Shown here piece by piece: positions 1-40,492 of a stretch of DNA of 40,492 nucleotides. Below the pieces are notes generated by a model. That model was not told the origin of the DNA, ran no database searches, and worked only from the letters and a program-made list of their open reading frames with translations. The DNA is from Deltaproteobacteria bacterium (GTDB lineage Bacteria; SAR324; NAC60-12): positions 4,367 to 44,858 of the forward strand of contig JABGPG010000108.1 in assembly GCA_018645085.1 (NCBI GenBank), written 5' to 3'. Position numbers and translations under genes: made by a program. Numbering within the stretch: position 1 is the first letter of the stretch; the number at the start of each line of letters is the position of its first letter.

Positions 1-853
1 TTTCCGCCGCTTTTATTTGTTCCGGAGTTAAAGGTACATCGCCTCTTTTAAGGTTTTGCTGATTTTCAAGAATTGAACTAAGATCCTGAGCAAGAACATT
101 ATTTCCCTGAAGCTTTTGATTAGAGTTTGGCTGCAATTCCGGCGGTAATTCACTTTTTGAAATTCCAAGTCCACCTTCAGCTAAAACTGACTGGCTGGCT
201 GTTTTTTGCAGAATAGATTGCAGGTCACTTGTGGATAGCTCAGCTTCTATTGCAAGCGGGGTTGACCTGCTCAACTGCTGTTGTTCTTGTACAGAAATTT
301 CTGCTCCATTTCCGAGGGGTTTAACTTGATGAAATACCGCTTGTAGTAAAGGATCTGTGGACTCAGCCGTTGAATCCCCCAGTAAAGACTGAAGCCCTGT
401 CTCGGCGATTCCACTTACAGGCAGAACATCAAATTTGCTCCCATCAACCGTAAATCTTGGATCAAGCACCTCAATCATTTCTGCTGAAATCGGAGTCGAT
501 TTTTTCAAAACCTGAGTTTGCAAAGAAGACACATCCTCGCTCCAAAGATCATCTGCGAGCAGATCCAAAGGCATATTTGAATTATTTACAATTCCAAAAT
601 CTGTATCAGCAATTTCCGGTTCAAGTTGGTTTTGAGTCAAAAGAACTGAATTGAGTGACGCAGACAAGCCATCTTCATCAAGAAGTTCCTCGAGCAGTTT
701 TTCATCAAGTGGAAGTTCCGCCAGCATTTGTTCAAGAGTAGCATCAAAAACTTTGTTTTCACCATTCTCTCCAGAATCCATTCCAAACTCAGTTGCCGCT
801 ACGGCCTCGTCAATTACCGGTATAACCGCTTTTTGTCCAATTGCTTCCATCAT
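1..853 (-). CDS. Probable flagellar hook-length control protein FliK (N-terminal part; C-terminus beyond left edge)
   Basis: Open frame read on the minus strand from ATG at 853 to base 1 with no stop (MMEAIGQKAVIPVIDEAVAATEFGMDSGENGENKVFDATLEQMLAELPLDEKLLEELLDEDG...). Absent from the ORF track because it is truncated. Acidic/Gln-rich, low complexity, upstream neighbours MotE-like and FliJ. FliK identity rests mainly on context. Confidence 0.55.
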   Translation of the reverse strand, partial: MMEAIGQKAVIPVIDEAVAATEFGMDSGENGENKVFDATLEQMLAELPLDEKLLEELLDEDGLSASLNSVLLTQNQLEPEIADTDFGIVNNSNMPLDLLADDLWSEDVSSLQTQVLKKSTPISAEMIEVLDPRFTVDGSKFDVLPVSGIAETGLQSLLGDSTAESTDPLLQAVFHQVKPLGNGAEISVQEQQQLSRSTPLAIEAELSTSDLQSILQKTASQSVLAEGGLGISKSELPPELQPNSNQKLQGNNVLAQDLSSILENQQNLKRGDVPLTPEQIKAAE

Positions 854-860
854 AACTATC

Positions 861-1481
861 TCATTTTTTTCTTGTTATCTCTTCAATAATGCTGGCTGAT
901 TCAGCCGCGCCCATACTGGAAAGTATCAAAGATGCCTGTTTTTCTTTCATTTGTTTCAGAATGTTGACGGCAATTTTTCTCTCCAATTTTGCCAACGATT
1001 GTGCTGCAATGCCTGCATCCATCTTTGAATATAAGGCAACTGCCTTTATTAATTGCGCATCATCCTGAGTTTTCTTTTTAATGATATCTTTTTCAATCTT
1101 CTGTTGGAGTTTATCCAACTGGCTAACCTGACGTTGAATATCCTCCTGCAGAGTTTTAAGCTGTCCTTCTCTGCGGTCCAGTTCCAAACTCCTTAAACTC
1201 AAGCGATCCTGTTGTTCCGCAAGTCTGGTTAGAATCTTTTTTTCGGTCTCTGTAAACTTTCGAGGTTTCTTTGCTTTGTTTTTGACATCTGCTTCAACCG
1301 CACAAAAATCAAGTCCGTAATCTGCGCAGAGCGTACCGAAGGATTGTTTCAATTCATCGATGCTTGTTGGTATGCTATAAGCGGGCCTTGCCAACAAGAC
1401 AAATCCAATAAATAAATATAAGAACTTGTAATCATTAATAATATTTAATATTTTATGCATGATATTCCTGTTACGAAACAA
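861..1481 (-). CDS. MotE-like flagellar chaperone / MgtE intracellular-N-domain protein
   Basis: N-terminal hydrophobic segment, long coiled coil, C-terminal 'IKAVALYSKMDAGIAAQSLAKLERKIAVNILKQMKEKQASLILSSM' typical of MotE/MgtE_N; next to fliJ. Confidence 0.75.
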   Translation of the reverse strand: MFRNRNIMHKILNIINDYKFLYLFIGFVLLARPAYSIPTSIDELKQSFGTLCADYGLDFCAVEADVKNKAKKPRKFTETEKKILTRLAEQQDRLSLRSLELDRREGQLKTLQEDIQRQVSQLDKLQQKIEKDIIKKKTQDDAQLIKAVALYSKMDAGIAAQSLAKLERKIAVNILKQMKEKQASLILSSMGAAESASIIEEITRKK

Positions 1482-1525
1482 TATTGATATGTACGATAAT
1501 TATTTATAATTGGGCAATATTTTTA

Positions 1526-1966
1526 TTAACTTTGAATATCCCGTCGATAATTCTGGGCAATTTCATCCGCTTCCAAACGATCAAGACGTTCAGTTTCTGC
1601 TTTGAATTTTTCAATTTCTTTTTCCTTTAAAATTTCCAGCACACGTTTCTTTTGAGTTGCTTGAGTCAACTCATGACGTTTCAATTCCACTATTTCCAAC
1701 TGCTCATTGAGTTGAGTTTGAGTAAGTTCAAGGTGCTGTTTGATTCGTTGCTGAAAATTTCCACCCATTAACAGCTGATTTATCGTCACACCTTCTGCTT
1801 TAGCTTTGTCTAAATCACTGTTATGAACATCTAGAGCCTCCTGCATCAGTTTTTTTCTGTCTCGATGCTGTTGCTCCAACTGTACTTGTTCCGCCAGTGC
1901 TTTCTGGTAGAGCTTTTCCAGACGCTCCCTGACTTTTAAAGCAGTTTCCAGACTAAAACGCGGCAT
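1526..1966 (-). CDS. fliJ: Flagellar export protein FliJ
   Basis: 146 aa, coiled coil, N-term 'PRFSLETALKVRERLEKLYQKALAEQ' typical of FliJ; flagellar context. Confidence 0.8.
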   Translation of the reverse strand: MPRFSLETALKVRERLEKLYQKALAEQVQLEQQHRDRKKLMQEALDVHNSDLDKAKAEGVTINQLLMGGNFQQRIKQHLELTQTQLNEQLEIVELKRHELTQATQKKRVLEILKEKEIEKFKAETERLDRLEADEIAQNYRRDIQS

Positions 1967-2150
1967 ATTTGAATTTTTATTTTAGTTATAAAATTTTTAG
2001 GCTTCAATTATTCGACGCACAGCAATATCAAATCTGCAGGAAAATTAAGCAGGCAGATAAACTGTCAATTTCACTCTACTGGCGTGAGGTTTTTCGTAGT
2101 GCAATATCCCTGCAAAATATCCAGGCAGGGAATTAGGTCGGGGATTTTGT

Positions 2151-3080
2151 TTAGGAGATTTGAGGCTGGTTCTGCAAATGAAAGAGTACAACTGCTGCGG
2201 CATTGCTGACATTTAATGAAGATACTTCAGGATTGCCCGGGATACTCACCAGCCAGTCGCAATGTTTACGACTGAGACGGCGCATACCTTTTCCTTCATT
2301 ACCCAGCACAAGAATCAGCGGTCTGTCAGGCACGAAATCCGCCACACTTTCAGTAGCATCTCCGGCGAGTCCTATCACCCAAAAACCTTTAGCTTTTTGT
2401 TCTTGAAGAAATCTGGCAAGGTTCGGGGTAGAGATCACCGGGAACCATTCCGAAACTCCTGCTGAAGCCTTAGCCACCACTGCAGTTAAGCCGGAAGTGT
2501 GGTCCTGAGGCACGACCACGCCACTCACTTTAAAAAAACCGCATGTTCTCAGAATAGCACCAAGATTATGGGGATCTTCGATTTGGTCCAGCACGACAAT
2601 CAAGGGATATTGACCTTCAGCACTTTGCGGAAGATCGGAGAGAGAAGAGAAGGGCAAGGCACCGCAACGCAGGACCACACCCTGGTGAACTGCATCAGGA
2701 CACATTTCCTCTAGTTTTTTGACAGGAACTTCACTCAGCGGAACTCTATGCTGTTCTGCAAGCACCCGAATTTTTTTCAAACGCTCGGAGGAATCAGCGT
2801 CTTGTTTCAAATAGAGGTGATCCAGTTTTCTACGTCGATGGCTTAAAGCACCCAGCACCGGAAGAATTCCATAAAGAAAGTCACTTCCGGAAGCGCCTGT
2901 CTTTCGTCCTTTCCCATCTTTTTTTGCTGAGGCAAATGACCGACCATTTTCCTTTTCGTGTCTTTTAAACTGACTCTTCTCCCGGTAGCTTTCTTTTTTG
3001 GCGGAGTGGCTTTTTCTGTCTCCTGTAAATTTTTGCTTCCTACCTTCTCCTTTTTGAGCTCTGCTTTCGTTTTTTCGCAT
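2151..3080 (-). CDS. rlmB: SpoU-family 23S rRNA (guanosine-2'-O)-methyltransferase, RlmB-like, with basic N-terminal extension
   Basis: 'LYGILPVLGAL', 'VVLDQIEDPHNLGAILRTCGFFKVSGVVVP', 'LVLGNEGKGMRRLSRKHCDWLVSIPGNPEVSSLNVSNAAAVVLF' are SpoU motifs. Confidence 0.9.
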   Translation of the reverse strand: MRKNESRAQKGEGRKQKFTGDRKSHSAKKESYREKSQFKRHEKENGRSFASAKKDGKGRKTGASGSDFLYGILPVLGALSHRRRKLDHLYLKQDADSSERLKKIRVLAEQHRVPLSEVPVKKLEEMCPDAVHQGVVLRCGALPFSSLSDLPQSAEGQYPLIVVLDQIEDPHNLGAILRTCGFFKVSGVVVPQDHTSGLTAVVAKASAGVSEWFPVISTPNLARFLQEQKAKGFWVIGLAGDATESVADFVPDRPLILVLGNEGKGMRRLSRKHCDWLVSIPGNPEVSSLNVSNAAAVVLFHLQNQPQIS

Positions 3081-3703
3081 TATTTTTTCAGCTGTTCCAG
3101 TTCGTTTTTTAATGCGTCAAATTCATGAGTCACGGGGAAATCCGGATATTCGCCTGTAATTTTTTTTGTTGGCCTAAAGAAGATTCCATGATCCGCCTCC
3201 TGCAGCATGCTGATATCGTTGTACGAGTCACCGACTGCAACTATATGATAATTCAAGCCTTTTAACGCTTTTACTGCATGTCTTTTTTGGTCTTTTTGTC
3301 TAAGGCAATAATCCACAATTCGCAAATCATCATCGAGTTTCAGCGAATGACAAAATACAGTCGGGTGCTGCAGTTTATGTAATAAAGGTTCAACAAATTC
3401 TCTGAAAGTATCAGAAAGTATTACCACTTCATTACGTTTTCTTAACCAGTTTAAAAATTCAAATGCACCATCCAGCGGATCCATTTGTTCCACTACTTGA
3501 TGAATGTCATGAAGTGTCAGCTTGTGCTGATCACAAATTTTCAAACGGTAGCGCATCAACTCATCATAGTCTGCAATGTCTCGTGTGGTGAGTTTCAGCT
3601 CATCAATCCCGCTGAGACGTGCCAATCCTTTCCATATTTCAGGAATCAAAACACCTTCAAAATCGAGACAGGCGACAGTCATTTTATTAGCGTCAGGCAT
3701 CAA
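3080..3703 (-). CDS. thrH: HAD-family phosphoserine phosphatase / homoserine phosphotransferase (ThrH-like)
   Basis: 'VACLDFEGVLIPEIWKGLARLSGI', 'VVILSDTFREFVEPLL', 'VAVGDSYNDISMLQEADHGIFFRP'. Real start probably the internal Met of MTVACLDFEG. Overlaps rlmB start (TAATG). Confidence 0.85.
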   Translation of the reverse strand: MMPDANKMTVACLDFEGVLIPEIWKGLARLSGIDELKLTTRDIADYDELMRYRLKICDQHKLTLHDIHQVVEQMDPLDGAFEFLNWLRKRNEVVILSDTFREFVEPLLHKLQHPTVFCHSLKLDDDLRIVDYCLRQKDQKRHAVKALKGLNYHIVAVGDSYNDISMLQEADHGIFFRPTKKITGEYPDFPVTHEFDALKNELEQLKK

Positions 3704-3806
3704 AATTTTTACAGTTAAATTAACAGTATTATGAAAATTGGCAGCTTCAATTTCCGGTGATGATCAAAAGTGATTCAGGCATAAAAAGTATTTCTGCAGA
3801 AATATC

Positions 3807-4553
3807 TCAAATGCAGCGTCCGCCGTCAACCTCCATACAGGTTCCCGTTACCATATCAGCTTCTTCAGAACACAAAAAGAGTGCAGCATTTGCCATATCT
3901 TCAGGTTGACTTAAACGTCCCCAAGGAATACTGGAAACAAATTGAGCCCGTTTTTCAGGAGTGTCTTCTCCCATAAAAAGATGCAACATTCCCGTTTCTC
4001 CTGCCACAGGATTGATTGCATTGACGCGAATTTTAAATGTTGCCAGCTCAATCGCCATGGCTTTTGTGGCAGTGATCATCGCACCTTTTGAGGTGTTGTA
4101 CCATGCCAGCCCCGGACGTGGACGCAGCCCCGCGGTTGAAGCTACATTCAGGATCACACCATGTCCCTGTTTTTTCATCAGCGGAACACCGTGTTTTGCA
4201 GTCAGAAAAACGGATTTAACATTGACCGCAAAAATCTGGTCAAATTCTTCCTCAGTGACTTCTGTCATTGGTTTATTACGGTGGGTGGTTCCGGCATTAT
4301 TAACCAGAATATCCACGCGTCCAAAATGCTTGAGAGTGCGTTCAAACATGGATGAAACGTCACCATCCTGACTGACATCACCCTCAATCGCGATGGCAGC
4401 TTCACCTATTTCCGCAACTACTTTTTCTGCTGACTCGAGGTTAATATCCGCGATGACTACCTTTGCGCCTTCTGCGGCAAAGCGAATGGCAATACCTTTA
4501 CCGAATCCTGAACCTGCACCGGTGATAACGGCGATTTTATTTTCTAAGCGCAT
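3807..4553 (-). CDS. Short-chain dehydrogenase/reductase (SDR, FabG-like)
   Basis: 'KIAVITGAGSGFGKGIAIRFA', 'NNAG', 'YNTSKGA', 'MEVDGGRCI'. Track start at 4625 runs into the ALDH gene; MRLENK at 4553 is the likely start. Confidence 0.9.
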   Translation of the reverse strand: MRLENKIAVITGAGSGFGKGIAIRFAAEGAKVVIADINLESAEKVVAEIGEAAIAIEGDVSQDGDVSSMFERTLKHFGRVDILVNNAGTTHRNKPMTEVTEEEFDQIFAVNVKSVFLTAKHGVPLMKKQGHGVILNVASTAGLRPRPGLAWYNTSKGAMITATKAMAIELATFKIRVNAINPVAGETGMLHLFMGEDTPEKRAQFVSSIPWGRLSQPEDMANAALFLCSEEADMVTGTCMEVDGGRCI

Positions 4554-4554
4554 T

Positions 4555-6015
4555 TCATACTCCATGTTGTATAGCAATTGTTTTGGTAACAGAAAAACCG
4601 TAAAGTGCTTCAAACCCTTTTTCACGACCGTGACCGCTGAGTTTCACTCCGCCAAAAGGCAACTCGACTCCTCCTCCTGCACCGTAATTGTTGATAAATA
4701 CCTGACCGGATTTAATCCTTTTTGCTACCCGGAACTGACGCGCACCATCATTCGTCCAGATTCCGGAAACCAAACCAAAAGGAGTTCCGTTTGCCAGCTT
4801 CACTGCTTCTTCCTCGCTGGAAAACGGCATTGCCGCAAGTACAGGCCCGAACAATTCCTCCTGCGCCACTGCATGTTCAGGAGGCACATCACGGATCAAC
4901 ATTGGTTTTACATAATTCCCTTCCGCCGGTGCATCTTCCATAATTTTTCCTTCTGCGGAAATATTTAAACCGTCGGCTTTTGCCTGATTTATATACTTTT
5001 CCACACGATTTTTTTGTTCCGGACTGATCAACGGTCCGCAATTTAAATCACGGAATGCAGGACCGACACGTAGCTCTTTGAACCTTTCTGCTAAACGGTT
5101 CATCAATTTTTCGTAAATTGAACTTTCAACTATCAACCGACTTGCGGCAGAACAGGTTTGTCCGCAATTTTGTATACTGGCGTTTACCAGAAAAGGCAGT
5201 GCTTTTTCCAAATCAGCGTCTGCAAAAACGACTTGTGGTGATTTTCCGCCAAGTTCCAATGTCACCGGAACTGCGTTTTTTGCGGCAGCTTGTTGAACCA
5301 AAGCTCCAACTTCAGTGGAACCTGTGAAAGAAAGGTGCTTAACTCCGGAATGATGTATGAGAGCATTTCCTGCTTCTTCGCCAAGTCCCGGAACTATGTT
5401 AAAAACTCCCGGAGGGAATCCTGCTTGTCTGGCTAATTCCCCGACCATCAACGCAGTTTGTGAAGCTTCTTCGCCTGGTTTAAGTACACAGGCGTTACCC
5501 ATTGTCAAAGCCCCACCGATTGTGCGGCCAATAATTTGGAGTGGATAATTCCAAGGGATTATATGCCCGGTCACACCGTGTGGTTCACGGAGTGTCAGCA
5601 CAGTATAGCCTTCAAGATAAGGAATTGTTTCACCATGCACCTTGTCTGCGGCACCGCCGTAAAACTCAAAATACCGTGCGCAGGCTTTTACATCCACACG
5701 GGCTTGAGTTAATGGTTTTCCTACATCACGAGCTTCCATTTCTGTCAACTCATCTTCGTGTTCCAAAATCAGTGCACTCAACTTTTGCAAGAGTCGGCCA
5801 CGCTCCACAGGAATAGTTTTACCCCATTCACCATCCATCGCATTTTGTGCGGCCTGAACTGCGAGGTCAATATCTACGGCTGAACCGCTGGCAATTCGTC
5901 CAAACTCGCTGCCGTCACTAGGATCCATTACCGGCAGTGTTTCTCCGGACTGAGGATCTTGCCAGTTACCGTCTATGAGGACTTTTCCTGCAAATATATT
6001 CAAACTTTTCTCCAC
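4555..6015 (-). CDS. NAD(P)-dependent aldehyde dehydrogenase
   Basis: 'PWNYPLQIIGRTIGGALTMGNACVLKPGEEAS', 'FTGSTEVG', 'LELGGKSPQVVFADAD', 'NCGQTCSAASRL', 'LPFGGVKLSGHGREKG'. Confidence 0.95.
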   Translation of the reverse strand: MEKSLNIFAGKVLIDGNWQDPQSGETLPVMDPSDGSEFGRIASGSAVDIDLAVQAAQNAMDGEWGKTIPVERGRLLQKLSALILEHEDELTEMEARDVGKPLTQARVDVKACARYFEFYGGAADKVHGETIPYLEGYTVLTLREPHGVTGHIIPWNYPLQIIGRTIGGALTMGNACVLKPGEEASQTALMVGELARQAGFPPGVFNIVPGLGEEAGNALIHHSGVKHLSFTGSTEVGALVQQAAAKNAVPVTLELGGKSPQVVFADADLEKALPFLVNASIQNCGQTCSAASRLIVESSIYEKLMNRLAERFKELRVGPAFRDLNCGPLISPEQKNRVEKYINQAKADGLNISAEGKIMEDAPAEGNYVKPMLIRDVPPEHAVAQEELFGPVLAAMPFSSEEEAVKLANGTPFGLVSGIWTNDGARQFRVAKRIKSGQVFINNYGAGGGVELPFGGVKLSGHGREKGFEALYGFSVTKTIAIQHGV

Positions 6016-6018
6016 TAT

Positions 6019-6909
6019 TTAATTTTTTTTCTGCTTATTCATTGATTCTAACCGGGCAATCAAACTTGAAGTATCCCAACGGCTTCCACCGAGTGCCTGA
6101 ACTTCTGAATAAAATTGATCCACCAGTGCGGTTACAGGTAAATGTGCCTTGTTGGAACGGCCTTCCTCAAGGGCAATTCCCAAATCTTTTCGCATCCAAT
6201 CAACGGCAAAACCATAATCAAAAAAATTTTCATTCATAGTTTTGTAACGGTTTTCCATTTGCCAAGATTGAGCTGCACCCTTGGAGATTGTTTCAATTAC
6301 CTGCTCAACGTCAAGTCCGACTTTCTTCGCAAAATGAATACCTTCCGCCAAACCCTGTACTGTTCCGGCAATACAAATTTGGTTAACCATTTTTGTCAAT
6401 TGACCATAACCAACAGGTCCTAAAAGCTTTATCATCTTGGCGTAATTTTGAATAAGTGGCTCTGCTTTTGCGAAACTTTCTTCGTCACCACCAACCATCA
6501 CGGTCAGCACCCCATTTTCCGCACCGGCCTGTCCTCCGGAAACAGGTGCATCAAGAAAAGTACATTCCAGTTTATGTGCAGCATCCGCAAGTTCACGGGC
6601 GACCTTGGCCGATGCAGTGGTGTGATCTACAAACACTGTTCCGCTAGCCATTCCGGAAAAGGCACCCGCATCTCCGGTTGTCACGGAACGTAGATCATCG
6701 TCGTTACCCACACAGGCAAAAACATAATCCGCGCCTGTTACTGCTTCCGCAGGCGTTAATGCCAACTCACCACCATATTCTTTCACCCATTTTTCAGCTT
6801 TTGCTGTGGTGCGGTTATAGACTGTAACTTTGTGTCCGGCTTTGGCTAAGAATCCTGCCATAGGATAACCCATTACGCCGAGGCCGATGAATGCTGTTTT
6901 TTCAGACAT
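6019..6909 (-). CDS. 3-hydroxyisobutyrate dehydrogenase / beta-hydroxyacid dehydrogenase family
   Basis: 'AFIGLGVMGYPMAGFLAKAGHKVTVYNRT', 'FLDAPVSGGQAGAENGVLTVMVGG', 'KMVNQICIAGTVQGLAEGI'. Confidence 0.92.
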   Translation of the reverse strand: MSEKTAFIGLGVMGYPMAGFLAKAGHKVTVYNRTTAKAEKWVKEYGGELALTPAEAVTGADYVFACVGNDDDLRSVTTGDAGAFSGMASGTVFVDHTTASAKVARELADAAHKLECTFLDAPVSGGQAGAENGVLTVMVGGDEESFAKAEPLIQNYAKMIKLLGPVGYGQLTKMVNQICIAGTVQGLAEGIHFAKKVGLDVEQVIETISKGAAQSWQMENRYKTMNENFFDYGFAVDWMRKDLGIALEEGRSNKAHLPVTALVDQFYSEVQALGGSRWDTSSLIARLESMNKQKKN

Positions 6910-7311
6910 ATTTTCTACTTCCTTAAGTGAAATTGGTTTATTAACTGTTGGTCTTTCAACTTACATTACTCACATAAATCAGTGAGCCTCCTCTATACTC
7001 TCCTTACATAGTTTAGTTTGTGTGTTTTTTTTTACAAGTCTGATATTATTTTCAATTTGTAACATTAAATTATTCCTCGTTTTATCTGGACTTTTAGCAG
7101 CAATATTTCTTAGCCTTAGCAGTTGAGATATTTGTAAAATATTTTTTCCATTTATAATCTTAGCAATCTAGCTTAACCTCTTAAAAGCACGAAAACCGTG
7201 ACATTTGGTACCAAGCGAAAAATCATGTAGAAGATGCTAAACTAATAGCATCAAGGTTACAGCTTATCCGTGGAACCAATAAACTTTACACATTCAGCAT
7301 GAATAACTAAC

Positions 7312-7995
7312 GTGGATGCAGTAGTAGTGATTGTTGCAGCAGGTCAAGGAACCCGCATGGGGGAGGAACACAATAAATTGCTTCTTCCTTTAGGAACAAG
7401 TACAATACTTGAGTTTAGCCTTGAACCATTTTTAAAACACCCAGGAATTCGGAAGATTTTTTTGACCGTTGCTTCTCAGGACCGCAGTGTTTTTGAAAAA
7501 ATTATCCCAAAGGAAGTTGTTTTGGTTGAAGGCGGAAAGCGCCGTCAAGACTCTGTGCATAATGCATTACTCAAGGTTTTGCAGGAAAAACCGTTTCCGG
7601 AAATTGTGCTGGTGCATGATGGAGCCAGGCCGTTTTGCAGTACGGAATTGATAGACCGTGTTTTGGTAGCGGCCAATGAATACGGAGCAGGAATTCCGGT
7701 TTTACCTCTGGTGGACACAATACGACGGATTACTCAGGAAAAAACTGAAGTTGTGGAGCGCAGTGAATTATTTGCTGTGCAGACACCACAAGGATTTCTC
7801 TTTGAACAACTTCTGTATGCTTCAATGCTGGCTGTCGAAAACAACTGGACAGTTACTGATGATGCGTCATTAGTTGAAAAAAGCGGAGGCACTATTGCAA
7901 CAGTTGAAGGTGAAGCGCAGAACATAAAAATCACTACTCCTGCAGATTTGGAACGTGCAGACTGGATACTGAATTCAAAAAATAAACTATCCTGA
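7312..7995 (+). CDS. ispD: 2-C-methyl-D-erythritol 4-phosphate cytidylyltransferase (GTG start)
   Basis: 'VVVIVAAGQGTRMG...NKLLLPL', 'VHDGARPF', 'AVQTPQGF', 'TDDASLVE', 'NIKITTPADL'. Confidence 0.93.
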   Translation: MDAVVVIVAAGQGTRMGEEHNKLLLPLGTSTILEFSLEPFLKHPGIRKIFLTVASQDRSVFEKIIPKEVVLVEGGKRRQDSVHNALLKVLQEKPFPEIVLVHDGARPFCSTELIDRVLVAANEYGAGIPVLPLVDTIRRITQEKTEVVERSELFAVQTPQGFLFEQLLYASMLAVENNWTVTDDASLVEKSGGTIATVEGEAQNIKITTPADLERADWILNSKNKLS

Positions 7996-8024
7996 ATTTA
8001 AAAGTATTTTAAAACCACACATAC

Positions 8025-10760
8025 ATGACTTTCTTTTTTAGCTCAAAATCGAAGCCTTTCCGGAAACATTCCTGCTTGTCCGGATTTATTTTACTGAGCC
8101 TCTTACTGTTTAACATTTATCAACCTGTAGAACTGCATGCGGCAAAAAAAAGCAGCGGTTCAAAGGTTAGCATCAACCTGCCTCAAACAATTATCCTCAA
8201 AGAATTCATCAAAATAATTTCGGAAAATACCGGAACAGTTTTTGTTTATGAAGAAAAAAATATGCGTGGGCAAATGTCAATCACGGCCCCGCGTAATTTC
8301 AAAGTAACTCCGGAAGACGCTTTTTTCTTCTTTGAAAAAATTCTCGCCAGTCAGGGATTGGCAATGGTACGTAAAAAAGAGAGTAAAGTCGTGGAGATAA
8401 TTCCTACGGCGGACGCTCGTTTTTCCCGTTTACCAATTTCAAATGATGGCGGAAAAATCAACGGAAAAAGCGGTAACTATGTTATGCGTCTGATACCTAT
8501 TTTTCACGCAGACCTCAAGGGAATACAGGCAACATTACAGCCAATTTTTTCCAAGACAGGAGTGTTGCTCGTTTATGAGCCGATGAATATGTTGATAGTA
8601 ATCGATTCCGAATCCAACGTCAGCCGTATTGTGGAACTCATTGATATGCTGGACACTTCCGTGCCTGAAGGTGTGGAGCAGATTGTCACTTTACAGCAGA
8701 TAATTCACAACGATGTCACAGAAATTCACAAAACAGTTTCTGAATTGTTTTCAAATCTAGTACGTAACGGCAAGCCAACTAAATTCAAACTACTGATAGA
8801 GACACGTTTGAATTCATTGTTTATCGTCGCAAACCGTAATACCACTGAAGAAATTATTGAATTGATTGAAAAAGTTGATGTGCCTGTTGAAGGTGCAAAA
8901 ACAACTATTCATGAACTGAAATATTCTGATGCAGCAAAGCTGGTTCCCCTCATTACTACTGTTTTTCCAAAAACGACTTCAATCAAAATAGTACCCTTTG
9001 CACCTTTTAATGCACTGATAATTATTGCTAACCCAGTAACAACTGGGCAAATAATTGATCTGGTAGATCAACTTGATATTCCGCGGGGGAACCGTCAAAT
9101 AATGCTGCAGCAATTAGACTATGCTTCAGCCAAAATACTGGCACCTTTGCTTTCAAAAATATTCGCGGATAAAGTGGTTGCAGGAAAAGGTGAAGGGAAA
9201 ACCGCTTCAGGCAGTCCGGTTAAAATAATTGCTGAACCACGATTGAACGCGTTGATCATCATTGCGGATCGTTTAGCAACCGATAGAGTTCTTCAACTGA
9301 TTTCAAAACTAGACACTGAACAAGGTACTTCCGGAGAGACGCAACTAAAATTAATCCCGCTCGAAAACACATCGGCCAAACGGATGGCAAATCTGCTGAC
9401 AAAAATATTCGCGGATAAAGTGGTTGCCGGAAAAGGGGAAGGAAACACCGCCAAGGCAAGTCCAGTGAAAATTATTGAAGAGGAACGTCTGAATTCCCTG
9501 ATTATTATCGCAGGACGTATAGAGATCGAGGGTATACTATCCCTGGTTAAACAACTCGATGTCTACCAGGACAGTGGGAAAATTCACAGTAATTTTAAAC
9601 TTTACCATCTGCAGCACGCAGTTGCAAAAGACATGGCTGCTCTGCTCAAAGAAGTTACAGGTAAAATCACTGAGGTTGCACGGAAGGATGAAAAACCGCT
9701 GATCGAAACAACAGCACAGCCTAAAACAGTAGCTTCAGGAGCACAGTCAGAAATTTCAATAAGTGCTGATGAAGCGACGAATTCTCTCTTGATTTTTGCA
9801 CCGGCTGATGCCTTCAAAACTCTGGATCAGATTATAGTTGAGCTTGATGTACCAAGAATGCAGGTTTATGTGGAAGCGCTTGTGATGGAAGTTACGCTTT
9901 CAAAAAGTTTAAATTTAGGTATCAATTGGAAAGCCGCCGGTGCGACTAACAGTGGCCGAATAATTACGGGTGGATTTCCAAATGGAGGTGCTTTCACTGG
10001 AGACGCCACCACAGGAGGAACTGCGGCAATTGCTGCCGATAGCTCAACAATTGGAGTCTTGAACGGAAACACAATCAGTATTGGAGGAAAAGAATTTTTT
10101 AGCTTCGGAGCATTTGTTAAAGCAGTCCAAAACAATAATGACGTAAATGTCCTCGCAAATCCACAATTGATGATTATTAACAATCCTCAGGAGGGCGAAG
10201 TACCAAATATTAATGTTGTCTCTGTAGTACCTGTTTCACCAAAAACTATTACCAGCGCGAGTAATATTACCACAACAGAATACCAATTTAAGGAAGTTGG
10301 TATTAAACTTGAAATTAAACCGCAGATCAGTGGAAAAAACAGTATACGACTTGATATTGCCCAGGAGTCAAGTGATGTTGTGAATCCAACAGCCAACCCA
10401 ATCACGATTTTTAAACGTACCATCAAAACCTCCGTGATTGCAGAAGATGGCGAAATTATTGTACTTGGTGGTTTGATCAAAGAAAAAATTGCACGCGACC
10501 AGGACAAAATTCCAGGTTTTGGGGATTTACCTTTGCTAGGCTGGTTGTTTCGCAGCAAGACAGATCAATTTGAAAAAATTAACCTGATCATTTTTATTCG
10601 TCCAACCATTATCCGTACAAAAGCAGATTTGGAAAGAATTAATGAACGTGCCAGTTCCCGTTTCAAAAAAGCAAAAGAGCTTAACAAAGTATCCAATCAA
10701 GTGCTGGAAGATATGGGTCTTCCTGAACTTTCTGAAAAAGCAGAGATGGTCACGGAATAA
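8025..10760 (+). CDS. gspD: Type II secretion system secretin GspD with expanded N-domain array
   Basis: N-terminal hydrophobic signal, N0 domain, six N1-like repeats ('RLNALIIIA' type cores), C-terminal secretin domain 'VYVEALVMEVTLSKSLNLGINWKA...VNVLANPQLMIINN...EDGEIIVLGGLIKE...VPGFGDLPLLGWLFRS'-like. Confidence 0.93.
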   Translation: MTFFFSSKSKPFRKHSCLSGFILLSLLLFNIYQPVELHAAKKSSGSKVSINLPQTIILKEFIKIISENTGTVFVYEEKNMRGQMSITAPRNFKVTPEDAFFFFEKILASQGLAMVRKKESKVVEIIPTADARFSRLPISNDGGKINGKSGNYVMRLIPIFHADLKGIQATLQPIFSKTGVLLVYEPMNMLIVIDSESNVSRIVELIDMLDTSVPEGVEQIVTLQQIIHNDVTEIHKTVSELFSNLVRNGKPTKFKLLIETRLNSLFIVANRNTTEEIIELIEKVDVPVEGAKTTIHELKYSDAAKLVPLITTVFPKTTSIKIVPFAPFNALIIIANPVTTGQIIDLVDQLDIPRGNRQIMLQQLDYASAKILAPLLSKIFADKVVAGKGEGKTASGSPVKIIAEPRLNALIIIADRLATDRVLQLISKLDTEQGTSGETQLKLIPLENTSAKRMANLLTKIFADKVVAGKGEGNTAKASPVKIIEEERLNSLIIIAGRIEIEGILSLVKQLDVYQDSGKIHSNFKLYHLQHAVAKDMAALLKEVTGKITEVARKDEKPLIETTAQPKTVASGAQSEISISADEATNSLLIFAPADAFKTLDQIIVELDVPRMQVYVEALVMEVTLSKSLNLGINWKAAGATNSGRIITGGFPNGGAFTGDATTGGTAAIAADSSTIGVLNGNTISIGGKEFFSFGAFVKAVQNNNDVNVLANPQLMIINNPQEGEVPNINVVSVVPVSPKTITSASNITTTEYQFKEVGIKLEIKPQISGKNSIRLDIAQESSDVVNPTANPITIFKRTIKTSVIAEDGEIIVLGGLIKEKIARDQDKIPGFGDLPLLGWLFRSKTDQFEKINLIIFIRPTIIRTKADLERINERASSRFKKAKELNKVSNQVLEDMGLPELSEKAEMVTE
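9155..9427 (+). repeat. In-frame near-identical direct repeat inside gspD (82-codon spacing)
   Basis: 'aaaaatattcgcggataaagtggttgc' at 9155-9181 recurs exactly at 9401-9427; protein KIFADKVVAGKGEG(K/N)TA..SPVKII(A/E)E.RLN(A/S)LIIIA duplicated. Confidence 0.9.
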
Positions 10761-10784
10761 AAACACCCTAACCTCCACTCATGG

Positions 10785-11654
10785 ATGAGTATGGAAACAA
10801 TGGAATTTCAGTCTAATAACATAGAGCAATCCTCAATTTTTCCGAATCCGGAAAATCCTCTGGAAATCAAGATCCCCTTGTTTGAGGGACCGCTTGATTT
10901 GCTGCTCCATCTCATCCGTAAAAAAGAAGTCTCAATTGCAGAGGTGCGTCTTTCTGAATTAACTGCGTCCTATCTGGAATACCTGGAACAACTCCAATCG
11001 ATCAATCTAGATTTAGCAGGTGAATTTTTAGAAATTGCAGCGATGTTGATTTTGATTAAGTCACGTAGTTTGCTGCCTAAGTCTCCGGTTGAAATTGAAG
11101 ATTTTGAAGAAGAAGATCCGGAAGAAATTTTAAGACGCCGTTTACTGGAATATCAGCATTACAAGGACGCGGCATTTGAACTAAGTTCGCTCGATATTTT
11201 GGGACGGGACGTTTTTCAACGTCCGGAAAATGTAGAACTGGTCGCAGATACTGAGGAAGCTGATCCGGAATTTGAGGACGTCTCAGTTTCTGCACTGCTG
11301 GAAGCTTTTGAGCGTGTGATGAAACGGATGCCTAAAATTTCCAGATTAGTAATCGAAGCAGAAACTGTACGAATAGAAGACCGTATTGAAGAACTGATTG
11401 AACTATTCGGAAAAAAACAGCATTGCCTCTTTGAAGAACTTTTTGAAAGTGACAATGCTAGAATTTGGTTTATAGTCACTTTCATGTCAATTCTGGAAAT
11501 GGTCCGTTTACATCTTATTAGCATTGTGCAGGTTGATCAGTTGGGAGCAGTTCACTGTTCTGTCCATGAAGATTTTAAACAAAACAGTAGTGATTGGTTC
11601 CATCTGCAAAACAGCAATGGAAAAGAGGCGGAAGCCCTGCTAAAAGCAAGTTAA
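10785..11654 (+). CDS. scpA: Segregation and condensation protein A
   Basis: 'IPLFEGPLDLLLHLIRKKEVSIAEVRLSELTASYLEYLEQLQSINLDLAGEFLEIAAMLILIKSRSLLPK' is diagnostic for ScpA. Confidence 0.93.
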   Translation: MSMETMEFQSNNIEQSSIFPNPENPLEIKIPLFEGPLDLLLHLIRKKEVSIAEVRLSELTASYLEYLEQLQSINLDLAGEFLEIAAMLILIKSRSLLPKSPVEIEDFEEEDPEEILRRRLLEYQHYKDAAFELSSLDILGRDVFQRPENVELVADTEEADPEFEDVSVSALLEAFERVMKRMPKISRLVIEAETVRIEDRIEELIELFGKKQHCLFEELFESDNARIWFIVTFMSILEMVRLHLISIVQVDQLGAVHCSVHEDFKQNSSDWFHLQNSNGKEAEALLKAS

Positions 11655-11884
11655 ACGCTCGTCTTAATTTTTTTTTGGAACAGTTGGTCTGTTGTTCATA
11701 AAGTATTTAATTCAGAAACTTGCAGATTTTCGACAATGTTTTATTTTTCAGTCTGTATGAAAACATCAAGTGTATGAATCATGCATGTTTCAATGATTCT
11801 GTAGAAAATCATTTTCTGTTGAAGAAGCTTTTGTTTCAAATAAAGCGAACAGAAAAATTTCAAACTCCACTTCCTTCGTAAAAA

Positions 11885-13168
11885 ATGTCCCGGATTTTAC
11901 AGCTGAAACTTATTTTTTTGGGGCTCATAGTTCTACTTTTACCGAACCTGTCTCCGGCAAGTCCGTCCCCCGGACTGAAAATCATTGCAATTGTACTTTC
12001 TAAAACTTGCCCCCTGCCTGATGGTCCGGACATGAGCATTGACTCTCCGAATTCGATTCTTAAATCCATGTCTAATCCTGACTGTCCTAAACATGGTGAT
12101 AATCAATTAGTTCAAACTGCTATTGCCAATCAAGGTTCTGCAGCAAAACAGGTCGGTGTTGAAATTAAAATTAAAGTAAATTCAGAGGAGCTAAAAACAA
12201 AGCGGCACCGCAAAGTCTACACAATTCAGGCAGGTGACACAGCAAGGGTACTGCATGAAATTGCTTTGGAAAATACCGGACGTTATCAAATTTCCGTCAG
12301 AGTTTGGGATGCGAAGTTTAAACGTATTTTAGTTAACACCACTCCGGGTGATGAGCGTTATTTCTTCATCGCTTCGCCTCAAGACGTAGAAGTCGCTAAA
12401 ACTCAACTTGCGTCAGGAGTGGTAGTTTCAGGGAAACGCATCATTTCGCCTTTGAAATTTGATCCTCCGGATTTACGCTGGGAATCAGTGCAAATTTTAC
12501 CGAAGCACGCATTGCGTGGTGAAAAGCTAAGGTTACGTCTCAATTTAATGAATGCAGGCGGAGATATTGTCAGGGATATTGCTGCGAAGATTCAATATTA
12601 CAATGTCAAACAACCGATGCGTAAATCTGTCATTGCTATGCCCAGCACACGTGTAATGGCTCCTGGAGAAGTAATAACTTTCGACTTGGAATACATTCTT
12701 CCCGATGATCAACTATTAGGGAATTACCAGATAATTGCCACAGTTGACCCTGAAAACGACATTGAAGAACTGAAGGAAAATAATAATATTGCTAAGTCAA
12801 ACGTCATCAAGCTGAGTGACATTAAGCTGCTTTTACCGACTGACAAATTTAGCTTTGAAGAAAATGGACTCTTCCTTTTTCAGTGGGACAGTCTGGCCTT
12901 CAGTGAATTCAAAATTCAAGTTGGTGTAGATGAAAAATTTGAAGATTCTGGATCATATTTTGATTTACCTCAAGGAAATCGCTGGATTGCAGACAAGGAA
13001 CTGGTTCCGCTGGCAGGTGAACTGCCGGGAATGGCGATGGGATTAATGAGAGCAAAAGCAAAGAATCAACTCTACTGGAGGGTGATCGGACGTCAAGCCA
13101 GCGGACAACAGGCAATTTCCGGAATTAACAGATTCAGCATAACGCCGGTTAGTTCAGATTCTTCATGA
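11885..13168 (+). CDS. Secreted CARDB-domain protein
   Basis: Signal-peptide-like N-term; 'GEKLRLRLNLMNAGGDIVRDIAAKIQYY...GNYQIIATVDPENDIEELKENNNIAKS' resembles CARDB. Confidence 0.65.
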   Translation: MSRILQLKLIFLGLIVLLLPNLSPASPSPGLKIIAIVLSKTCPLPDGPDMSIDSPNSILKSMSNPDCPKHGDNQLVQTAIANQGSAAKQVGVEIKIKVNSEELKTKRHRKVYTIQAGDTARVLHEIALENTGRYQISVRVWDAKFKRILVNTTPGDERYFFIASPQDVEVAKTQLASGVVVSGKRIISPLKFDPPDLRWESVQILPKHALRGEKLRLRLNLMNAGGDIVRDIAAKIQYYNVKQPMRKSVIAMPSTRVMAPGEVITFDLEYILPDDQLLGNYQIIATVDPENDIEELKENNNIAKSNVIKLSDIKLLLPTDKFSFEENGLFLFQWDSLAFSEFKIQVGVDEKFEDSGSYFDLPQGNRWIADKELVPLAGELPGMAMGLMRAKAKNQLYWRVIGRQASGQQAISGINRFSITPVSSDSS

Positions 13169-13211
13169 TTTTTCCATACTTTTGTAAGACACACAAAATA
13201 GTCTAAGACTT

Positions 13212-13610
13212 ATGTTATTAAAGTTATTTCTCGCCTTTACCATCATTCCCGTTGTTGAAATCTACTTGTTGATACAAATAGGCTCAGCATTTGGAGTTTT
13301 TACTTCAATTGCTCTGGTAGTTTTTACTGGATTTTTAGGTGCATATTTAGCCCGTATTCAGGGATTACAAACCTTATTCCGCATCCAGGAAAGTTTAAAA
13401 GAAGGGCACATGCCGTCCGGAGAACTGCTTGACGCACTGTTAATTGGAGTAGCAGGTCTTGTACTGCTCACTCCGGGGTTTTTAACAGACACAGTCGGTT
13501 TTGTCCTGCTGATTCCGAGTACCAGAAATGCGATTAAAGCATGGCTGCAGAGTAAGATTAAAACTCAATATATGTCCGAAAGACCGGAAGACACAATTAT
13601 AGAACAGTAG
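13212..13610 (+). CDS. fxsA: FxsA family membrane protein
   Basis: 'FTIIPVVEIYLLIQIGSAFG...LVVFTGFLGAYLARIQG...GVAGLVLLTPGFLTDTVGFVLLIP' typical of FxsA. Confidence 0.9.
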   Translation: MLLKLFLAFTIIPVVEIYLLIQIGSAFGVFTSIALVVFTGFLGAYLARIQGLQTLFRIQESLKEGHMPSGELLDALLIGVAGLVLLTPGFLTDTVGFVLLIPSTRNAIKAWLQSKIKTQYMSERPEDTIIEQ

Positions 13611-13775
13611 TAAATCCGGACATTCTCTCCTTCAAATCCACAATAGTTTTCACTAACAATCACAACTTTTTGGGCTGAATATCTTGCTCTTTAGTGAGTA
13701 TCTGGTACCCTGTCGTCAGGGGGTAGGGAAAATCATTTCTACTACAAACAACATTTATTAAAAAATGGTGACACC

Positions 13776-15059
13776 ATGTCAGATACAGCAAAACTTGAAG
13801 TTAATCAAAAATCTGTTGATCTCCCTCTGATTAAGGGCAGCGAAGGTGAAATTGGCATTGATATTAGTAAACTACGTTCACAAACAAAAGTAATAACTCT
13901 TGATCCAGGCTTCGTCAATACAGGCTCCTGTGAAAGCGGTATCACATTCCTTGATGGTGAGAAAGGGGTATTGCGCTATCGAGGTTATCCAATTGAACAA
14001 CTTGCTGCAAAGTCCAATTTCCTTGAAGTCAGTTATTTACTGATTTACGGTGAATTACCCTCAAATCAGCAGTTGCACGACTTTGAATACAATGTTAAAC
14101 GTCACACTTTGTTGCATGAAGATGTACGTCATATTTATCAGGCTTTTCCCAAGGACGCACATCCAATGGCAATTCTTTCAAGCATTGTCTGCGCGCTTTC
14201 CACTTTCTATCCTGATTTCAGTGCAACCGATAGTGATGCGGTAGATTTGGCAATTTGGCGTTTGATGGGCAAACTGCCGACTATTGCAGCCTGGTCATAC
14301 AAAAAAAATATCGGCCAGCCCTTCGTTTATCCGATTAACGAGTTTACTTATGCCAAAAACTTTCTGAATATGTTGTTTGGAGTACCTACCACAGATTACG
14401 AGGTTCCACCGGAATTTGTGCAGGCCCTGAATGTACTTTTCATTTTACATGCAGATCACGAACAGAATTGCTCAACATCCACAGTCAGATTAGTTGGCAG
14501 TAGTGAGGCGAACTTGTTTGCCTCAATATCAACTGGAATCGCCGCACTATGGGGACCGTTACACGGTGGTGCAAATCAAGCTGTCTTGGAAATGCTCGAA
14601 CAAATTCACAAGGACGGCGGAGATGTACAAAAATTTGTAAAACTGGCCAAAGACAAGGATTCCGGTTTCCGTTTAATGGGCTTCGGGCATCGTGTATACA
14701 AAAACTTTGATCCGAGAGCCACAATACTAAAAGAGTACTGTGATAAAATATTAGCTTTGCTGGGAACACCTGATCCTTTGTTGGATATTGCCAAACAACT
14801 CGAGGAAGCAGCTCTGACTGACGAATATTTTATTGAGCGTAATCTATATCCAAATGTGGACTTTTACAGCGGAATTATCTACAAAGCTCTGGGCTTTCCA
14901 ACAGATATGTTCACCGTACTTTTTTCTATAGGACGCCTGCCGGGCTGGATTGCACATTGGCTGGAAATGCGTAATGGTGTTTCAAAGATTGGGCGGCCAC
15001 GCCAGATTTATACAGGCGAAACTGAGCGGAATTATGTTTCTCTTGGCCAACGTAACTGA
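13776..15059 (+). CDS. gltA: Citrate synthase
   Basis: 'GILRYRGYPIEQLA'-like, 'LHADHEQNCSTSTVRLVGSS', 'GPLHGGANQAVLEML', 'GFGHRVYKNFDPRA'. Confidence 0.95.
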   Translation: MSDTAKLEVNQKSVDLPLIKGSEGEIGIDISKLRSQTKVITLDPGFVNTGSCESGITFLDGEKGVLRYRGYPIEQLAAKSNFLEVSYLLIYGELPSNQQLHDFEYNVKRHTLLHEDVRHIYQAFPKDAHPMAILSSIVCALSTFYPDFSATDSDAVDLAIWRLMGKLPTIAAWSYKKNIGQPFVYPINEFTYAKNFLNMLFGVPTTDYEVPPEFVQALNVLFILHADHEQNCSTSTVRLVGSSEANLFASISTGIAALWGPLHGGANQAVLEMLEQIHKDGGDVQKFVKLAKDKDSGFRLMGFGHRVYKNFDPRATILKEYCDKILALLGTPDPLLDIAKQLEEAALTDEYFIERNLYPNVDFYSGIIYKALGFPTDMFTVLFSIGRLPGWIAHWLEMRNGVSKIGRPRQIYTGETERNYVSLGQRN

Positions 15060-15087
15060 CTTCTACCTTCCTCAATAGACGCTTCCT

Positions 15088-15573
15088 ATGCCTGATATTT
15101 CAATGAGGGAGCAGCTGCTGATTGCTTTCATGTTTCTGCTGGTTTTTCTGCTGGCAGGAATATGGGGTATGCAGCAACTCAACCGTCAGGAAAAAAACCT
15201 GCTGCTGCAACTTGATCAGCAAGATCTTCAAATCAAGCAAATCCGTGCACTCTCTGGTGAATGGGATCAACTGCGTCGTACACCAACCGTGCCTGTTATG
15301 CCTCAGGCTCTTAGTTCTTTCGTAGAAAATATCGCACGCTCACTAGTGATTCAGGACAATTTACAACTTAATGTGCTGACCAATGTTCAAAAAGGAACAG
15401 AGGGTGTCAAAGTCGGTTTAGACAGACTTAAACTGGATCAGCTTTTGTCTATGCTTTATAAATTGGAAAATCATCGCCCAGTTTTACGGACTTCACATTT
15501 GAGTATCAGTATCAGCCCTGGTAACAGGCAGGTACGAGCCTCGTTTCAGGTACACAAGCAACAGGAAGGTTGA
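15088..15573 (+). CDS. gspM: Type II secretion system protein GspM-like
   Basis: N-terminal TM then small periplasmic domain; start overlaps with the following gspN-like gene. Confidence 0.6.
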   Translation: MPDISMREQLLIAFMFLLVFLLAGIWGMQQLNRQEKNLLLQLDQQDLQIKQIRALSGEWDQLRRTPTVPVMPQALSSFVENIARSLVIQDNLQLNVLTNVQKGTEGVKVGLDRLKLDQLLSMLYKLENHRPVLRTSHLSISISPGNRQVRASFQVHKQQEG

Positions 15574-16475
15574 GGCAAATGCGGTTTTTAAAACGTTTAT
15601 TATTATTTATAATCGGACTGCTGCTGATTTTTGTGCTGGCATTTTGGGGTTTTAAAGAGAATTTTCCCGGCAAATCAATCGCGGACGCGCTTCAGTTACG
15701 TTTGACAACACAAACAGGAATTCCAGTTGAGATTGAAGCTTTAGAGTTGGGGTGGTTAAAAGTAAGCACAGCCGAAATTGCCTTCCGAACTCCTGAATGG
15801 CTGGCAGCAACTCCGGATCTACGACTGCTTATTCTTGAAAATGTAGAAGCGCCATTTTTGCCGCTTATAACTTCCGGAAAAGCAAAAATACTTGGACAAC
15901 TCCATGGAGGGACAATCGAGGTTTCTACTGACTTGCAGTCCAGGAAGATGCTCGATATTTCTCTTGCAGGAGTAGAAATTGAACAAGTACCACTAATTGC
16001 CGCACTTCCATATGCCTTTGTTTCTGGCAGTCTTTCCTTCTCTTCTCAAATCGAAAATATAAATGCCCTGCAGAATCAACAAGCTCGCTTTCCGGAAGGC
16101 AAACTAAAAGGTCGACTTAGTAACGCCCAAATCCGTATCGCCGGAGGAGCAGCCCTGCTTAATCTGCAAATCCCTGAACTTGATTTTTCAGAGGTACTGT
16201 TTGACGTGCAGTTCGGACCTTTAATTGCCATCCGGAAAATTCAAATAAAAGGATCTTTGGATGGTACAATTGAAGGTACAATCCGCCTCAATGAGAAACG
16301 TCCGCAGATGTCATTAATTGATCTGAATATAGAACTCACGCCTTCAGCTGATCTCAAAGAGGAAATCAGTAGCTTTAGTACTATGTTGCGTTCATTTCAG
16401 TGTGGTGAGACAATTAAAGTTAATCTAAAAGGATCGCTAAACCGTCTCAACTTTCCTACAAGAAATAAATGCTGA
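15570..16475 (+). CDS. gspN: Type II secretion system protein GspN-like
   Basis: N-term TM, AsmA-like beta-rich periplasmic protein ('GKAKILGQLHGGTIEVSTDLQ...GSLDGTIEGTIRLNEKRPQMSLIDLNIEL'); coupled to gspM. Confidence 0.65.
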   Translation: MRQMRFLKRLLLFIIGLLLIFVLAFWGFKENFPGKSIADALQLRLTTQTGIPVEIEALELGWLKVSTAEIAFRTPEWLAATPDLRLLILENVEAPFLPLITSGKAKILGQLHGGTIEVSTDLQSRKMLDISLAGVEIEQVPLIAALPYAFVSGSLSFSSQIENINALQNQQARFPEGKLKGRLSNAQIRIAGGAALLNLQIPELDFSEVLFDVQFGPLIAIRKIQIKGSLDGTIEGTIRLNEKRPQMSLIDLNIELTPSADLKEEISSFSTMLRSFQCGETIKVNLKGSLNRLNFPTRNKC

Positions 16476-16775
16476 TCCGGCCCTCCTGTTACCTATGTTT
16501 TATTTGCTGAGTTAGCATTCAAGCAGTGTATTTACTGTTTATTCTTCCCCAAATAATTCAACAAATATTTTACTACTATCCCCTTTAGTACTCCTTCCTT
16601 TTTTCCTTTTTCAGGATGTATATGGTATCACCCTTCTCTTTTTTCTATGCCTTCCAAGCGTTATCATCTATACTAAATTAAATAATTAGCACATACGTAT
16701 ATTTACTAATTGTACTGTCTTAAATGTTTTATAATAATAATTTATCAAAGATATTTAATACGAATTCCTTAGAAG

Positions 16776-17024
16776 GTGAAACTGATGCAGAACAATTTCT
16801 TAAATCTCAAGGCCGGTGATCGTGTAAAGGTGACAGGTTACGGTCAGGGAGACCCAATTTACCGGAGCAAACTATTATCTATGGGATTGATACCAGGCGT
16901 TCTTTTCAGTGTAATTAGAACCGCCCCCATGGGTGACCCTCTTGAAATACTCGTGAACGGCTTCCATTTATCTTTACGCAGGCAGGAAGCTGACATCTTG
17001 AACATTGAAATGGTGAAACAATGA
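16776..17024 (+). CDS. feoA: Ferrous iron transport protein A
   Basis: 'LKAGDRVKVTGYGQGDPIYRSKLLSMGLIPGVLFSVIRTAPMGDPLEILVNGFHLSLRRQEA'; ATG at 16785 is an alternative start. Confidence 0.93.
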   Translation: MKLMQNNFLNLKAGDRVKVTGYGQGDPIYRSKLLSMGLIPGVLFSVIRTAPMGDPLEILVNGFHLSLRRQEADILNIEMVKQ

Positions 17025-19345
17025 AACCACTTACGGTAGCAATTGCGGGGAATCCTAATTCCGGAAAAACAACCCTGTTTAACCTATTAACCGGTTCACG
17101 GCAGAAAGTAGGAAACTGGCCTGGAGTGACAGTAGAGAAAAAAACTGGGCCATGTAAAATATCCGGAGAAGATGTAAATATAGTCGATCTTCCAGGAATC
17201 TACTCTTTCAGTGCTGCTTCACCGGATGAGCAAATTGCTAGGGATTTTCTACTGTCTGAAAACGCGGACGTAGTGGTTAACATCCTCGATGCAACTTCTC
17301 TGGAACGCGGGCTTTTCCTTAGCATGCAGTTACTGGAAATGGGCATACCCGTAATCGTTGTAGCAAACATGATGGATCAGGTCAAAGAACTTAATCTTCA
17401 ACTGGACATCGAAGGGCTTTCGCATGAACTAAACTGCCCTGTTTTGCAAATGACTGCATCTAAACAACAAGGATTAGAAGAGCTTAAATTGTTGTTGGGA
17501 GAGGTTTCAAGAGAACCGACAACTTCTGTTAATCCAGTACAGTGGCCGCAAGCTATTCAGCAAGTACTACCGCAAGTATCTGCACTGATTGAAAAAGAAC
17601 AGACCATTAATTTACGAAATGAACATTCCAGAAACTGGATGAGTTTATACTTACTTGAATCCGACCAGCACATTCCAAGCCCGGAATATTTTTCTACAAC
17701 AGCAATCTCTGAACTTAATAATCTCCGTAAACAGGTCGCCTCAGAGCTGGGAGAAGATCTTGATCTTGTCTTGACTGACCTGCGTTACGGACGTGTAAGA
17801 GAAATCACCGGTAAAACTTTAAACCGCACCAGAGAGGTCTCCAGAACTCTCACTGATCGTCTTGACACTTTAGTGCTTAACCGCTTTCTTGCTATCCCGA
17901 TATTTCTACTTTTCATGTACCTTACTTTTATGGTGACGATAAATGTCGGAGGCGCCTTCATTGATTTTTTTGATCAGCTAACAGGTGCGATAACGGTTGA
18001 TGGTTTCAGATACATCCTTGAGAAACTTGGAATTCCGGAACTTTTGGTAACTCTGCTAGCTGATGGTCTGGGCGGAGGTATCCAAACCGTCTCAACTTTC
18101 ATTCCTCCTATTTTCTTCATGTTTCTCTGTCTCACCATCCTTGAGGATTCTGGATATATGGCCCGAGCCGCCTTCGTGATGGATCGACTTATGCGCACCG
18201 TGGGATTACCCGGAAAAGCAATGATTCCAATGATGGTTGGCTTTGGCTGCAGTGTGCCGGCTGTAATGGCAACAAGAACTCTTGAAGACCGCCGTGAAAG
18301 AACACTAACCGCGATGTTGGCACCAATGATGTCCTGCGGTGCGAGGCTACCTGTTTACGCACTTTTTGCTGCAGCATTTTTTCCAGTACAGGGACAAAAC
18401 ATTGTTTTCGCACTTTACCTGATAGGCATTCTGATGGCTGTCTTGACGGGACTGCTCTTAAGAAATACCCTTCTACAAGGAGATAGTGCCCCTTTTGTTA
18501 TGGAACTGCCTTCTTATCATGTACCTACTCTAAGAAGCATTCTTATGCATACCTGGGAACGTCTAAAAAGTTTCCTGATCCGTGCTGGACGAGTGATTCT
18601 GATCATAGTTGTGATATTGAGTTTTTTAAACAGTATTGGTACTGATGGGTCTTTCGGCAACGAGGACAGCGATAGTTCAGTGCTGAGTAAAATTGGAATG
18701 ACCATCACCCCCATCTTTACTCCAATGGGCATCAGTGACGAAAACTGGCCCGCAACAGTAGGGCTTTTTACCGGTATTTTCGCCAAGGAAGCAGTAGTAG
18801 GCACTCTGGACTCACTTTATGCCGGATTGGACGCCAAAGAGGGTGCTAATCCAGAAGATAAAGAATTTGAGTTGTCAGAAGCTGTTAAAAACGCATTTGC
18901 CTCCATTCCGATTGGAGTACTAAGTGTCGCTGATACTATTACTGATCCATTGGGAATTGGGGTTGGCGAGATAAAGGACATTGCCACTGCAGCTGAAGAA
19001 CAAGAAGTTTCCAAGTCCACTTTTGGCGCCATGATTAAACGCTTTGACGGAACTGCTGGCGCTTTTGCCTATCTACTTTTCATTTTGCTTTATGCTCCAT
19101 GCGTTGCCGCTTTAGCCGCCATTTGGAGAGAAATAAGCCCGGGATGGGCTGTGTTTTCTTCAGTCTATCTCTCTGTATTGGCTTGGAGTGTTTCAGTTCT
19201 ATACTATCAGTCAGCGACTTTCACCCAACATCCACAGAGTTCAATAACATGGATTATTACGATTACATTGTTGCTTTCTGCAGGAATTATTGGACTAGCA
19301 CGTTTTAACAACAAACAGTCAACCAGGTCCCTAAAGCTGATTTAA
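17021..19345 (+). CDS. feoB: Ferrous iron transporter FeoB
   Basis: 'AIAGNPNSGKTTLFNLLTGSRQKVGNWPGVTVEKK', 'DLPGIYS', 'EDSGYMARAAFVMDRLMRTVGLPGKAMIPMMVGFGCSVPAVMATRTLE'. Confidence 0.97.
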   Translation: MKPLTVAIAGNPNSGKTTLFNLLTGSRQKVGNWPGVTVEKKTGPCKISGEDVNIVDLPGIYSFSAASPDEQIARDFLLSENADVVVNILDATSLERGLFLSMQLLEMGIPVIVVANMMDQVKELNLQLDIEGLSHELNCPVLQMTASKQQGLEELKLLLGEVSREPTTSVNPVQWPQAIQQVLPQVSALIEKEQTINLRNEHSRNWMSLYLLESDQHIPSPEYFSTTAISELNNLRKQVASELGEDLDLVLTDLRYGRVREITGKTLNRTREVSRTLTDRLDTLVLNRFLAIPIFLLFMYLTFMVTINVGGAFIDFFDQLTGAITVDGFRYILEKLGIPELLVTLLADGLGGGIQTVSTFIPPIFFMFLCLTILEDSGYMARAAFVMDRLMRTVGLPGKAMIPMMVGFGCSVPAVMATRTLEDRRERTLTAMLAPMMSCGARLPVYALFAAAFFPVQGQNIVFALYLIGILMAVLTGLLLRNTLLQGDSAPFVMELPSYHVPTLRSILMHTWERLKSFLIRAGRVILIIVVILSFLNSIGTDGSFGNEDSDSSVLSKIGMTITPIFTPMGISDENWPATVGLFTGIFAKEAVVGTLDSLYAGLDAKEGANPEDKEFELSEAVKNAFASIPIGVLSVADTITDPLGIGVGEIKDIATAAEEQEVSKSTFGAMIKRFDGTAGAFAYLLFILLYAPCVAALAAIWREISPGWAVFSSVYLSVLAWSVSVLYYQSATFTQHPQSSITWIITITLLLSAGIIGLARFNNKQSTRSLKLI

Positions 19346-19404
19346 GAACTCTATGAACAACTTATATAAAATATAGTCATGTTCGGCAGCACAACAAATA
19401 TATT

Positions 19405-19626
19405 ATGATATTATTTGAAATTAGAGATTATTTGCGTAAACACAAGAATGTTTCACTTGGTCAGTTATGTGAGTACTTTAAAAGTGATGAAGGCGCAATG
19501 GAAGAAATGCTTGGAGTATGGTCACGCAAAGGAAAATTAAAAACAATTCAGACAACAAGACTCTGTGGCGGTTGTTCTGAAAAGAAATGTGAACGTGACC
19601 GATTATTCCAATGGATAGAAGCTTAA
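19405..19626 (+). CDS. feoC: FeoC-like winged-helix protein with Cys cluster
   Basis: 73 aa, 'MILFEIRDYLRKHKNVSLGQLCEYFKSDEGAMEEMLGVWSRKGKL' plus 'CGGCSEKKC'; directly downstream of feoB. Confidence 0.85.
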   Translation: MILFEIRDYLRKHKNVSLGQLCEYFKSDEGAMEEMLGVWSRKGKLKTIQTTRLCGGCSEKKCERDRLFQWIEA

Positions 19627-19681
19627 TTTAATCCCACAATTTCTTTTTTGTTAACTGATTTTTTTAATTACTAAACTAAAA

Positions 19682-20869
19682 TCAGTTGAGCCCATCAAGA
19701 AAAAATGTAGACCATGAACCTTTGTTTTTAAGTTCCACTTCGCCTCTTGGAGTAAAACTTCCGGAGCCTTCCAAATAATCTTTCGTTTTTTCTGAGATGT
19801 GAATTTTTCCGCTTTCACCGCTGCTTTCCAGTCTTGCAGCAATATTGACCGCATCCCCCCAAATATCAAAAGTATTTCCGGCAGTTCCAGCGATAACCGG
19901 TCCTGAATGAATACCGATCCGGAGTTCCCAGCGGGGCTTTCCGAGTACTTCATACTGAATGTTTGTGCCTTCCACAAACTTGAGCATGTCCATTGCCGCA
20001 GCACATGCTTCTTGAGCATGGTTTTTTTGCTGAGATGGTATTCCACCAACACACATATAGCAGTCACCTACCGTTTTGACTTTTCGTACATTGTGTTTTG
20101 AAATAATTCTGTCAAAACCACTGAAAAAAGTGTTAAGTGTCTCCAGAAGCTCACCAGGATCACTGTTTTCCACCAAGTTGGTAAAACCGACAAAATCCGC
20201 AAAAATGATACTTGTTGCTGAATAGTAATTCCCCTTGATTTGGCTAGACTGTTCTTCAGTTTTAACTTCCGGAACTGAGACTCCTGTTGAATTTATTTCT
20301 TTTTCCAGCATGTGTACAATTTGATCTGATAAGAGTCGCAAACCATCGATCTGCTGATGATCTAGATTTTTAGACTTAGGATCAAATACACAGAGTGTAC
20401 CTATTGAAAAACCTCGTGAGCTCATCAACGGCAAGCTAGCATAAAATCGGAAGCCGGGATCAAATGGCATGTTTTGCCAGTTCTTGGTCCGATGATCCTC
20501 TAAAATATTTTCAATAATAAGTGGCTGCCCAGGTTTGGCTAGACCAAATTGACAAATAGATACTTCCCGTGGCATTTCTTCCATCATGTCGATTTGTTCA
20601 GGCTCGAAACCAAAACTAGCCTTACACTGTTGGACATTTGAACCTAAGATGTTGATAGTACTTTGAGGACAGCCTGTAAGGTAAGTAGCTACCTGAGTAA
20701 TGGAACTGTAACGGGATTCACTACTCAGGTTTAGATCTAATATCCCCAGTCGCTTAACTTCTTCAATCCTCTGGTCTTCATTAAACAGATTTTGTACAGG
20801 GATTATTCCGGCTTTAACCCCAGCTTCCCTCAGCATTTTTATATGCTCTTTCTTTTCGGATTTTTCCAT
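19682..20869 (-). CDS. GAF-domain class III adenylate/guanylate cyclase
   Basis: 'SIIFADFVGFTNLVENSDPGELLETLNTFFSGFDRIISKHNVRKVKTVGDCYMCVGGIP...FDIWGDAVNIAARLESSGESGKIHIS'; N-term GAF-like 'REVSICQFGLAKPGQPLIIENILEDHRTKN...FRFYASLPLMSSRGFSIGTLCVFDPKSK'. Confidence 0.9.
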   Translation of the reverse strand: MEKSEKKEHIKMLREAGVKAGIIPVQNLFNEDQRIEEVKRLGILDLNLSSESRYSSITQVATYLTGCPQSTINILGSNVQQCKASFGFEPEQIDMMEEMPREVSICQFGLAKPGQPLIIENILEDHRTKNWQNMPFDPGFRFYASLPLMSSRGFSIGTLCVFDPKSKNLDHQQIDGLRLLSDQIVHMLEKEINSTGVSVPEVKTEEQSSQIKGNYYSATSIIFADFVGFTNLVENSDPGELLETLNTFFSGFDRIISKHNVRKVKTVGDCYMCVGGIPSQQKNHAQEACAAAMDMLKFVEGTNIQYEVLGKPRWELRIGIHSGPVIAGTAGNTFDIWGDAVNIAARLESSGESGKIHISEKTKDYLEGSGSFTPRGEVELKNKGSWSTFFLDGLN

Positions 20870-21045
20870 TTATACCAATTTTATCTCCTAGAGAGTCAAC
20901 TTCTTTGGTGAAAAAATAATTGTCCTGAGAAAACATTACCGTAGTCCTCTGCACCAGAGTTAAAGATTATCCCATTCACTGGAAATGATACGTTAGCAGA
21001 ATTGCGAATTATTGAAAGCTTTATACACATAACTTTTAGCTAGAG

Positions 21046-21408
21046 ATGAATAAAGTTGAAACCTTCAGTAATCCAAATAACAGCAGGAAATTCCAGCTAA
21101 AGTTATTAGCAGATTTTATAGTTGATTGTAAATTCAAGGCAAACGAGGTTGGGGCTCAATCTGCCAATGTGGCCGCAAGGCAAAACTTAAAGAAATTTGA
21201 GAGGATTTTTAATGGAATTCAGAGGAAGCCGAAATATGCGCCTAAAAGAGTTGAGTCGACAAAGCGGCAAATTACGGCTTTTGTGTTATTGAAACAATGC
21301 TCAATTCAGCATTGTCATGAAGTGGTCTTAATTGATAATGAAATCAATGCGCAGATTAAATGCAGGTTTACCGTCATAAGCAGCACTGTTCGGCATCATA
21401 AAATATGA
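21046..21408 (+). CDS. Hypothetical 120-aa ORF, coding status doubtful
   Basis: Open frame only; 3' part overlaps the end of the better supported 21328-21897 minus-strand gene. Confidence 0.25.
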   Translation: MNKVETFSNPNNSRKFQLKLLADFIVDCKFKANEVGAQSANVAARQNLKKFERIFNGIQRKPKYAPKRVESTKRQITAFVLLKQCSIQHCHEVVLIDNEINAQIKCRFTVISSTVRHHKI

Positions 21409-21897
21409 GAAGGAATAATTAAAGTCTGTATTTTCTCCAATTTTATGATTAAATCCAAACCAGGGTTCTACGAACACACCACCTTCATCTGTGGTAGTAG
21501 TTCCATCATACGATTTACCACCGGCACCACCAGCAGTTATACCCCAGTCCACAAATATATCGTCAAAGATGGTAAAATCATAACCAGCAGTTAGTCCACC
21601 AAGTGACATCGTACCGGTTTCGGTTGGACCACCAGTTTGACCTGTTAAGCCAGTACCACCAATAAAAAACTTTTCTGTATTATAAACTACAAACCGCCAC
21701 CCGTAAAACATAGGAAGCATAAGTCCATTCTTCAAAACAACACTTGTTTTGGATTTTTTGAAGTATGAGTCAGCGTAAATATATTGGCCTGCCAAATTTG
21801 TCTTGGAAGTTTCATCTGTCGGTAAAACTTCTTGAGTTTGAGCTGAAACCTGGACAGAAAAAAAGACAGATATGAGTAAAATTATAATATTTTTCAT
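21328..21897 (-). CDS. Secreted predicted outer-membrane beta-barrel protein
   Basis: Likely start 'MKNIIILLISVFFSVQVSAQ' (signal peptide) at 21897; alternating hydrophobic/Gly-rich strands ending in aromatic/hydrophobic 'FNLRIDFIIN'. Confidence 0.6.
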   Translation of the reverse strand: MKNIIILLISVFFSVQVSAQTQEVLPTDETSKTNLAGQYIYADSYFKKSKTSVVLKNGLMLPMFYGWRFVVYNTEKFFIGGTGLTGQTGGPTETGTMSLGGLTAGYDFTIFDDIFVDWGITAGGAGGKSYDGTTTTDEGGVFVEPWFGFNHKIGENTDFNYSFSYFMMPNSAAYDGKPAFNLRIDFIIN

Positions 21898-22171
21898 GTT
21901 CAATTCCTTCTTCTGTTCTGATTGATCTTGGAGACTCTCCTGCCCCGTCTCGCGTGAGAGTCTATGGACTTTAAAAAAGTAAAGCAAGTTTTTTATTCTG
22001 TAAATCAAAGTATCTTATATTATATTCAAGTTAAAGTACAGTATATTAACAATTTTCCCAAACAACTTATAATTATTTTGTTAACTCAACTCTTAAATAA
22101 GTTAATACAATAAATTTAAAGACATTTATGTTGTAGACATGCATTCAAACTTCTTCATTAGCAATCAGAGT

Positions 22172-22187
22172 ATTGCGGATCCGCAAT
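22172..22187. repeat. Perfect 16-bp palindrome attgcggatccgcaat (possible operator)
   Basis: Sequence equals its reverse complement; intergenic AT-rich region; followed by overlapping palindrome gcaattgc. Confidence 0.45.
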
Positions 22188-22409
22188 TGCAAAAACTTCC
22201 TCCTCAACTCAGATTCTGCTTCTGCAGTCAATGATTAGCAACAAGTCCCTAATACACTATTATTATAATATAAATTTATATATAATAATTTACTATATGT
22301 CTGAATAACAACTATTTGTCAGCATAAACAACCCTGCTATTTACTAAAGTTGCAATAGTGAAGCCTAAATGAATTTTATCAATAAATAATTTTAAAGTGA
22401 GTCTGTGAC

Positions 22410-24125
22410 TCAAAACAACTCTTCACGAAGTTGTTCAAGACGTACCCTCACTTGATTGTTATCAGGCTCAAGCCTTAGAGATTCTTCCCATGCGGATTCT
22501 GCCAGTTCAAGTTCTCCCAGTTGATAATAGACTATGCCAAGATTCCACCAGGCAACCGTGTACATCGGATATTTTTGGGTGAGACTTTCTAAAAAGCTTT
22601 TGGCTTCTTGGCGTTTTCCAAGTTTGATAAGAACTGCACCAAGCCTCAGTAGAGCCTTATGGTGCTCCGGCTTAAGATGAAGTACCTCACGATACAAAGC
22701 TTCCGCTTTTGAATGGTGTTTTAATTTCTCATGAGCATAGCCCAAATATAGATTTATCTCCGCATGTCTGGGAAATCTTTTCCTCAGTTTAGCGAGTAGT
22801 GAGAGTGCAGTTTGCGGATCCTGCCGGGCCAATTTCAACTGTGCCAGCGAAAGCAAGGGTTCTGGAAGAGACGGTTCAAGAACTGATGCATCTTCAAATG
22901 CTTGACGTGCTTCTGACCAGCGCTGGGCTTTGTAACTCTCTTTGCCTGATTGCATCAATTGTTCATAATTCGATACATTTTGAGAAATTGAAGCAACAAG
23001 CCACGGCTCTAAATCTTTAACAAGCACATGATATGGCTGCCAGCCGTCCGCACTCGGTTCAGCAACAAAAGGATAAAGTCGGAGTCCTTTTTTAATATAT
23101 GAGGCACCTGCTTGAGGGGTTTTTCCAATCGTAAGACCATAAAGGATTAAAGCCAAACCGTTTCCGGGATTTATCTTGTTGGCAATGTTTGCCTGCTGTT
23201 TAGCAAATAAGGGTTCTTTACGAAGGTAGTGTAAAAGTGAGAGTAAGCTGTGGTGTGCACCATTTCCAGGATGCGCTTTCATAGCCGCCAAAATATCTGT
23301 TTCAGCAGAATTCAAAGAAGGAACGTGGGCAGGCCGCATCACGCTGCTTTCGATAATGAGTAAAACCGCTCTGGAAAATCGGATTGACGCCGCCAGAGAA
23401 GGATAACTCAAGATAAGCGCCTCCAACTCACCTTTATGCTCTTCCCAGGAAGATGAATTGGTTGGCGGAACAGTTTTGAGCCTCCACTGATAAAGACTGC
23501 GAATGCCTTCCCAAGTGTAGTCTAAAGGAAAATATGTAAGATCACTGAATAAGGTGTCTCCTTTTTTAAGATCCTGCAAGAGAGAATCGACCAGTTTGTC
23601 CGGAGTGTTCCAAGAATGAATGTTTTGGATTATTTGAATGGAGTTCTTTTCACCAAAACTGTAAATACTCCAAGTGACAGAAAGTTTGTTGAGGACTTTC
23701 TGTACTGACAATTTAAGCAGTTTATCTGGTTTTAGTTGTGATATTGCTGAATTTTTCAATTCAGAGGAACTTGACACCGGCTGACCGGAGTTTCGTAAAC
23801 GCCGATTCCAGCGTCTCATGGAATCCGGAGAAATGAGCGAAAATCGATCCAGCAGTTGTAACTGCAGGGAAAGTTCTTCCTGAAGAAATATTCCCAGCCA
23901 ATTCAGTCCTTTTGAGGGATAGTGAATATCTACAGAAAGAACTCCTACTGTCGGGCGTGCCTGAAGTGACGGAGTGGGGAAAAGTACTCCGAAAAAAAAG
24001 CTGATAAATAACAAGGGAAGTGATTTGCGAAGAAGCTGAGTTAACATATTCTTCGCAAATGGATGTGCAGGCAATAAAACAGTGCAGAAAAAACTAGAGG
24101 ATCCGGAATTCGGACTCCGCGTCAT
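22410..24125 (-). CDS. TPR-repeat protein with N-terminal signal/anchor
   Basis: C-terminal tandem TPRs ('WSEARQAFEDASVLEPSLPEPLLSLAQLKLARQDPQTALSLLAKL...AEALYREVLHLKPEHHKALLRLGAVLIKLGKRQEA...YTVAWWNLGIVYYQLGELELAESAWEESLRLEPDN'). Confidence 0.85.
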   Translation of the reverse strand: MTRSPNSGSSSFFCTVLLPAHPFAKNMLTQLLRKSLPLLFISFFFGVLFPTPSLQARPTVGVLSVDIHYPSKGLNWLGIFLQEELSLQLQLLDRFSLISPDSMRRWNRRLRNSGQPVSSSSELKNSAISQLKPDKLLKLSVQKVLNKLSVTWSIYSFGEKNSIQIIQNIHSWNTPDKLVDSLLQDLKKGDTLFSDLTYFPLDYTWEGIRSLYQWRLKTVPPTNSSSWEEHKGELEALILSYPSLAASIRFSRAVLLIIESSVMRPAHVPSLNSAETDILAAMKAHPGNGAHHSLLSLLHYLRKEPLFAKQQANIANKINPGNGLALILYGLTIGKTPQAGASYIKKGLRLYPFVAEPSADGWQPYHVLVKDLEPWLVASISQNVSNYEQLMQSGKESYKAQRWSEARQAFEDASVLEPSLPEPLLSLAQLKLARQDPQTALSLLAKLRKRFPRHAEINLYLGYAHEKLKHHSKAEALYREVLHLKPEHHKALLRLGAVLIKLGKRQEAKSFLESLTQKYPMYTVAWWNLGIVYYQLGELELAESAWEESLRLEPDNNQVRVRLEQLREELF

Positions 24126-24529
24126 GCGTAATGCTGAGTAGATTCTGGGGCTTCTGTGAATGACTCCGGACTCGTTCCAAACACGGAACCTTCAGTTTCA
24201 TCAACATCAGCTGAAATTTCTTCTACATCTTCATCTGCAGCATCATCATCATCGGCTTCTTCTTCTTCAGCTGCGACATCCTCAATTTCTTCTTCCTCGA
24301 CTTTCTGAATTGACGCTTCTACTTCTGCTTCAATCTCAACAGATTCTCCATCTTCCAGCTGCTCAAATTTTTCAATCAAAGCAGACAGCCTATCTTCCCA
24401 GTCAACATAGCGGTTTTCCAACTCATCGTTTTGTTCTTTCAGTTCAGTAATTTCCATACGTGACAATTCGATGGTTTCAATCGCTGCGTTGATTTTTCCT
24501 TCCAGCTGTTTCAGTAAATCGTTTGACAT
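24122..24529 (-). CDS. zapB: ZapB/DUF904-like cell division coiled-coil protein with long acidic C-terminal tail
   Basis: 'LLKQLEGKINAAIETIELSRMEITELKEQNDELENRYVDWEDRLSALIEKFEQLE' resembles ZapB; then Glu/Asp-rich tail; ATGA overlap with TPR gene. Confidence 0.65.
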   Translation of the reverse strand: MSNDLLKQLEGKINAAIETIELSRMEITELKEQNDELENRYVDWEDRLSALIEKFEQLEDGESVEIEAEVEASIQKVEEEEIEDVAAEEEEADDDDAADEDVEEISADVDETEGSVFGTSPESFTEAPESTQHYA

Positions 24530-24788
24530 GTTAAATTTCCTTCAATAAATGGTTGACGCAATTTTCTCACGGAATTCGTGGCCCGGATCCCTGGTAAATC
24601 TTTCAGCACTTCCTCAAATGCAAGAGCCGTACATTTTAGTAAACACTGTTAAAATGCGCCAATATTGTCTACAGAAAAAACTGATTGCTTTGTATTTCAA
24701 TGATTATAATTATCTATTAAATCAGTCCTCAATAATATTATTGTTTATAATTATTGTTTAAAAAACTATTTTATAATCTATAATTTTT

Positions 24789-26726
24789 TCAGGCGGAAAC
24801 CTTTTGCAGGTCAATTCTTTTCTTGTCAATTTTCTCTACAGTCGCAGGCAGCCTTTCAAGTATACGCTTAGAAATTTGTTCCGGACTCAATTCCGCAGCC
24901 TGAAATTGTTCTTCAGGAGAACCCTGCGCAATGAAACGGTCCGGGACTCCAATCTGTAAAGTTGGCACGCAAATTCCTTGCTCACTCAGAGTTTCCAGTA
25001 CACCACTGCCGAAACCTCCGTGTATTGTGTTTTCCTCCAGACTGACCAGCAATTTTACTTTTTCAGCAAACTGGACAATCACATTTCCATCAAGAGGTTT
25101 GACAAATCTCGCATTGACAACGGCTGCAGAATATCCTTTTTCCTCGAGAAGATCTGCCACCTTTTCTGCAGTATCCACCATCGATCCCACTGCAAACAGC
25201 GCTACATCTTGGCCTTTACGCAAAATATGTGCTTTGCCATATTCAATTTGCGGAATCTTTTTTTCATCAAGCTCAGCAGTATTCCCTCTTGGGTAACGTA
25301 TTGCTAATGGACCAGTTTCGTAATTGCTCGCAAGTTCCATCATACCTCTTAATTCAGCTCCATTTCGCGGAACCATGATTGTCATGTTCGGAATCATCCG
25401 CAAATAAGTCAGGTCATATAAACCATGATGTGTCGGACCATCCGCTCCTACAAATCCTGCCCGATCGAGCATGAAGCGTACCGGCAGGTTTTGAATGGCA
25501 ACGTCGTGAATAATGTGATCCAGTGCGCGTTGCAGGAATGTTGAATAAATTGCAACAAAAGGTTTGTTTCCTGTGGTGGCAAGTCCTGCAGAACATGTCA
25601 CGGCATGGCCTTCCGCAATGCCTACATCAAGCACACGGTCAGGATATTTCGGTTGAAGTTTAACAATTCCAGTTCCGCTCAGCATGGCGGCAGTCACAAC
25701 CACAACCTTCTCATCCCGCTCCATTAATTCTCCCAGTTTGTCACCAAAAACCTGGGAAAAACTTATTGCATTACCAGTTGATTTTTTCTTAATAAATTTA
25801 CCATCAACCGGTTCAAAAGGAGTAACTCCGTGATATTTGTGGGAATCTTCTTCAGCAAAAGCATAACCTTTGCCTTTCTGAGTGATTGCATGAATCACGA
25901 TTGGGCCGTCCAGATCTTTTACATGATCGAATAAATCCAACAGATCCGGCAGATTATGACCATCAACTGTACCAAAATAACGCCAGCCTAATTGTTCAAA
26001 AAGCATACTTGGCGGAGAAAAAAAGCTCTTTGCAGAATCGTGTAATTTCTGTAAAGTAGCTTTAAGACCTAGTCGTTCAGAGAATGGAGCTTTATCTGCG
26101 AATTCAAGAGTTTCCTCACGGAAACTGTTGTAAAACCTGGAAGAGGCAAAGCGTGTCAGTAATTTTGAAATTGCACCAACATTTGGATCAATACTGATAC
26201 CGTTATCATTGTAGATAACCAGCATATTCTTATCGAGTGAACCGTTATGATTCAGTGCCTCAAAGGCTAAACCTCCGGTCATTGCGCCATCACCGATGAC
26301 AGCAATTACGCGGTGTTTTTTGTGCTGAAGATCACGTCCGATTGCCATTCCGAGCGCCGCAGAAATTGAGGTGGAAGCATGCCCTGCACCAAAATGGTCA
26401 TAGTTGCTTTCGTCACGAGAGAGAAATTTCTTGATTCCGCCTGCTTTACCCAGTGAATCAAAATTTTCATTGCGGTCAGTCAGGATTTTATAAGGGTAAG
26501 CCTGGTGACCAACGTCCCAGACAATTCGGTCTAAGCTAAAATCAAAATTCTTTAGCAGGGCAACTGTGATTTCAACGGTACCCAGTGAAGAAGCCAGATG
26601 ACCACCTCGTTGACTGGTAACTTCTATAATTCTCTGTCGGCATTCTGCGGCCAGTTGAGTCAACTCTTTTAAATTTAAGTTTTGTATCTCTTTAGGTTGT
26701 GAGATACTAGCCAATATTGATTTCAT
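24789..26726 (-). CDS. dxs: 1-deoxy-D-xylulose-5-phosphate synthase
   Basis: 'GHLASSLGTVEITVALL', 'VWDVGHQAYPYKILT', 'GDGAMTGGLAFEALNH', 'DRAGFVGADGPTHHGLYDLTYLRMIPNM'. Confidence 0.97.
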   Translation of the reverse strand: MKSILASISQPKEIQNLNLKELTQLAAECRQRIIEVTSQRGGHLASSLGTVEITVALLKNFDFSLDRIVWDVGHQAYPYKILTDRNENFDSLGKAGGIKKFLSRDESNYDHFGAGHASTSISAALGMAIGRDLQHKKHRVIAVIGDGAMTGGLAFEALNHNGSLDKNMLVIYNDNGISIDPNVGAISKLLTRFASSRFYNSFREETLEFADKAPFSERLGLKATLQKLHDSAKSFFSPPSMLFEQLGWRYFGTVDGHNLPDLLDLFDHVKDLDGPIVIHAITQKGKGYAFAEEDSHKYHGVTPFEPVDGKFIKKKSTGNAISFSQVFGDKLGELMERDEKVVVVTAAMLSGTGIVKLQPKYPDRVLDVGIAEGHAVTCSAGLATTGNKPFVAIYSTFLQRALDHIIHDVAIQNLPVRFMLDRAGFVGADGPTHHGLYDLTYLRMIPNMTIMVPRNGAELRGMMELASNYETGPLAIRYPRGNTAELDEKKIPQIEYGKAHILRKGQDVALFAVGSMVDTAEKVADLLEEKGYSAAVVNARFVKPLDGNVIVQFAEKVKLLVSLEENTIHGGFGSGVLETLSEQGICVPTLQIGVPDRFIAQGSPEEQFQAAELSPEQISKRILERLPATVEKIDKKRIDLQKVSA

Positions 26727-26891
26727 ACTTTGATGCTGGAATTCCCTTTTTCCTCAAGGGTTATTAATTATAAGTACTTGTAACGCTTCTGCTCTATCCT
26801 CCGTTCAAACGATGCGCCTGAGACGAAATGTTTATTAGCATGAAGAAAATTAAATTATTAACTGAGCACATTATATCTTGGAGATGTTCTT

Positions 26892-29294
26892 ATGTCCACT
26901 AATACACTTGAACAATTAAAACAGGCCCAATCCTCTTTACAAGCAGAGAGGAAACCAGTTTCGCAAATTCAGGGTGCTCTGAAACAAGCAAAAGATATCA
27001 CTCAGTTTGTTCATCTTGCACTGGGCAAAGAAAACCGCTGGATTTTTCAAGCAGGTGAACCAGAGTGCATTGTCTCCATGTTGGCAGATATAAACCGAAC
27101 CAACAAAGAGCTTTATGAAAAATGCCGCAGTCCGGAACATTTCAGCAGAGAGGCTGATCGTTTTTTGAAAATGAAACATCAAATAAAGCGTCAGGCTGAT
27201 TGTATCCACCTCAGTTTGGATCAGGGATTTTACGGTACAGAACCACTTGGATTCTCTCCCGGCAAAGCTATCGAATTATCGCTGAAAAAAATCAAGAACA
27301 TCCGCGACGGTCTCCAACAAGGTAAATGGGTATCTTTGCCGATAGACGCAGCGGTAGATGATGCGGTAAAAACAAAAGTTGAACAACTCTATTCAGCAGC
27401 CGCACCGCTAGCCAGCAGTCTCCTGATTAATAAAAATGTCAACAGTTTTGATACACCAATGACTATCGAAGAGGTTCAAGCTGTTTATAAGTTTTTCCAA
27501 AATGTCAGCCGCATTCAGGAATTAGAAAAGGAGGCTTTGAAAACTGCTCTTACGAAAAAATCTACACCCAAAACTACTACACCGGATGAACTCTTGGGAA
27601 AACTTTCAGATTTTGAAAGAAACCTGAAAAACGTAAATTTTTCTTCAAAAAATATTCCGGCTTGGGAATTGGAACTTCAGCAAATCTCCCGTACAGACAT
27701 GCTGCTGCGTATGTACCTGCTGCGTATCCCTTTTGAGCCTCAGGGATTTTTCCAAAAACATTTGCACAATCTCAAAGAACAAAAAGAACGAGCAGGTCTT
27801 GAAAAGAGCATCGCTGAGTTCCACGACAATGCTACACAGGAGTTAGAGCATCTTCAACTTTTTATTGAGACATTTGGCAGTGTTGAGCAAACTTTACGTG
27901 AAGTAACAGGAATCCTGCAAAACCTTTCCATCTCCTTTGGCAAGATCTATCACAATTCTTCTTCACAAACCATCAGCAGCACTTTCCTCTTTAAAGTCCT
28001 GGGATTGATCAAAGGTATGTTAGAAAAAGGTGGACGCGTTGCTGATTCAAAGACGCAGAAGCTCAATCAATTACAGCAAAACGTAAAAGATGTTGAGCTG
28101 TTTGATACACCAATAACTGAAGGGATGTTATACGCACTTGATTTACTGGAAGAAGGCAAAAAGGAAATGTTGCAGTATTGTGAACGAATAAAAGGCTTTG
28201 TAGAAACACTTTCGAATGCTGCAGATTGGAACTCAAGAAAGACTTATAATTATCTCCAGAAAGCATATGATGAAAATGCTGGTTTAACTGCCGCAGCAAT
28301 GGTTTTCGGCAGTGTCACTCAAACATGTGTTTTGCTGAAAAGTTCCATCAAGGAAGTCGAAACAATGTGGCTTGAATTAGGAAAACTACAAGCACAAAAG
28401 CTTGACTCAACGGCTTTGTACGAGCAGACAATTGCTCTGCTTGAAGGGGATACCGCAATTTCAACAAAAAATCTGCAGAAAAGTACAGAACAAGTAGAGG
28501 AACTGAATTGGATTCTTGATGAAATGTTAGGACATGGTGCTCTGGAGGAACAGCGTTTTGTCCAAGAAATGGGCTCAGAGTTAAAAGCAGTCGGGGCGAG
28601 AATTCAAGCACATAAATTAAAAGCTGCTGCCCAGAAAGAAGAACTTGCAAGTGAGGTTAACAAAACAGTGCCGGCAGTAGCCTCTGTACAAAGGAAATCC
28701 ACGTCACGTAAATCAGCAAGAGCGAACAAATCAACACAATTTTCTTCAGCTGGTAAAAAATCTGTGTATGATCCTTTTCTTCCTTTTGAAATGACAGCTT
28801 TGAAAGAAGCCTGCAAAACAATGACTTCAGCAGAGGGGAAAATGATCTATCAAGTGTTAACAAACACTCATACATTTTTTACCTTGTTGAACAAAATGGA
28901 GCATTCCTTTAAAGCAGGGGAAGGACTTGAAAACGAACTCGAACAGGATTTATCCAAAAGCAAAACAACTCACGAATTCCTGAATAATTTTGCGAGATTT
29001 AAATTTTTGCCACATGGTTATTACAGTAACAACAATGCAGCTATTGACTACAACCAAGAAAAACATCGCTTCGAAGTACCGCAAGGTGTAGAAAAACAAC
29101 TTAAACTCAGTGCCAGCTCAACAGGAACACCCTTGGAAGTTTTCCGACGTTTGATCAGGGTACTGCTCGGTTTTGATGATCCAAAAACACTTAGCACGAT
29201 CGTACCTCAGCAAATATTGTCCATTTTTGAAGAAGATTTTATGCTCAAATCTCAAGATATAAGAACTGTTGAAGAAGGTATGCGAAAAACATGA
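26892..29294 (+). CDS. Hypothetical 800-aa predominantly helical protein, no recognised domain
   Basis: Long clean ORF, Gln/Glu/Lys/Leu-rich, two basic Ser/Thr linkers (KKSTPKTTTP; RKSTSRKSARANKSTQFSSAGKK); no signal peptide or motif recognised. Confidence 0.8.
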   Translation: MSTNTLEQLKQAQSSLQAERKPVSQIQGALKQAKDITQFVHLALGKENRWIFQAGEPECIVSMLADINRTNKELYEKCRSPEHFSREADRFLKMKHQIKRQADCIHLSLDQGFYGTEPLGFSPGKAIELSLKKIKNIRDGLQQGKWVSLPIDAAVDDAVKTKVEQLYSAAAPLASSLLINKNVNSFDTPMTIEEVQAVYKFFQNVSRIQELEKEALKTALTKKSTPKTTTPDELLGKLSDFERNLKNVNFSSKNIPAWELELQQISRTDMLLRMYLLRIPFEPQGFFQKHLHNLKEQKERAGLEKSIAEFHDNATQELEHLQLFIETFGSVEQTLREVTGILQNLSISFGKIYHNSSSQTISSTFLFKVLGLIKGMLEKGGRVADSKTQKLNQLQQNVKDVELFDTPITEGMLYALDLLEEGKKEMLQYCERIKGFVETLSNAADWNSRKTYNYLQKAYDENAGLTAAAMVFGSVTQTCVLLKSSIKEVETMWLELGKLQAQKLDSTALYEQTIALLEGDTAISTKNLQKSTEQVEELNWILDEMLGHGALEEQRFVQEMGSELKAVGARIQAHKLKAAAQKEELASEVNKTVPAVASVQRKSTSRKSARANKSTQFSSAGKKSVYDPFLPFEMTALKEACKTMTSAEGKMIYQVLTNTHTFFTLLNKMEHSFKAGEGLENELEQDLSKSKTTHEFLNNFARFKFLPHGYYSNNNAAIDYNQEKHRFEVPQGVEKQLKLSASSTGTPLEVFRRLIRVLLGFDDPKTLSTIVPQQILSIFEEDFMLKSQDIRTVEEGMRKT

Positions 29295-29449
29295 TCGCTT
29301 GTTTTATCAGGAACATATCATGATCTCAGCAGAATCTGCATCCTCCTCCACTTTTCCACAATTTCTTCAAATTTCCTTCACATTCTTCTGCTAGTCTAAT
29401 TCTCATTAACATTAATCAGGCTTAATAATTTAACCTCTGACAACCCAGA

Positions 29450-30709
29450 ATGAGTCGATTTCATTACCTCAAACAAGAACTTGTTTATCGCTTCGGCAGA
29501 AGCGCAGTTACTTTGATCAGCATTTCGTTAGTAGTTTTCATGGCAGTCACGCTGACCGCAATCAGTCGCGCATCCTCTGATGCTTTGCGGCTTCCGCTTG
29601 AAAACGTAGGTGCGGATATAGTAGTTCAGCTTTCTGGCGACATTCCAAAAAAGCTGGAAGGCCTTGTTTTTCCGCACCCAACCGCGCAACTTCCCGCAGA
29701 TGCGGTGGAGAAAATCCGCAAACTTCCAGGAGTCATCCGGACCACCGGAGCAGTATTTTTGTGGGACTTGTCTCCAAAAAAATTCCAGTCCTTATTAGGA
29801 GTTGACTCCAAAGGCACTTCGGGAATCCCCGGTTTGAATTCACAATTAATTTCAGGCAATCCGCTCGATCCTGAAACTGTACCGGTGGAAGCATTAGTGG
29901 ATGGTGATTTTGCTGCTAAGAATAAATTGAAGGTCGGTGATCAAATAGCATTGCAGGGACAGAGCTACCGCATTTCCGGAACAGTAGATACACCAAAATC
30001 CGGAAATATTATGCGTGCAGATATTTATTTGCCGCTTGCGGAAGCACAACTTCTAGCAAGTAAAGCACCCTGGATTATCGATCTTTATCCATTCACACAG
30101 ACGGATGTAAATTTACTTTTCCTCGAAGTTGATCAACGACATTTAGTCACTGTAACAAGTGCGGTAGAAAAAATGCTGGGTGAAAAAGCAATCGTTTCCA
30201 GCGAAATTTCTATTCAGGAAGAATTGGAAGACCTGATGTTTCTCTCAGATCAAATGAGTGTCATTTTTACTGCAGTAATCGCGCTGCTTGCCTTAGCGCT
30301 TTTGGCAAGAAGTACCGCTACTGCGATTGGTGAACGTCGCAGAGACCTTGCTGTTTTGCAGGCGGTCGGCTGGACACGACCCCGGATTATCAGTCAACTA
30401 TCACTTGAAACCGCAATCTTGTCTGGAGTTGGAGGATTGCTCGGACTTTTGTTCGCGTGGCTCGGAATTGCCTTGATTGGAGATGTGGAACTGGCGATGG
30501 AACTTTCGTGGGAAATCAGCCCCAGTCCGCATTTTTTACCAGAAACAGATTTTGACCGAACCCGGATGTTGGTCGCACCTATTCAAATGCCCTTGTTGAC
30601 TTCAGCATTGGCTTGGATACTAGCTATCTTAACCGCTGTTTCGAGTGCAGTCCTCGCCGGATTTAAAATGGTACGACCTCATCCGTGGCGCTGGTTAGCC
30701 GAAGATTAA
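29450..30709 (+). CDS. ABC transporter permease, FtsX/MacB type
   Basis: N-term TM after 'YRFGRSAVTLISISLVVFMAVTLTAISR'; periplasmic MacB-PCD-like domain; 'STATAIGERRRDLAVLQAVGWTRPRIISQLSLETAILSGVGGLLG'. Confidence 0.9.
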   Translation: MSRFHYLKQELVYRFGRSAVTLISISLVVFMAVTLTAISRASSDALRLPLENVGADIVVQLSGDIPKKLEGLVFPHPTAQLPADAVEKIRKLPGVIRTTGAVFLWDLSPKKFQSLLGVDSKGTSGIPGLNSQLISGNPLDPETVPVEALVDGDFAAKNKLKVGDQIALQGQSYRISGTVDTPKSGNIMRADIYLPLAEAQLLASKAPWIIDLYPFTQTDVNLLFLEVDQRHLVTVTSAVEKMLGEKAIVSSEISIQEELEDLMFLSDQMSVIFTAVIALLALALLARSTATAIGERRRDLAVLQAVGWTRPRIISQLSLETAILSGVGGLLGLLFAWLGIALIGDVELAMELSWEISPSPHFLPETDFDRTRMLVAPIQMPLLTSALAWILAILTAVSSAVLAGFKMVRPHPWRWLAED

Positions 30710-30776
30710 AATTATTTTTGCAGTAGATTTGAGGAAAGGCCGAAATTTCCTCTCACATTCAAAACAAAAAAAGCTT

Positions 30777-31451
30777 ATGTCAAATGCAATTCAAGTCACC
30801 AACCTTAGTAAGCAGTTCAATACTGTGAGCGTTCTGCGTGACCTTTCTTTTACGATTCCTGCCGGAAAAATGAGCGCCATTGTCGGTCGTTCCGGTTCCG
30901 GTAAAAGCACCCTCTTGAGTTTACTTTCAGGACTGGATTCCCCTTCAAGTGGTTCTGTTTCAATTGACGGAGTTGAGTTGGGCGGACTTTCCGAAACAGA
31001 ATTAGCGAAAGTCCGGAGGGAACGGATCGGCATTGTCTTTCAGGGTTTTCACTTGATTCCATCTTTGGATGCCCTGGCGAATGTGCTCCTTCCCGTTGCA
31101 TTTGAAGATAAAACAACACAAGCGGAATACCAAGATTTCGCGAAACAGTTGCTGACGGACGTAGAACTTGGACATCGTCTGAACCATCGTCCTGCTCAAC
31201 TCAGTGGAGGCGAACAACAACGAGTCGCCATTGCACGCTCATTAATTCAACGTCCACGGGTTTTACTGGCAGATGAACCCACCGGAAATTTGGACGAATC
31301 AACCGGAAAAACAGTCTTGTCACTGCTCCGGAAAATCAGCCATGAATATGGTACAACCTTGGTGGTTGTGACCCATGATGCGGAAATCGCACAACAGGCG
31401 GAACAACGCCTTCACTTAAGTAATGGAGAAATTTCTGATGAAACAAATTAA
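30777..31451 (+). CDS. ABC transporter ATP-binding protein, LolD/MacB type
   Basis: Walker A 'GRSGSGKSTLLS', signature 'LSGGEQQRVAIARSL', Walker B 'VLLADEPTGNLDE'; start MSNAIQVTNLSK at 30777. Confidence 0.95.
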   Translation: MSNAIQVTNLSKQFNTVSVLRDLSFTIPAGKMSAIVGRSGSGKSTLLSLLSGLDSPSSGSVSIDGVELGGLSETELAKVRRERIGIVFQGFHLIPSLDALANVLLPVAFEDKTTQAEYQDFAKQLLTDVELGHRLNHRPAQLSGGEQQRVAIARSLIQRPRVLLADEPTGNLDESTGKTVLSLLRKISHEYGTTLVVVTHDAEIAQQAEQRLHLSNGEISDETN

Positions 31452-31860
31452 TCTTAAAAGCTTTTTAGTTGCTGTAATGCTGTCTTTTGCAGTCAGCTTC
31501 ACACCAAACATTTGGGCGGCTTCACCTGTAGAAGTTGAAATCGTAGCACTCGACCATTGGCCGATTAGACGTGCCCTAGAACAAACACTTGAAATGCTGA
31601 AAACCTTTGGTGACAAAGTCACTGTGCAACAGATAGACGCAGATACAAAAGCCGGGAAAGCCCGTCTAAAAGCTTCCGGAATGAAGGGACATATTCCGGT
31701 TGTAATATTTGTAGATGGAGAATTCAAACACACACTTGAAGGACAAGAAGTCATTTTCGAAAACTTTCCGGTTGCTTCAGAAAGTCCGATGAAACTTGAT
31801 GGAAAATGGTCCGCAGGAGATGTTAGGGCAGTGATCGAAGCAAAACTTGGAGAAAACTAA
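31438..31860 (+). CDS. Periplasmic thioredoxin-fold-like protein lacking cysteines
   Basis: Signal peptide 'MKQINLKSFLVAVMLSFAVSFTPNIWAAS'; 'VEVEIVALDHWPIRRALEQTLEML...KARLKASGMKGHIPVVIFVDGEFKHTLEG' with cis-Pro-like 'HIPVVIF'; no Cys; overlaps ATPase 3' end. Confidence 0.65.
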   Translation: MKQINLKSFLVAVMLSFAVSFTPNIWAASPVEVEIVALDHWPIRRALEQTLEMLKTFGDKVTVQQIDADTKAGKARLKASGMKGHIPVVIFVDGEFKHTLEGQEVIFENFPVASESPMKLDGKWSAGDVRAVIEAKLGEN

Positions 31861-31861
31861 A

Positions 31862-33136
31862 GTGTCTCCTTTTAAAATACACAGCGTATATTTAATCAAG
31901 GAATTGCTTTACCGCTGGGGTCGTTCAATCTTTGTGGTTGGCGGAGTCGGACTTGCGGTTTCGATGGTGATTTTGCTGCCTGTTCTCGGTGAGGGTTTTC
32001 AGTCATTGGCGCAGCTGCCGTTTAAAAATCTAGCTGCAGATTTAGTCGTTCAACAAGGCACGACAGAATCCGCATTACCGGAAACTATGGGGCTGATGAT
32101 TCCGTATTCCGCTCAGCCAATTGCGGAAAATAAATGGAATTCTCTGCGTACAATTGAAGGTGTGACCGAAGTCATGGGAACAGTTTTGCTCTGGAATTTC
32201 GCGCCCGGAAAATTTTTCAGTGTAAGTGGAATTCCACTTCAATCCGTAATTGAAAACGAAAATAAAAATCCGGAAAAGCTGATCGGACCTGCGAGAGTCA
32301 AGGAATGGCTGATAAAAGGCCGCATGCCAAAAGCGGGGAAAAATGAAGCATTGGTAGAACGGCATTATGGTGCTTTTTATAGTCTGAAACCCGGAAAAAC
32401 TATCAAGATCGGCAGTACGTCTTTTACGATAAGCGGAATCGTGGATATTCAGCAAGGCAGCCAAATCGCCTCCGCAAATTTTTATCTGGACATCAACGAA
32501 GCGCGGCGCTTAGTAAATATGAAAGAGGGTCATGTCAATCAGCTTTTCCTGCGTGTCTCAGATCCTTCAAAAGCTGATGCTGCCAAGGCTTCCATTCAGA
32601 AAATAATTCCGAATTCCAGCGTCGTCAGTGCCGATTCTTTTTTGTCACTGCTCGGAACACTTTCCCGTTTAACCGGACAATTTCAGCAAGTAACTACCTC
32701 TGTTGCGGGAGTTCTGGCGTTACTACTTTTGATAGTCTTTTTACGTGGAGCAATGGGCGAAAGGCAACGCGAAGCAGCAGTCCTCCGTGCTATCGGCTGG
32801 AGCCGTGGACATGTGCGGAAACAGCTTTCCGCTGAGGCAGCATTTCAAGGTTTTTTAGGTGGAACAATTGGAGTGTTACTGACTTGGCTGGCTGCACAAG
32901 GACTTTCAACTTTAAAATTTTCTCTACCAAATGGTCTCCAAAAAAGCAACGATCCGGCTGCGTTTTTAGGAAGTCAATATGTCGCACCTGCGGTCGAAGC
33001 GAATTTGCCTTTGAACTTAGATCCGCACCTCTGGTTAACCGCACCAATTGCTACAGCACTCATTTGCGGAATATTGGGTTGGTGGCTTGCCGGACAACGG
33101 CTTAAGGGAACTCCATGGGGAAAAATACGTGCGTAA
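31862..33136 (+). CDS. ABC transporter permease, FtsX/MacB type (second subunit)
   Basis: 'YRWGRSIFVVGGVGLAVSMVILLPVL', 'GAMGERQREAAVLRAIGWSRGHVRKQLSAEAAFQGFLGGTIG'; starts TTG 31847 or GTG 31862 possible. Confidence 0.88.
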   Translation: MSPFKIHSVYLIKELLYRWGRSIFVVGGVGLAVSMVILLPVLGEGFQSLAQLPFKNLAADLVVQQGTTESALPETMGLMIPYSAQPIAENKWNSLRTIEGVTEVMGTVLLWNFAPGKFFSVSGIPLQSVIENENKNPEKLIGPARVKEWLIKGRMPKAGKNEALVERHYGAFYSLKPGKTIKIGSTSFTISGIVDIQQGSQIASANFYLDINEARRLVNMKEGHVNQLFLRVSDPSKADAAKASIQKIIPNSSVVSADSFLSLLGTLSRLTGQFQQVTTSVAGVLALLLLIVFLRGAMGERQREAAVLRAIGWSRGHVRKQLSAEAAFQGFLGGTIGVLLTWLAAQGLSTLKFSLPNGLQKSNDPAAFLGSQYVAPAVEANLPLNLDPHLWLTAPIATALICGILGWWLAGQRLKGTPWGKIRA

Positions 33137-33159
33137 TCAACCAGCCCCAGGACCGCGCT

Positions 33160-33426
33160 TCACTTGAGCTGACTGTCTTTGCTGCCGCTGCGGTTGAAAT
33201 AACTGATCGAGGTTTGTTGTTTTTCCAACTCTGACTGGCAGCTAACGCAAAGGCGGACTCCTGGCACAGCTTTACGCCTTGCTTCCGGGATCATCGATTC
33301 ACATTCTTCACAATGGATCGAACTTTCCCCTTCAGTCAAACGACTTCTTGCCAACTCAACCGCATCTGCTATAGTAGCATCAATTTGCTCCTGTACCGCC
33401 CCTTCACGGGCCCAGCCAACTGCCAT
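33160..33426 (-). CDS. DksA/TraR C4-type zinc-finger protein (YbiI-like)
   Basis: 'DAVELARSRLTEGESSIHCEECESMIPEARRKAVPGVRLCVSCQSELEK'; start MAVGWARE. Confidence 0.85.
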   Translation of the reverse strand: MAVGWAREGAVQEQIDATIADAVELARSRLTEGESSIHCEECESMIPEARRKAVPGVRLCVSCQSELEKQQTSISYFNRSGSKDSQLK

Positions 33427-33575
33427 TTTACTCCTCAATACTAATCAGAATATTTTAGGTTAATACCTTGATATTATCTAAATCAAGTTTTGGATTTAGG
33501 ATAATCAACCTTCACTTTATGTAACACAATATTATTGAAGCGTAGTTTGTCAAAACTTCTGAGTACATTTAATTG

Positions 33576-33887
33576 TTATATGCTACCTTCTTTTTCAACT
33601 ACCAGTATCCTCGCCTCACCAACTGGATGAGCAACATGCTCTGTTCCAACCGTAGCATAGAAAATGTCACCAGGATTTAACAAAGTTGATTTCTCTTTAC
33701 CTTCCTCACGATATAACATCTTTACTTGTCCTCCCAAAACTACAAATACTTCTTCTCCATCATTAATGTGCCATTTATATGGTTTGTCTGTCCAATGAAG
33801 TCGAGTGCTTATTCCATTCATGTTCGCAATATCTTTTGCGCCCCATGCTTGATCAGCTTTGAATTCTAAACTTCTAATTATTTTCAT
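33576..33887 (-). CDS. Cupin-domain protein
   Basis: 'HWTDKPYKWHINDGEEVFVVLGGQVKMLYREEGKEKSTLLNPGDIFYATVGTEHVAHPVGEARILVVEKE'. Confidence 0.85.
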   Translation of the reverse strand: MKIIRSLEFKADQAWGAKDIANMNGISTRLHWTDKPYKWHINDGEEVFVVLGGQVKMLYREEGKEKSTLLNPGDIFYATVGTEHVAHPVGEARILVVEKEGSI

Positions 33888-33972
33888 TAATTTTACTTTA
33901 TAAGCAAGCGTTAAAGTCTCCAGATGAGAAATTTAGAATTTTTTTCGACTGCATCATTCTCAATTTTCTTGA

Positions 33973-34299
33973 CTATAAACCATTTTTAAACACTAATTCA
34001 TAATGCTCAACTTGTGGAAGCGGATCATAGAAATGATGCAGTATTTTACGCCATTCCTGAAATTCAGCTGACTCACGAAAACCAACAGTATGATCAGTCA
34101 ATGTTTGCCAGTTAACCAGTAAAATATACCTGTTTGGCTTTTCAAGGCATTTTTGCAACTGATGTGAAATATAACCTTTCCTACCTGAAATGATTTCTTG
34201 TGCCTGCTCAAAGGCAGGTTCATACTTTGATAATAATTCAGGCTTTATATCTAAAATTACAACTTCCAATATCACAGAATTCTCCATTAATGATAACAA
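33973..34299 (-). CDS. Antibiotic biosynthesis monooxygenase (ABM) domain protein
   Basis: 'KYEPAFEQAQEIISGRKGYISHQLQKCLEKPNRYILLVNWQTLTDHTVGFRESAEFQEWRKILHHFYDPLPQVEHYEL' typical dimeric alpha-beta barrel. Confidence 0.85.
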   Translation of the reverse strand: MLSLMENSVILEVVILDIKPELLSKYEPAFEQAQEIISGRKGYISHQLQKCLEKPNRYILLVNWQTLTDHTVGFRESAEFQEWRKILHHFYDPLPQVEHYELVFKNGL

Positions 34300-34570
34300 T
34301 CATATTCACCATAGCAGAAAACTCAAAAACATCCTGCCTAAATTTTAAGAACATAATGAGAGTCCTGGACCTTGTGTATTACAAGAAGTCATTGCAAAAT
34401 TAATCTCAAATTTTACCTTAATATTTGTTGTTCCTCCTCAAACATCTATGAAGTTAAATAGACGCTATCGCTAAACTACTGAGTCAAAACTTGATCTCAA
34501 TTCAAATTCGGACAAACATATTGCTTGAAATATTTTATTAAAATAATTTGTTGTTTGTACAAATTTAGAA

Positions 34571-34594
34571 TCCACATTAACATGGTAATGTGGA
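34571..34594. repeat. 9-bp inverted repeat with 6-nt loop
   Basis: tccacatta-acatgg-taatgtgga, perfect stem. Confidence 0.7.
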
Positions 34595-34610
34595 TAGCTT
34601 ATTAAATAGG

Positions 34611-34710
34611 GTCAGAGTAATTTTATACTGCGATTACGTGGGTTTATTGTTCTGCAAATATATTCTTAAAACAACTGAATTGTTAAAAGTGGTTGTGAGT
34701 AAAATCTGAC
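34611..34710. repeat. Possible decayed repeat element bounded by gtcaga...tctgac
   Basis: 'aaatagggtcagagtaatttta' and 'gagtaaaatctgactc' form imperfect inverted ends; resembles boundaries seen near REP-associated transposases. Confidence 0.3.
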
Positions 34711-34764
34711 TCAGTTAGAATATGTTTGAAGAAGAGAAAACTTTCAAAGCAGAACAAACTCAAT

Positions 34765-35583
34765 ATGCCAGAATTACCAGAAGTAGAAACAGTTGTTAGA
34801 GAATTACGTGAAGAAATCTGCGGGGATGCAATTTCATCCGTTGAAATATTCCGCAATAATCCAATAGTGCAGGGAGACCTGGACGCGTTTCAGGAAAAAT
34901 TATGCGGAATGACTTTTCTGGATGTAACACGCCGCGCCAAGTTTTTAATTTTTCATCTGCAACCAGAAAGATATTTAATTGCACATTTACGCATGACAGG
35001 CAAATTCATAATCAGTGATCCTCTTCCGGAGCCGATTAAACATAATCGTGTCTGGTTTCACTTAAAAAGCGGGCGGGTCATGATATTTGACGATATACGC
35101 TGTTTCGGAACTTTGGAAGTCTATGACAAACTGGCCGATTCAAAGTCATTGCTCAAGCTGGGAATCGAACCACTTTCTGCTGAAATGAATAGCAATTACT
35201 TTCTTAAGAAAATGCTATCATCCAAACGTGAAATTAAAACTGTATTGCTGGATCAAAAGATAGTGGTAGGACTAGGCAACATTTATGTCTCAGAAATTTT
35301 GTTCCGCTCACGGATTCATCCTCAGCGCGCAGCTGGAAAGCTTCTTAAAAAAGATTGGACTAAAATTATTAAACACACTCAAAATATTCTCGAAGAAGCT
35401 ATCAAAAATAACGGCACCACAATTTCTGATTTCCGCAGAGTTGATGACAAAACCGGAACATTCCAGCAATTTCTCCAGGTCTATGGTAAAAATGAACAGG
35501 CCTGTCCGGAATGCGATGTGCCAATTCAACGCATAGTTCAGCAACAACGAAGTACATTTTTTTGTGCAGAATGCCAAAAGTGA
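34765..35583 (+). CDS. mutM: Formamidopyrimidine-DNA glycosylase
   Basis: 'MPELPEVETVVREL' (Pro2 catalytic so start must be 34765), 'LLDQKIVVGLGNIYVSEILFRSRIHP', zinc finger 'CPECDVPIQRIVQQQRSTFFCAEC'. Confidence 0.96.
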   Translation: MPELPEVETVVRELREEICGDAISSVEIFRNNPIVQGDLDAFQEKLCGMTFLDVTRRAKFLIFHLQPERYLIAHLRMTGKFIISDPLPEPIKHNRVWFHLKSGRVMIFDDIRCFGTLEVYDKLADSKSLLKLGIEPLSAEMNSNYFLKKMLSSKREIKTVLLDQKIVVGLGNIYVSEILFRSRIHPQRAAGKLLKKDWTKIIKHTQNILEEAIKNNGTTISDFRRVDDKTGTFQQFLQVYGKNEQACPECDVPIQRIVQQQRSTFFCAECQK

Positions 35584-35596
35584 TTAAGCAAATTTT

Positions 35597-36493
35597 ATGA
35601 AGATAATTGCTACAATAATATTTCTACTGTTTTGGATTTGTTCTTTTTCAGGGACTTTATGGAGCAAACCACAACACATAATCCTGACCGGCTCTCAAGG
35701 TACAGGTTCATATATTTTTGCTACTGAATTATCCAGACTTTGGGCATCTTCCCAGAAAACCAATAAGTCTGAGCTTGTGATACGCCCGGAAATTTCAGCG
35801 GCAAACCGTTTGACACAACTTTCAAATAACAGTATTTCTCTGGCAATCATTGACGCAAAATCCGCACATGAAGAGTTGAAAAAACATTCCGGACTGCGTG
35901 TTTTGTCTGTTCTCTGGAAGAATTGGCTGTATGTTCTGGGCACAGTTCCGGGGCCATTCCTTTCACTCGAAAGTACACAGACTTTGCTGGTGCATGATAA
36001 TTCACTCTATTTTGCGCAAGTCTGGAAAAAGTTAGCGCCACAAAGTAAAATAAACTGGTTCAACAGTAGTAGTATTCCGGATTTTACCGATGGTTTTTCT
36101 GAAGAAGTTTTGGCAGTTACAGGTCCAGTTCCTTTGCAGGAAATCAATAACTGGCTTGAGCAATTTGCGGGCATCCGTCTTTTAGCATTAGACCAGCAAC
36201 TGATACGCTCTTTGCGTTTAAATTACACTTGGCTAATTCCACATAAACTTCCGGCCAATTCATTTTCATATCAAGCTGAAGCATTGACAGGAGTAGCATG
36301 GAATCCAGTTTTAGTCGTGCGTGGAGATTTTCCGGAGGAATCGGCCACAACTTTGCTGAAACTGATTTTCGCGCAAAAAGATGCTTTAAATCCGCACCTA
36401 CTTTTCCAAATTTTACTTCGCTCTGATAACATTGCTTTCCGGAAAGTTTACCCCTATCATTCCGCGGCAAAAAAAATGTTTCGCTTCAAATGA
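35597..36493 (+). CDS. TAXI-family TRAP solute-binding-like periplasmic protein
   Basis: Signal peptide; 'HIILTGSQGTGSYIFATELSRLW...SELVIRPEISAANRLTQLSNNSISLAIIDAKSAHEEL' resembles TAXI SBP N-lobe. Confidence 0.7.
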   Translation: MKIIATIIFLLFWICSFSGTLWSKPQHIILTGSQGTGSYIFATELSRLWASSQKTNKSELVIRPEISAANRLTQLSNNSISLAIIDAKSAHEELKKHSGLRVLSVLWKNWLYVLGTVPGPFLSLESTQTLLVHDNSLYFAQVWKKLAPQSKINWFNSSSIPDFTDGFSEEVLAVTGPVPLQEINNWLEQFAGIRLLALDQQLIRSLRLNYTWLIPHKLPANSFSYQAEALTGVAWNPVLVVRGDFPEESATTLLKLIFAQKDALNPHLLFQILLRSDNIAFRKVYPYHSAAKKMFRFK

Positions 36494-37440
36494 AAATGCA
36501 ATTTGAACATATATCTGTTTTAGCCGCTGAAGTTGTCGATTTTGCACCGCAGACAACTCAGACAATTCTGGATTGCACTCTGGGCGGTGGTGGTCACAGC
36601 AAGCGTTTGTTAGAAAAATTTCCGGAAGCAAATTTATATGGTATTGATCGTGATGCAAAAGCATTAAACGCCGCAGCAGACTGTCTCAAGAACTACAAAG
36701 AACAAATACATCTAGAGCAAGCATCTTTTTCAGAATTACCCGAATGTTTTGAAAATTGGGGGGAACCTCGATTTGATTATATTTTGGCTGATATCGGCCT
36801 TTCTTCTGAACAGCTTGCACGTCCGGAACGCGGTTTTTCTTTTATGCATGATGGTCCGCTGGACATGCGCATGGATCCGGATCGTCAAAACCTCACAGCC
36901 GCGGCTCTAGTTAATAATTCAAGTGAACACGAATTGCTTAAAATATTACGCGATCTTGGTGAGGAACGCTTTGCCCGTAAAATAGTCAGTTCCATCCTCA
37001 TTGAACGTGAGAAAAAACCGTTTGAAACAACAAAGGAATTAGCCGATATGGTGGGCAACGTCATACCACGACGTTTCCAAAAGCCAGGATTTAATCCGGC
37101 AACATTAACTTTTCAAGCACTCAGAATAGCGGTCAATGATGAATTAAATGAACTTGGAATTTTGCTGAAAGAGACTCTGTCACGTCTGAAACCGGATGGA
37201 CGCCTGGCCATCATTTCTTTCCATTCACTGGAAGACCGGATGGTCAAACACCAGTTCCGTAAATGGGAAAACCCCTGTGTTTGTCCAACTGATTTGCCTT
37301 ACTGTATTTGCGGAGAGAAATCGCTGGGCAAAGTAATTACAAGACGGCCGGTAAATGCTACTGCCCAAGAAACAGCTGAAAATCCACGGAGCCGCAGCGC
37401 TCATTTACGTGTCTTTTCTTCTTCCAAAAATGCTGCATGA
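36490..37440 (+). CDS. rsmH: 16S rRNA (cytosine(1402)-N(4))-methyltransferase
   Basis: 'HISVLAAEVVDF...ILDCTLGGGGHSKRLLE', 'ADIGLSSEQLARPERGFSFMHDGPLDMRMD', 'RLAIISFHSLEDRMVKHQFR'. Confidence 0.97.
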   Translation: MKMQFEHISVLAAEVVDFAPQTTQTILDCTLGGGGHSKRLLEKFPEANLYGIDRDAKALNAAADCLKNYKEQIHLEQASFSELPECFENWGEPRFDYILADIGLSSEQLARPERGFSFMHDGPLDMRMDPDRQNLTAAALVNNSSEHELLKILRDLGEERFARKIVSSILIEREKKPFETTKELADMVGNVIPRRFQKPGFNPATLTFQALRIAVNDELNELGILLKETLSRLKPDGRLAIISFHSLEDRMVKHQFRKWENPCVCPTDLPYCICGEKSLGKVITRRPVNATAQETAENPRSRSAHLRVFSSSKNAA

Positions 37441-37910
37441 TTGAAATCCGCTGGGATGCTGACTGGAAAGGTTTGATAAATCAAAAACAGCTCGAGGAAA
37501 TTTTAAAAGTATTTCTAAAAAAATTGTTTAAAAATGAACGCGGTGTTTCGCTTTACCTTACTGATGATGCGGAAATCCAAAAACTAAATCAGCAATTCCG
37601 CGGCAAAGACAGACCCACGGATATTCTTTCCTGGCCATATGCCGGAGATGAAGCGGATTTAGATTTTCCGAAAGTTGAAGACACAGATGAAGTGGAATTA
37701 GCAGGAGATTTGGTGGTTTCTTTTGAACGTGTCCGGAAGCAGGCAGAGGAAAACGGCTGGGATTTTGAAACAGAACTAATTCGACTTTTGGCGCACGGAT
37801 GCGCTCACCTCGCCGGATGGGACCACGAACGTAGCGCAAAAGAAGCTAAGGAAATGCTGGAACTTGAGATTGAATTATTAAAAGAAGTCGGCCTGTCGAA
37901 CATTTATTGA
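37437..37910 (+). CDS. ybeY: Endoribonuclease / rRNA maturation factor YbeY
   Basis: 'LNQQFRGKDRPTDILSWPY', 'LAGDLVVSFERV', 'LLAHGCAHLAGWDHE' (HGxxHLxGxDH). Confidence 0.95.
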   Translation: MIEIRWDADWKGLINQKQLEEILKVFLKKLFKNERGVSLYLTDDAEIQKLNQQFRGKDRPTDILSWPYAGDEADLDFPKVEDTDEVELAGDLVVSFERVRKQAEENGWDFETELIRLLAHGCAHLAGWDHERSAKEAKEMLELEIELLKEVGLSNIY

Positions 37911-37958
37911 GCTTTTTTTTAATTCTTAGGTAATAATCACCAGCTTCATTATAATTCA

Positions 37959-39290
37959 TTAAGCGCGAATGTAATGCAGTTTTTGATATTCTTTACGGAA
38001 TTCAATGACTTCGGATTTCAACTTTTCCGGACTTTCCTTTTGGACTAACACACGGCAGAAGAAGTCCGCAACTGTTTCCATATCTTCCGGACGCATTCCC
38101 CAGCGTGTAATTTCCTGGGTTCCCAGACGCATTGCGTTGAAATCACCGGGAACCGACGGCAAAGGCAAACCAATTCCACTGGTGAGAAGATTAGCTTTTT
38201 CCAGCAGCTTTGCCGCTGTGTCTCCGCCACCGTAAGCTGCGGCTGGAACAGCAACATGCTGTGAATTCGTAAAACCTTTTCCGGAAACCTCAAATACTTC
38301 ACATCCTCCGGAATGCAGAAATTCCGCGAGCGCTTGGGCGTTTGCAATGCACATTTTTGCGTATTCCTGCCCGTGTGTCAGCAAATCCAAAACCGCTATT
38401 ATCATTGCCGCAACACGGCTGAGATCAAAATTTGCGGTAAGTCCGGGAAAAGCAATTTTATCTAAACGCTCCGCCAATTCTGCTGAATTGCTCAAAATCA
38501 TTCCGGAAGGCGGTCCGCCAAAACTTTTATAAGTCGAACCGGTCATCAAATCCGCACCTTCTTTGAGCGGCTGCTGAAATTCACCGCCTGCAATCAAACC
38601 TCCCATGTGCGCCGCATCATATAAAATCCATGCCCCAACTTCATCTGCCACCTTCCGGACTTCACCCAGCGAATACGGAAACAAACACATACTGCCTGCA
38701 ACAATTATCAGTTTAGGTCGCACCTTTTTCGCTTCGATCATTAAAGCTTCCGGATCAACATCCATGTTTGCAAAATCAAAAGGTACCTCATGAATTTCAA
38801 GTCCGTAAAGTCCGGCCGCGCCCTCAGCATGATGCGTTACATGTCCGGCCGCAGAATCTGAAAAAGCCATGATTTTGTCACCCGGTTTGGTGGTTGCCAT
38901 GTACGCATAGAGGTTTGCGATCGAACCGCTGGGCACTCTGTACTCAACATATTTTGCATCAAATAATTTCCGCATCAGCGACATTAACATGATTTCCAAC
39001 TGATCGGCATGCTCCATACCTTTATTATACTTCGCTCCGGGATAACCTAAACTGGCTCTGTTGCCAATACTCGATGAAAGCATCTTGGCCGCTTTTGGAT
39101 TAATCACATTCGTTCCGGCATAAAGTACAATACTTTGCTGATCCATCAACTGTTCATGCGCGTCTACCAACGCAAAGGCTTTTGACTCAAGTTCATCAAA
39201 AGACATTTGCTGATACTTCGTTGCATATTGCTGAATAAAATGCTCCGTATCTTCTGGAACCCAATCTCGAAAATTATTGTATTTGTCCAT
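37959..39290 (-). CDS. Divergent serine hydroxymethyltransferase-family PLP enzyme
   Basis: SHMT-like 'GYPGAKYNKGMEHADQLE', 'LFDAKYVEYRVPSGSIANLYAY', 'ILYDAAHMGGLIAGG', PLP-Lys 'GSTYKSFGGPPSGMIL'; key catalytic residues differ from canonical GlyA. Confidence 0.85.
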   Translation of the reverse strand: MDKYNNFRDWVPEDTEHFIQQYATKYQQMSFDELESKAFALVDAHEQLMDQQSIVLYAGTNVINPKAAKMLSSSIGNRASLGYPGAKYNKGMEHADQLEIMLMSLMRKLFDAKYVEYRVPSGSIANLYAYMATTKPGDKIMAFSDSAAGHVTHHAEGAAGLYGLEIHEVPFDFANMDVDPEALMIEAKKVRPKLIIVAGSMCLFPYSLGEVRKVADEVGAWILYDAAHMGGLIAGGEFQQPLKEGADLMTGSTYKSFGGPPSGMILSNSAELAERLDKIAFPGLTANFDLSRVAAMIIAVLDLLTHGQEYAKMCIANAQALAEFLHSGGCEVFEVSGKGFTNSQHVAVPAAAYGGGDTAAKLLEKANLLTSGIGLPLPSVPGDFNAMRLGTQEITRWGMRPEDMETVADFFCRVLVQKESPEKLKSEVIEFRKEYQKLHYIRA

Positions 39291-39364
39291 TTTTTGTTTA
39301 ATTTATGTTAGTCATTATTTTGGAATATATTTGAGTTAAGTTATGCTCAAACCACTAAAAAGTT

Positions 39365-39391
39365 GTCATTCCCGCGAAAGCAGGAATCCAG
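39365..39391. repeat. dRS3-like palindromic repeat gtcattcccgcgaaagcaggaatccag
   Basis: ATTCCcGC-gaaa-GCaGGAAT near-perfect hairpin (39368-39387). Confidence 0.65.
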
Positions 39392-39448
39392 GAAGTTGAA
39401 CGTACGAAATATAATGTCCCTTTGGTTTTTCCTTTTGACAAAACAAGA

Positions 39449-39979
39449 TTAATCATCATTCGTCCGAAAACCGATTTTTCTCAATTTTGGCTCCGGCTGT
39501 TCCAGCAATTGATTTACAGTGTGAATAACCTGTTGCAATGATTTACCTTGCTTTGCCAGCTTGTTTTCTATAATTTCAATTTTCAATGCCAGAGTCTTAT
39601 CTGAATATAAAAGTTCCCGCATCCGCACAAAAGCCCGCATAATCAAAATGTTGATTTCGATAGCTCTCTTGCTTCTCAAAACAGATGATAACATGGCCAC
39701 ACCTTGTTCCGTGAAAACCATCGGTACATATCTAGTGCCTCCCCAATTTGAGGTCGAAAATTGCGTCCTCAAGTTTTCTGCTTCATCTTTGGATAATTCA
39801 AACATGAAATCCGCTGGAAACCTCCCAATGTTTCTTCGAACAGATTCTTTGAGTCGTTTAGTTTCAACACCATACAACTCGGCCAAATCACGATCCAGCA
39901 TCACCTTTTCACCACGAATCCGCAGGATCTTTGCTGAAACTTGCTCAAGTGACAGCATTATATTTTTTGAATCACTCAT
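39449..39979 (-). CDS. ORF6N-domain protein
   Basis: 'LEQVSAKILRIRGEKVMLDRDLAELYGVETKRLKESVRRNIGRFPADFMFELSKDEAENLRTQFSTSNWGGTRYVPMVFTEQGVAMLSSVLRSKRAIEINILIMRAFVRMREL'; start MSDSKN at 39979 likely. Confidence 0.92.
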   Translation of the reverse strand: MSDSKNIMLSLEQVSAKILRIRGEKVMLDRDLAELYGVETKRLKESVRRNIGRFPADFMFELSKDEAENLRTQFSTSNWGGTRYVPMVFTEQGVAMLSSVLRSKRAIEINILIMRAFVRMRELLYSDKTLALKIEIIENKLAKQGKSLQQVIHTVNQLLEQPEPKLRKIGFRTNDD

Positions 39980-40492
39980 GAAATTTAAGTTACAGAATAA
40001 GTCATCTCCACACTGTTCCTTAATCGAAGTATCAAGGGGCAAGTGAAAAAAGTCAAGGCATCGCCAGTAGAAATAATTCTGCATCTACTTTCAGAAATGG
40101 AGTCAGTACCTTTACTTAAAGGAACCTCTAAAAACTCTTTTTTCAAGTAATTATTAAATAACTAAACCTGTAGCAATCAGCAGATAGAGTGAAGTCAAAT
40201 CCTGAATCCAGTCTAATAAATTCCTTAGACGCCCATCAGGGAACGGTTTTAGAGTTGCCATTATTTGAGAAACGGTTGAGATTTTGACCAGACTCAGAAA
40301 CAGTTTCATCTGCATGCTCTGCCCGCAAATTTTAGGTTTTGAATTGTGAAGTCTTCACGGTTATGGTGGAATAGTAAGGCAGGAAAGATTAATTTGTCGA
40401 ATTTAGAACTAATCATCAGTAAAGAAATACGTGTCAACAACAACGACTAGATTGTCCGCAAAAAAACCTCCGTGGTTGAAAGTTCCATTTCC

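Follow-up and report, generated by a model that had tools for sequence, protein, structure and literature searches.

The window, by which we mean the whole stretch of 40,492 nucleotides that was analysed, contains a gene encoding an SHMT-fold PLP enzyme in which the catalytic Glu of serine hydroxymethyltransferase (SHMT) is replaced by Leu; the changes in its active site are fixed across a single clade that evolves under purifying selection. That this protein should not be called GlyA is supported by its residue pattern, its place in the tree and its score against the curated profile cut-off. Our preferred reading, still tentative and put a little short of even, is that it is a PLP-dependent, THF-independent aldolase for alpha-substituted serines, of the alpha-methylserine aldolase type.

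The gene lies on the minus strand, which the earlier note left unstated, and encodes 443 aa from an ATG start; the plus strand opposite it shows many stops in the reading-frame check. Eight further genomes of the genus also have the convergent pair ybeY-rsmH next to this gene or to what remains of it. The ORF6N-domain gene on its upstream side is not a conserved neighbour at the congener loci, where just partial ORF6N matches are found near two congeners, and it is outside the system of the SHMT-like gene. In the neighbourhood comparison, the SHMT-like gene of SAR324 is a singleton that stands alone, and no biosynthetic cluster was found near it. The closest named records for the window are the deltaproteobacterial MAG CPC1 (95%) and SAR324-CTD7B (88%), and the genome of the window (G000), of the SAR324 clade, is 88% complete in 294 contigs. 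Elsewhere in the window (29450-33136), and read only from the translations, two MacB/FtsX-like permeases flank an ABC ATPase together with a small thioredoxin-like ORF.

Table 1. Position and basis of the features of the SHMT-like gene, its protein and its neighbours in the window.
Feature	Position	Strand	Basis
SHMT-fold (PF00464) PLP enzyme, stand-alone gene	37959..39290	-	ORF and translation; Pfam; AlphaFold2 model; Foldseek
Convergent neighbours rsmH and ybeY	36490..37910	+	ORF list; congener loci
Upstream ORF6N-domain protein	39449..40084	-	PF10543, 121 bits
Residues 77-91, NRASLGYPGAKYNKG: loop with Ala79 (Tyr55 site), Leu81 (catalytic Glu site) and Asn89 (Tyr65 site)	39018..39062	-	Gap-free alignment
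Residues 225-232, DAAHMGGL: PLP-pyridine Asp225 and His228	38595..38618	-	Asp225 and His228 invariant in 92/92
Residues 251-263, GSTYKSFGGPPSG: PLP lysine Lys255, preceded by Tyr254 (E. coli SHMT His228 site)	38502..38540	-	Tyr254 and Lys255 invariant in 92/92
Arg388, equivalent of the substrate-carboxylate Arg363	38127..38129	-	Invariant in 91/91 with the position present

The phmmer alignments against the SHMTs of M. jannaschii (4uqv/4bhd) and T. thermophilus (2dkj) show no gap through the catalytic loop, which aligns Leu81 with the catalytic Glu and Ala79 with Tyr55. A canonical Glu at another position of the loop is thereby ruled out, since it would require a gap. In E. coli numbering, four residues are replaced (Tyr55 by Ala79, Glu57 by Leu81, Tyr65 by Asn89 and His228 by Tyr254) and five are kept: Lys229 (Lys255), Asp200 (Asp225), His126 (His150), His203 (His228) and Arg363 (Arg388). 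The earlier note had proposed, by eye, the Tyr to Ala and Glu to Leu changes of the loop, and the alignment places both; the altered PLP-lysine motif and the change of SEN to GTN that it described are also confirmed, since GTN (residues 59-61) and the three motifs of Table 1 are exact in the translation, and the PLP lysine and DAAHMGGL are kept as it said, Lys255, Asp225 and His228 being invariant in all 92 family members. The changes at Tyr65 and at E. coli His228 are two further ones, beyond those singled out there.

The protein matches the Pfam SHMT family (PF00464) with 167.7 bits, over the cut-off of 27, and shows 305.1 bits on the NCBIfam SHMT model PRK00011, below its cut-off of 335, where its relatives show 262-274 bits. 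The fluorothreonine transaldolase model TIGR04506 gives 192.7 bits, far under its cut-off of 650, and Beta_elim_lyase (PF01212), the family of low-specificity threonine aldolase, gives 24.4 bits, under its cut-off of 27. The AlphaFold2 model (pLDDT 93.5, pTM 0.93) has the M. jannaschii SHMT 4uqv as its best Foldseek match, with a TM of 0.88-0.93 at about 2 A. Confidence in the model is low in few places, and the catalytic loop is one of them, with block means of 82 for residues 71-80 and 65 for residues 81-90, as would be expected of a loop packing against the partner subunit. The score on the curated model, the position outside the GlyA clade and the replacement of Glu, Tyr55, Tyr65 and His228 together uphold the advice, given when the sequence was first read, against a glyA label.

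Among 91-92 family members, Leu81, Arg78, Lys87, Tyr254, Lys255, Asp225, His228 and Arg388 are invariant, Leu81 being present in all 91 that have the loop, and position 79 is occupied only by Pro, Ala, Thr or Ser. Position 89 shows Glu in 73 of 91 members, which takes in most of the distant ones, and Asn in the subgroup of the window, so the subgroups may differ in substrate. The contig scan that collected the family used Leu-containing patterns, and the invariance of Leu81 there is therefore partly circular; in a motif-free recheck, a whole-protein search of SAR324 relatives, plasmids and 399 Pseudomonadota genomes, Leu was found in all members that retain the loop, including 13 from Pseudomonadota genomes. 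A joint alignment of 109 SHMT homologues contains 51 family members and 58 others. All 51 show a small residue at the Tyr55 site, Leu at the Glu site, Tyr254, the Lys and the Arg, and 50 of them show the full signature small-Leu-Tyr-(Glu/Asn)-Tyr-Lys-Arg; the exception, L034, keeps Pro, Leu and Tyr254, with Phe and Pro at two positions. At those sites, 54 of the 58 other homologues show Tyr-Glu-(Tyr/Phe/Leu)-Tyr-His-Lys, and the only ones with a residue other than Tyr at the Tyr55 site also have a changed His228 (T..F, T..Y, A..Q). Another Glu-less SHMT homologue was found in Bosea (L183, genome G051); it shows NRAPMGLPG, with Met at the Glu site and Gln before the PLP lysine, and lies on a very long branch outside the clade of the Leu81 family.

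The Leu81 family is one clade of 51 rows (SH-aLRT 99), separate from GlyA; archaeal SHMT and the SAR324 SHMT of the L001 type share its side of the tree, where the branching order is unsure because of several long branches. The dN/dS against congeners is about 0.07-0.10, which rules out a pseudogene or drift. The distribution of the family is patchy: it is present in 13 of 398 other Pseudomonadota genomes and also in Chloroflexota and SAR324, and Bosea contributes five of the 80 family loci of the contig scan. In two congeners, G004 (L047/L074) and G012 (L046/L075), all that was found of the gene is a broken 3' part interrupted by a stop, which ybeY-rsmH still adjoins; that of G012 is at a contig end.

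The genome of the window contains three SHMT-type genes: the studied gene, C92 (L001) and C33 (L003). The product of C92 keeps Tyr-Glu-Tyr-Tyr-His and, with 339 bits, is over the SHMT cut-off though cut by the contig end. C33 (L003:175-2841) encodes a GcvT-SHMT fusion of 888 aa whose SHMT half keeps Tyr, Glu and His; a similar open frame of 888-923 aa recurs in eight further genomes of that family. Of the named genomes with a member of the Leu81 family, 16 were examined, and each has a canonical glyA as well (523-594 bits). Since an SHMT with the full signature is found in G000 and glyA in 16/16, the window gene is an additional enzyme and not the housekeeping SHMT. The lack of any second glyA, which the earlier note had taken as telling against its own reading, is not what the genome shows, for the L001 product lies over the cut-off with Tyr and Glu intact. 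In the genus of the window, two further SHMT homologues (L015 and L017, of genomes G003 and G012) carry Thr at the Tyr55 site and His at the Tyr65 site, the signature published for alpha-methylserine hydroxymethyltransferase at these two positions, and their PLP lysine is preceded by Phe; they keep the Glu and therefore look like folate-dependent alpha-methylserine enzymes, so that alpha-methylserine may be a substrate class met in this clade. Neither G003 nor G012 has an intact window-type copy. Replacement of the window-type gene by the alpha-methylserine-hydroxymethyltransferase-like gene is not significant among 17 genomes, and G004 lost the former without gaining the latter.

We infer the substrate assignment and the stereochemistry from these residues, as we do the loss of THF chemistry, which is well supported by the residue pattern. 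In T. thermophilus SHMT, the substrate is bound by Arg358 and Tyr61, while Glu53 keeps hold of the serine hydroxyl and takes part in the THF-dependent step (PMC10397204). Donor specificity is set by Tyr55 and Tyr65; alpha-methylserine hydroxymethyltransferase has Thr60 and His70 there, and SHMT Y55T accepts D-Ala and D-Ser (PMC6411801, PMC4761611). Because a small residue at the Tyr55 site marks both that enzyme and the engineered SHMT Y55T, the window protein is read as acting on alpha-substituted serines, and among the chemistries named in the earlier note the alpha-methylserine type fits best. Such an enzyme would cleave or form the Calpha-Cbeta bond of these serines, as in alpha-methylserine <-> alanine + formaldehyde. 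With Glu53/57 absent, folate-coupled transfer would be lost; the small residue at the Tyr55 site would enlarge the alpha pocket to take a quaternary alpha carbon, and formaldehyde or another aldehyde would leave by plain retro-aldol cleavage. Glu53 has also been argued to be the base in THF-independent cleavage (PMC10397204), so a Glu-less aldolase should be slow unless another group substitutes, which counts against the aldolase reading, as do the singleton gene in SAR324, the Asn89/Glu89 split between subgroups and the neighbours elsewhere, which name no one pathway. More doubtful is the wider proposal that this is a widespread, undescribed SHMT-fold family without the catalytic Glu that acts on quaternary alpha-amino acids, its two subgroups differing at the Tyr65 site: KYEMG would have re-installed a carboxylate, and KYNKG, that of the window with Asn, would need another base, for instance Tyr254 or a water bound by the active-site histidines.

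An aldolase or transaldolase that is also THF-independent and that converts beta-hydroxy-amino acids with an alpha hydrogen (L-threonine, allo-threonine, beta-phenylserine) into glycine and an aldehyde is unlikely by comparison. The SHMT fold and the His/Asp/Lys/Arg set of the ObiH type (H150, D225, K255 and R388; PMC10495429) are consistent with it, as is the match to the fluorothreonine transaldolase model. However, that match is weak and far under the cut-off, the gene lies near no biosynthetic cluster, and the Tyr55 of ObiH is lost, the small residue there predicting a bulkier alpha substituent. The Streptomyces plasmid pFRL3 (L214:3800-5089) carries an SHMT-like gene beside genes for a P450, a radical SAM protein, a glycosyltransferase and a carbamoyltransferase; its product may be a transaldolase-type enzyme for a natural product.

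Gene neighbourhoods were compared by clustering the genes from 91 loci, repeated with a codon-usage gene finder, with Pfam searches on representative neighbours. Only LysR-type regulators recur (29 loci), and the other partners are lineage-specific, so the context does not fix the substrate. These partners include an L-serine dehydratase 15 bp downstream of the family gene on a Paraburkholderia plasmid (L033), a HAD phosphatase (L094), the serine acetyltransferase CysE (L117), a PhyH dioxygenase (L098) and NeuB with a cytidylyltransferase (L080). Several of them touch serine metabolism or hydroxylation, and no single pathway emerges. In Dongia-type genomes (L080-L082) NeuB and a cytidylyltransferase-glycosyltransferase-GNAT fusion are encoded immediately before the family gene, in what looks like a nonulosonic acid locus. 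The Mesorhizobium plasmid locus L034:886-13990 contains an AibH1/AibH2-like pair, Rieske and FAD partners, an amino-acid ABC transporter, the Glu-less SHMT homologue, DhaK/DhaL and a DAO-type oxidase, and has the appearance of a catabolic island serving an alpha-quaternary compound. Microvirga terrae (L160) shows an AibH-like pair followed directly by DhaK/DhaL, without an SHMT homologue.

The Mesorhizobium locus bears on another reading, an improbable one for the window protein, in which it would be an AibC-like decarboxylase converting 2-amino-2-methylmalonate or a related aminomalonate into L-alanine. AibC is an SHMT homologue of 452 aa that has no hydroxymethyltransferase activity and decarboxylates Amma to L-Ala (PMC7782822). 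L034, at 41% identity the deepest relative, lies near two genes with the AibH subunits as best matches of their products, and near Rieske and FAD partners, and part of the clade may therefore do AibC-like chemistry. Against this, an AibH-like monooxygenase gave no match at 1e-10 in the 88% complete genome of the window, and the close relatives lack AibH-like context. In the search for AibC itself, no SHMT homologue was found on the Rhodococcus plasmid stretches with an AibH-like gene.

It is very unlikely that the protein is a genuine folate-dependent SHMT in which another residue stands in for the Glu: the PF00464 match well over its cut-off and the M. jannaschii SHMT as nearest solved relative (TM about 0.9) agree with this, but Glu, Tyr55, Tyr65 and His228 are all replaced and fixed in the family, the score is below the NCBI SHMT cut-off, and the same genome has other SHMT genes with the full signature. 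Least probable is a different PLP reaction, such as the racemisation or transamination that SHMT-fold enzymes show as side reactions, for which all the general PLP residues are kept, but to which no residue or neighbour points specifically.

The family is encoded on hundreds of genomic stretches and is easily mistaken for a second serine hydroxymethyltransferase, and such a misreading would give metabolic models a folate reaction that is false. If the preferred reading is true, folate-independent aldolases for quaternary amino acids would exist in nature as a widespread family; such enzymes are sought for synthesis and have so far come from few strains and from the engineered SHMT Y55T. The source of such amino acids in the sea would then become a question. 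The wider proposal of a Glu-less family with quaternary substrates would imply a natural supply of alpha-methylserine-like compounds in the ocean. The Glu-less active site also offers a natural test of the still debated role of Glu as base when cleavage is independent of folate.

Compared with known systems, the window protein shares with GlyA (PF00464, PRK00011) the fold type I SHMT fold, PLP Lys255, Asp225, His150, Arg388 and the GYPG loop, and differs in Glu57 to Leu, Tyr55 to Ala, Tyr65 to Asn and His228 to Tyr, in its separate clade and in its score below the curated cut-off. No solved structure is nearer, in sequence (289 bits) or in fold, than the M. jannaschii SHMT (4uqv, 4bhd), which lies on the same deep tree branch; its residues at the Tyr55, Glu57, Tyr65 and His228 sites, however, are the canonical Tyr, Glu, Tyr and His. 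ObiH, FTase and LipK are SHMT-like and folate-independent, and the catalytic His/Asp/Lys is kept; ObiH has Tyr55 where the window protein has Ala79, they belong to natural-product clusters, and the window protein is far below the TIGR04506 cut-off. AibC, compared by description, is likewise an SHMT homologue; its length is similar and it lacks hydroxymethyltransferase activity, and the deepest family member lies near an AibH1H2-like pair; it belongs to the aib operon, which is apparently absent from the genome of the window. Alpha-methylserine aldolase is known from Ralstonia, Variovorax and Bosea, the activity from Bosea having reportedly been described by Nozaki in 2008, and family members are also present in Bosea genomes. 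Compared by its described activity, it is PLP-dependent and THF-independent (PMC7918591), as predicted here for the window protein. Alpha-methylserine hydroxymethyltransferase resembles the window protein in having residues other than Tyr at the Tyr55 and Tyr65 sites; in contrast, its residues there are Thr and His (PMC6411801), it is THF-dependent and the homologues with Thr/His keep the Glu, whereas the window protein shows Ala79 and Asn89 and lacks the Glu.
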